The notes below the pieces were generated by a model. It was not told the DNA's origin and did not search any database. It saw only the letters and a program-made list of their open reading frames with translations. Shown in pieces: positions 1-64,000 of a stretch of 64,000 nucleotides of DNA (the stretch's first letter is position 1; each line of letters opens with the position of its first letter). The position numbers and the translations under genes were made by a program. Location of the stretch: positions 1 through 64,000 of the forward strand of contig CAKZOB010000054.1 of assembly GCA_937135955.1 (NCBI GenBank), read 5' to 3'. Origin of the DNA: an uncultured Anaerolineales bacterium (GTDB lineage Bacteria; Chloroflexota; Anaerolineae; Aggregatilineales; Aggregatilineaceae).

Positions 1-1125
1 ACTCACGCGCTCGTTGATCGCCTGTTGCCAGGCCCAGGCAGCGCTGTGGCGTTCGAAGATCCGCGCGACGGTCTGCTGGATCAGGCCGGCGTCGTTCAGG
101 AACTCGCTGTGTGCGCGGAAGATCGCCGCCTTGCTCGATCCAAAGCGCGTCTTGACTTCTTCATACAACTCGTCCAGCTCGGCCTGCGCGGCGCTGATCG
201 CTCGTTGTAAGCGCTCGCCCTCTTCCAGCGGATCGCCCGGGCGATCCTCAACCACGATCGGCTGCGTCTCGTAGCGGCGCGTCACGCCGATCGCCAGGCC
301 GGGCGCGGCGCTGATGCCGCTGATCGTCGTCGCGGGCCGCTGCGGCTTCCAGCTATGACTCACAGCGACCGTTGCCGGCGCGGGCGCTTCCTCTTCGTCG
401 CCCAGGCCCGCCGCGATGGCTGCCTTGAGTGACTCAAGCGCGGCCTCGGCGTCGGGCCCTTCGGCCGACACGCGCACGGTCGCACCGCGCTCCACGCCCA
501 GCTGCAGCAGCTCGATCAGGCGCTTGCCGTCGGCGACGCGATCACCATGGCGTACCCGTATCGCGGTCTGAAACTGCTTCGCCAGATCGACAAACATGGT
601 CGCCGGCCGGGCATGCAGGCCGGTCGCGTTATGGATCACGATGTCGAAAAAGTGGGCGTAATCGGGGAGCGCCGGCGCCGTTGCAGCCGGTGCGGGCCGC
701 TCGCCCGTCAGCGCTTCGATGATGTCGCGCGGGTCGGTCGTGCGCGTCAGGCGTTCGACCTGCTCCTGATCGCCCAGCACGCGCGTGAGGCGGCGCAGGA
801 GGTCGATGTGTTCATCCGACTTGGCGGCGATGCCGACCACCAGACGTACCGTTTCGCCGGGGTTCCAGGCGATGCCGTCAGGCGCCTGCAGGACGGCGAT
901 GCCGGTGCGGTTGATCAGCTCGCGGTCCTGGGGCATGCCGTGCGGAATGGCGATGCCGTTGCCCAGATAGGTGTTGGCGACGGCTTCGCGGCCCAGCATG
1001 CTTTCAACATAGCCGGGCTGGATGTTGCCGGATTCGACCAGCACCTGGCCGACCTGGCGGATGGCGTCGGTTTTGTCCGTGGGACGGGCGCGTAAGCGGA
1101 TCTGCCGTTGATCGAGTTCGAGCAT
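1..1125 (-). CDS. PTS EIIA-HPr-EI multiphosphoryl transfer protein (C-terminus cut by window edge)
   Basis: Translating from the ATG at 1125 gives 375 codons before the left edge. Residues 1-145 look like a fructose/mannitol-type EIIA domain, with the phospho-His in IPHGM (His62). Residues about 160-240 are HPr, with the phospho-His in [10 protein letters not shown] (His171). Residues from about 265 begin enzyme I, with the typical [11 protein letters not shown] start; the EI active site lies outside the window. Such fusions pass phosphate from PEP through EI and HPr to EIIA and on to a membrane permease, so a sugar permease gene is expected to the left. The gene is divergent from a LacI-type regulator and has a consensus promoter overlapped by a LacI-type operator, so sugar-responsive repression is likely. 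The substrate cannot be read from this sequence. Confidence 0.9.
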
Positions 1126-1187
1126 TGTCCACTCCGACAATAACGAGAAACGGCGAACGTGGGAAGCACGAGCAGGACGATGTGGCT

Positions 1188-1216
1188 ATTGTAATCGATT
1201 TCAATAAATTTGTCAA
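1188..1216 (-). promoter_or_regulatory. Sigma70-type promoter of the PTS gene
   Basis: On the minus strand TTGACA (1216-1211) is followed after exactly 17 bases by TACAAT (1193-1188), a near-consensus promoter pointing to the PTS gene that starts at 1125. Its -10 box is overlapped by the LacI-type operator at 1190-1203. Confidence 0.75.
1190..1203. promoter_or_regulatory. LacI-family operator O1
   Basis: TGTAATCGATTTCA fits the palindrome TGnAATCGnTTnCA with the central CG typical of LacI/PurR-type operators. It covers the -10 box of the PTS promoter. Two matching sites lie at 1319 and 1372. Confidence 0.75.
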
Positions 1217-1318
1217 TACCCCAATTTTCGGAATCGCCGAAACTCGTGGTTGCTCCACGAAAACGGCCCATTTTGCGGGCCAATGTACAGCTCGTGACGG
1301 TCGGCAGGCTGATGCTTG

Positions 1319-1332
1319 TGAAATCGGTTACA
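1319..1332. promoter_or_regulatory. LacI-family operator O2
   Basis: TGAAATCGGTTACA fits the same TGnAATCGnTTnCA pattern as the sites at 1190 and 1372. It lies just upstream of the regulator promoter. Its spacing to the other two sites would allow repression by looping. Confidence 0.65.
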
Positions 1333-1338
1333 GGGATA

Positions 1339-1368
1339 TTGCTTGTGGCGGCCGATATCTGTTATACT
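1339..1368 (+). promoter_or_regulatory. Promoter of the LacI-fusion gene
   Basis: TTGCTT (1339-1344), an 18-base spacer and TATACT (1363-1368) lie about 40 bases before the ATG at 1407. The operator at 1372-1385 would cover the start of transcription, suggesting autorepression. Confidence 0.6.
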
Positions 1369-1371
1369 ATT

Positions 1372-1385
1372 TGCAATCGATTTCA
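1372..1385. promoter_or_regulatory. LacI-family operator O3
   Basis: TGCAATCGATTTCA is a third copy of the TGnAATCGnTTnCA palindrome, just downstream of the -10 box of the regulator gene, where a bound repressor would block transcription. Confidence 0.75.
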
Positions 1386-1406
1386 GAAGGAGCGAGCCGG
1401 AGCGTT

Positions 1407-4112
1407 ATGACCAGCATCAAAGATGTCGCCCGGGCGGCGGGCGTTTCAACCGCGACGGTATCGCGCGTCCTGTCCAACCATCCGCACGTGCGGCCGGAGG
1501 TGCGCGAGCGCGTGCTGGCGGCCGTGGCACAGCTTGAGTACCGGCCGAATCTGATCGCGCGCAACCTGCGTTCGCAGCAGTCCAACACGATCGGCCTGAT
1601 CGTGTCGGACATCCGCAACCCGTTTTTCACGGCCGTGAGTCGCGCCGTCGAAGATACCGCCTATGCCCACGGCTACCGCGTGCTGTTGTGCAACACCGAC
1701 GAAGATCCGGACAAGGAGGAACTGTATCTGGATCTGATGCGCGCCGAGCAGGTCGCCGGCGTGATCGTCTCGCCCACGCGCCAGACGATCGCCCACTTCA
1801 GCGATCTGCACCTTGACTTTCCGGTGGTGTCGATCGATCGCTCGTTTCGCAACGGCGACGTTGATGCGGTGCTGCTCGACAACGTCGCCGCGGCCCAGGC
1901 GCTCACGACGCATCTGATCGAACAGGGATGTCGCCGCATCGCCGGCATCTTCGGCGTGTCCAGCACCACCGGCCGCGAGCGGCGGCGCGGCTATGAAGAA
2001 GCGTTGCGCGAGCATGGCGCGCGCGTACAGCGCCCGCTATGGGCCAGCACCAGCACCAAGAACCCCAACTATCCCGATACCTATTACGTGGATACGCTCA
2101 TCGGGCCGTATACAGTCAACACGTTGCCGCCGCAGACGATCGCCGCCTTCCGCGATCATGGCACAGTCGCGCCGACTCTGGAAGAAGGACTGGACGAGGC
2201 CCGTGACGTAATGGTTAAGCTGGCCGAAGTCGGCGTGCGCATGGACAAGATCGTCCAGCAACTGCAGGGTGATGGTGTAGAAGCCTTTGCCAACGACTTT
2301 CGGCGTTTGCTGGAAGCCATCGAGGGCAAGAAACAGGTCTTGCTGACCGGAGTGATCAAACGGCAGCGCCTGGATGCCGACGCCTACGAAGACGAGCTGC
2401 GCGAAGTCATCGCGCAGCTCGACCGCCAGAAAATCGTCCGCCGCATCTGGGACAAAGACCCTTCTGTATGGAAGGAAGAGGCCAGCCATCAGGCAGTGAT
2501 CAGTTCACGCCTGGGTTGGCTCGATGTGATCTACGCCGACGAAGAATTCTACGCGCCCATCTACCGCCTGCGCGACGAAGTCCGTGCCCGCGGCTATAGT
2601 CATGCCCTGTTGCTGGGTATGGGTGGCAGCAGCCTGGCCGCCGAAGTGATGCGCCAGACTTTCGGCATCATCGAAGGCTACCCTGACCTGATCGTGCTGG
2701 ATACTACCGATCCGCAGGCCATTGCCCTGGCCAGCCGGGCTATAGACCTGGACAACACGCTCTTCATCGTCTCCACCAAGTCCGGCAGCACCATAGAGAC
2801 CATCTCGCTGTACAAGTATTTCTACAGCCTGGTCGAAGCGCGTCAGGGCGAGCGTGCCGGCGAACAGTTCTGCGCCATCACCGACGCAGGGTCTCCGCTG
2901 GAGAAGATCGCCCTCGACAAGAAATTCAAATACCTGTTCCTCAACCCGCCCGACATCGGCGGACGCTATAGCGTGCTCAGCTACTTCGGCCTGGTGCCCG
3001 CAGCTGTGATGGGCCTCGACCTGGATCGCCTGTTGGGCAGCGCCCGCAACATGGCCTCGGCCTGTGCGCGCAACGTGCCCACGGCCAGCAACCCCGCCGT
3101 CTGGCTGGGCGCGGCCATGGGCTACCTGGCCCAGCAGCGCCGCGACAAGGTATGCCTGGTGGCCTCGTCACAGATCAGCAGCTTCGGGCTGTGGGCCGAG
3201 CAACTGATCGCCGAGAGCACGGGCAAAGAGAACAAGGGGATCGTGCCCGTAGCCGGTGTAGTGCCCGAAGACCCGCGCGACTTCGACGACGACCGCTTCT
3301 TCGTTTACCTGCGACTCGACGAGCCGCCTGCCCCGCTGGATCCACTGGTCGAAGACCTCAAGATCGCCGGTCATCCCGTGCTCACGCTGAATCTGCGCGA
3401 TGCTTACGACCTGGGCGGTGAATTCTTCCGCTGGGAGTTCGCTACGGCTATCGCGGGACACCTGCTGCAGATCAACCCCTTCGATCAGCCCAACGTGCAG
3501 GAGAGCAAAGCCAACACCAAACGCCTGCTGGAACATATCGCCGAGCACGGCACTCTGCCGGAAGAAGTGCCACTGCTAGAGGAAAACGGCCTCAAGCTCT
3601 ACGCCGATCGCAAGACCGCCGAGACCCTGCGCCGCATCGTCCGGCAGCGTCGCTTTGACTATGGGGAACTGGTGAACATGCTGCTGGCCCACATGAGCCG
3701 GGCGCAGTCGGGCGATTACATTGCTCTGATGGCCTATCTGGCTCCGACGCCGCGCCACACGCAGTTACTCGAAGCGATTCGCCAGGAACTGCGTCACGCC
3801 ACCACTCGCGCAGTCACGCTCGGCTATGGGCCGCGCTTCCTGCACTCTACCGGTCAGTTGCACAAGGGCGGCCCCAATAACGGTGTGTTCATCCAGATCA
3901 CCGTCGAGAACTACGAGCAGATCCCCATCCCTGGCGAACCTTACGACTTCATGCTGCTCAAGCGCGCCCAGGCGCAGGGTGACCTGGAAGCCCTGTTGGC
4001 CAAGAAACGTCGCGTGGTGCGCTTCCATCTGCCCGAAGGCAGCGTCTCGGAAGGGCTGGTACGCTTCCTGGGCGCGATCAAGATTGCGGCGGCCAAGAAG
4101 CGCGGCTGGTAG
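1407..4112 (+). CDS. Chimeric LacI repressor N-half / transaldolase C-part / glucose-6-phosphate isomerase fusion
   Basis: 901 residues from the ATG at 1407, with an AGAAGGAG-like SD upstream. Residues 1-55 are a LacI helix-turn-helix (SIKDVARAAGVSTATVSRVL) and 60-200 the first part of the periplasmic-binding-like sensor. Near residue 203 (around base 2015) the protein switches in frame to a transaldolase C-terminal segment (RVQRPLWASTSTKNP, then VDTLIGP). From about residue 310 it is phosphoglucose isomerase (LLGMGGSSLAAE, VSTKSGSTIET). Tal-Pgi fusions exist, but here the N-terminal transaldolase half carrying the Schiff-base Lys is replaced by a truncated LacI. PGI may still work; transaldolase should be dead, and the repressor lacks its second sensor lobe. 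The fusion is a real deletion, a novel chimera or an assembly join; the sequence alone cannot say which. Confidence 0.85.
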   Translation: MTSIKDVARAAGVSTATVSRVLSNHPHVRPEVRERVLAAVAQLEYRPNLIARNLRSQQSNTIGLIVSDIRNPFFTAVSRAVEDTAYAHGYRVLLCNTDEDPDKEELYLDLMRAEQVAGVIVSPTRQTIAHFSDLHLDFPVVSIDRSFRNGDVDAVLLDNVAAAQALTTHLIEQGCRRIAGIFGVSSTTGRERRRGYEEALREHGARVQRPLWASTSTKNPNYPDTYYVDTLIGPYTVNTLPPQTIAAFRDHGTVAPTLEEGLDEARDVMVKLAEVGVRMDKIVQQLQGDGVEAFANDFRRLLEAIEGKKQVLLTGVIKRQRLDADAYEDELREVIAQLDRQKIVRRIWDKDPSVWKEEASHQAVISSRLGWLDVIYADEEFYAPIYRLRDEVRARGYSHALLLGMGGSSLAAEVMRQTFGIIEGYPDLIVLDTTDPQAIALASRAIDLDNTLFIVSTKSGSTIETISLYKYFYSLVEARQGERAGEQFCAITDAGSPLEKIALDKKFKYLFLNPPDIGGRYSVLSYFGLVPAAVMGLDLDRLLGSARNMASACARNVPTASNPAVWLGAAMGYLAQQRRDKVCLVASSQISSFGLWAEQLIAESTGKENKGIVPVAGVVPEDPRDFDDDRFFVYLRLDEPPAPLDPLVEDLKIAGHPVLTLNLRDAYDLGGEFFRWEFATAIAGHLLQINPFDQPNVQESKANTKRLLEHIAEHGTLPEEVPLLEENGLKLYADRKTAETLRRIVRQRRFDYGELVNMLLAHMSRAQSGDYIALMAYLAPTPRHTQLLEAIRQELRHATTRAVTLGYGPRFLHSTGQLHKGGPNNGVFIQITVENYEQIPIPGEPYDFMLLKRAQAQGDLEALLAKKRRVVRFHLPEGSVSEGLVRFLGAIKIAAAKKRGW

Positions 4113-4142
4113 ACTTCGCCGACTGCGGCGCTGGTCGGGGTC

Positions 4143-5498
4143 TCATCCGGTTGAGGGTGAGGCCCCGCTTTGTTGCAGAGAGTCTTCGGCCTGAGGAGTC
4201 TGAGGCGGACGAGGGGTATTGGTGGGCAGCGGGGAGGGGGTGATCCCATCCGGACTGTCGGTCACAGGCAGGGTGGGCTGGAGCAGCGCATCTTTGGTCG
4301 CCGTCAGTTTGAAGATAGCCGTTGCCGCATAATCGGGCGAGGTGGCCCCACCCGCCGAATCGTTCATCAGGATATAAAGACCGCCCACCAACAGGGCAAG
4401 CGCGATGCCGGTGAGGAGCAGACCAGCCGTCACCCAGGTGAACCAGCCACCGGGCCGCCCTCTACGCCGCCGACGCCGCACACCGACAGGGACAGCGGCC
4501 AGCGACCGCGACACAGGAGCCGGAGCCTGGCTGACCGCCACGCCTGCATCGGGGCGGCGCAACAGGACGCGCGACGTATCCAGGCGGCGGCGCTCAGCGC
4601 TGGCCCGCAGACGCTCTGTCAGCGATGGCTCAGTCTCCACCATCATGGCGGGCACACCGTGACCACTGCCCGCCTGTTCGATGGCGTGCTTGAGCGCTTC
4701 GGCCAACGCCGTAGCCGTCTGATAGCGATTTTCCGGCTTCTTCTCCAGCGCCTTGAACAGCACATTTTCCACCGCGCGCGACAGGGCAGGATTGATCGCA
4801 CAGGGTGAAGGCGGCGGCTCGGTGACGTGTTTCACCGCCACACTGTAGGGTGTCTCGCCTTCGAACGGGCGCACGCCAGTCAACATCTCAAACAACACCA
4901 CCCCCAGCGCGTAGACATCCGAGCGCCCGTCGAGTTCGTGCCCTTGGGCCTGTTCCGGTGACATATACGAAGGCGTGCCCACTACACCTGTCGTGGTCAG
5001 CGGCTCAGTATTGTGCCCCATCAGCCGGGCAATGCCGAAGTCGGTCAGGTAGGCGTCACCGTTGGCATCGAGCAGGATATTGCTGGGCTTCAGGTCGCGA
5101 TGCAGCACGCCCTGACGATGCGCGTAGTCGAGCGCTGGCGCGATCTGCAGGACGATCTGCAAAGCGCGCTCAGGTGAGATAGGGCCGGCAGCCAGCATGT
5201 CGTCCACCGAGCCGCCTTCCATATAGCGCATGACCAGATAGGGAATGCCCTGGTATTCGCCGTAGTCGTGCACCGGCACGATCGCGCGATGCTCCAGGCG
5301 GGCGACAATGCTCGCTTCGCGCTTAAAGCGATCCAGTGAGGCTGCCTGGTTCAGCAGTTCGGGAGGCAAGACCTTGAGCGCCACATCCCGATCCATGGAA
5401 AGCTGATGGGCGCGGTACACTGTAGCCATGCCACCTCGCCCGATCTCTTCGCGGATCGTATAGCCGCCTATGGTTGCCCCAACCGCGAATGCTTCCAT
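4143..5498 (-). CDS. Membrane-anchored Ser/Thr protein kinase (PknB type)
   Basis: 451 residues. An N-terminal Hanks-type kinase domain (about 13-275) has the Gly loop GRGGMATVY, catalytic Lys42, HRDLKPSN (Asp135) and DFG (153-155), and TPSYMSPEQ in the activation segment. A basic juxtamembrane stretch leads to one TM helix around residues 350-375. The extracytoplasmic tail is a short Pro/Thr-rich segment with no PASTA repeats or other sensor domain, so any external ligand is unknown. The gene converges on the LacI/PGI fusion and is transcribed on its own. It is presumably a signalling kinase; a forkhead-associated protein at 34.4 kb could read its phosphorylation, but this is only an inference from family roles. 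Confidence 0.93.
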   Translation of the reverse strand: MEAFAVGATIGGYTIREEIGRGGMATVYRAHQLSMDRDVALKVLPPELLNQAASLDRFKREASIVARLEHRAIVPVHDYGEYQGIPYLVMRYMEGGSVDDMLAAGPISPERALQIVLQIAPALDYAHRQGVLHRDLKPSNILLDANGDAYLTDFGIARLMGHNTEPLTTTGVVGTPSYMSPEQAQGHELDGRSDVYALGVVLFEMLTGVRPFEGETPYSVAVKHVTEPPPSPCAINPALSRAVENVLFKALEKKPENRYQTATALAEALKHAIEQAGSGHGVPAMMVETEPSLTERLRASAERRRLDTSRVLLRRPDAGVAVSQAPAPVSRSLAAVPVGVRRRRRRGRPGGWFTWVTAGLLLTGIALALLVGGLYILMNDSAGGATSPDYAATAIFKLTATKDALLQPTLPVTDSPDGITPSPLPTNTPRPPQTPQAEDSLQQSGASPSTG

Positions 5499-5581
5499 CG
5501 TCTGTCATCGCCCCAAAGCGCACTCTGCATAAATAATACGCTCTCATGGGCGACTATACACTGTTCCACCCCAGGTACGCC

Positions 5582-5616
5582 AAAAAAAGAGCGGCCCCGC
5601 CTTTCGGCAGGGCCGC
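5582..5616 (-). terminator. Intrinsic terminator after groEL
   Basis: On the minus strand the stem GCGGCCC (5616-5610) pairs with GGGCCGC (5597-5591) and is followed by seven Ts (A-run at 5582-5588). It lies 26 bases past the groEL stop. Confidence 0.85.
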
Positions 5617-5641
5617 GCCGCATCCTCGCGAGTAGACCGGC

Positions 5642-7270
<1,629 letters not shown>

Positions 7271-7418
7271 TGTTCGCTCTCCTTAGTACTTGCAGGCATC
7301 CAGCAATTCGCATAGGGCATAAACGGACGACACAGTTGGAAAGGTTCGGTACGAGTTATGCTTCCTCTCCTCGCTGGTGCTCCGTAAACTGTTGTACTGC
7401 CTCTCAAACAGGTTCGCA

Positions 7419-7445
7419 TTAGCACTCTCAAGCCCAGAGTGCTAA
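7419..7445. promoter_or_regulatory. CIRCE element 1 (HrcA operator), perfect
   Basis: TTAGCACTC, nine bases, GAGTGCTAA: a perfect CIRCE inverted repeat. It lies at the expected transcription start of groEL, downstream of the -10 box, the usual place for HrcA to block the heat-shock gene. Confidence 0.95.
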
Positions 7446-7455
7446 ACCGAGCGTG

Positions 7456-7484
7456 ATCTTAGCAACGCGCACGCGCCCTGTCAA
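7456..7484 (-). promoter_or_regulatory. groEL promoter
   Basis: Minus strand: TTGACA (7484-7479), 17-base spacer, TAAGAT (7461-7456). The promoter sits between the two CIRCE boxes, so HrcA could bind on both sides of it. Confidence 0.75.
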
Positions 7485-7491
7485 GCTCAAT

Positions 7492-7518
7492 TTAGCACTC
7501 TAAGCCGCTGTGTGCTAA
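7492..7518. promoter_or_regulatory. CIRCE element 2, one mismatch
   Basis: TTAGCACTC, nine bases, GTGTGCTAA: identical to the CIRCE consensus except one base in the right arm. It lies directly upstream of the -35 box of groEL. Confidence 0.88.
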
Positions 7519-7561
7519 CTTTTCGCGTTAGAAATGCATATAAAATTCCGCGAGTGGGCTA

Positions 7562-8836
7562 TCATTGTTCGGCACTCTGCGTGTTTTCGGTGGGAGTGCG
7601 TACCCCGCACGATTGCAGCGCCGCAATGAAGCTGGCCTGGCGACGCGCATCTTCGCGCTGCACCGCAATCTGATAACCCTGCTGCAAGTAAGGAATGGCC
7701 AGGTCGCACCGCCCCAGCGACGCCTGGGAGTGCCCCAACTGGTAGAAATCGTCGGGGTCTTGCGAGCCAAGCTCAATCGCTCGCTGCAGGTTGACTGCCG
7801 CCGTCACGAAATCACCATCGCTCCATTGCAGCCCGCCCAGATAGGAAAGGCAGGGGATGTTGTTGGGGTCAACGTCCAGGCAGCGCCGGTAGTATTCAAA
7901 CGCACGGTCGAAGTCCCCGTTGCGCGTATGGGCATTCCCCAGCGAAAAGAGCACTGTCGTATCGCGCGGATTACGTTCGATGATGGGCGACAGCACGGCG
8001 ATTGCCTGATCAATCTGGCCTAGCGCGATGTAATTGTTCGCCAGCTCCACAGCGATATAGGATTGGTTGGGCGCGCGCTGCACCGCAGCCAGATAGGGTT
8101 GCAACGCTTCTTCCCAGCGCCCTTGATTGGAGTAGAGCAGCCCCAGGTTGCGAAAGGCATCCGCGACGGCAACCCCTCCGGTGTCCAGTTCGAGCGCCCG
8201 TTCCAGGTACATCTGAGCCGTGTCGTACTGGCCCAGGTCCTGGTAGATTTCCCCCAGAAAGGCATAGGTGGGCGCATAGGTCTCATCGAGCGCGCGCGCA
8301 TGCAGCGCCGAAGCCAGCGCTTCGCCATATTCGCCCATCCAGTCGAGCGCCCGCGCGCGGATGGCCCACCCGTCGGGCGCAGTCGGGTTGGCGTTGATGG
8401 TGCGCTCGGCAAAGTCCAGCGCCTGCTGCAGGCGCGTCTTGTTCTGCCCAAAGTTGGACGTGATGATCAGCGCATGGGCGATCTGATAGTGCAACTCCTC
8501 ATCGTTTGGGTTAGCCTCGGCCAGCACCATACAATGCTCAATGGCTTTCTCCAGGTCGCCCTGCCGATAGAAGTTGAGGCATTCGACCTGCGCCAGCATC
8601 ACATCCGGCGTCGCCGTCGGCGTGGGAGCAGGAGCTACCTGTGTCTGTACGGCGATAGCCAGTTCTTCCAGGCCCGGCAAAACGGAGCTGCGCACGCGCT
8701 CGCGATTCTGCCAGATCAACCAGCCCGCACCCGCCAGGATCGCTATCATCATCAGGCGCAACACCACGCGCCCCGATACCAGCCGCAGATGGCGTTGTCG
8801 CCCTGGCCGATATCGCTTCGGTGTGCGCAGGTACAT
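7562..8836 (-). CDS. Membrane-anchored TPR protein, paralog A
   Basis: 424 residues. A basic N-terminus (MYLRTPKRYR) leads to one TM helix near residues 28-42, then a linker with TPTATP, then tandem tetratricopeptide repeats to the C-terminus (motifs such as AYAFLGEIYQDLGQYDTAQ and LFSLGNAHTRNGDFDRAFEY). TPRs mediate protein-protein contacts; no enzyme domain is present. The gene follows a paralog of nearly the same size (8848-10128) by 11 bases on the same strand, and the two share the MY(I/L)R start and layout, so they are a tandem duplication in one operon. The SD GAGGGGGA precedes the ATG. By the positive-inside rule the repeats probably face the outside. Confidence 0.85.
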   Translation of the reverse strand: MYLRTPKRYRPGRQRHLRLVSGRVVLRLMMIAILAGAGWLIWQNRERVRSSVLPGLEELAIAVQTQVAPAPTPTATPDVMLAQVECLNFYRQGDLEKAIEHCMVLAEANPNDEELHYQIAHALIITSNFGQNKTRLQQALDFAERTINANPTAPDGWAIRARALDWMGEYGEALASALHARALDETYAPTYAFLGEIYQDLGQYDTAQMYLERALELDTGGVAVADAFRNLGLLYSNQGRWEEALQPYLAAVQRAPNQSYIAVELANNYIALGQIDQAIAVLSPIIERNPRDTTVLFSLGNAHTRNGDFDRAFEYYRRCLDVDPNNIPCLSYLGGLQWSDGDFVTAAVNLQRAIELGSQDPDDFYQLGHSQASLGRCDLAIPYLQQGYQIAVQREDARRQASFIAALQSCGVRTPTENTQSAEQ

Positions 8837-8847
8837 CTACATCCCCC

Positions 8848-10128
8848 TCAGAAGATGCCGATCGGTTCAGGTGGGATCGGAGTTGGCGGAACCGGCGTCG
8901 GGATATCGCGGATGTCGTAGTCTTCATCATAGTTGACGCACAACATCAGCCCTTCATTGATATGGGCTTTGGTTTGCTCGCCGGGATTCATCAGCAGAGC
9001 ATCCTGCAAGATCGGCCACGCCTGGTCGCAACGGGCCAGCAGCGCCCAGGACAACCCGCGCAGGTAATAACACTCGATTTCGCGCTCCTGCAGTGGCACG
9101 CCTTGCTCTTCCTGTAGACGGGCGCACTCCTCGAACGACTCGATCGCCCCCTCATAGTTCCGGCGAGTATAGCGTACCATTCCCAGTTGACGGTGCGCTT
9201 CTGGATAGGTAGGGTCAAGTTGAATGGCCTGTTCGCAGGCTTCCTGTGCCAGAGCATCTTCGCGCATGGTGAAGTATGTTTCGCACTTGCGCGTGTAGGC
9301 TTTCACGTTGTCCGGTTCCATCGCCAGCACCTGGTCGTAAGCAGCAATGGCCGCGTCGTAGTTCTCCTGCGCTTTATAGTAGACTGCCAGCTCGAAATAT
9401 AAAGCATCGAAACGGGGGTGAAGCTGAATCGCCTGTTCATATTGCTGAATAGCCGCGTCGAAACGCCCCACAAAGGCCAGCCCCAGCGCCAGGGCACGCC
9501 GTGCATCCAGACTGTTGGGATCGAGCTGAACTGCCTCATCCGCTTTCTGGAACGCCTGGTTGGGTCGCCCTGCCCCGCGATAGGCCATCGAAAGATAAGC
9601 TCGAGCTTCTGCAGAGGTTGGGTCGAGTTGCTCGGCTCGCAAGCCGACTGCGATTGCCTCTTCAGGCCGACTGTTCTCCAACAAGGCCAGGCAGAGCAAC
9701 GCCTGCGCCCGTGCATTGTCCGGTGCCAGCTCGACCGCTTGTTGGGCTACCTCCAGCGCTTCTTCAGCGCGGTAGCGGTAGGCTCGTCCGGCATAACTGC
9801 GATAGATCAACATGCGTCCGTATTCGAAGAGCAGGTCAATATCAGTGGGGCGCAAACGCACCGCCTCACCATAGTGGTAGATTGCGCGCTCGATATCGCC
9901 CGCCAGATAGGCGCGCTCGCCCAACTGCGCCTGTGTGATCGCGTCCAGCGTGGCCGTCGGCTGGACACCGACACTGGCCAGCACCCAGTCTTGCACCGTG
10001 TTGAACTGCCAGATGACGCCGGCCAGCAACATCACCGTCAGCAGCCATAGAGTGATCACGAACTTGCTGCCGCGCCGCCGGGCCTGGCGGCCAAAGTGCA
10101 GGTTCGATTTGTCGCGCCGGATATACAT
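8848..10128 (-). CDS. Membrane-anchored TPR protein, paralog B
   Basis: 426 residues from the ATG at 10128, which has a strong SD (AAGGAGGAG); a longer reading frame upstream lacks such a site. The layout matches its neighbour: basic start MYIRRDKSNLHF, a TM helix at about 24-43 (FVITLWLLTVMLLAGVIW), then about nine TPR units (for example ALLCLALLENSRPEEAIAVG and AYLSMAYRGAGRPNQAFQKA). The C-terminus is Pro-rich (PTPVPPTPIPPEP). It is first in a two-gene operon with paralog A. Role unknown; probably a scaffold at the membrane. Confidence 0.85.
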   Translation of the reverse strand: MYIRRDKSNLHFGRQARRRGSKFVITLWLLTVMLLAGVIWQFNTVQDWVLASVGVQPTATLDAITQAQLGERAYLAGDIERAIYHYGEAVRLRPTDIDLLFEYGRMLIYRSYAGRAYRYRAEEALEVAQQAVELAPDNARAQALLCLALLENSRPEEAIAVGLRAEQLDPTSAEARAYLSMAYRGAGRPNQAFQKADEAVQLDPNSLDARRALALGLAFVGRFDAAIQQYEQAIQLHPRFDALYFELAVYYKAQENYDAAIAAYDQVLAMEPDNVKAYTRKCETYFTMREDALAQEACEQAIQLDPTYPEAHRQLGMVRYTRRNYEGAIESFEECARLQEEQGVPLQEREIECYYLRGLSWALLARCDQAWPILQDALLMNPGEQTKAHINEGLMLCVNYDEDYDIRDIPTPVPPTPIPPEPIGIF

Positions 10129-10319
10129 CGCCGCTCCTCCTTGTTTGCGCCAGGGTTCAGAGCCAGTGTCGAGCCGTCCGGTGCAAGAAAAAACCGGTGA
10201 GTGCTTGTCCCCCCGGTAGACACGTTGCTCTATCCTGCGCGCCATAACAATCCTAACATCCCGCCTGAGAGATGTCAAAGGGTCTGCGGGGTGAGTGCGA
10301 GCAAAGGCTGACAGCGACT

Positions 10320-10500
10320 TTGCCCGGCCCGATGCCCCTCATCCCTCGGCCCCTTCTCCCGTGCTGCGGGCGAAGGGGAGCACTCGCGCGACAGACAGTA
10401 AGTCCCCTCGCCCCGCGACGCAGTCGCGAGGGAGAGGGGATTGAGGGGTGAGGGGCAGCAGACTGCTGCAAATCGCCTGTCACATTTTGCACGCACCCGG
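10320..10500. repeat. Dispersed palindromic intergenic repeat, copy 1
   Basis: GC-rich repeat in the 10129-10611 gap. It contains a palindromic core with arms CGCGAC and GTCGCG around GCA, flanked by CCCCTC and GAGGGG runs, then a conserved tail GCAGCAGACTGCTGCAAAT...CACATTTTGCACGCACC. The same structure recurs at 30085-30265 and, inverted, at 53463-53592. No reading frame in it is credible. The rest of the gap (10129-10320 and 10501-10611) shows no other gene. Confidence 0.75.
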
Positions 10501-10611
10501 CCCCCTTCACACATTGACGCCGCGTGCACCCTGCGGCACAATGTGCAGTGAAACCGGACACCATCCCTCAGCACTGCTCGGTCAGTAGCTGGCGGCGCAA
10601 GGAGCGCGAAC

Positions 10612-11547
10612 ATGAGACGCGATGGGCCAGTTCTGGTCATCGGGGCTGCAGGAATAGATATCAAGGGACGCCCCAATCAGCCGCTGCAAATGGGCACCTC
10701 CAACGGCGGGGTGGTGCGCAACAGTGTGGGAGGCGTGGCTCGCAACATCGCTGAAAACCTGGCACGCCTGGAAGTGCCCACTATCCTGCTCTCTGCGGTC
10801 GGCCAGGATCACACCGGAGACTTTCTGCTGCGCCACACGGCTGCTGCTGGCGTAGATACCAGCTATGTGCTGCGCCTGCCCGACCAGCACACCGGCAGCT
10901 ATGTAGCCATCCTGGACGAAAAAGGCCAACTGGTCGTTGCGGTCAGCGAATACGACATCGTCAGCCGCATTGGCCCGTCGTACCTGCAGCGCTGTCGCGC
11001 TCTCTTCGCCAAGGCTGCCATGATCGTCCTCGACGGCAACCTGACCCCGCGTACGTTGCAGTCGGTCTTCCGCTGGGCCGAACGCTACGACGTGCCTGTG
11101 TGCGCCGATCCTACCTCGCCCGCCCTGGCGACCAAGTTCATTCCCTATCTGTCCCATCTGTTGATGGTCGCTCCCGATGCCAGCGAGGCAGCGGCATTGT
11201 GCGGAGCGCCCTCTCCGCCAACTACCAGCACCGAAGCCATCGAGACGGCCCAGTGCCTGGTGAGCATGGGAGTGGAGATCGCCATCGTCACCATGGCCGA
11301 GCAGGGCCTGGCCTACGCCGACGGCAGCAGCGCCGGTCACATCCCCGCTTTGCGCACCAGGGTCGTTGACCCTACGGGCACCGGTGATGCCGTAACTGCT
11401 GCGGTGATCTTTGGCCTGTTGCAGGAAATGCCCATTGACGAAGCCGTTCGCCTGGGAGTGTCCGCGGGCGCGCTCACCCTCAGCACACGCGAGACGGTTG
11501 TCCCCGACCTGAGTCTGGATCGTCTGTATGATGCCCTGATCGTATGA
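10612..11547 (+). CDS. PfkB-family carbohydrate/nucleoside kinase (pseudouridine-kinase-like)
   Basis: 311 residues, a usual length for ribokinase-fold enzymes. The first PfkB signature is seen in GGVARNIAENLARL (about 43-56), which resembles PsuK-type pseudouridine kinases. The second signature, DPTGTGDAVTAAVIFGLL near residue 250, holds the catalytic Asp and anion hole. These enzymes transfer the ATP gamma-phosphate to a sugar or nucleoside hydroxyl. No psuG-like glycosidase gene lies nearby, so the substrate is not supported by context. The ATG at 10612 has only a weak AGGAGCG SD. It is followed after 53 bases by endonuclease III on the same strand. Confidence 0.85.
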   Translation: MRRDGPVLVIGAAGIDIKGRPNQPLQMGTSNGGVVRNSVGGVARNIAENLARLEVPTILLSAVGQDHTGDFLLRHTAAAGVDTSYVLRLPDQHTGSYVAILDEKGQLVVAVSEYDIVSRIGPSYLQRCRALFAKAAMIVLDGNLTPRTLQSVFRWAERYDVPVCADPTSPALATKFIPYLSHLLMVAPDASEAAALCGAPSPPTTSTEAIETAQCLVSMGVEIAIVTMAEQGLAYADGSSAGHIPALRTRVVDPTGTGDAVTAAVIFGLLQEMPIDEAVRLGVSAGALTLSTRETVVPDLSLDRLYDALIV

Positions 11548-11600
11548 AAAACTGACCGTTCCTGGCAGCAAACAGCGCTATACACAGAGAGCATGTGCCC

Positions 11601-12332
11601 ATGTGCCCCCCGCCCGCTTCGACTTCTTCCCTGCTCGACGACGAGACTCTGACCTTGCGCCGCAAACAATACGCTCGCATTGCCGAACTGCTGGAAGATT
11701 TCTACGGTTATCCCACCTGGCGGCCTCATTTGCCACCGGTAGATGAGCTGGTGAGCACCATCCTCAGCCAGAGCACCACCGATTCCAACCGCGACCTGGC
11801 CTTCGACGCGCTCAAGGCTCGCTTTGGCAGTTGGGAAGCGGTGCGTGATGCGCCGGTTGAAGAAATTGCCGCGGCGATTCGTCCCGCCGGCCTGTCCAAT
11901 CAGAAAGCGCCGCGCATCAAGCGTGCCCTGCAGAAGTTGACCGTCGAGCGCGGGGAGCTTTCGCTGGATTTTCTGGCCGACTTGCCCGTCGAGGAAGCCA
12001 AAGCCTGGCTCATCAGTTTTGACGGCATCGGCCCCAAGACAGCAGCGATCATCCTGCTGTTCTCGTTCAATAAACCAGCATTCCCCGTAGATACTCACAT
12101 TCACCGCGTGACGCGGCGGCTGGGGCTGATCGGCCCCAGAACCAGCGCCGAGCGCGCGCACCTGGAACTCGAAGCCATCATCCCCCCTGCCGATTACCTC
12201 CCCGCTCACCTGAACATCATCCGCCTGGGGCGCGAAATCTGCCAGGCGCGCCGCCCGCGCTGCGAAGAATGTCCCTTGACCGCTTACTGCGATTACTTTC
12301 AGAACACCCACTCCCGAGGAAGCAGCGAATGA
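11601..12332 (+). CDS. nth: Endonuclease III, DNA glycosylase/AP lyase
   Basis: 243 residues from the ATG at 11601 (a GTG at 11595 is also in frame). It has the HhH-GPD fold, catalytic Lys in FDGIGPKTA (about residue 146) and Asp in VDTHIH (about 164). The C-terminal 4Fe-4S cluster loop has the classic C-x6-C-x2-C-x5-C spacing (CQARRPRCEECPLTAYC). The enzyme excises oxidised pyrimidines and nicks abasic sites in base-excision repair. Its stop overlaps the start of the histidine kinase gene (ATGA), so the two are translationally coupled although their functions look unrelated. Confidence 0.93.
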   Translation: MCPPPASTSSLLDDETLTLRRKQYARIAELLEDFYGYPTWRPHLPPVDELVSTILSQSTTDSNRDLAFDALKARFGSWEAVRDAPVEEIAAAIRPAGLSNQKAPRIKRALQKLTVERGELSLDFLADLPVEEAKAWLISFDGIGPKTAAIILLFSFNKPAFPVDTHIHRVTRRLGLIGPRTSAERAHLELEAIIPPADYLPAHLNIIRLGREICQARRPRCEECPLTAYCDYFQNTHSRGSSE

Positions 12333-14191
12333 ACGAAGCGCCCCCTCCCACCGCGCGACAACTCACCAACGTCATCGAGAAAGCCCGTCAGTCCGTGATT
12401 CTCTTGCGGCAGCAGGCGCAGGCAGGCACGCTGCAAGTCGGTCACCTGGCCGAGCGGCTGACCGCTCTGGAAAACCTGCTGGCCGAACTGGCCGCGACTC
12501 ATCAAGAAAACGTTCACGAGCGACAGTTGGCCGCGCTATACGAAGTGAGTCGTGCCCTGGGGTCTTCGCTCGACCTGCAGGTCGTGCTCGATCAGGTAAT
12601 GGACGCCATCATTCAGCTCACCGAGGCCGAGCGAGGCTTCTTGATGTTGCTCAATGACGATGGCACGTTCGACGTGCGTGTGGCGCGCAATCTGGATCAG
12701 GAGACGCTCGACAGCTCAGAATTCGCCTACAGTCGCACCATCACCCGCCATGTGGTCAACAGCGGGCAGCCCGTCGTCACCACCAACGCGCAGACCGATC
12801 CTCGCTTTATGGATCAGGCCAGCATCGTCGCGCACGCGCTGCGCAGCATTATGGCCACGCCCCTGCGGGCGCGGGGCAGGATCATCGGTGTGGCTTATGT
12901 GGACAACCGCATCCGCACCGGCCTCTTTTCCGAAGAAGACCTCGCCCTGCTCGACGCTTTGGCGGCACAGGCGGCCATTGCCATTGACAACGCGCAGCTC
13001 TACAGCGCCAAGGATCAGGCGCTGACCGCCCGCCTCGAAGAACTGACCATGCTGCAGTGGATTGACCGGCAGCTCAACGAGACGCTGGATACCGCCCATG
13101 CGATGCGCGTCACTCTGGAGTGGTCGGCGCGGCTATGCGGCGCAGAGAGCGCCAGCCTGGGCCTGTACGATCCGGAAACCGGGCAGGTGCGCCTGCTAGC
13201 CCACTACGGTGAAGCCGGTCCCTTCGCCGGGCAGGAGCATCTATCCCTCACGCACCCCCTCATTCACCAGGTTTTCACCTCTCACTCCGCCGCCATGCAG
13301 GTTTCGCCAGAAGGGACACAACCGGCGAGCACCATACTGTGTGTGCCCATCAAGCGTGAAGGTGCGGTGATCGGTATTGTCACCCTGGCAGCGGCCCGCG
13401 CTGGAGCCTTCGACGAAGACGCCCAGGCATTGGTCGCGCGTCTGGCCGATCGCGCCGCCATCGCCATCGAGAACAGCCGCCTGTACGACGCGGTACAGGC
13501 CGCCAACCGCGCCAAATCGGAATTCGTCAGCCTGGTGGCACACGAGTTGAAAGCACCCATGACCAGCATCAACGGCTACGCCGATCTGCTGGCTGTTGCC
13601 GGCCCTCTCAACGAGCAACAGCAGAAATTTGTGCAAACCATCAAGAACAATGTGCACCGCATGAAAGTGTTGGTGAGCGATCTGACCGATATCAGCCGCA
13701 TCGAAAGTGGGCAACTGCGCGTGGAGAACGAGCGGGTGGACTTGCTGGCGGCGGTCGCCGAGGCGCGCGACGGGCTGCTCCAGCAACTGCACGAACACGG
13801 CCATCGTCTGGTCGAAGACCTGCCTGCGGAATTACCCGCCGTGCGTGGCGATCGTGGACGGGTGGTGCAGGTGTTGATCAATCTGCTGAGCAACGCCATC
13901 AAGTACACGCCCAACGGCGGCACGATCACCCTGCGAGCGTGCCAGGATGGGCCGTTTGTTCGCCTGAGCGTCGCTGACACCGGCGTCGGCATGACCGCCG
14001 AAGAGATCGCCAAGCTGGGGACAAAGTTCTGGCGTGCGGACAACGACCACGTGCTCAATCAGCCGGGCACCGGCCTGGGGCTGGCGATCACGCGCAACCT
14101 GGTCGCGCTGATGGGTGGGGAATGGCAGGTGAACAGCACGCCCGGTCAGGGCAGCACCTTCACCATCGGATTACGTGTTTACCAGGACTGA
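12329..14191 (+). CDS. Cytosolic GAF-GAF sensor histidine kinase
   Basis: 620 residues from the ATG at 12329, overlapping the nth stop by four bases. Order: coiled coil (about 15-65), GAF domain 1 (about 70-220), GAF domain 2 (about 240-390), HisKA with phospho-acceptor His405 in VAHELKAPMTS, and HATPase_c with N box NLLSNAIKYTPNGG and G boxes DTGVGM and GTGLGL. No TM helix is predicted, so it senses an intracellular ligand or redox/light cue through GAF. No response regulator is adjacent; the OmpR-type regulator at 23956-24642 is the only one with an output domain in the window and could be a partner, but nothing here proves it. Confidence 0.92.
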   Translation: MNEAPPPTARQLTNVIEKARQSVILLRQQAQAGTLQVGHLAERLTALENLLAELAATHQENVHERQLAALYEVSRALGSSLDLQVVLDQVMDAIIQLTEAERGFLMLLNDDGTFDVRVARNLDQETLDSSEFAYSRTITRHVVNSGQPVVTTNAQTDPRFMDQASIVAHALRSIMATPLRARGRIIGVAYVDNRIRTGLFSEEDLALLDALAAQAAIAIDNAQLYSAKDQALTARLEELTMLQWIDRQLNETLDTAHAMRVTLEWSARLCGAESASLGLYDPETGQVRLLAHYGEAGPFAGQEHLSLTHPLIHQVFTSHSAAMQVSPEGTQPASTILCVPIKREGAVIGIVTLAAARAGAFDEDAQALVARLADRAAIAIENSRLYDAVQAANRAKSEFVSLVAHELKAPMTSINGYADLLAVAGPLNEQQQKFVQTIKNNVHRMKVLVSDLTDISRIESGQLRVENERVDLLAAVAEARDGLLQQLHEHGHRLVEDLPAELPAVRGDRGRVVQVLINLLSNAIKYTPNGGTITLRACQDGPFVRLSVADTGVGMTAEEIAKLGTKFWRADNDHVLNQPGTGLGLAITRNLVALMGGEWQVNSTPGQGSTFTIGLRVYQD

Positions 14192-14204
14192 AGACTCCGC
14201 CCGC

Positions 14205-14975
14205 CTATATCTGTGGGCGTTTCCAGCCCTCCCAACCGCGTGCCTGCCAGGCCGCGTAGAGAGCGATAGCGCCCGCTGTTGCCACGTTTAGACTTTGCAC
14301 GTGCCCGCGCATGGGCAGCGTCAGGCGCAGGTCGCACGTTTCGCGCACCAGGCGGCGCAGCCCTTCGCCCTCGCTGCCCATCACCAGCGCCAGCGGACGC
14401 CTGAGATCCACCTCGTCCGGCGTGACGGCATCCGGCCCGATGTCCAGGCCCACCAGCCACACCCCTTCCTCTTTGAGACGGCGCATGGCACTCACCAGGT
14501 TGGTGACCACGGCCACGTTGAGATGCTCCACCGCGCCAGATGAGGCGCTGACCACCGCTGGCGTCACGTCTACCCCACGCCGTTCCTGCAGGATCACACC
14601 ATGCACACCCACCGAATCGGCCACGCGCAACAGCGCCCCCACGTTCTGTGGATCTTTGAGCAGGTCGAGCACCAGCAGAAAGGGTAATTCGCCGCGCTCG
14701 GCACTGGTGCGCAAGATGGAATCGAGATCAACGTAGGGATACCCACCCACGCGCATGGTAACCCCCTGGTGATTGGCATTGTCCGCCAGGTCGTCCACCA
14801 CACGACGCGGCACACGGCGCACGTTGACCCCGTGCTCCTGGGCCAGCGCCAGCACCGATTCCACGACGCCTTTCTCGTCCACTCCTTCAGCGATCAGCAA
14901 TTGCTGAAAAGTGCGTCGCCCTGCGCGCAGACTCTCCAGCACCGGCCAGCGCCCATACAGATATTCTGTCGCCAT
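14205..14975 (-). CDS. rlmB: 23S rRNA 2'-O-ribose methyltransferase RlmB (TrmH/SpoU family)
   Basis: 256 residues. The N-terminal substrate-binding domain opens with EYLYGRWPVLESLRAG. The SPOUT knot has the three family motifs: LDLLKDPQNVGALLRVAD, LALVMGSEGEGL and LTLPMRGHVQSLNVATAGAI. It uses SAM to methylate a guanosine ribose in 23S rRNA (G2251 in E. coli); a tRNA target cannot be excluded from sequence. It lies downstream of cysS on the same strand, an arrangement (cysS-rlmB) also common in Firmicutes. The SD GGGGGATC precedes the ATG. It converges on the histidine kinase with only 13 bases between the stops. Confidence 0.9.
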   Translation of the reverse strand: MATEYLYGRWPVLESLRAGRRTFQQLLIAEGVDEKGVVESVLALAQEHGVNVRRVPRRVVDDLADNANHQGVTMRVGGYPYVDLDSILRTSAERGELPFLLVLDLLKDPQNVGALLRVADSVGVHGVILQERRGVDVTPAVVSASSGAVEHLNVAVVTNLVSAMRRLKEEGVWLVGLDIGPDAVTPDEVDLRRPLALVMGSEGEGLRRLVRETCDLRLTLPMRGHVQSLNVATAGAIALYAAWQARGWEGWKRPQI

Positions 14976-14992
14976 GGTGATCCCCCAAGATA

Positions 14993-15020
14993 AGGCAGGG
15001 CACTGCTCCGCGCCCTGCCT
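14993..15020 (-). terminator. Hairpin between cysS and rlmB
   Basis: A perfect 9-bp stem (AGGCAGGGC / GCCCTGCCT) with a 10-base loop lies between the cysS stop and the rlmB start. No T-run follows, so it may be a weak terminator or an mRNA processing/stability element. Confidence 0.45.
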
Positions 15021-15066
15021 GTACTCCTGACCATAGATCGCGCGCCCTTGACGGCTTGCTCAGAGT

Positions 15067-16533
15067 TCAGTCCACGCGCCACACCGTACCGTCGGGCCGG
15101 TCTTCCAGGGCGATGCCCAGCTCGGCCAGGCGGGCGCGAATCCGATCGGCGGTGCCGAAGTCCCGCTCGGCGCGGGCCTGTGCACGCAGATCAACCAGCA
15201 TCTGAATTAACCCCTCTTCGCGCTCGGCGTTGCCCGTACCCGCGACCGCCGTCTCTTCGGGCACGATGCCCAGCACCGCCCCGCCCAGTTCGCGGTAGGT
15301 CGCGTCAATCGCCTCTAGCACGGTTTTGCTCACCGGCTGACCGCTGTTGAGCAGCGTGTTGACCTCGCGGGTCAGATCGTACAACATCGCCAGCCCGCCC
15401 GGCGCGTTGAAGTCGTCGTCCATGGCTTCGACGAAGCGCTGCCGGGCCTGCGTCAGCACGTCCAGAAAAGCATTGCCCGCCTCGCCGGACGGAGCATTGT
15501 TCAGCTTACTGCGCACCAGGCGCACCGCGCCATAGATACGCTCCCAGCCTTTACGGGCGCTGTCGAGCGCCTCTTCGCTGAAGACGATGGGGTTGCGATA
15601 GTGACTGGTCAGGATAAAGGTGCGCAACACTTCGGGCCGGTGCAGCTTGAGCGCGTCTTTGATGGTGTAGAAGTTGCCCAGGCTCTTAGACATCTTGACC
15701 GGGATACCGAACTCGTCCGGCACCGTCAGGCTGCCCACCAGCATCCAGTAGCGAGCAAAAGGCACGCCGTTGGCCGCTTCGCTCTGCGCGATCTCACACT
15801 CGTTGTGCGGAAAGATGTTGTCCACGCCCCCGCCGTGAATATCGAAGGTGGGGCCGAGATATTTCGTGGCCATGGCCGAGCATTCGATATGCCAGCCCGG
15901 ATAGCCTTCGCCCCAGGGACTATCCCAGCGCAGAATGTGCTCTGGCTCGGCGGCTTTCCACAGGGCGAAATCCTCGGCGTGACGTTTGTCGTCGCGCACG
16001 TCCACGCGCGCGCCCGCTTCCTGGTCGTCCAGGCGACGGTTTGAGAGCTTGCCGTACTCCGGCCAGCTATACACATCGAAGTAGACGTTGCCCTGCTCGG
16101 TGACGTAAGCATGCCCCTTCTCGATCAGCGTCTGAATCATCTTGATCTGATCGGGAATATGGCAACTGGCCCGCGGGCTGATGTCGGGGCGCACCACCCC
16201 CAGCGCGTCCATGTCCTCGAAATAGCTGCGGGCATAGGTCTCCACAATCTGCATCGGCAGGGCCTGTGCCTGACGGGCTTTCTTCAGGACGCGATCCTCG
16301 CCTGTATCCAGCAGGTGCCCCACATCGGTCAGGTTCTGCACATAGAGCACATCGTAGCCGCGCCAGCGCAGATAGCGTACCACTACATCGAACGAAACAT
16401 ACGTCTTGGCATGGCCCACGTGCGCGTGATCGTAAACCGTTGGGCCACAGACGTACATATTCACCTTGCCTTCGTGCAGCGGTTCAAAGGGCTGTTTCTC
16501 ACGATGCAAGACGTTGTAGATTTGCAAGGCCAT
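15067..16533 (-). CDS. cysS: Cysteinyl-tRNA synthetase
   Basis: 488 residues, standard length. Class I signatures: a HIGH-like [11 protein letters not shown] and KMSKSLGN. Zinc ligands expected for CysRS are present: Cys29 in [10 protein letters not shown], Cys in HIECSAM, His/Glu in FPHNECEIA. The C-terminal anticodon-binding region ends in [23 protein letters not shown]. It charges tRNA-Cys in the cytosol. It is upstream of rlmB and divergent from the amidohydrolase gene. A TACAAT box lies at 16577-16582 on the minus strand about 45 bases before the start, but its -35 is poor. Confidence 0.97.
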
Positions 16534-16641
16534 GGTACGTATTCCCTTGAGCTAGCCGGAGAAAAGAGCAATCCAGATTGTAGCGCAAAGGAGCCTCACC
16601 CGAAAAGGCAGTTTTTTGCCATATTTTTGCACACGCCTGTA

Positions 16642-16670
16642 TTGTCCTCTACATGGCAGCTCTGTACAAT
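16642..16670 (+). promoter_or_regulatory. Promoter of the amidohydrolase gene
   Basis: TTGTCC (16642-16647), 17-base spacer, TACAAT (16665-16670), about 50 bases before the ATG at 16721. Confidence 0.7.
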
Positions 16671-16720
16671 TCGCGGCAAATACGCGCCACCCAGATTATT
16701 TGAGTAGGAGAGCAGCCATC

Positions 16721-18052
16721 ATGAAGCGCATCCTGATCAAAGGGGCAGATATCGTCACCCTGGACGAAACCGGTACTATTCTGCACAGCGCCGACCTGTT
16801 GATCGAGGACAGGCGCATCGCGCAGATCGGTCACCTGCTCCCAGATACCCAGGCAGACGAAATCATTGACGCCACTGGACAGGTAGTCCTGCCCGGCTTC
16901 TTCAACGCACACTGTCACGCGCCCATGACCTTCGAGCGCGGCTGGGCCGAAGACCTGCCCTTCCCGCGCTGGCTCAACGAAAAGATTTGGGTGGCAGAAA
17001 GCGCCCTGACGCCGGAAGACGTATATTGGGGTGCGGCGCTGGCTGCCTGCGAGATGATCCGCAGCGGCACAGTGGCCTTCAACGACCACTATTTCTACAT
17101 GGATCGCGTGGCGCAGGTGGTGCTGGAAAGCGGCATGAAGGCTATGCTCACCTGGTGCACCTTTGGCATCGGCGACGACAAGGAGATCGGCCCTGGCGCG
17201 GCAGCGCAACTGGCCTTCAGCCGCGACTGGCAGGGCGCGGGCGACGGACGCATTCACACCTGCCTGGGTCCGCACTCCCCCTACATCTGTCCGCCGGAGT
17301 TCCTGGGCCGGGTGGTTGAACTGGCCGAGCAACATCAACTTCCGATCCATCTACACGTAGCCGAGTCCCAGGAACAGGTCGCCAATTCCCAGGCTCGCCA
17401 TGGTCAGACACCGGTCGAGCAACTGGCCACCCTGGGCGTTTTCGACCATCCCACAGTCGCCGCGCACTGCCTGGCCCTGACTCTCGACGATCGCGCCCTG
17501 CTGGCCGAGAAGCCCGTAACTATCGTGCGGACGCCAATCACCTATATGAAGCTGGCCATGCCCATCCATGTCTCGCTGAGCGACCTGCAGGGGGCGGGCA
17601 TCAGCCGCTTGGCACTCGGCTCCGATGGGCCAGCCTCGAACGCAGTGATGGATATGTGGGATATCGTCCGGCAGACTGTCTGGCTGGAGAAATATCAAAC
17701 GCAGAACCCAGAGGCCCTGCCCGGCGACACGGCCCTCCGCATGGCGACGCGCAACGGCGCGCTGGCGATGGGCTTTGCCGAGAGCGGTGTCGTGGCCGAA
17801 GGCATGGCCGCCGATCTGATACTGGTGAATATGGATCGCCCGCATTTGCGTCCACGCCACGATCTGATCGCCAACTTGGTCCACGCTGCGCGCGGTGCCG
17901 ATGTCTCCCATGTGCTGGTAGACGGGCAATTGCTGATGCGCGACCGGCAACTACTCACCCTGGATGAGGAGCGTATCCTCTACGAAGCGGAGCAACGCGC
18001 CCTGCGCCTGGTGCGCCAGAACATGAATCAGGTGCGCGAGTACCGCGGCTGA
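16721..18052 (+). CDS. Amidohydrolase, 5'-methylthioadenosine/S-adenosylhomocysteine deaminase-like
   Basis: 443 residues from the ATG at 16721 (TAGGAGAG upstream). ATZ/TRZ-type metal hydrolase: HxH in FNAHCHAPM (His64, His66), then PHSPYICPPE, HLHVAESQEQ, AAHCLAL and the Asp in LGSDGPASNAVMDMWD. The order and spacing match MtaD-type deaminases, which convert MTA or SAH to inosine derivatives in purine and methionine salvage. Related chlorohydrolases and guanine deaminases share these residues, so the substrate is inferred. The methionine-cycle genes at 53.6-60 kb give loose metabolic context. A 9-bp hairpin follows the stop. Confidence 0.85.
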   Translation: MKRILIKGADIVTLDETGTILHSADLLIEDRRIAQIGHLLPDTQADEIIDATGQVVLPGFFNAHCHAPMTFERGWAEDLPFPRWLNEKIWVAESALTPEDVYWGAALAACEMIRSGTVAFNDHYFYMDRVAQVVLESGMKAMLTWCTFGIGDDKEIGPGAAAQLAFSRDWQGAGDGRIHTCLGPHSPYICPPEFLGRVVELAEQHQLPIHLHVAESQEQVANSQARHGQTPVEQLATLGVFDHPTVAAHCLALTLDDRALLAEKPVTIVRTPITYMKLAMPIHVSLSDLQGAGISRLALGSDGPASNAVMDMWDIVRQTVWLEKYQTQNPEALPGDTALRMATRNGALAMGFAESGVVAEGMAADLILVNMDRPHLRPRHDLIANLVHAARGADVSHVLVDGQLLMRDRQLLTLDEERILYEAEQRALRLVRQNMNQVREYRG

Positions 18053-18060
18053 AACCACAA

Positions 18061-18090
18061 AGGGCCAGGCGAAGCGCTGTCCCTGGCCCT
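18061..18090. terminator. Hairpin between convergent genes
   Basis: Perfect 9-bp inverted repeat AGGGCCAGG / CCTGGCCCT with a 12-base loop, lying between the convergent amidohydrolase and PIN-TRAM genes. T-runs are lacking on both sides, so it is a possible weak bidirectional terminator. Confidence 0.5.
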
Positions 18091-18114
18091 CTAACCCTTA
18101 GAAAGCCAGCGGCG

Positions 18115-19179
18115 CTAGCGCCGCAGCGAGCCTTCGGGTTGGGCGAAGTACATGCGCCCGGCATTGGTCACGATGTAGCGCGTGATCAACACGGGGATCG
18201 TGCGATCCATGTAGCGCTTGCCGTCTTCCACCACGATCATCGTGCCGTCTTCCAGGTAACCCACACCCTGGTCGGGTTCGCGCCCTTCCATGACAATATG
18301 GATGTCAATCACTTCGCCCGGCAAGAAGATGGCTTTGACCGCGTTTGCCAGCTCGTTGATGTTGAGCACCGTGACTCCCTGCAACTCAGCCACGCGGTTG
18401 AGGTTGTAATCATTCGTCATCACCGGGATATTGCGCCGCTTGGCAAGCAACACCAGTTTTTCATCTACGGCGCTGATACCCTCGATGTCGTCGTCAATGA
18501 ACCGCACCGGCGTCCGGCTGCGCTGCTGCAGCTCGCTGAGCACTTCCAGGCCGCGCTTGCCACGGTTGCGCCGCAGCATGTCCGGCGAATCGGCCACATG
18601 TTGCAACTCGTTGAGCACGAAACGCGGGATCAGCAGTGCTCCCTGGATAAAGCCGGTCTGACTGATATCCACAATGCGCCCGTCAATGATCACGCTGGTG
18701 TCGAGCAGAATCTCGCCCGTCGCCCCGCCGGGCAACATGCGCAGGCTGGCCGGGCTGGCACGGAGCATCCCCCCGAACAGCGCCAACACGTCCTGGGCGC
18801 GCAGAGAAAAGACGATCACGAACACATAGCTACCCACGACGGCGACGACGGTCGGCAGGAACTGGCCAACCGGATCGGGCAACAGCGACAGGGGCCAGGC
18901 GAACAACGCCGACACGAACATCCCCACCATCAGCCCCACGATGGCCCCCACCAGCGCCTCCGGTGACATCTTCAGAATGGCTCGCCGGGCCGCACGCGCC
19001 GGATAGGTGGTCATCCACGGTGTGAGGATCAGCCCGGCCAGTGCACCCATCAGGGCAAACGTCAGGCCGCTGGCTTCGGGAGGGAGATTGAGAGCGTCGG
19101 CCAGGTCAATTCCGAGCAGAGCGCCCAGCAGGGTGAAAATCATCATCCCCACCAGGCGGAGAAACAATTCCAGAGACAT
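18115..19179 (-). CDS. Membrane PIN-TRAM domain protein (YacL-like putative RNase)
   Basis: 354 residues from the ATG at 19179 (GGGAGAAA SD); a longer upstream frame lacks membrane-protein character. The N-terminus has four hydrophobic helices (about 4-140). A PIN domain follows, starting with ILLDTSVIIDGRI and with further acidic metal ligands (DEKLVLLA, TNDYNLNRVA). The C-terminal TRAM domain begins around LPGEVIDIHIVMEGREPDQGVGYLEDGT. The order TM4-PIN-TRAM matches the YacL/PilT-N family of Firmicutes and Chloroflexi, thought to cleave RNA at the membrane; its targets are unknown. It is not a toxin-antitoxin PIN, because no antitoxin gene adjoins it. Confidence 0.88.
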   Translation of the reverse strand: MSLELFLRLVGMMIFTLLGALLGIDLADALNLPPEASGLTFALMGALAGLILTPWMTTYPARAARRAILKMSPEALVGAIVGLMVGMFVSALFAWPLSLLPDPVGQFLPTVVAVVGSYVFVIVFSLRAQDVLALFGGMLRASPASLRMLPGGATGEILLDTSVIIDGRIVDISQTGFIQGALLIPRFVLNELQHVADSPDMLRRNRGKRGLEVLSELQQRSRTPVRFIDDDIEGISAVDEKLVLLAKRRNIPVMTNDYNLNRVAELQGVTVLNINELANAVKAIFLPGEVIDIHIVMEGREPDQGVGYLEDGTMIVVEDGKRYMDRTIPVLITRYIVTNAGRMYFAQPEGSLRR

Positions 19180-19442
19180 AAGGATTTCTCCCTGGCGGTT
19201 CGCCCGTCTGCCTTGCCAGATGATAACGACAGGCGTAGATGGAACGCCTCCACCGGTGAAAGGGACACGGCCAAGGCCCCTGACAGGCAAACGCCACCTG
19301 ATAATGACAGAATGATAAGCGCAATAATATCACTAATTTGTCACTGTATCACGGAAGCCCCTCACGCGCCAGGACTTCCCCCGTGTCCTGCGCCAGAAAT
19401 GACAGGAGCGCCGTCACTGGCGCTCGTTAAAGCTAAACCTGA

Positions 19443-19525
19443 TAGGGCAGGTGAGATTCGAACTCACACGAGGTTCCCCTCAGCGGATTTTAAGTCCGCG
19501 GCGTCTACCATTCCGCCACTGCCCC
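19443..19525 (-). tRNA. tRNA-Leu (anticodon TAA)
   Basis: Acceptor GGGGCAG/CTGCCCT, D arm GCGGAATGGTAGACGC, anticodon stem-loop GCGGA-CTTAAAA-TCCGC (anticodon TAA), a long variable arm GAGG-GGAA-CCTC typical of tRNA-Leu, and T arm GTGAG-TTCGAAT-CTCAC. The terminal pair is G-U. CCA is not encoded. It is a single tRNA with its own promoter. Confidence 0.96.
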
Positions 19526-19540
19526 AACCATTGCGCTTGA

Positions 19541-19569
19541 AGTGTAACACGACCGCCCCTGTCGGTCAA
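19541..19569 (-). promoter_or_regulatory. tRNA-Leu promoter
   Basis: Minus strand TTGACC (19569-19564), 17-base spacer, TACACT (19546-19541), ending 16 bases before the 5' end of the tRNA. Confidence 0.75.
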
Positions 19570-19769
19570 CGGCTTTGCGGCGCAAGGGGCGCGCGCAAAA
19601 GTCGTCAGCGTTTGCCTGACGCAAGGGCGTTTACCTCACCCCAGCCCGGCGCAGTGCCTGCGCATTGTCCAGCACTTGCAGAGCCAGCGCAGGCAGACTA
19701 TAAATGTGTTTGGGATTTGTCAAGAATGTGTGGCACAGGCCATCGGTCTGCTCCGGGGGAGCGTATACC

Positions 19770-20132
19770 ATGACCCGCGAAGACAATGAACCGACGCTGG
19801 AAGACCTGATGCAACTGGGCATTCAGGCCGCGCGACAGGGCAACTATACCAATGCGCGCCTGTTATTCCAGCAAGTCCTCGACGCTGACAAATACAACGA
19901 GCGCGCGTGGTTGTGGATGGCCCAGGTAGCCAGCACCTACGAAGAGCGTCTGCGTTTCCTCCAGACGGTGCTCCAGATCAACCCCAACAACACTGTCGCC
20001 CGCAACCAACTGGAGCGCATCCGCCGCAAACACGAGACGACCAATTCGCTGGTATTGCGCTACGGGCTGATCAGCCTAGCGATCTTCGCCATGCTGATTG
20101 CCTGCGTGCTGCTGTTGCTATTGATTCGCTAG
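19770..20132 (+). CDS. TPR-like module protein with C-terminal TM anchor (family member 1)
   Basis: 120 residues from the ATG at 19770, with SD GGGGGAGC. The TPR-like pair has the motif NERAWLWMAQVASTYEERL followed by LQINPNNTVARNQLERI; it is followed directly by a TM helix (about 97-119) and a one-residue tail. It is a tail-anchored cytosolic adaptor by topology. Three paralogs follow on the same strand (20375, 21921, 23509), all built on the same core, so this is a locally expanded family. Function not known. Confidence 0.8.
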   Translation: MTREDNEPTLEDLMQLGIQAARQGNYTNARLLFQQVLDADKYNERAWLWMAQVASTYEERLRFLQTVLQINPNNTVARNQLERIRRKHETTNSLVLRYGLISLAIFAMLIACVLLLLLIR

Positions 20133-20374
20133 AATCCCGTTTCCCATGTGTAGGAATGCGGGGCCGCGCTGATACTCTTGCTCCATCTTCCCCGCCTGAT
20201 TCCAGCGCGCACTCCGTCGCGGTGTCCACCCCATTCCGCGTGTTTGGTCTTGTTTGAGAGACCGGTATAAGATTATCGGGTGCAGGCGCGTATCAGCGGG
20301 CGTGCATCTGCTACAGCTATGCGATGCCTCTGCCACAGAATGCGCCGCCAACAACATTCACAGGGGAGAAGACG

Positions 20375-21889
20375 GTGCCCAGCGAAGACCTGCAAGCTCT
20401 TCTGCGCACGGCCATCGAAGCCGCGCGCAGCGGCGACCGGGCCAAGGCCCGCGAGATGCTCCGTCGTCTTGTCTTGCGCGATCCTGACAACGAACTGGCC
20501 TGGCTGTGGCTGGCCTCGGTTGCCACTTCTGAGGACGAGCGTCGCCAGTGCCTCAGGCGGGTGCTGATCATCAACCCGCGTAACGAGCGAGCGCGTCAGG
20601 CCCTGGCGCAACTCAACCGGACCGCCCAGGGACCATCGGCTGCTGTACCAGCGACGGGAGAACCTCAGCCCGCCCTGCGACGACCAACAGCCCGTCGCCG
20701 ACAGATGCCATCCTGGCTCTTCTGGACGCTGACCATGACTGCCTTCGGCCTGGTGCTGGCTGCGCTGTTGCTATGGTGGTGGGATCGTCGCTCCGTTCAG
20801 AAGTCCACGCCCACCCCAGCGGCGGCTGTTCCTGCGGTCCCTTCAGCTACCCGGGTTGCCGGGCAAGCCACCGCGACCCCCATCGGCGGCACGTTGCGCA
20901 CGTTGCCTCCCCGCGACACAATGCCGCCAACCTGGACGCCGACCGCGACGCGCACCCCCACCGTTACACCCACGCCCACCGTCACGCCTCCGCCACTGGG
21001 ATCATATGCGCTGCTGGCATCCGGGCAACTCGGCCAGAGCGAATGGACGCTGTTCACCGTGCGGGGCGATGGGTCACAGCCCCAGGCCTTGTCGCTGGCC
21101 CTAGCTACTGACGACCTGTCGGAAGGCGTGCTGCCCCTGTTCGCGGGAGTCTACGACGCGGCCCTATCGCCCGACGGCGCGCAGATCGCCTTCACGGGAC
21201 GCCTGGCCCGCACCTACATGGAAGGCGATACGGTCATCACGGAAGAGTTCGAAGACCTGTTCGTCGCCCCCCTCGACGGGGGAACAGCGCGCCGCCTGAC
21301 CCGTCTGGAAGCCAAACGCGCAGGAGAGTCCACCTGGTCACCCGATGGGCAGACCATTGCCTTCGCTGCCGACAAAGAGGGGCACTTCGACCTGTACGTG
21401 CTCTCCGTGACAACCGGCGAATTGCGCACCCTGGTTCCCGGCCCTGCCAATGACCGCGAACCGGCCTGGTCGCCCGATGGACAGTGGATCGCCTTCACCT
21501 CGGATCGCAGCGGGCCGGGTGCCACCGAAATCTGGCGAGTGGGGGCGGACGGCGGCTCATACAAACAACTCACCGACAACGTCAACAGCAGCTTTTCGCC
21601 AGCCTGGTCACCGGATGGGCAGTGGATCGTCTTTCTTTCCGACCGCCGCGGGACAACTGATCCCTACATAATGACAGCTAACGGCGACGGCGAACGCGCC
21701 TTGCTGGTACGCGACATCCGCGCCGAAGAACGCGATCCTGCCTGGTCGCTGGACGGGCGCTGGATCGTCTTCAGCGCCAACCGCGATCGCTCGATCTTCG
21801 ATCTATACGTCATTCAGCCTGATGGCAGCGGTCTGCAACGTATTTTCGAGGGAGACAGCGACACTCGCTATCCCATATGGTTGCCATAA
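20375..21889 (+). CDS. TPR-like module / TM / TolB-type beta-propeller protein (family member 2)
   Basis: 504 residues from a GTG at 20375 with SD AGGGGAGAA; an in-frame ATG at 20324 has no such site. The N-terminal module (ELAWLWLASVATSEDERR ... INPRNERARQALAQL) is followed by a TM helix (LFWTLTMTAFGLVLAALLL, about 113-133), a Thr/Pro linker (TPTATRTPTVTPTPTVTPPP), then WD40-like PD40/TolB repeats with SPDGQTIAF, SPDGQWIAF, SPDGQWIVF and LDGRWIVF. The propeller probably lies outside the membrane and the TPR module inside, so it could couple an external binding event to cytosolic partners. That role is an inference. Confidence 0.85.
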   Translation: MPSEDLQALLRTAIEAARSGDRAKAREMLRRLVLRDPDNELAWLWLASVATSEDERRQCLRRVLIINPRNERARQALAQLNRTAQGPSAAVPATGEPQPALRRPTARRRQMPSWLFWTLTMTAFGLVLAALLLWWWDRRSVQKSTPTPAAAVPAVPSATRVAGQATATPIGGTLRTLPPRDTMPPTWTPTATRTPTVTPTPTVTPPPLGSYALLASGQLGQSEWTLFTVRGDGSQPQALSLALATDDLSEGVLPLFAGVYDAALSPDGAQIAFTGRLARTYMEGDTVITEEFEDLFVAPLDGGTARRLTRLEAKRAGESTWSPDGQTIAFAADKEGHFDLYVLSVTTGELRTLVPGPANDREPAWSPDGQWIAFTSDRSGPGATEIWRVGADGGSYKQLTDNVNSSFSPAWSPDGQWIVFLSDRRGTTDPYIMTANGDGERALLVRDIRAEERDPAWSLDGRWIVFSANRDRSIFDLYVIQPDGSGLQRIFEGDSDTRYPIWLP

Positions 21890-21920
21890 TCAACCGCCGA
21901 CATTGACTTGAGGGGGAACT

Positions 21921-23420
21921 ATGGGCCAGGGCGAACCGACATCGCAGGTGAACGAACTCTTGCGCCAGGGGATCGAAGCTGCGCGAGCGGGGCAGCGGGC
22001 AGTCGCTCGCGCCTTGCTCGAACAGGTCGTGCAGCAAGACGAACGCAACGAAAAAGGATGGTTCTGGCTCGCGGCGGTCACCGACGATCCGCACGAGAAA
22101 CAGATATGCCTGGGCAATGTGCTGGTTATCAACCCGGACAACGAGCGCGCACGTCGTTTGCTGCAACAACTGGAAGAGGCGGCAGGGCTGGTTCCCCCCG
22201 CCGAAGAAGAGAGCAAGAGTGAAGGGCCTGGTCGCACCAGTGTCTACCTGGCCATTGGCAGCGGCATCGCGGCTGTCGTCCTGCTGATCGCTGTGATCGC
22301 TATCGTGCTGAGCAACAAGGGAAGCGAGGAGGACGGGGTTCCTTCTAGTGAACGCCCGCAACTGCCTGCGGTTGCCGCCGTCACCCCAACCAGCGAGACA
22401 TCCGCTGCGCTGCTCCCAACGGCCACCGAGCCACCCGTCTCAGCTTCCCCCACTGCTCCACCGCCCACCTGGACACCCGTGCCCAGCAAAACGCCTGTGC
22501 CCGCTGTCCCACCGACCCTATTCCCGTCTCCTCCCGCGGCTCTGACCGGGCAGATCATCATGCGCTCCGGGAATGTGCCCGCAGACCCGGCCAATCAACC
22601 GATTGTGCTCATCCGGCCCGACGGCAGCGCGGCGCGTACCATTACCCCGCCCAACACGCGCGGGCACGCGCCCGCCCTGTCGCCGAACGGCAACGAGTAC
22701 GCCTATATCATGTACGCCATTGGCACGCGCGAGTACATCCTGCAACTGGACAATCTGCAGGGCACCGACCCTCGCCCGGCCAGCATCTACTGGACGGGCA
22801 AACCGACTCTTATCGAACAGGACATGCCCGCCTGGTCACCGGATGGGCGTGCGCTGGCCTTTGTTGCCCGCAGCCTGGACTCCGCTACAGCCGATCTATA
22901 CTACCTGCAAGTGATCGATCGCCAGGGCGATCCGGCCCAATTGCAGCGCCTGACGAACGACAACACTATCGAAAGCTGGCCCACCTTTTCGCCGGACGGC
23001 TCGCGCATCGTCTACGTCGCTGATATGAGTCGCATGGCTCCGGCCAATCCGGTTGACCTGCGCGCCTTCGACCTGAATTCGCGCCAGATATTCCCCATCA
23101 CCACCGACGGTGCGGCGCTGATCGAGCTCGCGCCCGACTGGTCGCCGGACGGACAGACGCTCGTTTTCCAGGGCAAAGCGAGCGGTAGCCAGCATTTCGA
23201 CATCTATCAGGTACCCGCAACTGGCGGAACTCCCGAACTGCTCCTTGCCTCCGACGCCGATGACATTCAGCCGCGTTTCTCGCCAGATGGCAACTATCTG
23301 GTCTTCTCATCCAATCGATCGGGCAACTGGGATGTGTTCGTCTTCGAGCTTGCCACTCAGACCATCTACCAGGTGACCAGCGGCGCGCAGACCGACATTG
23401 CCAATGACTGGGGGCCGTAG
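21921..23420 (+). CDS. TPR-like module / TM / TolB-type beta-propeller protein (family member 3)
   Basis: 499 residues, 31 bases after its paralog, SD TGAGGGGGA before the ATG at 21921. The layout is the same: N-terminal module (NEKGWFWLAAVTDDPHEKQ, INPDNERARRLLQQL), a TM helix (about 108-132), a long Pro/Thr/Ser linker, and a C-terminal TolB-like propeller with SPNGNEYAY, SPDGRALAF, SPDGSRIVYV, SPDGQTLVF and SPDGNYLVF. No catalytic residues are apparent. Tandem duplication and shared strand suggest co-expression with members 1, 2 and 4. Confidence 0.85.
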   Translation: MGQGEPTSQVNELLRQGIEAARAGQRAVARALLEQVVQQDERNEKGWFWLAAVTDDPHEKQICLGNVLVINPDNERARRLLQQLEEAAGLVPPAEEESKSEGPGRTSVYLAIGSGIAAVVLLIAVIAIVLSNKGSEEDGVPSSERPQLPAVAAVTPTSETSAALLPTATEPPVSASPTAPPPTWTPVPSKTPVPAVPPTLFPSPPAALTGQIIMRSGNVPADPANQPIVLIRPDGSAARTITPPNTRGHAPALSPNGNEYAYIMYAIGTREYILQLDNLQGTDPRPASIYWTGKPTLIEQDMPAWSPDGRALAFVARSLDSATADLYYLQVIDRQGDPAQLQRLTNDNTIESWPTFSPDGSRIVYVADMSRMAPANPVDLRAFDLNSRQIFPITTDGAALIELAPDWSPDGQTLVFQGKASGSQHFDIYQVPATGGTPELLLASDADDIQPRFSPDGNYLVFSSNRSGNWDVFVFELATQTIYQVTSGAQTDIANDWGP

Positions 23421-23508
23421 CTCTCACCATGATGGCCATCATATAGAGCTGGTCACATGGTAAAATAGTAAATGATTGAGAATGAAGGGCCGGTAACCAG
23501 GGGGGGCT

Positions 23509-23919
23509 ATGGGTATTTCATCCGATCTGCTGAACGCGCCGAAAGAATTCCTGCAACTGTTCAAACAAGGCAAAGAGGCGGCCAAACGCGGAGACAAAGC
23601 CAGAGCACACGAATTGTTTCGCCAGGCTATCGAGATCGATCCCTATCACGAGCAGGTGTGGTTGTGGCTGGCCAGCGTGGTAGAGAGCGACGAAGACCGG
23701 CGAGTGTGCTTTGAAAACGTGCTGGAACTGAATCCGCTGCACCCCACTGCCCGCCAACAACTGCAGCGCCTCGAACAGAAACAGCTTCAGGAAGTCATGG
23801 CTGCTGCCAGCCAGAGCCGCCGGGGTCTATCGGCGCGCCGCAAGCTGTTCAGGCTGTTGCTGATTCTGCTGATCGCGGCAGGGATCGCGGTGGCGCTGAT
23901 CGCCTGGGGGATTGTCTGA
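23509..23919 (+). CDS. TPR-like module protein with C-terminal TM anchor (family member 4)
   Basis: 136 residues. The core (HEQVWLWLASVVESDEDRR, LELNPLHPTARQQLQRL) is followed by a basic patch (RRGLSARRKLFR) and a C-terminal TM helix. It resembles member 1 in size and layout and lacks a propeller. The ATG at 23509 is preceded by AGGGGGGCT. The 88-base gap before it contains AT-rich stretches (AAAATAGTAAATGATTGAG) that could hold its own promoter. Function unknown. Confidence 0.78.
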   Translation: MGISSDLLNAPKEFLQLFKQGKEAAKRGDKARAHELFRQAIEIDPYHEQVWLWLASVVESDEDRRVCFENVLELNPLHPTARQQLQRLEQKQLQEVMAAASQSRRGLSARRKLFRLLLILLIAAGIAVALIAWGIV

Positions 23920-23955
23920 CCTCTCAGGTCGCGGGGTTGCCCGTCCTGCGGCAAT

Positions 23956-24642
23956 CTAGAGATCGTTGAAACGGTATCCTACCCCGCGCGAGGTCAGGAT
24001 ATAGGTAGGGTGCTGCGGATCAGGTTCGATCTTCTGGCGCAGATAGTGGATGTAGAGTTTGAGGCTCTCTACTGCGTCGCCATATTCTGGCCCCCAGGCC
24101 TCTCCGACCAATTCAGATCGGCTCATCACCCGCCCAGCATTGCGCGCCAGCACGCTCAACAGATTAAACTCCTTCGGCGTCAGGTGCACCGGTTTGCCCT
24201 GCACCCATATCTCGCGGCTGATGAAGTTGATGCGCAGGTTGCCACCGTCGAATACTAACTCCTCGGCCACGGTGGGTTTGGGCGCGCGCCGCAGATGTGC
24301 CCGGACGCGCGCCACCAGCTCATCGTTGTCATAGGGCTTGATGATGTAATCGTCAGCGCCCATCTCCAGGCCGCGCACCCGGTCGCGAGCGTCGTCTTTG
24401 GCGGTCAGAAACAGGATGGGCACATCCGATAACTCGCGCAGACGGCGGCAGACTTCCCAGCCGTCCATATCCGGCATCATGATATCGAGCAAAATCAAGT
24501 CAGGGTGTGTGCGGTATGCGGCGCGCAGACCCTCCTCTGCCCCGTAAGCCTTGATCACCTCAAAACCGCGTCGTTCCAACACGATGCTGATCAGATCAAC
24601 GGTCATCGGCTCGTCGTCAATCACCAGTATCTTCTCGGCCAT
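23956..24642 (-). CDS. OmpR/PhoB-family response regulator
   Basis: 228 residues from the ATG at 24642 (MAEKILVIDDEP). Receiver domain with acidic pocket Asp9/Asp10, phospho-acceptor Asp53 in LLDIMMPDMDGWE, and the conserved Lys in FLTAKDD. The winged-helix DNA-binding domain occupies the C-terminal 100 residues (LTPKEFNLLSVLARNAGRVMS ... YIHYLRQKIEPDPQHPTYIL). A phosphorylated dimer should bind direct repeats and regulate transcription. No histidine kinase adjoins it, so it is an orphan regulator; the GAF kinase at 12329 is the nearest candidate. Confidence 0.95.
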   Translation of the reverse strand: MAEKILVIDDEPMTVDLISIVLERRGFEVIKAYGAEEGLRAAYRTHPDLILLDIMMPDMDGWEVCRRLRELSDVPILFLTAKDDARDRVRGLEMGADDYIIKPYDNDELVARVRAHLRRAPKPTVAEELVFDGGNLRINFISREIWVQGKPVHLTPKEFNLLSVLARNAGRVMSRSELVGEAWGPEYGDAVESLKLYIHYLRQKIEPDPQHPTYILTSRGVGYRFNDL

Positions 24643-24885
24643 GCCTGGGAATCCTCTGGTTGGAACACAAACTGGCTGTACGCTCTCCCTACCGCACCTG
24701 AGCGTTTCCCTTTGCACTGTACCACGCGCCAGATTCACGCGCAAGTGAGGGGAAACGGGAGGCGCGGCAAAGGTCATAGCGATTTGCCCAACGGGAGGGT
24801 GTTTCCCTCACCTCCGCTTAGCGTTCACGCGCCTCGTTGACCCCTTAGCCGTGTATGAAACCAGGCTGGAGGTGAGGTAACCCAA

Positions 24886-24923
24886 AGCGCAGCAAACTAC
24901 CTGACGCATTTTGTACGCACCCG
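24886..24923. repeat. Fragment of the dispersed repeat tail
   Basis: GCGCAGCAAACTACCTGACG then CATTTTGTACGCACCCGC resembles the conserved tail seen at 10.45 kb and 30.24 kb. It lacks the palindromic core. It sits in the 24643-24994 gap, which shows no gene otherwise. Confidence 0.5.
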
Positions 24924-24994
24924 CTGTCAAATCTTGCATACAGCCAAAAGCGGGAAAGCTGATAGCGTTCACAGCCGGACGCCCACTGACTGGA

Positions 24995-25627
24995 TCATGG
25001 CCCCAGTACCAGGCGTAATCGCTGCTCCAGCTCGCTGAGGATGATAGCAGTGGCCCCCCACACCTTGTGGCCCGCGATGTTGTACCAGGGCACCCGCATG
25101 GACGAATCCCCGACCGGCCACTCTTCGACGACCTTTCGGGTGTCGTCGAGCAACCACCCCAGCGGGCATTCGATAACTTCCACCACCTCTGCCGCATCAG
25201 GTTGCCAGGCGGGACGCCGCGCCACATGGCCGACAACCGGAGTCACCATGAAGTCGCTGGGCGGGATGTAGACCTGTGTCAACTGTCCCAGCACGTGCAC
25301 CGGTTCGCGCAACCCCAATTCTTCGCGAGCTTCCCGCAATGCTGCCTGCAGGGCTGTTTCACCCGGTTCGCGCGCCCCGCCAGGCAAACCGATCTGCCCG
25401 CTGTGCACATCCTGGGGATGAGCCGCCCGGCGCACCAACACCACGGCCAATTCGCCGTCCCGGGGATACAGTAATACCAACACGCTGGCCTGCCGTGGCG
25501 CGCCAGCGCGTGCCTCACTACGGCGCATGGCCCGCGGGCGAGGAGCCATCAGGCGCTGCGCGGCCTCGCTGTCGAAGCCGGACAGCGCCAGGGCAGCGCG
25601 TATCTGCGCCAGTGTCAGGAAAGTCAT
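24995..25627 (-). CDS. Nudix hydrolase (CoA-pyrophosphatase-like)
   Basis: 210 residues. The Nudix box is complete: GGAREPGETALQAALREARE followed by ELGL (G-x5-E-x7-REUxEExGU). The preceding VRRAAHPQDVHSGQIGLPGG resembles the UPF0035/CoA-diphosphatase signature of NudL-type enzymes, which hydrolyse CoA to ADP-ribose-type phosphates and 4'-phosphopantetheine. Its ATG overlaps the stop of the 86-residue gene upstream (ATGA), so it is the last cistron of the E1/E2/JAB-like operon. Whether it belongs functionally to that system or is a passenger is unknown. Confidence 0.88.
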   Translation of the reverse strand: MTFLTLAQIRAALALSGFDSEAAQRLMAPRPRAMRRSEARAGAPRQASVLVLLYPRDGELAVVLVRRAAHPQDVHSGQIGLPGGAREPGETALQAALREAREELGLREPVHVLGQLTQVYIPPSDFMVTPVVGHVARRPAWQPDAAEVVEVIECPLGWLLDDTRKVVEEWPVGDSSMRVPWYNIAGHKVWGATAIILSELEQRLRLVLGP

Positions 25628-25884
25628 AGGGGGTGATACCAGGCGCGCCGCTTGCGCAGTGAGATTCCGGCGTCGGTCTCGTCGCGCACGGTTGTGCGCA
25701 CGCGCCCACGAGGATCAATGTGAATCTGCCCTGCCTGTTGCAGGCGCACGAACTCCTCCGGCGTAATGTCGGGCGCAGGCTCACCGCCCAGCCGTTCCAG
25801 CCGCGGCCCCATGTCACCGTCCGCCGGAGTCTCCTCAGGAGGAATATCGTCTACCGGAGGCACATAGTCGTTGTGATCAGCCAT
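25624..25884 (-). CDS. Small acidic protein of unknown function in the E1/E2/JAB-like operon
   Basis: 86 residues from the ATG at 25884, with SD TAGGAGT. The N-terminal third is acidic and Pro-rich (VPPVDDIPPEETPADGD); the middle has ITPEEFVRLQQAGQ; the C-terminus is basic and aromatic (LRKRRAWYHPL). There is no Gly-Gly end and no clear beta-grasp pattern, so it is not an obvious ubiquitin-like modifier. It follows the E1-like gene by four bases and overlaps the Nudix gene, so it is co-translated with them. A partner, substrate or highly divergent modifier role is possible. Confidence 0.7.
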   Translation of the reverse strand: MADHNDYVPPVDDIPPEETPADGDMGPRLERLGGEPAPDITPEEFVRLQQAGQIHIDPRGRVRTTVRDETDAGISLRKRRAWYHPL

Positions 25885-25888
25885 ACTC

Positions 25889-26803
25889 CTACCCTTCGTC
25901 GTTGAGCATCTTATCGTCCGTTGCCGAAGCCGCCTGTCCCAGGCGCAACAGATCGTCAAGCGAGAGCGTCGCTTCCTGACGCTCGCTGTTCTGCCGCTGA
26001 CTGGCGCAGACCAGGCATTGCGGGTTGGCCGGCACGCTGACCCATTCCGCCGTATGCGGCAGGGCCATTCGCCCCTCGAAAATCTCCAGCGCTGTGTTTG
26101 CCTGAATGATGGTGTTGCCTGGCCAGGTACGGTGCGCAGGCGTGCCGCGCAGCAGATGATTGAGCGCCATGTCCGCCTGGATCGCCGCCACCCGCACCAC
26201 GTGCAGCCACAGTCCAGGTTCCGAAGCCAGTGTCCCATCCGGGCCGATCAATCCGTAGTCAAGCCGTGCTTGCGGACCACGATCGTCCAGTCCTTCGCGC
26301 AGGTGCTCTGCCCAGCAGGCATAGCATGGCCCCTGCCGCGGATGGATCAGGCACACGTCGCCCCCCTCACCGCGCTCGTACACCCCGGCGTAGACTGCCG
26401 TCAGGCCGTATTTCAAACACGCCTCATTGATGGCATACTTGGGCGGCTCCTGATCCACGCCAACCACTACCACGTCGGCCCCTTGTAATGCTTCCAGGTG
26501 ATCTTCGATGCGCCCGATGACCGTTTCCACCTGCGCTGCTGGATTGCGCTGGCGAATCAGGTCCGCCACCGCCTCGGCTTTGGGACGCCCTACCTCGCGC
26601 AGGTCAGCGGCATGGCGTACAACATTCGCTTCTTCCAGCACGTCGTCGTCTATCAGCACAAACCGCCCTACCCCGCTCATCGCCAGACTTACGGCGACAA
26701 AACTACCGCCTGACCCCAACCCGACGATGGCCGCCGTGCGCGAATACAACAGCGTCATCACGTCGTCGCTGAACAGCCGTGCCACGCGATCCCATTGCGT
26801 CAT
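25889..26803 (-). CDS. ThiF/E1-like ubiquitin-activating-type adenylyltransferase
   Basis: 304 residues from the ATG at 26803, overlapping the JAB-like gene by four bases. Rossmann-type ATP site GLGSGG (28-33), acidic IDDDVLEEANVVRH (51-64) with the Arg expected for ATP binding, and GRPKAEA (Lys75). Two CxxC pairs (Cys160/163 and Cys263/266) should bind structural zinc, as in ThiF/MoeB. The family adenylates the C-terminus of a beta-grasp protein and often passes it as a thioester. With E2-like and JAMM-like genes next to it, the likely role is E1 of a ubiquitin-like pathway, not thiamin or molybdopterin synthesis. The C-terminal LSLDDLLRLGQ (280-290) resembles motifs at the ends of two other operon proteins. 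Confidence 0.88.
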   Translation of the reverse strand: MTQWDRVARLFSDDVMTLLYSRTAAIVGLGSGGSFVAVSLAMSGVGRFVLIDDDVLEEANVVRHAADLREVGRPKAEAVADLIRQRNPAAQVETVIGRIEDHLEALQGADVVVVGVDQEPPKYAINEACLKYGLTAVYAGVYERGEGGDVCLIHPRQGPCYACWAEHLREGLDDRGPQARLDYGLIGPDGTLASEPGLWLHVVRVAAIQADMALNHLLRGTPAHRTWPGNTIIQANTALEIFEGRMALPHTAEWVSVPANPQCLVCASQRQNSERQEATLSLDDLLRLGQAASATDDKMLNDEG

Positions 26804-27897
26804 GATACGCCATCCACCTTCAGGGCTGGAGTGGTTTTCTCCACATGCCACACCAGCTCGATCAGCGTCCGCCGCGAGTCCCAGGACCAGTCGGGCAATT
26901 GCGTGGTCAGCAGCGGGCGCGACGCAGCATAGAGCGCCTCGAACATGTCCTGCTCTTCCTCTACTGGCACCAGCGGAGCCACACGCACCGCTGGCATGGT
27001 GTTAGGATAATCCATACCGGTCACCAGCAACACCACCTGGCTGACGCCCTCCCTGAATATAGCGAAGCAGATTTCATAAGGAGGACGGCCATCAGCATCC
27101 CAACGTACCACATCCACCGTGTAACCTGCCTCGCGCAGCAGGTCGTACTCCTGCTCGAAGCGCCGCGGATGGGCCAGGTGCCAGGCCAGTGGCGGCAACG
27201 CGGGCAAGCGATCGTCTGGCCAGACGACTGGCGCTACGGCCACGAAGCGCGGCGCGCGCTGGCTCATGTACCAGAAGTCAATCCGCACCAACCACCCTTC
27301 TTCCTCGCAGCGCCGGACAATAGACTGTGGCCCCAGAGGGGGCATGCCCTGCGCGTTGGTCTCTTCCGCGCCCGCTTCCGCTTCATCGGTCGAGACCTCT
27401 GCCAGCGGATACATGGTGACGATGGGCGCGACCACCAGTTCCACCGGCGTCTCTCTGTCCTCGATCATGGCGCGGGCTGTGCGGGCATCTCCCCCGGAAG
27501 GAGCGATCATGTCGCCTGGTTGCTTGTGCCAGTCGCCCACATGGGCCAGGGGTACGTCCCACTTGGCCGCCAGCGCCTTGCCATAGGACGGGCGACGCAA
27601 TTCGCGGAATGCCTCCCAGTTCACATACCACCAGTGAAAGACGTCTCCCTGCCAATCGTCGCCTTGCTCGAACCGGCCCCACTCGCGCACAGCATCGCGC
27701 CCCGGACTGATAGTCTCCAGCACATAGACATCTGGCTCCAACCGCCCCGGCTGCGGGACGATCAGGCCGACCATAGCTTCACCGGTCTCTGGCTCCGGGT
27801 AACGCAGTGCGCCCTGCACAATCTTGTCCAGCACGCGCTCGGCGAGTATCAGCCGGGGCACATCGCGCGGCAGTTCAGGCAACGTTTCGGGACTCAT
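26800..27897 (-). CDS. JAMM/JAB-like protein with C-terminal E2/RWD-like domain
   Basis: 365 residues. The N-terminal half follows the prokaryotic JAB pattern: Glu40 in ETGEAMVGLI, then HVGDWHKQP with Ser134 and Asp137 in APSGGDARTA. The spacing fits H-x-H-x7-S-x2-D, except that the second metal His is Gln126 (codon CAA), so zinc binding and isopeptidase activity are uncertain. The C-terminal part (about 240-360) has an E2/RWD-like sequence (PYEICFAIF, MDYPNTMPAVRVAPL, WSWDSRRTLIELVWHV) with no Cys where an E2 would have one. It overlaps both neighbours by four bases. The likely role is removal or processing of a conjugated modifier, or a non-catalytic adaptor. Confidence 0.75.
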   Translation of the reverse strand: MSPETLPELPRDVPRLILAERVLDKIVQGALRYPEPETGEAMVGLIVPQPGRLEPDVYVLETISPGRDAVREWGRFEQGDDWQGDVFHWWYVNWEAFRELRRPSYGKALAAKWDVPLAHVGDWHKQPGDMIAPSGGDARTARAMIEDRETPVELVVAPIVTMYPLAEVSTDEAEAGAEETNAQGMPPLGPQSIVRRCEEEGWLVRIDFWYMSQRAPRFVAVAPVVWPDDRLPALPPLAWHLAHPRRFEQEYDLLREAGYTVDVVRWDADGRPPYEICFAIFREGVSQVVLLVTGMDYPNTMPAVRVAPLVPVEEEQDMFEALYAASRPLLTTQLPDWSWDSRRTLIELVWHVEKTTPALKVDGVS

Positions 27898-28418
27898 GGT
27901 GTTCTCCTCTGGAAGCCAGGGCCTTTGCCACGGTATACCCTTTCCTCAACCCCTGGCCAGATGCCGGTTGCGCGCCAGGTGTAGTAGGCATACAGCCACT
28001 GAATAGCCCAGCCTGCCACCGTCACCGCCGTGGACGTGCTCGGATTCCAGCCGTAGGCCACACCATCATAGGGGTTGAACAGGCACAGTTGGCCGTCTAC
28101 GAACTGATGCTTCTCGCTATAAACGTGCGGCTTGACGACGTAAGCTTCGGCAGGCCGGTTAGGGTATCCCTCGACATAGATAATCTTGAGCGTGTGCATC
28201 CGCTCCGGAATACCCCGCATGTTGATCTCGACCTCGCCGATCCAGTACAGCTCGCCCTCAGGAGGCACTACCAGCCGGAACGTGTCGCCAAAGGTGGCGC
28301 GCATCATCTCCACTTCCAGCCGCAGCCGCGCCGATACCCGTTCTGGCGTCCCCCACCAGGCTGTCTTGCCCATTGCGATCAATCCTCCACCACTTTTTGT
28401 CAGGCGTACCTGTTCCAT
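27894..28418 (-). CDS. E2-like ubiquitin-conjugating-type protein
   Basis: 174 residues. It follows the UBC-fold pattern: strand-rich N-terminus (LYWIGEVEINMRG), HTLKIIYVEGYPNRPAEAYV (the YPxxP turn), then HQFVDGQLCLF with candidate catalytic Cys112 preceded by His104, and WNPSTSTAVTVAGWAIQWL as the C-terminal helix after the W-x-P turn. This agrees with the bacterial E2 families described by comparative genomics. It would accept a modifier as a thioester from the E1-like protein and transfer it to a target. The gene starts 9 bases after the upstream membrane protein and overlaps the JAB-like gene. An internal ATG (residue 16) is an alternative start. Confidence 0.82.
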   Translation of the reverse strand: MEQVRLTKSGGGLIAMGKTAWWGTPERVSARLRLEVEMMRATFGDTFRLVVPPEGELYWIGEVEINMRGIPERMHTLKIIYVEGYPNRPAEAYVVKPHVYSEKHQFVDGQLCLFNPYDGVAYGWNPSTSTAVTVAGWAIQWLYAYYTWRATGIWPGVEERVYRGKGPGFQRRTP

Positions 28419-28427
28419 TCCGGGGCA

Positions 28428-29117
28428 TCACTCTCCCTGCCCCGCCAGCAACTCAGAGAGGCTCACCGGTTGTGCAGCCTGCGCACGCAAAGCAGCCTGC
28501 AACTCGGGCGAAATCTCGCCGTCGCTGGCCAGGTAGGGTCGTAATGCGCTGCCCGCCGGTTGCCACACGAACCGATGCACCGCCAGGGTCATCCCGCCAG
28601 CCAGCAGGTGGTATTCCCATGTGTCGAAAATGATCTTCTCGTCGCGCAGCGGAAGCCACGTGCCAGGCAACAGGGTGTTGTAACCGTGTTCCAGATCGTA
28701 GCGCGCCTCGTCCGCATAGCGCAGACGTCCTCGCCCATCACGAATCTCAAAGCGCACTGTGCCCCGTGCCCGATGCGGTAACCACAATTCGGCGAACGGG
28801 CGCAGGTAGCCAGCATCTGCCGGGACGGGACCCTGCCGCACCAGCCGGAGCTGATCGCTGTCCTGATAGACCAGCAACCCCAGATCGGTCACGTTGACAT
28901 ACTCTGGGCCACCGGGGTACCTGGCCCGCTGTGTTGCCTTCACCGCAACCGGCGATTGCTCGATATGAGCCGTGCTCTGCCCGCGCCGCAACTTCCCGGA
29001 TGCTCCAGTTGCCCGGCCAGTAATTCTTGGCGCAGGGCTACGGATCACCCACCACAAGACCGCCACGATGAGCACGAGCACTATGAGTTGCCCGATGACG
29101 TGCATGGCTTCGGTCAC
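28428..29117 (-). CDS. Single-TM protein of unknown function, operon paralog B
   Basis: 229 residues. One TM helix near residues 8-25 (IGQLIVLVLIVAVLWWVI) is followed by a soluble, beta-rich domain. It is a paralog of the next gene upstream: both have a block like VRFEIRDGRGRLRYADEA, then GYNTLLPGTWLPLR and a GG-LAVH-F segment. The C-terminus ends in VSLSELLAGQ (218-227), like the E1-like protein and paralog A. I do not recognise the family. Being tightly packed before the E2-like gene suggests a membrane-linked component or target of the conjugation system. Confidence 0.72.
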   Translation of the reverse strand: MTEAMHVIGQLIVLVLIVAVLWWVIRSPAPRITGRATGASGKLRRGQSTAHIEQSPVAVKATQRARYPGGPEYVNVTDLGLLVYQDSDQLRLVRQGPVPADAGYLRPFAELWLPHRARGTVRFEIRDGRGRLRYADEARYDLEHGYNTLLPGTWLPLRDEKIIFDTWEYHLLAGGMTLAVHRFVWQPAGSALRPYLASDGEISPELQAALRAQAAQPVSLSELLAGQGE

Positions 29118-29123
29118 CTTCTC

Positions 29124-29903
29124 CTAGCGCGTCCGAAGCTGACGGCTCTGCTGGCGCAGCAGTTCCTCCAGGCTGAGTGGGAGCGATTCGTCGTCTGGAT
29201 CGCCACGCCAGATGCGGTCGCGCAGCAGCTCGCCATCTGTCCCCGCCCGCCGTCGCCATTCGGCCAGCGACTCCGACAGATTGAAGTGATGAACGCCCAA
29301 CACCCCGCCATCTATACTCACATGGGCCGACCAGCCACCCGCTTCCAGTTCCGCCGCCCGTTTGCGAACAGGCAGGCGATAGTCTGGCACCAGCACGTTT
29401 TCCCCCGGCTGCAACCACTTTTCCGCTTCGTAGGCGTACTGTTTACGCCCCGAACCGTCGAAGAGTTCGAAGCGTACCAACGCCAACCCTCCTCCCAGGG
29501 AAGGTGGCACATCCACGATGGCAAAAGGGCGAATCCCGTCGTCGTCCAGCGAGATGAACCGTCCGCGTCGCAGGGCCATGCCATCCGGACGCTGCTCGTC
29601 CACAATCAGGCCGATATCCAGCAAACGGTAGAGCGACTCATAGTTGGGCAGGCTGCGTGCCCGCGCTGCCGCCTCGCGAGCCACGTCCGACGGCACGGCC
29701 TGAGGAGGTTCGCGGCGCAGAGCCTGCCGCACCACAGCCAACACATCTAGCTGACCCACAACCGCGAGTAACACGCCCAGGTACATCGCCAGCAGGGCCG
29801 CTGCTACCGCCGTAGGAGCGCGCCCCGAAATCAGCGTGACCGCCAGGGCCAGGCCGACGATGACCAGCCATACCATCGTGCCACGATTACTCTGTCGGAA
29901 CAT
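29124..29903 (-). CDS. Membrane protein of unknown function, operon paralog A (first gene)
   Basis: 259 residues. Two hydrophobic helices lie near residues 10-27 and 30-50, followed by a soluble domain paralogous to the next gene (VRFELFDGSGRKQYAYEA, GENVLVPDYRLPVR, GGVLGVHHFNL). The C-terminal LSLEELLRQQ (243-252) matches the motif in the E1-like protein and paralog B. It is the promoter-proximal gene of the seven-gene operon. No family is recognised and no catalytic residues are evident. Confidence 0.72.
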   Translation of the reverse strand: MFRQSNRGTMVWLVIVGLALAVTLISGRAPTAVAAALLAMYLGVLLAVVGQLDVLAVVRQALRREPPQAVPSDVAREAAARARSLPNYESLYRLLDIGLIVDEQRPDGMALRRGRFISLDDDGIRPFAIVDVPPSLGGGLALVRFELFDGSGRKQYAYEAEKWLQPGENVLVPDYRLPVRKRAAELEAGGWSAHVSIDGGVLGVHHFNLSESLAEWRRRAGTDGELLRDRIWRGDPDDESLPLSLEELLRQQSRQLRTR

Positions 29904-29926
29904 GGGCTTCTCTTTCGCTCCCCCCG

Positions 29927-29954
29927 ATCATACCATGTCAGCCGCCACGCCCAA
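29927..29954 (-). promoter_or_regulatory. Candidate promoter of the E1/E2/JAB-like operon
   Basis: Minus strand TTGGGC (29954-29949), 16-base spacer, TATGAT (29932-29927), about 25 bases before the ATG of the first gene. All seven genes lie on the same strand with overlaps or gaps of at most 10 bases, so one transcript is likely. Confidence 0.5.
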
Positions 29955-30084
29955 GACCTAATCGTGTGGGATATCACTCTGCTACATCTGTACGCGAAAC
30001 CCGCCTGGCAGGTTGCAGGCTTTACAAGGACTTCCAGGGCCTGCCGCGCGATGCTTACGACCAGCGAGGTTGTCAGCGACCTTG

Positions 30085-30265
30085 CCGTGCCCGGCGACCC
30101 TCATCCCCCGACCCCTTCTCCCGCGCTGCGAGCGAAGGGAAGCACCTGGGCGAAAGAAAGCAAGCCCCCTCTCCCTCTCGCGACTGCGTCGCGGCGAGGG
30201 AATTTAGGGGTGAGGGGCAGCAAACTGCTGCAAATGGCCTGTCACACTTTGCACGCACCCCACGA
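30085..30265. repeat. Dispersed palindromic intergenic repeat, copy 2
   Basis: Matches copy 1 at 10.3 kb: CCCCTTCTCCCGCGCTGCG segment, palindrome CGCGAC-TGC-GTCGCG flanked by CTCTCCCT and GAGGGA, then GAGGGGCAGCAAACTGCTGC and CACTTTGCACGCACCC. It occupies most of the gap between the E1/E2/JAB-like operon and the gyrB promoter region. Confidence 0.75.
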
Positions 30266-30276
30266 CCAGCCTTTCA

Positions 30277-30306
30277 TTGCCGGACACCCTTCCGGCACGG
30301 TATAAT
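30277..30306 (+). promoter_or_regulatory. Candidate distal gyrB promoter
   Basis: TTGCCG (30277-30282), 18-base spacer, perfect TATAAT (30301-30306). It is one of two consensus -10 boxes upstream of gyrB. Confidence 0.5.
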
Positions 30307-30314
30307 TGCACCTG

Positions 30315-30343
30315 TTCAACAGCGATCAGAGTTGTGGTATAAT
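30315..30343 (+). promoter_or_regulatory. Candidate main gyrB promoter
   Basis: TTCAAC (30315-30320), 17-base spacer, perfect TATAAT (30338-30343). An SOS-box-like palindrome starts 10 bases after the -10. The leader to the GTG at 30536 would be about 185 bases; a weaker TTGTTT-18-TATCAT pair (30411-30440) could give a shorter one. Confidence 0.55.
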
Positions 30344-30352
30344 CCCAGTATA

Positions 30353-30366
30353 CGAACATTCGTTCT
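30353..30366. promoter_or_regulatory. LexA/SOS-box-like operator (GAAC-N4-GTTC)
   Basis: CGAACATTCGTTCT contains GAAC-N4-GTTC, the Gram-positive LexA (DinR) box also reported for Dehalococcoides. It lies at the expected transcription start of the gyrB promoter, where LexA would repress. Confidence 0.6.
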
Positions 30367-30535
30367 CATGCACAAACTCAGCCATGGGGCTGTGCCTTGT
30401 CATCAACCGGTTGTTTGCATCCTGTGCGCCTTTCTATCATAAGCCTGTTTTTCGCGTGACGACAGAGTACTGGTACCTAGCAGAGGAATTCAGACCGGCG
30501 CACCACTGAAGCAATATGTGAGGCAGGAGGAACTC

Positions 30536-32482
30536 GTGCCGACTCGTCAGACCGAAGACAACATTCGCGTACTGGAAGGACTCGAAGCAGTGCGGATGCG
30601 CCCCGGCATGTACGTGGGCGGCACAGACATCCGGGCGCTGCATCACATGATCTATGAAGTGGTTGACAACGCCATTGACGAGGCGCTGGCAGGCCGTTGC
30701 GACCGTATTGAAGTGACGTTGAACGCCGACGGCTCTGTGACGGTGAACGACAACGGCGGCGGCATCCCGGTCGGTATTCACAAACAGACCGGCATTTCCA
30801 CCCTGCAACTGGTGATGACCACCCTGCACGCCGGCGGCAAGTTCGACTCTTCGGCCTATAAGGTGTCGGGTGGGCTGCATGGCGTCGGTGTGTCGGCAGT
30901 CAACGCGCTCTCGGAATGGCTCGTCTCCGAAGTGCGCCGCGACGGCAAGGTGTATCGTCAGGAGTATCGGCGCGGCGTTCCCCAGACTCCGGTCGAAGTG
31001 ATTCGCGACATGGAGCCGGGCGAGCCAACGGGCACCAGGCACACCTTCATGCCCGACTTCACCATCATGGAACGCAACGAGTTCAGCTTCAACACACTGG
31101 CGCAGCGCTTCCGCGAAATGGCATTCGTCGCGCGCGGCGTCACTATCACGCTGCGCGATGATCGCGCCCGCCCCTTGCCGTACGAAATGACTTTCTATTT
31201 CGAGGGCGGCATTCGCTCGTTCGTGCGTTATCTCAACCGCAACCGCAAGGCGTTGCACGACCCCATTTACGTGGAGCGCGAGGTGGAGGTTGATCTCAGC
31301 GAGAACGGGCGCGGCTCGCTGACCATCGGCGTAGAGGTCGCCTTCCAGTATACGGATACCTCCACGACGACCGAACTGTACTTCGCCAACACCATCCTGA
31401 CGCCCGACGGGGGTAGCCATCAGGCCGGTCTGCGCGCTGCGATCACGCGCACGATCAATCTCTATGCCCGCAAGGCTGGCCTGCTCAAAGACAAAGACCC
31501 CAACTTCTCCAGCAACGATACGCTGGAAGGGCTGACCTGCATCGTCAGCGTCAAGCACCCCGACCCGCAGTTCGAAAGCCAGACCAAGGTCAAGCTGATG
31601 AACCCGGAAGTGCAGGGGGTGGTCTCGCAGGTTACCTCGGAAGCCTTCATGGAATACCTGGAGATCAACCCGCGCGACGCCCGCCGCATTGTCGAGCAAT
31701 GTATGACCTCCATGCGCGCGCGTGACGCCGCCAAGAAAGCCCGTGACCTGGTGCGGCGCGGCGCTAACCTGTTGGAAAACACCACCCTGCCGGGCAAGCT
31801 GGCCGATTGCTCCGAACAAGACCCCAGCCGTTCAGAACTCTACATTGTGGAGGGTGACAGCGCTGGCGGATCGGCCAAGCAGGGGCGCGATCGTCACTTC
31901 CAGGCGATCCTGCCGCTGCGGGGCAAAATTCTCAACACGGAGCGTGCCCGCCTGAACAAAATCCTGGACAATAACGAGGTCAAGGCATTGATCTCGGCAT
32001 TGGGCGTGGGCATTGGCGACGACTTCAACCTGGAAGGGTTGCGCTACGGGCGTATCATCATCATGACCGACGCCGACGTGGACGGGGCGCATATCCGCAC
32101 GCTGCTGTTGACCTTCTTCTTCCGCTACATGACGCCGCTCATCACCAACGGCCATCTGTATATCGCGCAGCCGCCGCTGTACCTGATTGCGTCGGGCAAG
32201 AACCGCTACTACGCCTACTCCGACGAGCAGCGCGACGAGATTCTCAAGTCGCTGAAGAACCCGGAACGGGCCACCATCCAGCGTTACAAGGGCCTGGGCG
32301 AGATGAATCCGGAACAACTATGGGAGACGACCATGGACCCGGCCAACCGCACCCTGCTCCAGGTGACCATTGAGGATGCGGCAGAGGCCGACCGCGTCTT
32401 CGACATGCTGATGGGTAGTGCCGTGCCACCTCGGCGACGCTTCATCACCACGCACGCCAAACGCGCCACACTGGACATCTAA
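30536..32482 (+). CDS. gyrB: DNA gyrase subunit B (type IIA topoisomerase ATPase subunit)
   Basis: 648 residues from a GTG at 30536 with SD CAGGAGGAA. GHKL ATPase: [30 protein letters not shown]. The TOPRIM domain has [15 protein letters not shown] and DADVDGAHI, and the C-terminus has [14 protein letters not shown]. The 640-residue length fits a short GyrB or ParE; without the partner A-subunit gene nearby the two cannot be fully separated, and GyrB is the default. It introduces ATP-driven supercoils with GyrA. It stands alone, bounded by a strong terminator, with an SOS-box-like site upstream. Confidence 0.93.
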
Positions 32483-32504
32483 TAGCGCCCGCTCCTGCAA
32501 AGAC

Positions 32505-32536
32505 ACAGGCCCGTATCTCTGGCGGGCCTGTTTTCT
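32505..32536 (+). terminator. Intrinsic terminator of gyrB
   Basis: Stem ACAGGCCCG / CGGGCCTGT (9 bp) with a 9-base loop, followed by TTTCTTT, 22 bases after the gyrB stop. Confidence 0.9.
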
Positions 32537-32551
32537 TTCAGACGCTGGCGC

Positions 32552-33631
32552 TCAGCCAAGCTGCACGATGCTGTTCTCCGCCAGCACGAAACGATAGGCA
32601 GCCGGGCGGGTCTGCGCTCGCGCTACATGTGCGTTCTCGGCGATCAGGCTGGCGTCAATGCGGCCCTGAATATTGCGAATGGTGCAGTTGCTCATGACGA
32701 TGCTGTGCTCGATCTCGCTGCTCTCGATGATCACGTCGTTGCCCAGGGACGTGTAGGGGCCGATGTAGGAGTCGCGAACGATGACGTTGTCGCCAATGAT
32801 CACCGGTCCGCGCACGACGCTGTTGATGATGCGCGTGTTCTCCCCCAGGATGACGCGGTGCGAGACCGCTGAGCCACCCTCGATGCGCGGATCGTCCTGG
32901 CGCGTGGGGGTATAGGGGAGCTGTTCGAGTACCAGTTGGTTGGCCAGCACGATCGAATCGGCGTTGCCCGCGTCAATCCACCACCCCTTGACGATGTAGG
33001 GGATCACTGTGTGACCCTGGTCGAGCATGTACTGGATGGCATCGGTGATCTCCAGTTCATTGCGCCAGGACGGTTTGATATGGTCTATAGCGTCGAAGAT
33101 CGCCGGCTGGAAGACATATACCCCCGCAATGGCCAGGTTGGAAGGCGGCTCTTTCGGCTTTTCCACCAGCCGCTTGATACGATCACCTTCCAGCTCAGCA
33201 ATGCCGAAGCGCGTCGGATCGGGCACCTCGGTCAGGGCGATGGCCGCCCCGGCCCCCGTTTGCTTGAAACGTGTATATAGCTCGCGCATGGGGTCCTGAA
33301 AAATATTGTCACCCAAATACATGATAAACGGCTCGTCGCCCAGGAACGGCTGTGCCACCTTCACCGCGTGCGCCAGCCCGCGCGGGTCGGCCTGTTCGAT
33401 ATAGGTCAGTGGCACACCTACCGTGTTGACGCCATCACCGAGCGCCTGGCGAATAGGCGACTCCAGGCTGTTGACGACCAGGCCGATTTCCGTAGCTCCC
33501 ATGCCCGTCAGTGTCTCAATGGCGTAGCGGATCAAGGCTTTGTTTGCCACTGGCACCAAGGGCTTGGGCATTGTCAACGTGACCGGAAAGAGGCGCGTGC
33601 CCTTACCCGCAGCAAGAATGATCGCTTTCAT
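32552..33631 (-). CDS. Glucose-1-phosphate thymidylyltransferase-like sugar nucleotidyltransferase (long form)
   Basis: 359 residues. The N-terminal nucleotidyltransferase domain has AAGKGTRLFPVT, MPKPLVPVANKALI, and the metal-binding Asp in YLGDNIFQDP. The C-terminal part is a left-handed beta-helix of hexapeptide repeats (VVRGPVIIGDNVIV, SYIGPYTSLGNDV). This layout matches the long RmlA-type enzymes making dTDP-glucose and related nucleotide sugars. A paralog (45728-46798) sits in the polysaccharide cluster beside rmlB, so this stand-alone copy may serve another sugar or nucleotide. It is convergent with gyrB. Confidence 0.85.
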   Translation of the reverse strand: MKAIILAAGKGTRLFPVTLTMPKPLVPVANKALIRYAIETLTGMGATEIGLVVNSLESPIRQALGDGVNTVGVPLTYIEQADPRGLAHAVKVAQPFLGDEPFIMYLGDNIFQDPMRELYTRFKQTGAGAAIALTEVPDPTRFGIAELEGDRIKRLVEKPKEPPSNLAIAGVYVFQPAIFDAIDHIKPSWRNELEITDAIQYMLDQGHTVIPYIVKGWWIDAGNADSIVLANQLVLEQLPYTPTRQDDPRIEGGSAVSHRVILGENTRIINSVVRGPVIIGDNVIVRDSYIGPYTSLGNDVIIESSEIEHSIVMSNCTIRNIQGRIDASLIAENAHVARAQTRPAAYRFVLAENSIVQLG

Positions 33632-33720
33632 CGAACCCTACCCATCTATTTTTGCACTTTGCATGAACGAGCCAGGATGCTAACGCACCAGCCCTGTCAG
33701 CGCAACTATGGCTTTACCTG

Positions 33721-34245
33721 TTACCTGACCGCCCGTCGTACAATTTCCAGCCAGCGCTCTACCGTTCCGCGGCGAGCATCGCGCGACGCAAAAAGCGGCA
33801 GGGCAACCTGCAGGTCAGCCAGCGCCTCCTGAGCATTGCCCATTCGATAGAATGCCACCGCCCGGTAGACATAGACCTCCGGACGCTGCGGAGCCAGCCG
33901 TTGCGCCCGCGAGAATTGATCCACGGCCTCCGTGAAGTTCCCCTCCTGAAAAGCCAGCATCCCCCGCCCGTAGTAGGCCAGCCATTGGGCAGGGTCAAGT
34001 CGCAGGGCCTGGGCGAAGTCCGTCTCCGCGTCGGCTGGCCACTCGCTCAGCAACAACACCAGCCCTCGCGCAGCATAGTACTCCGCTTTACGCGGATTAA
34101 GCCTGAGGGCTTCGTCCAGATCGGCCAGGGCCAGCTCCAGGCGACTTTTCGCAAAATGATCCAGCGCCCGCTCGTAATAACGGTCAGGCAAAGACAGGCG
34201 ACGGGCGGCAGACCTCGGGGTCGGCTCAGGGTTAGCGGGCGTCAT
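33721..34245 (-). CDS. Soluble TPR protein
   Basis: 174 residues from the ATG at 34245 (an adjacent GTG is also possible). It holds four TPR units (YYERALDHFAKSRLELALAD, YYAARGLVLLLSEWPADAET, YYGRGMLAFQEGNFTEAVDQ, YVYRAVAFYRMGNAQEALAD). No TM helix or signal peptide is seen, so it is cytosolic. It is divergent from the FHA-domain gene and shares a compact promoter region with it, which may mean joint regulation. Function unknown beyond protein binding. Confidence 0.82.
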   Translation of the reverse strand: MTPANPEPTPRSAARRLSLPDRYYERALDHFAKSRLELALADLDEALRLNPRKAEYYAARGLVLLLSEWPADAETDFAQALRLDPAQWLAYYGRGMLAFQEGNFTEAVDQFSRAQRLAPQRPEVYVYRAVAFYRMGNAQEALADLQVALPLFASRDARRGTVERWLEIVRRAVR

Positions 34246-34285
34246 CACATTTCGCTCCGTCTGCGCGGAAAATCCCTGCCTTGCC

Positions 34286-34313
34286 AGTATACCTCAGACA
34301 GCAGGGTTGTCAG
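34286..34313 (-). promoter_or_regulatory. Promoter of the TPR gene
   Basis: Minus strand CTGACA (34313-34308), 16-base spacer, TATACT (34291-34286), about 40 bases before the start. Its -35 overlaps the -35 of the divergent FHA-gene promoter. Confidence 0.5.
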
Positions 34314-34334
34314 GCTTCGGGGTTCGGCTATACT
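34307..34334 (+). promoter_or_regulatory. Promoter of the FHA/trehalose-synthase genes
   Basis: TTGTCA (34307-34312), 16-base spacer, TATACT (34329-34334), about 33 bases before the ATG at 34368. It overlaps the divergent promoter of the TPR gene. Confidence 0.55.
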
Positions 34335-34367
34335 TGTTGCACGGGTAGGGGGACAAGGCAAGCGATC

Positions 34368-34874
34368 ATGAGGTGCACAAACTGTGGTGCCGACTGTGAA
34401 GTCGGGGCAACCGTATGTCCGTGTTGCGGCCAGGTGTTTGTCGCATCTGGAGACGCGCCGAAGCCAGACGAAGGAGCAACTACCCGCCGCGTAGACGTAA
34501 CGAAAGTAGGTCAGGTGGCCCGCTGGGGCACGGCCAGCCTGGGTATTCAGCGCAAGATTGCGCTGCACATCCGTGGGTCCGATCAACCGCTCATCGTCCC
34601 CCTGGGGGAGTGCCTGCATATAGGACGCACCGACCTGACGACCGGCGAAGCGCCGGAAATCGCCCTCGATCAGTACGGCGCAACGGCGCTGGGAGTCTCG
34701 CGACGACATGCGGCCTTGTTGTTGCAAGACGACGCGCTGAAAGTGGTAGACCTGGGCAGCGTCAATGCCACCTTCATCAACGGTCAGAAGCTCCTCCCTC
34801 ATCAACCGTGCATTCTGCGCGACGGCGACGAATTGCGTCTGGGCAAGATGGTCATTCGCATTCAATTCATTTGA
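34368..34874 (+). CDS. Zinc-ribbon plus FHA-domain protein
   Basis: 168 residues from the ATG at 34368, after GGGTAGGGGG. The N-terminus is a zinc ribbon (CTNCG ... CPCCGQ, two CxxC pairs). A C-terminal FHA domain (about 90-168) has the phosphothreonine-binding signature: [14 protein letters not shown], and [13 protein letters not shown] domains bind pThr peptides, so this could be a substrate or reader of the Ser/Thr kinase at 4143-5498 or of another kinase. It precedes trehalose synthase by 53 bases on the same strand, which may link signalling to storage-sugar metabolism; that link is an inference. Confidence 0.88.
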
Positions 34875-34927
34875 CGCTGCTGACAGAGACAGTCTTCTCC
34901 TTCCTTCACTCGTTTCAGGAAAATTCC

Positions 34928-36574
34928 ATGTCCAGCGAACTCAACCCAACCTGGTACAAAGACGCTGTCTTCTACGAACTGTATGTACGCGCTTTCAAAG
35001 ATGCCAACGCCGATGGGCACGGCGACCTGCGCGGCCTGCTGGGCAAGCTCGACTATCTGCAAGACCTGGGAGTCGATTGCCTGTGGCTGTTGCCCATCTG
35101 TCCGTCACCGCTGGTAGACGATGGCTACGACGTCTCCGATTACCGTAACATACATCCAGACTATGGCACACTGGATGACTTCAAGGCGCTGGTAGAGGGT
35201 ATTCATGCCCGCGGAATGCGTGTGATCATTGACGTCGTGGTCAATCATACTTCCGACCAACACCCCTGGTTCCAGCAGGCGCGCGCCTCCAAGGATTCCC
35301 CCTATCGGGACTGGTACGTGTGGAGCGACACGCCCGACAGGTACAAAGAGGCCCGTATCATCTTCAAAGACACCGAAACGTCCAACTGGACTTTCGATCC
35401 GGTGGCCGGACAGTACTACTGGCATCGCTTCTATTCTCAGCAGCCTGATCTGAACTACGACAACCCTGCTGTGCAGCAGGAAATGCTCGATATCCTGGAC
35501 TTCTGGCTGGAACTGGGCGTGGACGGTTTCCGCGTGGACGCTGTGCCCTACCTCTTCGAGCGCGAAGGCACCAACTGCGAAAACCTGCCCGAAACGCATC
35601 AGTTCGTCAAGCGGATGCGCGCCCATATGGACGCTAAATGGCCTGGTCGCATCCTGCTGGCTGAGGCCAATCAGTGGCCGCAGGATGTGCGCGCCTACTT
35701 CGGTGACGATGATGAGTTTCACATGGCCTTTCACTTTCCCATCATGCCCCGCCTGTTCATGGCCCTCAAGCAGCGCTCCCGCCGCGCCATCGTGGACATT
35801 CTGCGCCGCACGCCAGAGATTCCTCCGCTGGCCCAATGGTGTATCTTCCTGCGCAATCACGACGAGCTGACGCTGGAAATGGTCACCGAAGAAGAGCGGC
35901 AGTACATGTGGGAGCAATACGCCCCCGAACCGCGTATGCGCCTGAACCTGGGCATTCGCCGTCGCCTGGCCCCTTTGCTGGACAACGATCAACGCCGCAT
36001 CCGGCTGCTGAATGCGCTGCTGTTCACCCTGCCCGGCTCACCTATCCTCTACTACGGAGACGAGATCGGCATGGGCGATGACATCTGGCGGCACGATCGC
36101 AACGGCGTGCGCACGCCCATGCAATGGGACGATTCCAGGAACGCCGGCTTTTCGGCTGCCGATCGTCTCTATGAGCCAGTCCTTGACGATGATGTATACG
36201 GCTATCGGCAGGTCAATGTAGCCCGGCAGCGCGCCGACGCCGGTTCGCTATGGCACGCCGTGCATCACATGTTGAGCGTGCGCAAGCGTTACCGCGCCTT
36301 TGGGCGCGGCACGTTCGAGTTTGTGCTTCCGGAGAACGAGGCGGTGCTCGCCTACTGGCGCGTGTGGACTTCCCCTCGGACAGGCGCGGAAGAAGAGCGT
36401 TTCCTGGTGCTGGTGAACCTGACCGATCAGCCCCAGACTGCGACGTTCGACCTCTCGGCCTATGCCGGGCACCGGCCAACGGATGTCTTGAGCGGGGCAC
36501 AATGGCCTGTCGTAGGGCACTCACCCTACGAATGCACGCTAGCGCCGTACGCCTATCACTGGTTGCAGCTCTAG
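34928..36574 (+). CDS. treS: Trehalose synthase (maltose alpha-D-glucosyltransferase), GH13
   Basis: 548 residues from the ATG at 34928. GH13 catalytic triad: nucleophile Asp204 in GFRVDAVPY, acid/base Glu246 in LLAEANQWP, and Asp312 in LRNHDELT. The opening [22 protein letters not shown] and the loop [17 protein letters not shown] are typical of TreS. It interconverts maltose and trehalose in the cytosol; trehalose serves as an osmolyte or reserve. No maltokinase domain is fused and no treY/treZ genes are nearby. Confidence 0.92.
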
Positions 36575-36581
36575 CGAGCGC

Positions 36582-37697
36582 TCAGGCGATTTCGCTGTCG
36601 TCTATCTGCGTCTTGACCACGTGCACGTTGAGGGCGTTGGCCAGGGCAATGGCGACCGTATGGGCGCAGGCCTCGGCCCGCTCATACGCTTCCTGATCTT
36701 CCTGGTGCTGCCGCAGATACTCCAGCCCCGCCTTAGAGTCGACAGCGAACTTGTCGCCAATCGTAGCCCGTTTGCGCTGTAGCTCGCTGCTAGTCCTGTG
36801 CGATGTTTGCATCAGCAGCAGGGATTCGTCGGCCAGAGTCAGGTAGACGCCCCAGGTGTAGTAGATATAAGTGATCTCAGTCGCCAGATTGCGGCCTGCC
36901 GGCTGCGCTGTGTGTTCGTGCACGATGGTGTGACGCAATTCCACGTTACGCACCTCAGCAACGCGGACCTCGCGCCCCCGCCGGTTGCCAAAAAAGCCTG
37001 TCAGCAGGCCAGAAGGCGGTTGCAGGCGTATCAAACCGCGCTCGGTATCCACCACACACTGCACAAAAGCGGGCACTTCCTCGCCTTGCCGACCCGCCGC
37101 CCGATCCCGCGCCACCCGCAAGGTGACCGATCCCCGCCCTGCTCCCAACCATACACCAGGATACTGCATGGGCAGTTTGAGCGATCGGGCGTGGATGCGC
37201 ACTCGCTCCAGATCGATCTCCTCTCGCTGGTGCGGCCCCAGTGGGCCGGTCGCCCCGCTGCGACCGGAGCCAGGAGGAGTCGCCGCAGGTAGCTTCTTCG
37301 CCCCGAAGATTTTGAGCGGACACCCTACATATTCCGCCAGGGCGCGGGCCGCGTGTTGCGCGGGCACAGCATGAGCGGTGTTGGGGCCAGCAGGCCAGCG
37401 CACCAGTTCCAGCCAGCGCGGTTTGTCGTCACGTTGTCGCGCCAGGTGAAAACCAAGCAACCAACGCTGCGACTTGGCATCGTATCCCAGCACCACCGCC
37501 TGCACGAATTCCACCGAGAGCACAGTGCCCGGCAGACCGTGTTTCTCGGCAAAGCCAGGGGTATACTCCAGCACACCGTTACCACGTGTTACTTCAAAGA
37601 TCGGGATGCGCGAGAGCACCTCTGGACCAGCCGGAATCAGCCGCCAGGTCACGTCGCGAATCTCGATCTCGAAATCATCCGCCTCGATAACCGCCAT
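36582..37697 (-). CDS. Conserved-looking protein of unknown function
   Basis: 371 residues from the ATG at 37697 (AAGGTGGGGGCGG upstream). No TM helix, signal peptide or catalytic motif is recognised. The N-terminal third has mixed beta structure (FEIEIRDVTWRLIPAG, IPIFEVTRGNGVLEY), then a Pro/Gly-rich linker (ATPPGSGRSGATGPLGP), then a basic middle and a C-terminal helix-rich tail (AYERAEACAHTVAIALANAL). Codon use and frame conservation look real, and it is well separated from its neighbours. It converges on treS with seven bases between stops. Confidence 0.7.
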   Translation of the reverse strand: MAVIEADDFEIEIRDVTWRLIPAGPEVLSRIPIFEVTRGNGVLEYTPGFAEKHGLPGTVLSVEFVQAVVLGYDAKSQRWLLGFHLARQRDDKPRWLELVRWPAGPNTAHAVPAQHAARALAEYVGCPLKIFGAKKLPAATPPGSGRSGATGPLGPHQREEIDLERVRIHARSLKLPMQYPGVWLGAGRGSVTLRVARDRAAGRQGEEVPAFVQCVVDTERGLIRLQPPSGLLTGFFGNRRGREVRVAEVRNVELRHTIVHEHTAQPAGRNLATEITYIYYTWGVYLTLADESLLLMQTSHRTSSELQRKRATIGDKFAVDSKAGLEYLRQHQEDQEAYERAEACAHTVAIALANALNVHVVKTQIDDSEIA

Positions 37698-37873
37698 GAT
37701 CCGCCCCCACCTTTTCACGTAACCGCGCAAAGCTACCTCTAGTGTATGAAGTTTTGCCCGGCAAGTCCAGCGAAGGGAGAAACAGGGCGTGTGCATGCGC
37801 CGCAAAAAGCAACAGGCGGCAGGTCTGTTGACCATGCCGCCTGACGCCCCCAGTTTAGGTGGCAGGAAGCGCG

Positions 37874-38278
37874 CTATTTGATCTCGACGACCGCGCCCGC
37901 TGCCTCGAGCTTGGACTTGGCGTCCTCGGCAGCTTCCTTGCTGACCGCTTCCAGGACGGTGTTCGGGGCACCCTCGACCAGGTCCTTGGCTTCCTTCAGG
38001 CCCAGGTTGGTCAGGCTGCGCACGACCTTGATGACCTCGATCTTCTTGGGGCCAACATCTTTGAGCACGACGGTGAATTCCGTCTTCTCTTCCTCTTCCT
38101 CAGCCGGAGCAGCCGCCGGGGCAGCCGCAGCGCCCGCCATCATCATGGGCATCGCACCCATGGCCACCGGAGCCGCCGCCTGAACGCCCCAGGCTTCTTC
38201 GAGCATCTTCTTCAGTTCAGCCGCCTCAACAACTGTCAGGCTGCTGAGTTCTTCGACCAGTTTCTGCAGATCTGCCAT
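37874..38278 (-). CDS. rplL: 50S ribosomal protein L7/L12
   Basis: 134 residues. N-terminal dimerisation helices ([22 protein letters not shown]), an Ala/Pro/Glu-rich hinge ([17 protein letters not shown]), and the factor-binding C-terminal domain with [20 protein letters not shown]. It forms the ribosomal stalk that recruits translation GTPases. It follows rplJ by 88 bases; together they form the L10-L12 operon under an L10 leader. It is longer than E. coli L7/L12 because of the hinge. Confidence 0.97.
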
Positions 38279-38366
38279 TGTCAGAGCTTCCTTTCAAGTT
38301 AGCGCACGAGACTTGCGTACGGGTGATAGACAAGACACATTACCCGGAATTCGGCCAGACCGTGGT

Positions 38367-38924
38367 CTAGGCCGCTTCTTTCTGGCTGTAAGCCGCCAGC
38401 ACGTTGATCAGGCCACCTGTTGCCGCCTGAATGACAGCCACCACCTGACGCCCAGGTTCTTCGAGCAGCCCGACGAACTGAGATATCGGCATGGTGATCG
38501 TGCCCAGCAGTTGAGCACGCAATACCTCGAGCGGCGGCAGTTTGGAAATGGCATCGAGTTGGTCTGCTGCGACCACGCTGCTGCCGATGACGCCACCCTT
38601 GACCACCAGGATTTCGTTGGTGCCAGCATATTCGAGCACCGTCTTGATGGCCGCGGCCAGATCATTGTAAGCAACAGTCACGGCGACCGGCCCTTTGAGC
38701 AACGTCTCAGGCACAGCCATGCCCACTTCCTGCAGCGCCAGCTTGAACAGTGTGTTCTTGGTGACCGTCAGCCGGGCATTGCTCTCGCGCAGGCGAGCGC
38801 GCAGATCGTTGAGCTGCGCCATCGTCAAGCCGCGATATTCCGAGACGATCAGCCCGCTGGCACCCTGCAGCATCTCTACGTACTGGGCGAGCAGTTCCCG
38901 CTTACGCTCTTTGCTGATAGCCAA
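38367..38924 (-). CDS. rplJ: 50S ribosomal protein L10
   Basis: 185 residues, typical length. It begins MAISKERKRELLAQYVEML and continues with GLIVSEYRGLTMAQLNDLRARLRE, the rRNA-binding region. It anchors L7/L12 dimers to 23S rRNA and, in many bacteria, the L10-L12 complex represses its own operon by binding the leader mRNA. An SD AAGGAGGAA precedes the ATG. A canonical L10 leader with an attenuator lies upstream. Confidence 0.97.
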   Translation of the reverse strand: MAISKERKRELLAQYVEMLQGASGLIVSEYRGLTMAQLNDLRARLRESNARLTVTKNTLFKLALQEVGMAVPETLLKGPVAVTVAYNDLAAAIKTVLEYAGTNEILVVKGGVIGSSVVAADQLDAISKLPPLEVLRAQLLGTITMPISQFVGLLEEPGRQVVAVIQAATGGLINVLAAYSQKEAA

Positions 38925-38970
38925 GCGCGCATTCCTCCTTTCTTTGGAAATGATATTCCGCAGAGGAGAC

Positions 38971-39005
38971 CAAAAAACGGTCTCCGCGTATCAGGCGAAG
39001 ACCGT
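38971..39005 (-). terminator. Attenuator hairpin in the L10 leader
   Basis: Minus strand: arm ACGGTCTTCGC (39005-38995), loop of seven bases, arm GCGGAGACCGT (38987-38977), 11 bp with one G-U pair, then TTTTTT. It is a transcription terminator between leader and rplJ. A competing hairpin (GGAGACC/GGTCTCC, 38985-38965) shares one arm. Confidence 0.75.
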
Positions 39006-39115
39006 ATCCCAGGCATGGTGATCACACACCGGAGAGCCGGTTGGGAGTCTTCACCTCGGCAGGCGGATAGTCCATTAAGCCCGGCGGGGCACCTGCTGTC
39101 TGCGGCAAAAGGCCA
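39000..39115 (-). ncRNA. L10 leader (ribosomal protein L10-L12 operon autoregulatory RNA)
   Basis: On the minus strand, GCAGACAGCAGGTGCC, then GGCTTAAT, then CCTGCCGAGGTG match the conserved blocks of the L10 leader, in the right order and about 150 bases upstream of rplJ. The L10-L12 complex binds this RNA to reduce expression; the adjacent T-tailed hairpin suggests control by attenuation. Confidence 0.82.
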
Positions 39116-39145
39116 ACCTAAACTGGATGGTGAGTTTGCGGGGCC

Positions 39146-39174
39146 ATCATAGCAGCCAGTTTCTGGCCCGTCAA
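39146..39174 (-). promoter_or_regulatory. Promoter of the L10-L12 operon
   Basis: Minus strand TTGACG (39174-39169), 17-base spacer, TATGAT (39151-39146), with the start of transcription near 39138, just before the L10 leader. Confidence 0.75.
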
Positions 39175-39193
39175 GGCTGAATCTGCCGCGCCG

Positions 39194-41722
39194 TCAACGC
39201 CCCCGCCCCAGCCATGCCGCCAGTTTGCGGCGAATGAACGCCCATCGGGCTGTGCTCCACGCCTGTTGTGCCAGCCGGTTGGCGAATGCCCGCTGTTCCG
39301 GCAGCGACGGCGGCGCATAGCGCTCCGCCACATACGTATGAGTGATAGCCGTCACCGGCTGCTCGATCTCCGGCAATTGCCCTATCAGATAGCGCCGGCG
39401 CTCGTCGGGAGTCGCTGCGGCATCGAAATGCAGGCCCAGCCAGCGCCCGTAGATGGCCAGGCGAGCATAAGCCCGCTGTACGGCGGAGAGTCCTCCCAGT
39501 CCGCGGTACTCCACGTACCAGATCAGGAACAGCCCCATCAGGATCAGCGCCGCGACGACCAGCGCCAACAATCCCAACGTCAGCAAGATCACGCGCAACA
39601 CGTCGCTGCCCCCGTGCCCACCAACGCGCGTCACATCGGGCGGGGGCGGCGGTGTCGCGCTGGGTGCGGGCGTAGGGCTTGGCGTTGGCGAAGCGGGCAC
39701 TAGCGGATTGCTGCTCACGCCAGTAGGAGTCGCCGCGGCTCCCCCTTCTGGCGTCGGCGGAGGCAACGTTGGGGTGGCCGTGACAACCGGGGTCGGCGTG
39801 GGAACTGGCGTCACCGTCGGCAGCAACGCCTGGGGGGCCGTATCGTCCTGCCGATTGATGGGCGCTTCGTCGGCTGTCGGCTCGAACTCCACCCAGCCAT
39901 AGCCGGGAAAGTAGACCTCGACCCAGGTATGCGCATCGCGCTCGCGCACCAGGTAGGTCTGGCGCTCCGGGTTCCAGGTGCCCTGGGCGAATCCGGCTGC
40001 CATGCGCGCCGGAATCCCCTGCGAGCGCAACATGAGCACCATGGCAGTGGCGTAGTAGTTGCAGTAACCCTGGCGCTGCTCGAACAGAAACCACTCGATG
40101 GGGTCGCGACCACGAGGCGGGGTAGGAATGGACTCGTTGTACTGAATATTGGTGCGCAACCAGAATTCGATCGCCCTGGCCTGATCGTAAGGCGTGACCG
40201 CGCCCGCCTGCCGGATGATCTGCGCCGCCAGTTCGCGCACCCGCGGTGATACATCACCTGCCCCCTGGAGATAGAGTCGCAGCACCCAGTCTGGGTAGTC
40301 CTGACCTGCCGTGCGCAGTGCCGAGGCTGACGCCACACTCACCAGTGAAGTGACGGTATAGCTATCACCGCTGCGCAGCGGAGCACGAGCGCGGATGATA
40401 GCCACATCGGTCGGGCCATTGGTGTTCACACAGGTGCGCCCGAAGTCTTCCACACAATCCAGTTCAGCTTCTACCGGCAACCCCATCTCGCTTGGTTGCG
40501 GAGCTGCGTGCACCAGATCGGTGGAGCGGATGAGCATGGTGATCTGTTGCCGGACTGCCGCCCGCGCGCCCGGCAACAGCGAGCCGATGTTGAACTGCAG
40601 CCCCGCTTCGTCGGTGAACGCCCGCACAGTGCGGACGTGTCGCCAGCGCCGCGCGGCAGCATCATAGGCATCATAAACCGTCGAACGCCAGTAGTAACGC
40701 ACGTCCGGCGGCCCCTCGACCTGTACCAGCATCACCGGCTGGTCGCCAAGCTGGATCGCCCCGCTCAGTTGCAATTCGGCCCCGCCGTAGTAGTCAGCGG
40801 TGGCGATGCCCTGCCCTTCCAGCGAGGAGAACAGCCGGTTCCACAGATCAGCGAGTTTCACCAGCGTGTCTCCAGAGAACAACTCGCGCACTTGCGAGAG
40901 ATCGCGATCGTCTCTGGCAGTAGGGGCGCGCCACGCCAGCGCGACCAGTGTCACCGCCAGCAACGCCCCTGTCCAGAAGAACGCCCGCCACATCACCGGG
41001 CGAAAGCTCACCTGATGATCGAACCATTCGTATTCGCGCACCTTGAAGTGGGAGCGGATGAGCAGCAGCAGCGCCAGCACGACGAAACTGGCCAGATAGC
41101 GATCCAGCGGGGCATCGCCCTGGTAGTAGAACTGATTGGTCACCAGTACCAGGCCCGCGGGCAGGATGACGCGCCAAACACGGTTCACCCGAAACACGTG
41201 CCAGGCCGCGTTGTGGCCCATGAACCAGAACAACACCGCCAGGAACAGCACGAAGACCACGTCGTCGTTGGCTGGGCGCTGCCCCGCGATGGCTTCGTCG
41301 AGCCAAGTCCTTACCTGCCCCAGCAGGATATCTGTGCGCACCCATAGCGGCCCGGCTTCGACCAGCGTGAAGGCGCTGACCACCAGGATACCAGCCAGGC
41401 TGTAGAAGGTGCTCAGGATCAAAGCGAGCAGCTCGGAATAATGGCTCTTCGCCAACAGGAAACCGAAGCCAACGGCCAGCAAGCTGACCGGCACCAGCGC
41501 TCCCAGCCCATCCGTCCAATGCGCAGCCGCCAGCGCCTGGGCCGTGACGATCATCAGCGCCCATACCAGCAACAGGCTGGTCACGTCGCCAGGGCCGAAG
41601 ATCGCCCGCAGTTGATAACGCAGCCGCCGTCGCCAGCGCCCAGGCGAACGCGGCGCGCGCGCTACCTGGCGCGTAGGAGAGACTGGTCGCAAGCGTTGGG
41701 CAGTAGCCACAGTGTCCCTCAT
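39194..41722 (-). CDS. Membrane transglutaminase-like protein (TgpA family)
   Basis: 842 residues. The N-terminal part has several TM helices (within about 45-265), then an extracytoplasmic region with a transglutaminase-like core: Cys554 in QGYCNYYATAMVLMLRSQG, His598 in DAHTWVEVYFPGYG and the acidic FEPT. A Thr/Pro-rich linker follows, then one TM helix (VILLTLGLLALVVAALIL) and a C-terminal DUF4129-like cytosolic tail. This layout matches TgpA/DUF3488-transglutaminase proteins, a periplasmic-facing cysteine-protease or amidase-like fold of uncertain substrate. No adjoining MoxR ATPase or DUF58 gene, which often accompany it, is present here. Confidence 0.88.
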   Translation of the reverse strand: MRDTVATAQRLRPVSPTRQVARAPRSPGRWRRRLRYQLRAIFGPGDVTSLLLVWALMIVTAQALAAAHWTDGLGALVPVSLLAVGFGFLLAKSHYSELLALILSTFYSLAGILVVSAFTLVEAGPLWVRTDILLGQVRTWLDEAIAGQRPANDDVVFVLFLAVLFWFMGHNAAWHVFRVNRVWRVILPAGLVLVTNQFYYQGDAPLDRYLASFVVLALLLLIRSHFKVREYEWFDHQVSFRPVMWRAFFWTGALLAVTLVALAWRAPTARDDRDLSQVRELFSGDTLVKLADLWNRLFSSLEGQGIATADYYGGAELQLSGAIQLGDQPVMLVQVEGPPDVRYYWRSTVYDAYDAAARRWRHVRTVRAFTDEAGLQFNIGSLLPGARAAVRQQITMLIRSTDLVHAAPQPSEMGLPVEAELDCVEDFGRTCVNTNGPTDVAIIRARAPLRSGDSYTVTSLVSVASASALRTAGQDYPDWVLRLYLQGAGDVSPRVRELAAQIIRQAGAVTPYDQARAIEFWLRTNIQYNESIPTPPRGRDPIEWFLFEQRQGYCNYYATAMVLMLRSQGIPARMAAGFAQGTWNPERQTYLVRERDAHTWVEVYFPGYGWVEFEPTADEAPINRQDDTAPQALLPTVTPVPTPTPVVTATPTLPPPTPEGGAAATPTGVSSNPLVPASPTPSPTPAPSATPPPPPDVTRVGGHGGSDVLRVILLTLGLLALVVAALILMGLFLIWYVEYRGLGGLSAVQRAYARLAIYGRWLGLHFDAAATPDERRRYLIGQLPEIEQPVTAITHTYVAERYAPPSLPEQRAFANRLAQQAWSTARWAFIRRKLAAWLGRGR

Positions 41723-41838
41723 TCCCTGGCCGGGCCGCTGGTTTCACCGACCGGCCCGGTAATTACTTCTCTGGTGCAGGTGTGCCCGCCAGAGCATGCG
41801 ACGATTCTAAGGCCCGTTGCAACAACCGCCAAACGGGG

Positions 41839-41867
41839 TTGTGCAGCCATCCGGAGTTGCATATAAT
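41839..41867 (+). promoter_or_regulatory. Promoter of the lipoprotein esterase (leaderless transcript likely)
   Basis: TTGTGC (41839-41844), 17-base spacer, perfect TATAAT (41862-41867). The ATG at 41875 lies only 7 bases past the -10, so transcription should begin at or beside the start codon. Confidence 0.65.
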
Positions 41868-41874
41868 CGCCGCC

Positions 41875-42924
41875 ATGATACCCAAAAAACACCTGCTATT
41901 GACCACCGTTGCGCTGACGTTAGCTCTGCTGGTCGCCTGCGAGCCACTGGCACCCGCTCAGACCCCCGTCTACATCGTTGTCACCGGTGAGACGCCCCCA
42001 ACGTCTCCACCTCTGACCGAAGGGACACCCATCGCCGCAGCCAATACCCCTCAGCCGGCGGCCCCCGGTGTAGCTGGCGTCGTGAACACGTTGGCTCCCT
42101 CGCCCACACCCACGCCAGTTGCCACCGCCCTGCCCTCACCGACGCCCTTCAAGTGTGCCGAAGCCAGCGGGCGGGTGATCCAGTACTCTGTCCCCAGCGC
42201 TGTTACAGGTGCAGAGGTGGTCAACTACATCTATTTGCCTCCGTGCTTCTACGACTCCCTGCAGCGTTATCCCTATGTGATCTTGCTGCACGGCACCGGC
42301 TATGATAACGGCATGTGGGTAGACCTGGGTGCGCCTTCGGTGATGGATCAAGGCATCGCCAATGGCACATTGCCGCCCATGGTGCTGATCATGCCCGATG
42401 GCGGCCTGCTGGCGGAACTGAACGATCAGCCAGACGACGCCTCGTTCGAGACCGTGATCCTCAGCGAACTCATCCCGTCCCTGGAACGCGATTTCTGTCT
42501 GTGGGGATCGCGCGAGGGACGCGCTATCGGCGGCATTTCCAGAGGCGGCTTCTGGGCCTTCAGCATTGCCCTGCGCCATCCGGACGTGTTCAGCGCCGTC
42601 GGGGGACATAGCCCTCATTTCGAGCCAGACAACGCCGGGCCAGATTTCAACCCGCTGGACCTGGCAGCGCGGCCCAATCCGGCCCTATCTGCGCTGCGCA
42701 TCTACCTGGATCACAGTGCGAACGATTATGTGGCTGCCAACGTGCGCCGCCTGTCCGACCTGTTGCGGCAGAACGGCATCGCGCACGACTACTTCATTGA
42801 TCCGGTAGGCGATCACGATATGACCTACTGGACATCGCATGTGGCCGAGTATCTCTCGTTCTACGGGCAACGCTGGCCGCACGACATCGCCGCTCTGCCC
42901 TCGTGCCTGGAACCGAGTCCCTGA
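41875..42924 (+). CDS. Secreted lipoprotein esterase (esterase D / enterochelin-esterase-like)
   Basis: 349 residues from the ATG at 41875. A signal peptide with lipobox LLVAC (Cys at about 21) is followed by a Pro/Thr-rich spacer (TPTPVATALPSPTP). The alpha/beta hydrolase domain has VILLHGTGYD, nucleophile Ser222 in GGISRGG, and His314 in DPVGDHDMTYW. It resembles esterase-D/FrsA-like enzymes anchored on the outside of the membrane. Substrate unknown. A strong promoter directly before the ATG suggests a leaderless message. Confidence 0.85.
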   Translation: MIPKKHLLLTTVALTLALLVACEPLAPAQTPVYIVVTGETPPTSPPLTEGTPIAAANTPQPAAPGVAGVVNTLAPSPTPTPVATALPSPTPFKCAEASGRVIQYSVPSAVTGAEVVNYIYLPPCFYDSLQRYPYVILLHGTGYDNGMWVDLGAPSVMDQGIANGTLPPMVLIMPDGGLLAELNDQPDDASFETVILSELIPSLERDFCLWGSREGRAIGGISRGGFWAFSIALRHPDVFSAVGGHSPHFEPDNAGPDFNPLDLAARPNPALSALRIYLDHSANDYVAANVRRLSDLLRQNGIAHDYFIDPVGDHDMTYWTSHVAEYLSFYGQRWPHDIAALPSCLEPSP

Positions 42925-42935
42925 CGGCAGGGAAA

Positions 42936-43379
42936 TTACAGCACGGCGTCGAAAAGCTGGAGCAGCAGCCAGAACAGGGTGAATGCGCCGATAGCCGCCA
43001 GCACGATGCCGATCAGACATCCCCAGCGCCCGACACGGGAGCGTAACACGTAGCGCAACACGGTCAGAAAGGTCACCGTGCCTCCGCCAGCCAGCACCGC
43101 GCCAATGTCATCCGCCTGACCGGCGAAAGGGATCAGATCGGGGATGACATCAACGGGAGAAAAAATATAGAGCGCCGTCAAGAGCAGAATGGCCAGAATG
43201 CTGCCGCTGATGCCCCAGTCGAGCGCCTGCCGCACCAGGGGATCGCGCGCTCTGGTACGCTGCGCCGCAGTATAGGCAGTGGCATCGAGATCGTCGTAGC
43301 CGTACTCTTGCGGCTCATAGTATTCGTCGTAGGTATCATAAGCCCTGTCTTGTGGGGGATAGTTGTCTCGTCGCGGCAT
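42936..43379 (-). CDS. DUF1232 (YkvA-like) membrane protein
   Basis: 147 residues. A Tyr/Asp-rich cytosolic N-terminus (YDTYDEYYEPQEYGYDD) precedes a TM helix (ILAILLLTALYIFSP), the DUF1232 signature YIFSPVDVIPDLIPFAGQADD, and a C-terminal TM helix near 124-143. The family's role is unknown; some members are linked to membrane stress. It converges on the esterase with 11 bases between stops. Confidence 0.82.
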   Translation of the reverse strand: MPRRDNYPPQDRAYDTYDEYYEPQEYGYDDLDATAYTAAQRTRARDPLVRQALDWGISGSILAILLLTALYIFSPVDVIPDLIPFAGQADDIGAVLAGGGTVTFLTVLRYVLRSRVGRWGCLIGIVLAAIGAFTLFWLLLQLFDAVL

Positions 43380-43527
43380 CGGATTGCGCTCCCATAGGCG
43401 AGTTTCTACGCGAAGTATAACAGAAGATGCACGGCCTGTCCTGGCAAAGCGAAAAAGGATCGGAGTGATTGCATCAACGCCAAAGCGGTATAATCACCGC
43501 GCGCGGCTGACCCGTGTTCGCCAATCT

Positions 43528-44244
43528 ATGTCCAAGGCGGTGATTGTGGAACCGATCGCATTCTGGCAAATCATCAAAAGACGCTGGTGGCTGGTGGCAT
43601 TACCACTGCTAATAGTGGCGCTGCTCACGCTACCTGCCCTGCGTACCGCGCTCGACCTGCCTGCCCGCTATGAGGTGCGTGTCCGACTAACCGCGGCTGC
43701 TCCCCCTGGCGCGGAAGGGGCGATCGCGGATGCGCCATACCAGGATACGTCCTACGTGGTGTGGCTGGCCTCGGAATACGTGGCCGTCAATCTGCCACAC
43801 TGGATCACCAGCGACAGCTTCGCCCAGGAAGTCAGCACGGTGCTGGCGGACGAAGGTCTCTTGCTCAGCGCCGCCGACCTGCAAGGCGCGTTTGCGGCGG
43901 ATAGCTACCGCAGCATCGTCACGCTCTACGTGCAGTGGGAGGATGCCGCACAGATTACCCCCATTGCCCAGGCCGCCATCCGCGTCTTGCAGCAGCGCAA
44001 TGCCGAGTACTTCCCTCAGTTCGCTGTGTCGCCAGCGCGGGTGGTAGCGCTGGATGGCCTGCAAGTTCAGCAGGTGCCACCCCCGCTCAGTCAGCGTCTG
44101 CTACCCCTGGTGCGGCTTGCCATTGGCGCGCTGGCAGGGGTGATCCTGGCCGGGCTGGCCGAGTACCTCGACGACCGGCTACGCACTCGCGCTGACGTTG
44201 AGCGGCTGGGCCTGGAAGTGCTGGCTGAAATTCCAGGGGAATGA
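43528..44244 (+). CDS. Wzz-like chain-length/polysaccharide co-polymerase protein 1
   Basis: 238 residues from the ATG at 43528. An N-terminal TM helix (about 16-35, WWLVALPLLIVALLTLPAL) and a C-terminal one (LVRLAIGALAGVILAGLAEYL) enclose an extracytoplasmic domain, as in Wzz/Wzc-N proteins that set polysaccharide length. The C-terminal cytosolic tail is short and lacks the tyrosine kinase, which is a separate gene downstream. A TATAAT box lies at 43489-43494. It heads a cluster of Wzz-like, CpsD-like and dTDP-sugar genes. Confidence 0.8.
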   Translation: MSKAVIVEPIAFWQIIKRRWWLVALPLLIVALLTLPALRTALDLPARYEVRVRLTAAAPPGAEGAIADAPYQDTSYVVWLASEYVAVNLPHWITSDSFAQEVSTVLADEGLLLSAADLQGAFAADSYRSIVTLYVQWEDAAQITPIAQAAIRVLQQRNAEYFPQFAVSPARVVALDGLQVQQVPPPLSQRLLPLVRLAIGALAGVILAGLAEYLDDRLRTRADVERLGLEVLAEIPGE

Positions 44245-44359
44245 TCGCCACCGCCCGGCCACTTCTTGGCAGACGCTTGCCCGACAAACCGCCGCAAATG
44301 TCCGCGCGTCTGCTATAATACCGACGCAGAGAGCGCTCTGTTCAAGGACACTATCGCCT

Positions 44360-45022
44360 ATGAACCTGATGCAATATGTGCGTATCCTGCTCCGCCGCGG
44401 CTGGATCATGGTGTTCGCCATGCTGATCACCGCCGGAGCGGCCTATGGCCTGAGCAAGATGCAGACGCCAGTCTACCGGGCCACACAACGAGTCCTGCTG
44501 CAACCAGCACGCAATGACTACGGCCTGACCGAGACGCTGCGCATCCTGCTGCGCAGCTACGTCGTTTACCTGAACACCGATCAGCAGGCAGCAGCGGCCA
44601 TTGACCGGCTGCAGCTCGATATGACCCCTGGTGAGCTGCGCAGTCACACGACAATCAGCTCCGATCCCACCCAACTGGTGGTGCAGATTGACGTAGACAT
44701 GGAAGATGGTCCGCTGGCCGCCCGCGTCGCCACTGAGCTGGGCCGCCTGCTGGTGGAGTACCGCACCGAAGACAACCGCGATCTGCGCCGTGAAGACCGC
44801 ATTGATGCCATTCTCATTGACACCGCTACCTACGGTTTACACTCGCCCAAGACCAGGATCAACGTCCTGGCAGGGGCGATTCTGGGACTGTTGCTCGGCG
44901 GCGTGATCGTGTTCGTTCTGGAATACCTGGAATCTAACATCTTGCGCAGCAAAGAAGACGTTGAGACCTTCCTGGCGTTGCCGCTGTTGGCGGCCATCCC
45001 AGCCGAAGATAGTCACGCATGA
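44360..45022 (+). CDS. Wzz-like chain-length/polysaccharide co-polymerase protein 2
   Basis: 220 residues from the ATG at 44360. It opens MNLMQYVRILLRRGWIMVFAM, typical of Wzz/YveK-type proteins, with TM helices near 15-30 and 170-192 and the extracytoplasmic segment between them. The cytosolic C-terminus (SKEDVETFLALPLLAAIPAE) resembles the end that binds CpsD/YwqD-like kinases. A TATAAT box lies at 44314-44319. The CpsD-like gene begins 9 bases downstream, so the two are likely a modulator and ATPase pair. Confidence 0.85.
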   Translation: MNLMQYVRILLRRGWIMVFAMLITAGAAYGLSKMQTPVYRATQRVLLQPARNDYGLTETLRILLRSYVVYLNTDQQAAAAIDRLQLDMTPGELRSHTTISSDPTQLVVQIDVDMEDGPLAARVATELGRLLVEYRTEDNRDLRREDRIDAILIDTATYGLHSPKTRINVLAGAILGLLLGGVIVFVLEYLESNILRSKEDVETFLALPLLAAIPAEDSHA

Positions 45023-45031
45023 GGTAGTCCC

Positions 45032-45700
45032 ATGCCCGGCCCTTCTCTGATCATGCTCACCAATCCGCACGCGCCCGCCGCCGAAGCCTATCGCACCCTG
45101 CGCACCAACCTGATGTTCTACGGCATCGACCGGCCAACCAGAGCGCTGGTGTTCACTTCCCCCATGCCCGGCCAGGGGGCAAGCACAACCCTGGCCAACC
45201 TGGCCATCGCCCTGGCGCAGGGCGGCCACGAGACCATCGTGATAGACAGCGACCTGCGTCGCCCCGCCCAGCATACCCTATGGGGGCTGACCAACGAGCG
45301 CGGTCTGACCACCATGTTGCTAGACGATGCGGCCCTGGCCGACCCGCCCCTGCAAGATGCGGGAGTGCAACGTCTGCGCGTGCTGACCAGCGGCCCACTG
45401 CCCCCCAACCCCGCCGACCTGGTCGGCTCCAAACGCATGGATGACGTGATCGCTGCTCTGCGGCAGCGAGCCGACTATGTGCTCTTCGATGCGCCGCCGG
45501 TACTGGCCGTCAGCGATGCGGCGGTCTTGGGGCACAAGCTCGACGGGCTGATCCTGGTCTTGCGGGCGGGTGCAGCGCGTCGCGACCATGCCGCCCGTGC
45601 TAGAGAAGAGCTGGAGCGGGTCAACGTGCCAGTGCTGGGCGTGGTGCTGGTCAATGCACCGCGCGACAGCGCCCTGAGCAGTTACTATACCCAGGCATAA
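45032..45700 (+). CDS. CpsD/BY-kinase-like ATPase lacking the Walker-A lysine
   Basis: 222 residues. It follows the bacterial tyrosine-kinase layout: AAEAYRTLRTNLMF, Walker A region SPMPGQGASTTLANLA, Walker A' IDSDLRRP (71-78), Walker B LFDAPPV, and a C-terminal SSYYTQA with a two-Tyr cluster. The usual GEGKST Lys is Ala50 (codon GCA), so ATP hydrolysis and autophosphorylation may be lost. In typical systems the kinase and a Wzz-like activator regulate capsule or exopolysaccharide assembly; here it may be a regulatory pseudokinase. SD GAGGTAG. Confidence 0.85.
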   Translation: MPGPSLIMLTNPHAPAAEAYRTLRTNLMFYGIDRPTRALVFTSPMPGQGASTTLANLAIALAQGGHETIVIDSDLRRPAQHTLWGLTNERGLTTMLLDDAALADPPLQDAGVQRLRVLTSGPLPPNPADLVGSKRMDDVIAALRQRADYVLFDAPPVLAVSDAAVLGHKLDGLILVLRAGAARRDHAARAREELERVNVPVLGVVLVNAPRDSALSSYYTQA

Positions 45701-45727
45701 TTCGTTCAACCCCGTGGAGAAGTGGGC

Positions 45728-46798
45728 ATGAAGGGATTGATCCTGAGCGGAGGCAAAGGTACACGCCTGTATCCCCTTACCTACACCCGCGCCAAGCAGT
45801 TGATCCCGGTCGCCAACAAGCCAGTGCTCTTTCGCGTCATCGAAGCTATCCGCGACGCGGGCATCACCGAGATCGGCATCGTCATCGGCGATACCGGACC
45901 GGAGATCAAAGAGGCTGTGCAGGACGGCTCGCAGTTCGGCGTGCGTGTGACCTACATCCAGCAGGAAGCGCCGCTGGGACTGGCTCACGCCGTCAAAATC
46001 TCGCGCGACTTCCTGGGTGATGAGCGTTTCGTAATGTTCCTGGGCGACAACGTGATCCAGGGCGGCATCAGCCCGCTGATCGCCGAGTTCGCGCATCATC
46101 ACGAATGGAACAGTCAGATCGTGCTCACCGAGGTGGAGTTCCCCGAACAATACGGCGTGGCCCGCCTAAATGGCGAAGGGCGCGTGGTGGAACTGATCGA
46201 GAAGCCCAAGAACCCACCTTCCAATCTGGCTCTGGTAGGCATCTACATGTTCGATCACCATATCTTCGAGGCCACCGAGGCGATCAAACCGTCCTGGCGC
46301 GGCGAACTGGAGATCACCGACGCCATTCAGTGGCTGGTCGAGCACGGCTACGTCGTCTACCCACATATCCATCGCGGCTGGTGGATCGACACCGGTCGCC
46401 CGGGTGACATGCTCAACGCCAACAGCTTGGTGCTGGAAGAACTGACGCCCGAAATCCGTGGCAGCGTGGACAGCGCCTCCGAAGTGGACTCGCGCGTCAC
46501 CGTCGAGGAAGGCGCGGAGATCATCAACAGCGTGGTGCGCGGCCCAACGATCATCGGGCGGCACACGCGCATTGTCAACAGTTATGTCGGCCCGTTCTCC
46601 AGCATCTATCACCATGTGGTCATCGAAAACAGCGAGATCGAGCGCAGCATCGTGCTGGAGCATAGCATCATCCGCGACATCCCTACGCGCATCCAGGATA
46701 GCCTGATCGGTCGTCACGCCGAAGTGACTGTGAATACGCTGCGCCCTAAGGCGCTCAAGTTATATCTGGGTGACTACAGTCAGCTTGGTCTGCTCTAG
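45728..46798 (+). CDS. rmlA: Glucose-1-phosphate thymidylyltransferase (long form)
   Basis: 356 residues from the ATG at 45728 (SD GTGGAGAA; a GTG at 45722 is less likely). Nucleotidyltransferase domain: LSGGKGTRLYPLTYTRAKQL, metal-binding FLGDNVIQGG, EKPKNPPSNLAL and GWWIDTGRPGDML. A C-terminal left-handed beta-helix follows (SVVRGPTIIGRHTRIV). It makes dTDP-glucose from glucose-1-phosphate and dTTP. With rmlB two genes downstream, it supplies 4-keto-6-deoxy sugars for polysaccharide. Its paralog at 32552-33631 lies outside this cluster. Confidence 0.9.
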   Translation: MKGLILSGGKGTRLYPLTYTRAKQLIPVANKPVLFRVIEAIRDAGITEIGIVIGDTGPEIKEAVQDGSQFGVRVTYIQQEAPLGLAHAVKISRDFLGDERFVMFLGDNVIQGGISPLIAEFAHHHEWNSQIVLTEVEFPEQYGVARLNGEGRVVELIEKPKNPPSNLALVGIYMFDHHIFEATEAIKPSWRGELEITDAIQWLVEHGYVVYPHIHRGWWIDTGRPGDMLNANSLVLEELTPEIRGSVDSASEVDSRVTVEEGAEIINSVVRGPTIIGRHTRIVNSYVGPFSSIYHHVVIENSEIERSIVLEHSIIRDIPTRIQDSLIGRHAEVTVNTLRPKALKLYLGDYSQLGLL

Positions 46799-46806
46799 CC
46801 GAACCT

Positions 46807-47676
46807 ATGAAACAAGCCAAGATGCCCATTCGCCTCATCGTCGCCGATCTGGATGGCACCCTGCTCAATTCGCAGCACGAAGTGCCGCCGTTCACCGAAG
46901 CCGCCGTCTGCGCCGCCCAGGAACGAGGCGTGCTGTTCACCGTTGCCACAGGCAAGACGTTTCCCTCCACCGTGGCGTTGATCGAGCGCTTTGGGATCAC
47001 CATCCCGCTGATCTGCGGCAACGGCACGCAGGTCTTCACGCCGGATGGCACGCTTCTCTACGCCGATCCCATTCCGCTCGATTACGCGCTGGAAGCCATC
47101 GAACTGGCGCAGCGGCGGGACTTTCTGCCAGTCGTCTATACCGAGATGGGGCTGCTCACCACCGCGCATGACGACAACGTGGCCGAGCTGGTCGCCCATC
47201 ATGAGCCTGAACCTGTGCTGGTGCACGACCTGCACCAGGCACTGCGCGAGCAGTACCGCCCCTTCAAGATGGTGCTGATGAATCAGGATCATGAAGCCGT
47301 CAATCGCTTCGCCGACGAACTGCATAGCGCCTTCGATGGACGGGCGCAGATTGTGCGGTCGGGCTTGCTATCGGTCGTCGAAGTGATGCCCGCCGGCGTG
47401 ACCAAGGGCACCGCGCTGCTACACATCCTGGACTATCTGGGCCTGGAGCTACAACAGACGATGTGCTTCGGCGACAACTGTAACGATCTGGACATGATTC
47501 AGCAGGCGGGCATTGGCGTGGCGATGGCACACGCGCCCGAAGAAGTCCGCCGGGCCGCGGATTACGTCACTGGCACCAATGACGAAGACGGCGTGGGACA
47601 CGCCATCTGGCGCTTCATCCTCTCCGGGCAGGGTGTGCAACCCGCGCCGCAAACTGCGACAAGGAGCACCGATTGA
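46807..47676 (+). CDS. HAD-superfamily hydrolase, Cof type
   Basis: 289 residues, 8 bases after rmlA. Motif I DLDGTL with catalytic Asp in VADLDGTLLN; TGK (motif II) in VATGKTFPS; a C2 cap in the middle; Lys of PAGVTKGTAL; motif IV GDNCNDLDM. Cof-type phosphatases dephosphorylate sugar phosphates or similar small molecules. Its stop overlaps the rmlB start (TGATG), so it is part of the dTDP-sugar operon and may recycle a sugar phosphate there; that role is inferred. Confidence 0.9.
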   Translation: MKQAKMPIRLIVADLDGTLLNSQHEVPPFTEAAVCAAQERGVLFTVATGKTFPSTVALIERFGITIPLICGNGTQVFTPDGTLLYADPIPLDYALEAIELAQRRDFLPVVYTEMGLLTTAHDDNVAELVAHHEPEPVLVHDLHQALREQYRPFKMVLMNQDHEAVNRFADELHSAFDGRAQIVRSGLLSVVEVMPAGVTKGTALLHILDYLGLELQQTMCFGDNCNDLDMIQQAGIGVAMAHAPEEVRRAADYVTGTNDEDGVGHAIWRFILSGQGVQPAPQTATRSTD

Positions 47677-48704
47677 TGAAAACAATCCTGGTCACCGGCG
47701 GAGCGGGTTTCATTGGCAGCGCCTTCGTGCGCCGCATGGTGACACGCTATCCGCATTACACGATCGTCGTGCTGGACAAGCTGACGTATGCGGGCAACCT
47801 GGACAACCTGATCCCTGTGCAGGACGCGCCCAACTATCACTTTGAGCGGGGCGACATCGCGCACCGTCCGACGGTGCAGCGCGTGATCGAACAATACGGC
47901 GTGGATGCCATCGTCAACTTCGCTGCTGAAACGCATGTGGATCGCTCCATCCTCGACCCCGACGCCTTCATCCATACCGATGTGGTCGGCGTGTACACGC
48001 TGCTCGACGTGGCCCGCCAACTGGGCGTGCAGCGCGTGCATCACGTGAGCACCGACGAAGTCTACGGCTCAATCCCAGAGGGGTTCTTCCGCGAGGGCGA
48101 TCCCCTGTTGCCCAACAGCCCCTACGCTGCCAGCAAAGCTGGCGGCGAGATGATGGTGCGCGCCTATCATGTGACCTACAGCCTGCACACTACTATCACG
48201 CGCGGCAGCAACACCTTCGGCCCCTATCAATATCCGGAGAAGCTCGCGCCGTTCTTCATCACCGAGGCCATTGACGACCGCCCGTTGCCGCTCTATGGTG
48301 ACGGGATGCAGGTGCGCGACTGGCTCTATGTGGACGATCACTGCGATGCCATTGACACCGTGCTGCATCATGGCGCGCCGGGGGCCATCTACAACGTGGG
48401 CGGAGAGTACGAACTGCACAATATCGAAGTCACCCGCTTTATCTTGAAAACGCTTGGCAAGCCGGAGAGCCTGATCCGCTTCGTAGCCGACCGTCCCGGC
48501 CACGATCGCCGCTACGCCCTGACCAACGACAAGATTCGCGCCGAACTGGGCTGGTCTCCGCGACACAGCTTCGAAGAGGCGATGACTGAGACGATCCGCT
48601 GGTATCAGCAAAACGAGTGGTGGTGGCGCAAAATCAAGACCGGAGAATACCTGGAATACTACAAGCGCCAGTACGCCGAACGGCTGGCGCAAAGCCAGCC
48701 GTAG
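47676..48704 (+). CDS. rmlB: dTDP-glucose 4,6-dehydratase
   Basis: 342 residues from the ATG at 47676. Extended SDR: GGAGFIGSAFVRRM, LTYAGNLDNL, FAAETHVDRSI, catalytic Thr-Asp-Glu in STDEVYG and Tyr/Lys in YAASKAGGE, and SNTFGPYQYPEKL. It converts dTDP-glucose to dTDP-4-keto-6-deoxyglucose. rmlC and rmlD are not present in this window, so the final sugar (rhamnose or another deoxy sugar) is not fixed. A terminator hairpin follows the stop. Confidence 0.95.
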   Translation: MKTILVTGGAGFIGSAFVRRMVTRYPHYTIVVLDKLTYAGNLDNLIPVQDAPNYHFERGDIAHRPTVQRVIEQYGVDAIVNFAAETHVDRSILDPDAFIHTDVVGVYTLLDVARQLGVQRVHHVSTDEVYGSIPEGFFREGDPLLPNSPYAASKAGGEMMVRAYHVTYSLHTTITRGSNTFGPYQYPEKLAPFFITEAIDDRPLPLYGDGMQVRDWLYVDDHCDAIDTVLHHGAPGAIYNVGGEYELHNIEVTRFILKTLGKPESLIRFVADRPGHDRRYALTNDKIRAELGWSPRHSFEEAMTETIRWYQQNEWWWRKIKTGEYLEYYKRQYAERLAQSQP

Positions 48705-48728
48705 CCCGCGCGCAACATCGTTTGCCTC

Positions 48729-48758
48729 GCCAGCCTCCGTCGGGCTGGCAATTTTGTT
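48729..48758 (+). terminator. Terminator after rmlB
   Basis: Stem GCCAGCC (48729-48735) / GGCTGGC (48743-48749), 7-base loop, followed by AATTTTGTTGT, about 25 bases after rmlB. Confidence 0.8.
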
Positions 48759-48769
48759 GTCATTGCTCC

Positions 48770-49918
48770 CTACAGGGGCGGCGCTGGCACAACCAGTTCG
48801 TTGTGATCGCGCACGGCCAGCCCCATGATGGCGTCGTTGGGATAGAACGCAATGCCAGGGAACAACCCGATGACAAACCCCTCGAAACGGGTACGCAGCA
48901 GCCCGTCGTCCGGCCCCACCGGTCGCCCGTAGATGTCCACCATGCGCGCCACCGGATCGCCAGCCTTCAGGAAGTCGCCGGGTTGCACCAGGTGATGGAC
49001 GATGCAGGCATACGGCACACGCGGATGAATCGTGCGCCGCACCGGATACCCTGGCCGGATGACTGGTACCGGCGGCAAAGGTTCAGGCGATCCCGGCAAC
49101 ATCCCTGCCCAACGCATGACGTTGCGGATGCCCACTACCACTGCCTGCACATGCAGGTCGTGCACCGTCTGTTGCCCGCCGATCTCGATGGTGATGGCGG
49201 GAATACGCGCCCGGTTGAGCGTTGCCCCGCTCACCGAGCGGTGCAGGTCCATGTCCATGTAGCGATTCGAGGCGAACTCATTGATCACCGTCAGCCCCAA
49301 CGCGTCGAGCATTCCGCCGATGGTCTGCTGTAGCTTCATGGCGACCGGCTTGTCCGCCTGGCTGTGAAAGAACACCGGATCGCGAAAAGCAAACGGAATA
49401 GAGCGGATGCCGAAGTCGTGCAGGTCGATCAGGTAGTTGGCCGTGGACTGAATGCTGTCGAACAGACGCGCATACGCCTGTTCCAGCGCTGGCGCAAAGT
49501 GATTGGTCTGGTCGTCGTAGACCGCCGGTAGGCCGGGGAACAGGCGGTTAGGGTCTCTGCCGTTGAGATAATAGGGACTGCGCGCACCCGTGCGCAGCCC
49601 TGCCGGGCTGAGTGTGGGGATGGCCACGATCGTGCCGCGCAACTCGCGCACTAGGTTCTCGGTGATCAGGCGATGAATGACCGCAATGCCGTCGTACTCG
49701 CTGCCGTGAATGTTCGCCGTCAGCCACAGCACCGGCTGTGCTTCGCGCCTGCCCTGCGCCAGAATCACCGGAAAGAACTCAGTGCCGCCCGTGGGTAGCG
49801 GGAGCGCCTCAAAAGCTCCATAGACAATCTGCCCTGGCACGGCGTTCACATCACCGATCTGTAAGCTCACGGAATGGCGCTCCTGGGGACGATCCGTTCG
49901 ACATTCAAGGGCGATCAC
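48770..49918 (-). CDS. Succinylglutamate desuccinylase/aspartoacylase-family zinc hydrolase
   Basis: 382 residues. Zinc ligands of the M14-like AstE/AspA fold: NIHGSEYDG (His, Glu) and DLHDFG (His), with a glutamate following in the IEIGGQQTV region. The C-terminal part has a lipoyl-like beta barrel (LVQPGDFLKAGDPVARMVDIYGRPVG), common in this family. It hydrolyses an amide of an N-acyl amino acid or similar; substrate unknown. It starts 14 bases inside the upstream REC-GAF gene, so the two are co-translated. Confidence 0.85.
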   Translation of the reverse strand: MIALECRTDRPQERHSVSLQIGDVNAVPGQIVYGAFEALPLPTGGTEFFPVILAQGRREAQPVLWLTANIHGSEYDGIAVIHRLITENLVRELRGTIVAIPTLSPAGLRTGARSPYYLNGRDPNRLFPGLPAVYDDQTNHFAPALEQAYARLFDSIQSTANYLIDLHDFGIRSIPFAFRDPVFFHSQADKPVAMKLQQTIGGMLDALGLTVINEFASNRYMDMDLHRSVSGATLNRARIPAITIEIGGQQTVHDLHVQAVVVGIRNVMRWAGMLPGSPEPLPPVPVIRPGYPVRRTIHPRVPYACIVHHLVQPGDFLKAGDPVARMVDIYGRPVGPDDGLLRTRFEGFVIGLFPGIAFYPNDAIMGLAVRDHNELVVPAPPL

Positions 49919-50759
49919 GTCTGGCCAGCGCGTTGGCCAGATGAGCGCCGATCAATTCCAGCATCATGACCTGCTTTTGGGCAATAGCTTCAGGCTGCGC
50001 ATGGCAGGCCAGCAACACGCCATAGCGCAACGCCATACCCACCGGCACACACACCGCCCTGCTCAGACGTTGCTGCTGCACAAAGGGGTGCGATAGGGCA
50101 TCCGCTGGGCCAATGGTGCGGCTCTGTCCGTTGCGGGCCACCCACCCCACCAGCGACTCTTCGCCGTTCTGCTGCGACGGCGCTGTGGCCACCAGGTCCG
50201 GCGAGCCAGCCTGACTGCACAGCACCAGGCGATCGGGCGCGCGTTCGTCGGGAGCATAGAAAGCCGCGTAGTCGTACCCCAGTTCGCAGACAGCTTCGAC
50301 GGCGGCCTGCAACATGGCCTTGGTGGAACGCGCCCGCGTCAGTTTCTTGGCCAGCGTCCGCACCGCGGGCGCAATGTCTGTGCGCAGAGTCTGCAGGCGA
50401 CGCTCTTCGGCCAGGCGCTTGATGCGCCGCAGCAAATCGTTGTCCTCAAAGGGGGCGACGGACAGCTCATCCGCCTGTCCTGGCAGGCCAAAATCTGCCC
50501 CTTCGTCCACCAACACGATCAGCAGGCCAGGATGGGCTTGCCGCAGCTCTTTGACAAAACCATACATATCGCCCAGGCCGCTATCCAGAACCAGCACCTC
50601 ATGGCGTGCCCACGGGTCGCTCAGTTGCGCAATTGCTTCTTCTTGCCCAGCAACCAGGGTCAACACCAGCTGAGGATCGCGCCCCAGTTGTTCGCGGTAG
50701 CGGGCGAGCGCCTCTCGTGGGACGGCAGCCAGGACGTGAATGGGCGGCAGTTGACTCAT
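49905..50759 (-). CDS. Receiver-like plus GAF-domain protein
   Basis: 284 residues. An N-terminal CheY-like segment has LVLDSGLGDMYGFVKELR with a possible phospho-Asp and lacks the first acidic pair, so it may be a pseudo-receiver. The C-terminal GAF domain (about 120-280; AVEAVCELGYDYAAFYAP ... VCVPVGMALRYGVLL) could bind a small ligand. No output or kinase domain follows, so it is a signal-input module that likely acts through a partner. It overlaps the start of the aspartoacylase-family gene. Confidence 0.75.
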   Translation of the reverse strand: MSQLPPIHVLAAVPREALARYREQLGRDPQLVLTLVAGQEEAIAQLSDPWARHEVLVLDSGLGDMYGFVKELRQAHPGLLIVLVDEGADFGLPGQADELSVAPFEDNDLLRRIKRLAEERRLQTLRTDIAPAVRTLAKKLTRARSTKAMLQAAVEAVCELGYDYAAFYAPDERAPDRLVLCSQAGSPDLVATAPSQQNGEESLVGWVARNGQSRTIGPADALSHPFVQQQRLSRAVCVPVGMALRYGVLLACHAQPEAIAQKQVMMLELIGAHLANALARRDRP

Positions 50760-50890
50760 CGGCGAGGTTCAGTCTGATGACAGGCCAGGGTACGACTGGT
50801 ACGCCTAATTATAGGGAGAATGCAATTTGGTCACAACCGGGCTGGAACATCAACCGCGGGGAAAAAGTGATGCGCCCACCAGGGACAGTC

Positions 50891-52573
50891 TCAACCGGCC
50901 TCCAGCGCCTGTGACCGCTGACGTCCCCCGCGCATCAATAGCGCAGCCAGGACAGCGATCAGGCTGACCACCGCCCCGATGAACTGCAGTTCCCTGATGA
51001 CAGCGACTGCCGCCTCAAGGCTCGCCGTCTGCGAGGCCAGCAGGGTTTCCTCGACGCTGAGGCTGCCATTCGCCATATAGTCTGCTAGCAGCACGTCGAA
51101 ACGTTCCAGCGCATAGATGGTCAGCGATGAAATCGCCACCGTCATGCCGATCAGGCGCAAGACCAGGATCAACGCTGCGGCGATCCCTCTCTCGTCCTCA
51201 TCCACTTCGTTGAGCACTGCGGTGCCCACAGGCGAGATGGTCAGGCCCAGCCCGATGCCGATCATGGCCATCTGCACCCCCATCAGCCAGTAGGGGGTGT
51301 CGCTTTGCCACGACGCACCGGCCAGCACAAACCCTATTGTCGCCAGTGACACGCCGGTCGCCGTCGGCAGGCGATAGCCACGCCGTTCGCTAAGCCACCC
51401 ACCAGGGACGGCGGCCAGCGCCATCGGGATGGTGAGGCCAGAAAGCAGCACCCCGGCAATATAAGCTGCGTGCTGTACTTCCTGGCTGGTGGGACTTTCC
51501 ATGCGGAAATTGACCAGCAGCGGCGCGCTGACCAGGCCGATCGCCAGACAGAAACCCACCAGGAAGTTGGTCAGCGACGAGATCAAGACATTGCGGCGGC
51601 GAAACATGTCCAGGCGGATGAGCGGATGGCGGACGCGAGCTTCTACCGCCAGGAACAGGGCGAACGCCACTCCTGCCCCTACCAGCAGCCAGGTACGGTA
51701 GGCTCCGCCTCCCCGCTGTAGCTCCTCAAAACTTCCAGCAGTGCTGGCAGTTTCCGGGCTGGCCCCCAATCCGACGTTCAGCCCGACCAGCGCCAGCACC
51801 AGCAACACCGTACCCGGCACATCGAAGCGCTCCGCGCGGCGCGGGCCTTGCACGTCACGCAGCACCCACCAGGCCCCGCCCAAAGCCAGGGCGCTCAGAG
51901 GAATATTGATGACGAACAGTGTCTCCCAAGACGGTCTGGCGACCGTGAAGCCGAGGCGGGCGAACGCATCTACGATGGCCTGCCCGTGTTCGCCGAACAG
52001 GCGCACCATCACCCCACCGTAAAGGTGACCCAGCACCCAGCCCAGCGTGTCCACCGCGCCGACCACGCCCAGCGGTCTGGCCCGTCGGTCGGGAGAGAAC
52101 AGGTCTCCTACCAGGGCAATGGTCACTGGCACCATCGCCCCCGCCCCAAACGCCTGCACCACGCGCCCAACGATCACCAGATAGAGGTAGCGTTCCTCGG
52201 TCCGCGGCGGCGTCTGACCCAGCACGTCGCGATAGAAGCGGCTCAGCCAGCTATTGAGCGCAGGGCTGTCGTAGACCGTGACCAGATAGGAGCCACCCAT
52301 GAAGATCAGCAGGCAGATGATATAGACTGTCCGCCGCCCGAATTGATCAGACAGGCGACCGGCGAAGGTCATGCTGATGGCATAGGCGAGCAGGTAGCCG
52401 CTGACCGCCCACGACGCCTGATCCAGGTACTCTTTCACCGGCAAGTCGAGGCTGACGATCACCTCGGGCAATACAGCAGAGATGATGGTGAGGTCGAGCG
52501 CTCCGACGAACACCGGCAGACTGACAATAGCCAGAATCAGCCAGGAGGTATGAGGTGAGCGTGAACGGACCAT
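50891..52573 (-). CDS. MFS transporter, DHA2/14-TM type, partner of LprG-like lipoprotein
   Basis: 560 residues, long enough for 14 TM helices. Motif A appears as GRLSDQFGRRTVYI, motif C-like region in GAGAMVPVTIALVGDLF. It starts by an ATGA overlap with an upstream LppX_LprAFG-type lipoprotein gene. In Mycobacterium the lprG-Rv1410c (P55) operon pairs the same two families and exports triacylglycerides and lipoglycans across the cell envelope. The order lipoprotein-then-MFS is the same here, so envelope lipid export is a reasonable inference; multidrug efflux is the main alternative. Confidence 0.88.
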   Translation of the reverse strand: MVRSRSPHTSWLILAIVSLPVFVGALDLTIISAVLPEVIVSLDLPVKEYLDQASWAVSGYLLAYAISMTFAGRLSDQFGRRTVYIICLLIFMGGSYLVTVYDSPALNSWLSRFYRDVLGQTPPRTEERYLYLVIVGRVVQAFGAGAMVPVTIALVGDLFSPDRRARPLGVVGAVDTLGWVLGHLYGGVMVRLFGEHGQAIVDAFARLGFTVARPSWETLFVINIPLSALALGGAWWVLRDVQGPRRAERFDVPGTVLLVLALVGLNVGLGASPETASTAGSFEELQRGGGAYRTWLLVGAGVAFALFLAVEARVRHPLIRLDMFRRRNVLISSLTNFLVGFCLAIGLVSAPLLVNFRMESPTSQEVQHAAYIAGVLLSGLTIPMALAAVPGGWLSERRGYRLPTATGVSLATIGFVLAGASWQSDTPYWLMGVQMAMIGIGLGLTISPVGTAVLNEVDEDERGIAAALILVLRLIGMTVAISSLTIYALERFDVLLADYMANGSLSVEETLLASQTASLEAAVAVIRELQFIGAVVSLIAVLAALLMRGGRQRSQALEAG

Positions 52574-53337
52574 CAGCCGCTCCCGCCGACAGCAGGCGCT
52601 TCGATGTTCAGCGGTGCGTTGTAGTCAGAAATGTTGATGAGCCAGGTCGTCGGCTCGGCATCCGCGGCCCACTCCGGCGGCGGCTCCACCAGGGTGATGC
52701 GCACCACACGCCGGTCGCGCACACCCACATAAACCTCGATGTCCAGTAAACCACTGGTCGCCCGACTGAGTCCAAGCGTCAACGAAAAGATGCGCCCGGC
52801 GTCTACCTGTCCGCGCAACTGATAGGCGCTCTGGCCGTCCAGGTCTCGGCGACCGACCAGCACCAGATCGGTCAAGGTCGAGAGGGTATGAGCAATCCCG
52901 CCCGGCTGAGCCATGAGCACAGCAGGGGAAAAACCGGAGATCAATTCCGCCTTGAGCCAGCGGTTACCCGTCAGCAGTTCTCCTCGAAAGTACTGTTCGT
53001 CGTCCATCATGATCAGGTCGGCGGTAGTGCTGAGCACCCCCACCCGGAATTGAATACGAGCGCTAAGGCGATCGGGGACTTTGAACTCGCCACTGGCATA
53101 TTTGAACGATACGCCGGCATCTTCCGACAAATTGAAGCCTTCGATGGGCACCTCAACCGGGTAACCGCTGACATCAATTTCGTACTTGAACGACGAAGCG
53201 TTCTGCAGTTGAGCCACCCCGTCCTGCAGCAACGTGTGCGGATCAGGGGTAGGTTCAGAAGCGGAGTCTCCAGAGCCGCACGCAGAGATTGCCAACACGA
53301 CCAGAGCCAGCAGCGCCAGGAGTTCGCGTGTGTGCAT
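52573..53337 (-). CDS. LppX_LprAFG-family lipoprotein (LprG-like)
   Basis: 254 residues from the ATG at 53337. Signal peptide with lipobox AISACGSG (Cys at about 20). The mature part fits LprG/LppX: LLQDGVAQLQNASSFKYEIDVSG, GVLSTTADLIMMDDEQYFR, and a repeated strand pattern expected for a hydrophobic-cavity fold that carries lipids. It overlaps the MFS gene downstream by four bases, mirroring lprG-Rv1410c. It probably shuttles a lipid from the transporter to the outer part of the envelope. Confidence 0.85.
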   Translation of the reverse strand: MHTRELLALLALVVLAISACGSGDSASEPTPDPHTLLQDGVAQLQNASSFKYEIDVSGYPVEVPIEGFNLSEDAGVSFKYASGEFKVPDRLSARIQFRVGVLSTTADLIMMDDEQYFRGELLTGNRWLKAELISGFSPAVLMAQPGGIAHTLSTLTDLVLVGRRDLDGQSAYQLRGQVDAGRIFSLTLGLSRATSGLLDIEVYVGVRDRRVVRITLVEPPPEWAADAEPTTWLINISDYNAPLNIEAPAVGGSG

Positions 53338-53462
53338 CAAACATCTTCTCCGTGATAGATGTCCGCAGGTGATTACGCAGAGCGGCACGGTTTGGTTGCG
53401 GCCGTTCACCGTTATGATAACGCGAACTACTGCCCGGCCAACTAGAGACTATCAGGGACTTT

Positions 53463-53592
53463 CGCGCAGCTCCCCTCCCCCTTGCTCTGTCAGCCTTCGC
53501 GACTTCGCTGCGGGGCGAGGGAGCTTGATTTTCTGTCGCACAAGCGCATTCCTTCGCCCGCGTGTGGACGAAGGGAGCGGAGGTTGAGAGCA
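53463..53592. repeat. Dispersed palindromic intergenic repeat, copy 3 (inverted)
   Basis: Contains CGCGACTTCGCTGCGGGGCG then GCTTGATTTTCTGTCGCACA and CCTTCGCCCGCGTGTGGACG. This is the reverse orientation of the element seen at 10.3 and 30.1 kb. It lies between the LprG-like operon and the methionine operon. Confidence 0.65.
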
Positions 53593-53600
53593 AAAGCACA

Positions 53601-55493
53601 TCACACACCCTGGCTTTGCCGAAGCGTACGCGAGCGTCCCAGCACGTCTATCACACTGGCCACCAGATCGTAGCGCCCGAAGGCAGGCATCAGGTACACC
53701 CCCTGCGCACGCTCTGTCAGAGTCGCCAGCAACTCCTGGGCGATCCGCACGCCTTCGGCGGGAGCCTGATCGCCCGCATCGGCGATGCGCTGCCGAATGT
53801 GCTCCGGTATCTCGATGCCGGGGACTTCGTTGTGCAGAAAAGCAGCGTGTCGCGCCCCGAACAGAGGCAGAATCCCGGCCAGGATGGGTAACTGCAGCGG
53901 GCCATAAGTGGCTTCGTAGGCTTCGCGGAAGCGATCCAGAGCTTCGGGAGCGAAGATCGGCTGCGTGAGGGCATAATCTGCGCCAGCGCTGATCTTCTTG
54001 TGCAGCAACCTGACCTCGCGGTCGAGATCGTGAGCGCTGACGTTCAGCGCACAGCCCACCACGAAAGAAGTTGGTTGCCCGATCGAATTGCCCGCCTGGT
54101 CTATGCCGTTGTTCAGGTTGTGCTTGACCAGCTCGATCAAGGCTGTGGGCACGATGTCGTGCGCATCGAACGAGTCCGGATAGTCGCCGATCTTCGTCGG
54201 ATCGCCCATCACCACGAACAGGTTGCGCACGCCCAGGGCATGAGCCGCCAGCAAATCTCCATGAATGCGCAGCAGGTTGCGCCCGCGCGTGGGGAAGTGC
54301 AACACTGTCTCCAGCCCTACGTGATGTTGAATCAGATGACACACTGCCCAGGGACTCATGCGCATCCGCGCCATGGGACTATCGGAGACGTTGATGAAGT
54401 CCGTTCCCGCTTCGCGCAGCAACTCCGCCGAAGCGATCACCTTCTGCGCGGTGAAGCTGCGCGGCGGCGGCATCTCCACCGTCACCACGAAGTGCCCGGC
54501 AGCGAGCTTGCGCGACAATTCGGTTGGCTCTTCGGGCGCTTCAGCCACGACATCGGGCAGGTAAGTCACCGAAAGCGCAGGGGGTACTGGCCGCGCCGGG
54601 TCGTCGAGCGCCTGACGCATGGCGTGTATGTGTTCCGGCGTCGTGCCACAACAGCCGCCCACCAGGCACGCGCCCGCCTGCCGGAAGGCCAGCGCGTATT
54701 CGCCGAAATAGTCGGGCGTGGCAGGGTACATCACGCGCCTACTCGCCATCTCCGGCCAGCCGGCGTTGGGCACGACAGAAAAACGCGCCTCTGGCACAGC
54801 GCGGCGCATCAACTGCACAATGCGCAACAGGTGCGCCGGACCGCTGCTGCAATTGACGCCGATCACATCCGCGCCAGTCTCGTAGAGCGCGCGGGCCACC
54901 TGTGCGGGAGTGTCGCCCAACACGGTGCGGCTGTCGCGCGTGAAAGTCATCTGCGCCACGATGGGAACGCTGGGATCGAGTTGCCGCGCCACTTCGACAG
55001 CCGTCGCGATCTCGTGCAGATCGGTGAATGTCTCGAAAATGAGCAGATCGGCCCCGGCTTCCAGCAGTGCCGCAAGCTGAATGCAGAAAGCTTCGGCGGC
55101 CTCTTCGCGCGTCACGCGCCCAAAAGGGGCCAGCCGCACCCCCAGCGGCCCCACCGCCCCTGCCACATAAGCGTCGTCGCGCCCCAGATCGGCGATCGCC
55201 TGGCGGGCGATGGTCACGCCCGCGCGGTTGACCGCAGTACAGTCGCGTTCCAGGCCGCAATCGGCCAGCTTGTAGCGATTGGCCCCGAACGTATTGGTCT
55301 CGATGACCTCCGCCCCGGCCTGCAGATAACGCCGGTGAATCTCGGCCACGGCCTCTGGTTCGGTGATGTTGAGCACATCAAAGCAGGTATCCATGGGCAA
55401 GCGATACTGCGCGTGCAGCATGGTGCCCATGGCCCCGTCGAGCAGGATAGTGCTGCCCCGCGCCAGCCGTTCGCGGAAGGGAATGCGGGCCAT
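53601..55493 (-). CDS. Bifunctional homocysteine S-methyltransferase / 5,10-methylenetetrahydrofolate reductase
   Basis: 630 residues from the ATG at 55493 (GGAGG SD overlapping the metH end). N-terminal homocysteine methyltransferase (about 1-300): DGAMGTML, ETNTFGANRYKL, and zinc cysteines in GVNCSSGP and GGCCGTTPEHI. C-terminal MTHFR (about 315-630): TVEMPPPRSF, VSDSPMARMRMSP and FVVMGDPTKIGDYPD. It matches the YitJ-type fusion that both makes and uses methyl-THF or another methyl donor for methionine. It follows metH under the same SAM-I riboswitch. Confidence 0.92.
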   Translation of the reverse strand: MARIPFRERLARGSTILLDGAMGTMLHAQYRLPMDTCFDVLNITEPEAVAEIHRRYLQAGAEVIETNTFGANRYKLADCGLERDCTAVNRAGVTIARQAIADLGRDDAYVAGAVGPLGVRLAPFGRVTREEAAEAFCIQLAALLEAGADLLIFETFTDLHEIATAVEVARQLDPSVPIVAQMTFTRDSRTVLGDTPAQVARALYETGADVIGVNCSSGPAHLLRIVQLMRRAVPEARFSVVPNAGWPEMASRRVMYPATPDYFGEYALAFRQAGACLVGGCCGTTPEHIHAMRQALDDPARPVPPALSVTYLPDVVAEAPEEPTELSRKLAAGHFVVTVEMPPPRSFTAQKVIASAELLREAGTDFINVSDSPMARMRMSPWAVCHLIQHHVGLETVLHFPTRGRNLLRIHGDLLAAHALGVRNLFVVMGDPTKIGDYPDSFDAHDIVPTALIELVKHNLNNGIDQAGNSIGQPTSFVVGCALNVSAHDLDREVRLLHKKISAGADYALTQPIFAPEALDRFREAYEATYGPLQLPILAGILPLFGARHAAFLHNEVPGIEIPEHIRQRIADAGDQAPAEGVRIAQELLATLTERAQGVYLMPAFGRYDLVASVIDVLGRSRTLRQSQGV

Positions 55494-55494
55494 A

Positions 55495-58400
55495 TTATGC
55501 CTCCATGAGTTGTTCAGTGCGCGAAACACCTACGCTATAGTATTTGGCCTCGGGGTGATGCACGATAATCGCCGCCGTAGACTGTTCCGGCACTAGTTGG
55601 TAGGCCGGGGTCAGCGCCATGCCCAGCATCTCCTCCGCAGGCAACAGGCGGAACAGCGTCGCATGATCCTCAAGGTCGGGGCATGCCGGGTATCCCCAGC
55701 TATAGCGCTTGCCGCGCTCCACCGGGATGCCCAGTTCACGGTTGATGTGCCGGTTGAGGTAGGTCGCGGTTGCCTCTGCGGTCTGTACGGCCAAGCCGTG
55801 GAAGAAATAGGCTTCGGTGTACTGGTTGGCGGCCTGCAGCCGGTCGAAATGTTCGGTCGCCTGCGCGCCCACCGTGACCACTTGCAGCGGGCACACGTCC
55901 ACCTGCTCACCGCCTACCGTAGCGAAATAGTCCGCCAGACACAGGTAGTCACCAAAGGGTTGCCGCGGGAAGTTGAAACGGGCGATTTCGCGCAGTTCCC
56001 CAATTTCAGCGTAGAGCGCCGGATTGTAGATGATGACCGCGTCCCCTTCTGCCTGGGCCGGGAAATAGCCGTAGACAGCTTGCGGGCGCAGGCTACCGCT
56101 AACCAGAGCTTCGCGCTTCATGCGCTCCAGCCGTGCCTCGAAATCCGCTTCCAGGCGTGCCCACTCCTCACCGTGCGCGTTGCGCGCCCCCCAGCTAAGC
56201 CGGAACAGTTCCGGTTTGTGGATGTATGGGAATACCGCTTCAAGCGGGATGTTGAGCACAGTACGCGCTCCCCAGAATGGCGGCACCGGAATATCTGACG
56301 CGGGCCGCACGCTCGACCGCTGACCGCTCTTTCTGCGATTGCGCACCGGCGGGCGCTCTTTGCCCTGCTCGGCGTAAGCCTCGCTGATAATGCGCTCGAC
56401 CAGCGTTTCCCGCCTGTAAGGATCGATCAGTTGATCCATCACCTCCAGGCCCTCGAAGGCATCTTTGCAGTAGAACACGCCGGGCGCGTAGGGTTCGCCG
56501 GTGTCCTCCAGAAAGAGAATGCGCCGCCCGAACGAGCGATTGATGGCCGCCCCGCCGATCAGCACCGGTATCTGCAAACCGCGCCGCGCCAGTTCGTTGA
56601 CCACCAGCGGCATCTGTTTGGACGTGCTCACCAGCAAGGCGCTCAGGCCGATGGCATCCGCCCGATGTTGCACCGCCGCGTCCAGAATCACGCTGACGGG
56701 TGTCTGTTTGCCCAGGTCGTGCACGGTATAGCCATTGTTGCTGAGGATGGTGCGCACCAGATTCTTGCCGATGTCGTGCACGTCACCATAGACTGTCGCC
56801 AGGACAATAGTGCCCTTGCTGGCTCCCTCTTTGCGCTCCAGAAATTGTTCCAGGTAGGCGACAGCCTTCTTCATCACCTCGGCGCTCTGCAACACAAAGG
56901 GCAGGATCAATTCTCCCGCGCCGAAGCGGTCGCCCACTTCCTTCATGGCAGGCAAGAGCACATTATTGAGCACGCTCACCGCATCCTGGCGCGTCACGCA
57001 CTCATCAATCAGCGCCTCGACCCCTTCCTTCTTGCGGTGTACGATCTGCCAGTGCAACGCCTGCTCGGCGGACATGCCCGCCGTGGAATCGGCCACCTCC
57101 GTCCCCGCCACGGTGACCTCGTGCTCCTCAAAATAGCGAATGTATTCGGCCAGCGCGTCGGGATGCTCGTTGAAGATGAGCGCATCGGCCAGGCGACGCT
57201 GCTCGGCAGGAATCTCGGCGTAGGGAGTGATGTGCGCCGGATTCACAATCGCCATATCCAGCCCCGCCTCGACGCAGTGATACAGAAAGACGCTGTTGAG
57301 TACAGCCCGCGCCGCCGGCGACAGCCCAAACGACACATTGCTCACCCCCAGCGACGTGAGCACGCCCGGCAACTCTGCCTTGATGCGCCGGATGCCGTTC
57401 AACGTCTCGACAGCGCTATTCGCCATCTCCGGGTCGCCGGTTGCCAGGGTGAAAGTGAGCGCGTCGAAGATCAGGTCGTGCGGAGCGAGACCATATTCAC
57501 CCACCGCGATCTCGTAGATTTTGCGGGCGACTTCGGCTTTACGCTCGGCAGTTTTGGCCATGCCGACTTCGTCTATGGTCAGTGCCACCACTGCCGCCCC
57601 GTGTTTGACAGCAATAGGCACCACTGCGTCAATGCGGTCGCGACCATTCTCCATGTTAATGCTGTTGATCAGCCCACGCCCCGGATACACGCTGAGCGCC
57701 GCCTCGATCACGTCCGGCTCGGTGCTGTCAATCATCAGCGGCACATCCACCGCCAACGACAGGCGCTTGACAACCTCGCGCATCAAAGCGGCCTCGTCAG
57801 AGCGCTCGGTAAGCGCCACACACACATCCAGGATGTGCGCACCTGCTTCGACCTGCTGCTGCGCGATCTGCACGATGCCGTCAAAGTCTTCTTCCAGCAG
57901 CAGGCGCTTGACCTTGCGACTGCCCTGGCTATTCAGCCGCTCGCCGATCAAGGTAGGCGGCGGGGACTGACGCAGCGCTATAGCGCGCACGCCGCTCGAA
58001 GCCGCCGGTTCGGGCTGCGGCTGGCGGAGGGTGGGTTTGCGCCGGGCCAGCGTGTCACCCTGCACCCGCAAAATGACCTGCTGCAGGTGCTCCGGAGTGG
58101 TGCCGCAACAACCGCCTACCACATTGACGCCCCAGTCCACAAACTCGCTCAGCATCGCAGCGAAAGGTTCGGGCTGCATGGGGTAAACCGCCTGCCCGTC
58201 CACGTTGATCGGCAGCCCAGCGTTCGGTAAGACGCTGATCGGTCTGGTGCTATGCTCGGTCAGGTACCTGACTGGCCCGGCCATGTGTTCTGGCCCCGTC
58301 GAACAGTTCAGGCCAATCACATCAATGGGCAGCGCTTCAAGCGTGGTCAGCGCGCTGGCGATATCGGTGCCGAAGAGCATCCGCCCGCTGGTGTCGAGCG

Positions 58401-59019
58401 TCACCTGTACCTGTAGGGGAATGCGCACGCCCGCGTCGGCGAAGTAGCGCCGAATGCCCACCACTGCCGCGCGCACCTCCAGGATGTCCTGGCTGGTCTC
58501 CAGCAGCAGCACATCCACGCCCCCCTCAACCAGCCCGCGCGCCTGCTCATAGAAGATCGCAGCCAGCTCGTCGAAGGTGATTTTGCTGAGATCGGGGTCG
58601 TCTGAGCTGGGCAACTTGCCCGAAGGCCCCATACTCCCCGCCACATAACGCGGAATACCCGTCTCGGCAGCGAAGCGATCGGCCACTCGTCGCGCCAGTT
58701 GCGCCGCCGCGCGATTGATCTCCAAGACCCGATCCTGCAAGCCGTACTCCGCCAGGGTCAAGCGGTTGGACCGGAAGGTGTTCGTTTCGATCACCTCGCA
58801 ACCCACGGCCAGGAACGAAGCATGAATGGCCTCGATCACATCCGGGCGCGTGATGACCAGGTAGTCGTTGCAGCCGTTGTACTGTTCCCCGCCAAAGTCT
58901 GCCGCGGACAGGTTGTAGCGCTGGATATTGGTGCCCATCGCGCCGTCGTAGATCAGCACGTGATCGGCGATGGCATCCAGATAGCGACGGTTGGTGAAGG
59001 ATAGTGGCTGTGCAGTCAT
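55495..59019 (-). CDS. metH: Cobalamin-dependent methionine synthase
   Basis: 1174 residues from the ATG at 59019. Domains in order: homocysteine-binding (1-325, GLNCSTGP and GGCCGTTPEHL), pterin-binding (about 355-610, IGERLNSQGSRKV), cap (about 640-700), B12-binding with axial His in DVHDIGKNL, and the SAM-activation domain at the C-terminus (about 940-1170, ending GVSRTEQLMEA). It transfers a methyl from methyl-THF to homocysteine through methylcobalamin. The reactivation domain is complete. It is preceded by a SAM-I riboswitch with a terminator and co-transcribed with the MTHFR fusion. Confidence 0.96.
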   Translation of the reverse strand: MTAQPLSFTNRRYLDAIADHVLIYDGAMGTNIQRYNLSAADFGGEQYNGCNDYLVITRPDVIEAIHASFLAVGCEVIETNTFRSNRLTLAEYGLQDRVLEINRAAAQLARRVADRFAAETGIPRYVAGSMGPSGKLPSSDDPDLSKITFDELAAIFYEQARGLVEGGVDVLLLETSQDILEVRAAVVGIRRYFADAGVRIPLQVQVTLDTSGRMLFGTDIASALTTLEALPIDVIGLNCSTGPEHMAGPVRYLTEHSTRPISVLPNAGLPINVDGQAVYPMQPEPFAAMLSEFVDWGVNVVGGCCGTTPEHLQQVILRVQGDTLARRKPTLRQPQPEPAASSGVRAIALRQSPPPTLIGERLNSQGSRKVKRLLLEEDFDGIVQIAQQQVEAGAHILDVCVALTERSDEAALMREVVKRLSLAVDVPLMIDSTEPDVIEAALSVYPGRGLINSINMENGRDRIDAVVPIAVKHGAAVVALTIDEVGMAKTAERKAEVARKIYEIAVGEYGLAPHDLIFDALTFTLATGDPEMANSAVETLNGIRRIKAELPGVLTSLGVSNVSFGLSPAARAVLNSVFLYHCVEAGLDMAIVNPAHITPYAEIPAEQRRLADALIFNEHPDALAEYIRYFEEHEVTVAGTEVADSTAGMSAEQALHWQIVHRKKEGVEALIDECVTRQDAVSVLNNVLLPAMKEVGDRFGAGELILPFVLQSAEVMKKAVAYLEQFLERKEGASKGTIVLATVYGDVHDIGKNLVRTILSNNGYTVHDLGKQTPVSVILDAAVQHRADAIGLSALLVSTSKQMPLVVNELARRGLQIPVLIGGAAINRSFGRRILFLEDTGEPYAPGVFYCKDAFEGLEVMDQLIDPYRRETLVERIISEAYAEQGKERPPVRNRRKSGQRSSVRPASDIPVPPFWGARTVLNIPLEAVFPYIHKPELFRLSWGARNAHGEEWARLEADFEARLERMKREALVSGSLRPQAVYGYFPAQAEGDAVIIYNPALYAEIGELREIARFNFPRQPFGDYLCLADYFATVGGEQVDVCPLQVVTVGAQATEHFDRLQAANQYTEAYFFHGLAVQTAEATATYLNRHINRELGIPVERGKRYSWGYPACPDLEDHATLFRLLPAEEMLGMALTPAYQLVPEQSTAAIIVHHPEAKYYSVGVSRTEQLMEA

Positions 59020-59084
59020 TGACCGAACCTCTGTGAAAGGCCTATGCCCAACATGCCTGGCCCTAATCAGGGTAACACGCACAT

Positions 59085-59117
59085 AAAAACTGCCCCTTGC
59101 AAACTTCAAGGGGCAGT
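59085..59117 (-). terminator. Riboswitch-controlled terminator upstream of metH
   Basis: Minus strand: stem ACTGCCCCTTG (59117-59107) / CAAGGGGCAGT (59099-59089), loop of seven bases, then TTTTT. It lies between the SAM-I aptamer and metH, so SAM binding should favour termination. Confidence 0.88.
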
Positions 59118-59140
59118 GTGCGCTCAGCGCTGGCAACGCC

Positions 59141-59250
59141 CCTCATCTTCCAGAAAACCTTCTGCCGGACTTGGCACCTTTCCGCAGGGAACTCGGAGGC
59201 AGGTTGCCGCGGTTTCGTCGGGCCGGTCCCTCCACCGCTCTTGATGAGAG
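59141..59250 (-). ncRNA. SAM-I riboswitch (S box)
   Basis: Minus strand: CTCTCATCAAGAG, GGTGGAGGGACCGGCCCGA, TGAAACC, GGCAACC, then GGTGCCAAGTCCGGCAGA and GGAAGATGAG close the P1 helix. These are the S-box conserved blocks in order. It controls metH and the downstream MTHFR/methyltransferase gene by SAM-dependent attenuation. Confidence 0.95.
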
Positions 59251-59261
59251 TTGCCGCGCAG

Positions 59262-59291
59262 ATCGTAGCATAGGCGGCGGGCATATCGCAA
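59262..59291 (-). promoter_or_regulatory. Promoter of the metH operon
   Basis: Minus strand TTGCGA (59291-59286), 18-base spacer, TACGAT (59267-59262), just before the SAM-I riboswitch. Confidence 0.65.
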
Positions 59292-59317
59292 CTGCGTGTG
59301 CTCGTCGTCGGTTTGGG

Positions 59318-59323
59318 TATAAT
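59318..59323 (+). promoter_or_regulatory. Candidate -10 box of the homoserine dehydrogenase gene
   Basis: Perfect TATAAT 65 bases before the ATG at 59388; the -35 is poor. It is divergent from the metH promoter. Confidence 0.45.
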
Positions 59324-59387
59324 GGACATTGATGAATCAATGCGGAAACTGTACGCCCACCTAATAAACGACAAGGGGACCTTCTCC

Positions 59388-60428
59388 ATGCACATGCGGG
59401 TGGTGATGCTGGGTTTCGGCCACGTCGGGCGCGCCCTGGCCAGGCTACTGCTGCGCAAGGCCGAAGTACTGCGCGCTGATTACAACCTGACGGTGACAGT
59501 CACCGGCCTGGCCACTCATTCGCACGGATTGGCGATCAATCCCGACGGACTCGATCTGTCAGGGGCGCTGGCACTTGTCGAGCGCGGCGAACGGCTGGAC
59601 GCACTGCATGTCGGCCCGCCAGTGACCGATACACTGAGCCTGATCGAACAGTGCCCGGCAGACCTGATCCTGGAAGCCACCTGGTTGAACCCGCACACCG
59701 GCCAGCCCGCGACTGACTACGTGCATGCAGCCTTGCGGGCCGGACGACATGTGGTGACGGCCAACAAAGGGCCGGTCGCCTTTGCTTACCGCGAATTGCA
59801 GGCTCTCGCGGCGGAACGCGGTCTGGGTTTCTTCTTCGAAAGCACTGTGATGGACGGCGCGCCCGTGCTCAGCGTCGGGCGCGAAGGGCTGCTGGCAGCC
59901 ACCATTCAGCGCATTCGTGGCATATTGAACAGCACCACCAACTTCATCCTGACGCGCCTGGAAGAAGGCGCTTCCTTCGCCGAGGCGCTGGCCGAGGCGC
60001 AGGCGATTGGCGTCGCTGAAGCCGATCCAACAACCGATCTGGAAGGGTGGGATGCCGCCGTGAAAATCGTGGTGCTCGCCAACGTCCTGATGGGCGCTGA
60101 CCTGCGTCCCGCCGATGTGGAGCGCACCGGTATCACGGGCGTCACCGTCGCCGACGCTCAGCAAGCCCTTCAGGCGGGCGAACGTATCAAGCTGTTGTGC
60201 GAAGCTGTGCGCGACGGAGCGCAGGCACGCGCCAGTGTGCGACCGGTTCGGCTGCCCTTCGCCGACCCGCTCTGCCAGGTGAGTCGCACCTCCAGCGCCG
60301 TCACTTTTCAGACCGATACCCTGCACGAGCTGACCATCGTCGAAGGTGACACCGATCCCACTACCACAGCCTATGGGATGCTGGTTGACCTGATCAACAT
60401 CGCGCGGGGGCGACATCGTCTGGCCTGA
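59388..60428 (+). CDS. hom: Homoserine dehydrogenase
   Basis: 346 residues from the ATG at 59388 (AAGGGGACC upstream). NAD(P)-binding GFGHVGRALARLL; VVTANKGPVAFAYREL with the conserved Lys of the family; and ESTVMDGAPVLS and RIRGILNSTTNFILTRLEEG typical of the catalytic domain. It lacks the C-terminal ACT domain, so it should not be feedback-regulated by threonine in that way. It reduces aspartate semialdehyde to homoserine, the precursor for methionine and threonine, and is divergent from the metH operon. Confidence 0.95.
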   Translation: MHMRVVMLGFGHVGRALARLLLRKAEVLRADYNLTVTVTGLATHSHGLAINPDGLDLSGALALVERGERLDALHVGPPVTDTLSLIEQCPADLILEATWLNPHTGQPATDYVHAALRAGRHVVTANKGPVAFAYRELQALAAERGLGFFFESTVMDGAPVLSVGREGLLAATIQRIRGILNSTTNFILTRLEEGASFAEALAEAQAIGVAEADPTTDLEGWDAAVKIVVLANVLMGADLRPADVERTGITGVTVADAQQALQAGERIKLLCEAVRDGAQARASVRPVRLPFADPLCQVSRTSSAVTFQTDTLHELTIVEGDTDPTTTAYGMLVDLINIARGRHRLA

Positions 60429-60493
60429 GCAGAGAAACGTGTTAACAGATGGCAGGGTCATCCTCTTCTGCAGCACGTCCGGGGAGAAAACCG

Positions 60494-61153
60494 GTGGAAC
60501 CAACCAATATCAAGCGCAACGATGATGCGCAACGCATCGCCCAACTGACGTCGCCCTATAGTCCGCTTAGCCCACCACAGTTGCCGCTGGATTTCGGCGA
60601 CTTTCTGTCATTGCTGTGGCGGGTAGATCGCCATGCCGAGCAACCGCATCTGGTCACCTATTACCGGCAGTGCATTGACGCGCTGGCGCGAGCGATGGAC
60701 TTTTACCAGAGGGGGTTAGGACGCCTGGTGCGCACTACCCCGCCTGGCAGTCTCTACCGCTCGTTGAGCAATGTGCCCTTCCGCGAGACCGGACGGTTGG
60801 TTGATGCGTCGGCGCGCAAAGCCGCGATCGATCAGTTGGTGCGCCTGCGCGGAGACGTGCTCTCGATTGGCTCGTATCAACACGAATGGGTCGTCGGCTG
60901 GCCCGGCAGCGGCATCATCAACGACGAACTGCGCGAAAGGGTATTCGCCACGCTCTTCACCGCACTGCGCGGACAGTATCAGTATCTGGCAAGACTGTTG
61001 CTGGTCATTGACATCGTGCTGCAGGAACTACTCCTGGGCACGCGGCAGAACATTGAGTTCTCGCTTGGCACGCTCATCGAACGCTACGGCTATCCCGACC
61101 CGGAAAATCCCGCCGTGCGCAGCCTCTACAGTGGCAATACCATTGGCTGGTGA
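60494..61153 (+). CDS. Protein of unknown function
   Basis: 219 residues from a GTG at 60494 with SD GGGGAGAA; an ATG at 60449 is in frame but has no SD. No TM helix, signal peptide or known motif. The sequence is helix-rich (FGDFLSLLWRVDRH, AIDQLVRLRGDVLSIGSYQH, LRGQYQYLARLLLVIDIVL). It follows hom and precedes a convergent GNAT gene, which it overlaps at the 3' end by 28 bases. Role not known. Confidence 0.65.
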   Translation: MEPTNIKRNDDAQRIAQLTSPYSPLSPPQLPLDFGDFLSLLWRVDRHAEQPHLVTYYRQCIDALARAMDFYQRGLGRLVRTTPPGSLYRSLSNVPFRETGRLVDASARKAAIDQLVRLRGDVLSIGSYQHEWVVGWPGSGIINDELRERVFATLFTALRGQYQYLARLLLVIDIVLQELLLGTRQNIEFSLGTLIERYGYPDPENPAVRSLYSGNTIGW

Positions 61154-61647
61154 GCAGAAGGCGTGTCCAACGTTTTGGCCAGATACCACACCGTCTCCGG
61201 CCCCTTCCCCAGATCAACCTGAATGGCACGCGCTTCCACAAAACCGAGTCGCTGATAGAGCGCCCGCGCGCGCGGATTCGACTCCGCAACCCCAATCTCC
61301 AGGCAGGTTGCGCCCAGCCGCTGCGCTTCGTGCGTCAGAAAAGCGATCAGCGCCGTGCCGATTCCTCGCCCGCGCAGTTCTGTGCTGACGATCAGGTCGC
61401 TGATCTCCGCCGCACGGGGGTACAGCGCCAGCAACCCAAATGCGCACGCTTCCCCATCCTGTTCCGCCACCACTCCCAGGCCGCGCTTCTGCCGTGCCAG
61501 CCGTTCTGCCTGTTGCAGCACAACTCCGATCTGCTCCAGGGTACGCTGTGGCCAGCAATTCCTCTGCAGAGCGAAAGCATCAGTCAGTTGCACCGGGCGC
61601 AGCGCAAACACAAGCAGGGAGTGTGCCTTCGGCTCGGCAATCTTCAT
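61126..61647 (-). CDS. GNAT-family N-acetyltransferase (RimI-like)
   Basis: 173 residues from the ATG at 61647 (CAGGA upstream). Acetyl-CoA-binding motif A is seen in LIVSTELRGRGIGTALIAFL, and motif B in ESNPRARALYQRLGFVEAR. This resembles RimI-type ribosomal-protein or small-molecule acetyltransferases; the target is unknown. Its 3' end overlaps the convergent unknown gene by 28 bases, which would make a double-stranded mRNA overlap. Confidence 0.82.
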   Translation of the reverse strand: MKIAEPKAHSLLVFALRPVQLTDAFALQRNCWPQRTLEQIGVVLQQAERLARQKRGLGVVAEQDGEACAFGLLALYPRAAEISDLIVSTELRGRGIGTALIAFLTHEAQRLGATCLEIGVAESNPRARALYQRLGFVEARAIQVDLGKGPETVWYLAKTLDTPSAHQPMVLPL

Positions 61648-61693
61648 GATCATTCCTGTGTGGAGGAATAGACGCACAAAGGCTACTGGCTCA

Positions 61694-62437
61694 TCAAGGA
61701 GTGAGCGCCGCGTCAGAAGATTTGGCGGAAGCAGGAGCAACCCCTGCCAGACGCTGTTCCTGCCAGGCAATGTGACGGGCCAGGATCGTTTCACCGCTTA
61801 AGCGACGAACGCCTCGCTGCCGACGCGCTTCGTAGCGCTCCAGCCATTTGAGCAATCGGCGCGCCAGGCGCGCCTGAGGCAAATGATACTCGACTTCGCG
61901 CCACAAGGCCTGGCGCATCTCCGCCTCGAACAGCCGCTTTGGGTTGTCTTGCAGAGCGCGCATCAACCGTTGCTGATGGGCCAGGTCGAAGCGGGGAGCG
62001 GGCAAAGCCAGCGGAACACGGGACGAGGTCAACGGGAGCGCGACAGGCGTTTCGCCCGCCGCGAACAGGGGATCGGGCGAGGCGGCGTCGGCTCTGGGCT
62101 GCGTCATCGGAACTTCCGGGCCTTCGGCACCGTCTTCAGTTTGATATAACGGCTCGGCCCCTGGCTCGCGGCGTTCCAGTGCTCCCAACTGCCACAGCCG
62201 CAACCCTGCCTGATAGGCTGTGCTGCGATACGGCCAGGGCGTGCCGGTGAGTTCTTCCCAGCGTGGACCGGCGACGCTGGCACTCTGGTAGGTGCGAAAG
62301 AGCCGTCCTTGCGGACCGAAGATGTTATAGCGGCTCCCCCGGCGGCGGATAAAATAGTGACCGGTTGACTGGCCTGACAAAGACCGACTATCTCCTGCTC
62401 CTGCAGTACGCGACGAGGTCGGGCGAGAATTCGTCAC
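61694..62437 (-). CDS. Protein of unknown function
   Basis: 247 residues. Ser/Thr-rich N-terminus, a short beta-like stretch (YFIRRRGSRYNIFGPQGRLFRTY), a variable Pro-rich middle, and a basic helical C-terminus (QARLARRLLKWLERYEARRQ). It is probably cytosolic and may bind nucleic acid through the basic end, but no known domain is recognised. It sits 46 bases upstream of the GNAT gene on the same strand. Confidence 0.6.
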   Translation of the reverse strand: MTNSRPTSSRTAGAGDSRSLSGQSTGHYFIRRRGSRYNIFGPQGRLFRTYQSASVAGPRWEELTGTPWPYRSTAYQAGLRLWQLGALERREPGAEPLYQTEDGAEGPEVPMTQPRADAASPDPLFAAGETPVALPLTSSRVPLALPAPRFDLAHQQRLMRALQDNPKRLFEAEMRQALWREVEYHLPQARLARRLLKWLERYEARRQRGVRRLSGETILARHIAWQEQRLAGVAPASAKSSDAALTP

Positions 62438-62739
62438 GATTCGCTCCTGCGTAACCTTGGGGTGAACGGGGCTAGCCTGATTCTAGCGCGAATCGGCGCG
62501 GGCGTGCCTTAGAGTTTCCTTGAAGATCGTCGCCTTGGTCTCAACGAACACACGATGAAATACAGTGGTTCACCCAACCATGACATGTTCCTCAGCCCCC
62601 TGTACCCCACCGCAGGAGAAAGGCTTGAGAGAAGTACACGCTTTGGCTGGCATAGACTATACTAAGGCACGGTTGGCGACAATGATACGCTGGTCTCAAC
62701 AAGCCAGGCCATGACTCGCACGCTCTACGAGGAGTTGAC
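62438..62739. other. Intergenic gap with no gene seen
   Basis: 302 bases between divergent genes. A TATACT at 62658-62663 could be a -10 box of the SH3b lipoprotein gene, but no convincing -35 is present. No repeat or RNA was recognised. Confidence 0.5.
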
Positions 62740-63483
62740 ATGGGCGCGACCGAACACCTGAAGCGAGTTCTCCCCGTCTGGCTCGCCCTCCTCAGCGCAA
62801 TGCTCGCGTGTACTCTGAGCACGTCCCCGCCGGACGAGACGGCGCAGCGCCTGGAACACGCGCCGTTGGTGCTGATCCTGGCCCCTGTCAACGGCAGCAC
62901 CTACGCCGAAGGGACGCGCGTCGCGCTGCAGGCGATCGCCCAGGACACCGGTACTGGGGTCGCCCGCCTGGAATTCCGCATAGACGGCATCGTCGTCGGC
63001 ACCGTCACCTCTGAGAATCCGGCGGGCACAGCCTCTTTGCTGGCCCGCGCCGAATGGATTGCCAGCGAGCGGCGCAAACACCTGTTGACCGTTGAAGCCT
63101 TTCGCGCCGACGGCTCCTCGCTGGGCGTGAGCGACGTATCGCTACAGGTCATTGCTCCCCCAGGTGCGGCTGCCGAAAGCACTCCGCCTGGCGCTGCGAC
63201 CGCCACAGTCGCTCCTTCGCCCCCACCACAAGACGGCAGTGCCATTGTGTCCGGGCCGACCGCCCGCATCAACGTCAACGATCTCAATGTGCGTGCAGGG
63301 CCAGGTACTGCCTATCCCGTCTTGGGCACGCTGGCCTTCGGGACTCAGGTACCGGTGACGGGCCGCATCGCCGACGGCACCTGGCTGGCGATCCCTTTCA
63401 ACGGCACGACTGGCTGGATTTTCACTGAACTGACCACACTGGAAGGCGACCTGACCGCCATCCCCGTGCTGGAAGGGTTCTAG
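62740..63483 (+). CDS. Lipoprotein with Ig-like and SH3b domains
   Basis: 247 residues; SD GAGGAG before the ATG at 62740. A signal peptide ends in lipobox SAMLAC. An Ig-like beta domain (about 38-140; LILAPVNGSTYAEGTRVALQ, RLEFRIDGIVVGTV) is followed by a Pro/Ala-rich linker and a bacterial SH3 domain (VNDLNVRAGPGTAYPVLGTL ... GWIFTELTTLEG). Such proteins attach to the envelope and often bind peptidoglycan or polysaccharide. Its stop overlaps the convergent gene that follows by four bases. Confidence 0.85.
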   Translation: MGATEHLKRVLPVWLALLSAMLACTLSTSPPDETAQRLEHAPLVLILAPVNGSTYAEGTRVALQAIAQDTGTGVARLEFRIDGIVVGTVTSENPAGTASLLARAEWIASERRKHLLTVEAFRADGSSLGVSDVSLQVIAPPGAAAESTPPGAATATVAPSPPPQDGSAIVSGPTARINVNDLNVRAGPGTAYPVLGTLAFGTQVPVTGRIADGTWLAIPFNGTTGWIFTELTTLEGDLTAIPVLEGF

Positions 63484-64000
63484 AACTGATAGCCCAGCCC
63501 ATCGGCTACCAGGGCCGGGTCAATGGGCGTCTGCGGGATGATGACGAGCAGATCGGGCGTCACCCGTTCGCGCCGGTAGGCGATCCCCTCTCGCTGGAAA
63601 GCCTGCTCGAAGCACGTCTCCCCTTGATCCGGCAACACCACCTCCACGAACGCCACGCGGCTGGCCGCGTAGATGCGCAGCGGCACATCGGGGAAACGCA
63701 CCAACCCCCTTGCCCCGTAGATGTCATACCAGTCTGCCGCCAGCACTCGCTCGCGGGTGGCGAACATCAGCACGTGCGCGATGCCAACATCCGTCCACAC
63801 ATGCCGGATGTTCTCGCGGTCGAGGAACGCGATCAGCGGCTCCAGGGTCGCCGGCTGGCGCGTATAGTAGGGTGACGCGAACCCCTTGACGAGGTCGAGG
63901 CGGCTGCTGCCCAGCAGGTTTAGCCCGGCGACGCTGGTCAACAATGCCGCCGCCAGCCAACGCCGCCAGAGCCGCCCCCTGCCCAGCCAGACGGCCAGCG
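63480..64000 (-). CDS. Membrane protein C-terminus, possibly a glycosyltransferase (5' part beyond the edge)
   Basis: The frame is open from 64000 to the stop at 63480, giving 173 residues of a larger protein. It has a basic-flanked TM helix (RRWLAAALLTSVAGLNLLG) followed by a soluble domain (LIAFLDRENIRHVWTDVGIAHVLMFATRERVLA). The pattern of a long membrane part and a C-terminal soluble domain resembles the GT39/ArnT-like glycosyltransferases common in Chloroflexota, but too little is present to be certain. Confidence 0.6.
   Translation of the reverse strand, partial: LAVWLGRGRLWRRWLAAALLTSVAGLNLLGSSRLDLVKGFASPYYTRQPATLEPLIAFLDRENIRHVWTDVGIAHVLMFATRERVLAADWYDIYGARGLVRFPDVPLRIYAASRVAFVEVVLPDQGETCFEQAFQREGIAYRRERVTPDLLVIIPQTPIDPALVADGLGYQF

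Follow-up and report, generated by a model that had tools for sequence, protein, structure and literature searches.

What does a bacterial operon tag, if anything, when it encodes E1-, E2- and JAB-like proteins and no recognizable ubiquitin-like gene? The question is raised by seven genes at 24995-29903 on the minus strand of a 64,000-nucleotide stretch of Chloroflexota DNA (the window), which run in the order M1-M2-E2-JAB-E1-A86-Nudix and encode two membrane paralogs, the three enzyme-like proteins, an 86-residue protein (A86) and a Nudix hydrolase. The original prediction, made from the sequence, took them for a membrane-linked conjugation system with no visible modifier. The reading we favor, with a probability of roughly 0.4, is a ubiquitin-like acyl-transfer pathway that forms part of the core gene set of one order of Chloroflexota and has A86 as its dedicated, non-beta-grasp client.

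Gene families and catalytic residues

The seven same-strand ORFs were found where they had been predicted and with the predicted lengths: M1 (29903-29124, 259 aa), M2 (29117-28428, 229 aa), E2 (28418-27894, 174 aa), JAB (27897-26800, 365 aa), E1 (26803-25889, 304 aa), A86 (25884-25624, 86 aa) and Nudix (25627-24995, 210 aa), with successive junctions of +6, +9, -4, -4, +4 and -4 bases. Measured by these ORF ends, all junctions are within 10 bases, as had been claimed, but orthologous E2s begin at the residue corresponding to Met16 (174-aa ORF), and by this comparison the E2 is probably 159 aa long (28373-27894), leaving a gap of 54 bases after M2. E1 and E2 occupy two distinct ORFs, and profile matches upheld the family assignments of E1, E2 and JAB, with the JAB fold also supported by a model; neither the UBC fold (judged by profile rather than by a structure model of the E2 itself) nor the E1 fold was found wanting.

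Matches to the E2 span the domain including its Cys, with scores of 7e-15 for the PADLOC E2 profiles, 1.6e-4 for the E2 of PDB 8hsb and about 1e-5 for UBE2L3. The candidate catalytic Cys112 (174-aa numbering; codon 28083-28085, within HQ-x2-DGQLCLF) proved invariant over the aligned E2 sequences. This is also the best-conserved enzyme of the set, with 63-81% identity in pairs whose JABs share 34-70% (L059 being an exception). The E1 carries a ThiF-type adenylation domain (PF00899, 5e-32, 111 bits) with invariant G28xGSGG, D52, R63, K75 and D117, and two CxxC zinc pairs. Among 53 E1 sequences only four Cys are invariant and none lies outside these pairs, which leaves no invariant candidate for the thioester-forming catalytic Cys of a conjugating E1; MccB is among its PDB matches.

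The JAB protein joins a JAMM/MPN domain (about residues 13-230) to a C-terminal domain. Its AlphaFold model (pLDDT 87.9) has an MPN fold, matching BRCC36 (Z 14.9) and Rpn11 (Z 14.7) in VIA, and its sequence matched TIGR02256 (2e-4). The E...HxH...D zinc site of an active JAMM enzyme is incomplete in the window, where the protein reads GDWHKQPG: the motif H124-K-Q126-P...S134-x-x-D137 (27487-27528) has Gln for the second zinc His, a feature absent from the original prediction. This HKQP form is common to the window and most relatives, and an intact HKHP is found in L059 and in f94, a distant family of the window's order. Profile searches gave the C-terminal domain (26824-27198) no credible PDB match and no Pfam match, and Foldseek and VIA did not list it for the whole-JAB model. 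Both structure lists are filled by the MPN domain, so the evidence that the C-terminal domain is E2-like comes from profile comparison (hhalign score 28.2 against the E2 family; controls at most 16.3) and from the element order a-b-b-b-b-a-a in the AlphaFold model, by which the domain looks like an inactive, RWD-like E2. Conjugation itself, as inferred in the original prediction, is so far a hypothesis, and both the E1, with no invariant catalytic Cys, and the degenerate zinc site of the window JAB count against it.

An order-wide, inherited gene set

A gene-order search in relatives identified E2-JAB-E1, in the same order and on a single strand, in 54 Chloroflexota loci, wherever the contig permits; this is the conserved E1-like/E2-like/JAB neighborhood that characterizes prokaryotic E1/E2/JAB operons. 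All seven genes recur in their complete order in loci of relatives (L008-L010) and in f94 (L139, L140 and L142), so the co-occurrence in relatives on which the original prediction depended was found.

In a census of 154 genomes of the order, E2 and A86 were each present in 135, with both in 130, neither in 14 and five mismatches in each direction (Fisher p 4e-12, uncorrected for relatedness; co-occurrence within a single order owes partly to common ancestry). Both are absent from three families of the order. Across a sample of the class, A86 occurred in 20 of 298 genomes, and a close E2 in the same 20. Every one of the 14 operon-holding genomes tested contains A86, which in some lies 11-13 kb or 150 kb away; it was not seen in four E2-positive genomes that are >90% complete (G719, G726, G757 and G771). 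The system is order-wide, nearly always present as a single close copy, and has recurring neighbors such as gyrB and a response regulator. The gene set is a vertically inherited core trait of the order, not a mobile defence island.

A86 as candidate client

No beta-grasp match was obtained among the seven proteins by profile searches, so the operon does lack a recognizable ubiquitin-like protein, as predicted. The wording "no visible modifier" nevertheless overlooks A86, a non-enzyme kept as widely as E2 and therefore the likeliest client of the pathway, with its role as modifier unproven. A86 consists of a disordered acidic N-terminal tail, a conserved, near-invariant part (residues 28-83) and a short variable end. 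Its description as an acidic protein fits the tail (pI 4.05) but not the conserved part, which is basic (pI 9.9). The AlphaFold model is of low confidence (pLDDT 66.6, two short helices), too weak for use in assigning a fold, and a PDB profile search gave no credible match.

The last residue of A86 is unconserved, with 27 distinct ends (A 7, L 4, V 3, D 3), which makes the protein as encoded a poor E1 substrate; we therefore disfavor activation at the encoded C-terminus. Cleavage after an invariant Gly-Gly (LERLGG, in the manner of ubiquitin or Pup) was considered and dropped because f94 has SG or AG at that site. The hallmarks of Pup-proteasome systems are the PafA ligase, Dop and a Pup ending in GGE or GGQ, an end that A86 does not share.

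Within the conserved part, the peptide RDETDAGISLRKRRAWY (the RRAWY peptide, 25636-25686) is found again, within the order, at the junctions of RHS toxins and in phage scaffold proteins; viral contigs carrying it were looked for and none was confirmed. That A86 is a novel non-beta-grasp tag or precursor conjugated by an E1-E2 pair in a core pathway, with RRAWY a recognition signal copied by phage scaffolds and RHS toxins so that this machinery processes or targets them too, is a speculative combination that we think unlikely.

Membrane proteins and a shared acidic motif

M1 has an N-terminal transmembrane stretch and a soluble domain; it is conserved in 14 loci and present in f94. Its soluble domain had no Pfam or PDB match, and PDB profile searches with M1 and its paralog M2, which has a GTG start and a transmembrane N-terminus, gave no credible match. 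The predicted membrane link holds insofar as these partners are conserved and the link appears ancestral, but much of the order has lost it, so it appears accessory rather than the essence of the system. The Nudix hydrolase is CoA-pyrophosphatase-like (PF00293, 2.5e-17; PRK10707, 86.7 bits, below the cut-off of 134) and adjoins A86 even where A86 sits outside the operon (e.g. L119).

Similar C-terminal motifs occur in M1 (SLEELL, 29157-29174), M2 (SLSELL, 28446-28463) and E1 (SLDDL, 25949-25963; S281, L282 and L285 invariant), and resemble a helix in A86. Expressed as S-[LP]-x-[DE]-[LF] within the last 60 residues, a pattern defined after the data had been inspected, the motif was present in 53/53 E1, 14/14 M1, 14/14 M2 and 22/23 A86 sequences, against 0/48 E2, 1/54 JAB and 3.6% of unrelated gene clusters. 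As judged from sequence, a short acidic helix common to E1, M1, M2 and A86 suggests common docking.

Comparison with known systems

To our knowledge, CBASS Cap2/Cap3 is the one well-studied system that works without a ubiquitin-like protein. It conjugates a non-beta-grasp operon protein, with Cap2 an E1-E2 fusion and the client a cGAS-like protein whose last residue is Gly or Ala (PMC10097602). The window operon resembles type II CBASS in combining E1, E2 and JAB with no ubiquitin-like gene and in probably having a non-beta-grasp operon protein as client, and its E2 resembles that of E2-only short CBASS (8hsb) around the Cys. It differs in its separate E1 and E2 with no Cap2-like fusion, in having no CD-NTase among its seven proteins and no effector, in its place in the core genome, and in the variable end of A86 compared with the Gly/Ala-ended cGAS.

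An operon in which E1, E2 and JAB are encoded separately also recalls BilABCD, whose BilA is ubiquitin-like with two domains, whose BilD contains a pair of adenylation domains and whose BilB carries a CEHH motif (PMC11354881). None of these features was found in the operon proteins: there is no beta-grasp match, and the E2 (C112-LFNPYDGVAYGWN) has no Glu or His at the corresponding places. In the portion of Iyer et al. 2006 available to us (PMC1779556), operons 6a-6e have gene families in common with the window operon, 6d and 6e having ubiquitin-like genes and 6a-6c fusing E2 to E1; inactive RWD/E2-like domains occur in one operon type, and the membrane pair, A86 and the JAB-RWD fusion are not described in that portion. 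Three loci of other Chloroflexota (L120, L121 and L123) have E2 and E1 genes that are separate and belong to the same families, an adjoining JAB and RWD-like domains on membrane proteins, but differ in their canonical HKHP or HSHP JAMM and their VWA, TPR or Band-7 partners, and nothing in these stretches matches A86, M1 or M2. We found no account of the present system in the open literature, and an earlier mention elsewhere is possible. We file it as a variant of bacterial ubiquitin-like systems whose modifier is unproven.

Alternative readings and a proposed pathway

The modifier could instead be a beta-grasp protein of the ThiS/MoaD/TtuB type that has its gene elsewhere and serves sulfur transfer as well, leaving A86 as only an adaptor or preferred substrate. 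Family searches outside the operon in 10 genomes of the order found 2-4 ThiS/MoaD proteins in each, and proteins of the kind that the original prediction proposed to seek, beta-grasp with an exposed Gly end, do exist in the window's genome, where all four ThiS-family members end in GG; no linkage of a ThiS gene to the operon was observed. ThiS proteins occur widely, and their distribution does not follow the system. All 10 genomes, moreover, encode a MoeB-like second E1 in frames of about 400 aa or more, which in several lies close to a ThiS gene; the ThiS proteins therefore do not require the operon E1. We regard a modifier of this type as doubtful, if the best placed of the alternatives. A YukD-like protein was set aside as modifier, being present in only 3 of the 10 genomes and, in the window's genome, followed by what by eye is an FHA-like part; a PF14461 search of the window's genome returned nothing, as did its controls.

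Protein conjugation might not occur at all if A86 were a precursor peptide modified or processed by the E1-, E2- and JAB-like proteins. The E1-like MccB installs a modification on a short peptide, and MccB-type adenylators may lack an invariant catalytic Cys; the match of the operon E1 to MccB, its own Cys pattern, the tail-plus-conserved-peptide build of A86 and a JAB that is degenerate in most members all fit. Peptide maturation, however, would need neither an E2 nor the intact Cys of this best-conserved enzyme, and a peptide product is not usually kept throughout an order, which makes this reading improbable. A non-catalytic membrane structural complex descended from a conjugation system would account for the JAMM Gln, the E1 without an invariant Cys, the inactive E2-like domain and the common docking motifs, but hardly for the invariance of E2 Cys112 and the E1 ATP-site residues in aligned sequences; we think it very improbable. 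Least probable is a CBASS- or Bil-like defence system: PADLOC E2, JAB and E1-E2 profiles match and the A86 peptide recurs in RHS and phage scaffold proteins, but vertical, order-wide inheritance in almost always one close copy with recurring neighbors, and an operon with no cyclase, effector or nuclease, argue against it.

For the acyl-transfer pathway with A86 as client, we build on the observed gene set, families, catalytic residues, co-inheritance and motif sharing to propose a chemistry, a client, a docking mode and a location. The E1, given its intact ThiF site, would adenylate a small client at its C-terminal carboxylate, and Cys112 of the E2 would, by homology, accept the acyl group and hand it to an amine. 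JAB with its inactive E2-like domain would act as a scaffold; where the JAMM is intact, as in f94, it may be an isopeptidase or processing protease, whereas the window lineage probably has a pseudo-enzyme. A86 would serve as an obligate acceptor or, once trimmed, as the tag itself. The S-[LP]-x-[DE]-[LF] helix may dock E1, A86, M1 and M2 on one surface, most likely that of the E2 or of JAB's E2-like domain, and M1 and M2 could through it hold the pathway at the membrane.

Implications

Among bacterial E1-E2-JAB systems, the best known are defence islands of patchy distribution. The system described here is kept near-universally across an entire order as a core trait, and this pattern suggests that its role is housekeeping. 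Its small, defined set of parts (E1, E2, JAB-RWD and A86) is suited to in vitro reconstitution, through which it could be tested whether E1-E2 cascades can serve a tag without a ubiquitin fold, and whether bacterial ubiquitin-like pathways have physiological rather than immune roles. If our reading is true, the order would possess a new version of bacterial protein tagging, outside mobile defence islands.

The operon and its enzymes

Between 29903 and 24995 the minus strand carries seven ORFs, none separated from or overlapping its neighbor by more than 9 bases, confirming the original prediction of seven tightly packed same-strand genes. They encode, in order, the membrane paralogs M1 and M2, a UBC-like protein (E2), a JAMM/MPN protein with a C-terminal domain (JAB), a ThiF-type enzyme (E1), an 86-residue protein (A86) and a Nudix protein. 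In the window translations, gyrB lies upstream on the opposite strand and a response regulator lies downstream; a GC-rich, palindromic repeat-like block occupies the intergenic interval between gyrB and the operon (30040-30240). Only ThiF and Nudix were matched by Pfam among the seven proteins, while PADLOC profiles matched E2 (7e-15), E1-E2 (7e-27) and, weakly, JAB (1e-5).

Searched by profile against the PDB, E2 matched the bacterial E2 8hsb, and its matches to human UBE2L3 and other E2s (~1e-5) spanned most of the domain. Cys112, within HQ-x2-DGQLCLF, is invariant in an alignment of 22 diverse sequences, in which 50 columns are fully conserved, and the pairs compared across the window's taxonomic order are 63-81% identical, locus L059 being the exception (48%). 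Judged by sequence, the operon protein is a UBC-type E2. The ThiF/MoeB ATP-site residues of E1 are invariant. Because the only invariant cysteines in 53 aligned E1 sequences form two CxxC pairs, no thioester cysteine is obvious among them; acyl transfer would pass directly from the E1 adenylate to the E2 cysteine.

Residues 13-230 of the JAB AlphaFold model (pLDDT 87.9) match BRCC36 (Z 14.9) and Rpn11 (Z 14.7). The zinc motif is HKQP in the window, as in every motif but one among those read from 54 Chloroflexota loci, and HKHP in five of five genomes examined from family f94 and in L059. The C-terminal 125 residues are modeled as a helix, four strands and two helices, and scored 28.2 (P 5e-4) against the E2 family in hhalign, with reversed or unrelated control profiles reaching at most 16.3. 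Cys277, conserved in this domain, lies within a strand, away from the E2 active-site position. We infer an inactive E2-like (RWD-like) domain.

Distribution and gene order in Chloroflexota

Scanning Chloroflexota for E2, one genome per species, yielded 54 loci that keep E2-JAB-E1 wherever contig extent permits. Three f94 loci (L139, L140 and L142) have M1-M2-E2-JAB-E1-A86-Nudix, exactly the arrangement in the window, and the proposed search for this gene order in Chloroflexota thus gave a positive result. Because f94 genomes share this arrangement, all seven genes were probably already together in the ancestor of the taxonomic order. Among the 54 loci, M1-M2 precede E2 in 14, and A86 and Nudix follow E1 in 23 and 18, respectively; the genomes surveyed are mostly MAGs, and some absences are due to contig breaks. 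An additional membrane ORF of ~270 aa, possibly a distant M1/M2 relative, lies between M2 and E2 at L013 (7236-8000), L014-L016, L018 and L019. A protein-L-isoaspartate-methyltransferase-like gene (~400-440 aa, by eye) follows A86 at L021-L025, L056, L057 and L127 (3981-5195), sitting between A86 and Nudix where both occur.

A86 is not adjacent to E1 in a large group of loci, mostly from one genus (g232), several members of which appear to derive from sponge or marine samples. A86 was found in 14 of 14 genomes searched from this group and others. It lies 11-13 kb downstream in the g232 group, immediately before the Nudix gene, and in genome G648 the A86-Nudix pair is 150 kb away from the M1-M2-E2-JAB-E1 cluster.

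In a class sample of 298 genomes, A86 and a close E2 (E under 1e-72) occurred in the identical 20 genomes, all from the window's order; five additional genomes had distant E2s only. A census of 154 genomes from that order found both in 130, neither in 14, E2 only in 5 and A86 only in 5 (the last 74-84% complete), a co-occurrence with a Fisher value of 4e-12, uncorrected for ancestry. Neither gene is present in families f95, f137 and f138.

A86 and the modifier question

A86 comprises an acidic, proline-rich variable tail followed by a conserved part of ~56 residues, and its members are 60-93% identical to the window protein (L059, only 36%). Its low-confidence AlphaFold model contains two short helices only and no beta-grasp. 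One to six variable residues follow an invariant AWY in 24 of 27 distinct tails; in L143 the Tyr is the final residue.

SL-x-[DE]-L occurs at the C-termini of E1, M1 and M2, and A86 has [ST]PEEF inside its most confidently modeled helix. Within the last 60 residues, this helix motif was found in E1 (53/53), M1 (14/14), M2 (14/14) and A86 (22/23), compared with E2 (0/48), JAB (1/54) and unrelated clusters (3.6%). As the pattern was picked after data inspection, its sharing is suggestive only. The C-terminal tail of UBA5 docks its E2, an analogy which suggests that the shared motif may do likewise.

A second A86 motif, RR-x4-AG-x-SLRKRRAWY, is also present in other proteins. This RRAWY peptide lies between the core (identified by TIGR03696) and C-terminal domain of two RHS proteins (L130:1577-1675; L131:1566-1646, the latter reached across a frame change), N-terminally in three head scaffolding proteins (L132, L133 and L137; PHROGs), and in the giant ORF L135. 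Outside A86 it was seen only in members of the order that also carry A86, and a search outside the order returned only two weak partial matches, ending short of RRAWY. This distribution fits a recognition peptide of which mobile elements take advantage, though the scaffold-protein cases might be helix-turn-helix-like coincidence.

Ten genomes of the order each encode 2-4 ThiS-type proteins, together with a second, MoeB-like E1 that lies near a ThiS gene in several, and three of the ten gave YukD-like matches. Given these findings, there are two readings: our tentative preference (probability about 0.4) is that A86 is the client of E1/E2, acceptor roles included; the other, that a ThiS-type protein serves in trans, seems rather unlikely.

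The window's genome encodes four ThiS/MoaD-type proteins, each ending in GG (L107-L110). It also has a type VII secretion-like cluster (L117, G000:C41:59000-67000), in which a 1292-aa FtsK/SpoIIIE-type ATPase adjoins a protein in which a YukD-like ubiquitin fold precedes an FHA-like part.

Relation to known systems

The window operon has enzyme families in common with CBASS, Bil and the 2006 operon classes (Iyer et al.). Unlike CBASS, it has no cyclase and its E1 and E2 are separate; unlike Bil, it has no BilA, and its E2 lacks the CEHH motif. Clusters in other Chloroflexota (L120, L121 and L123) combine E2, E1 and a canonical JAB with membrane proteins bearing RWD-like domains, and look like a sister branch. 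Several RWD-like (inactive E2) membrane proteins occur in that set, one fused to a Band-7/SPFH domain. On the basis of the shared families, the differing hallmark features and the sister clusters, we file the window operon as a variant of bacterial E1/E2/JAB systems, one with no description in the open-access literature searched.
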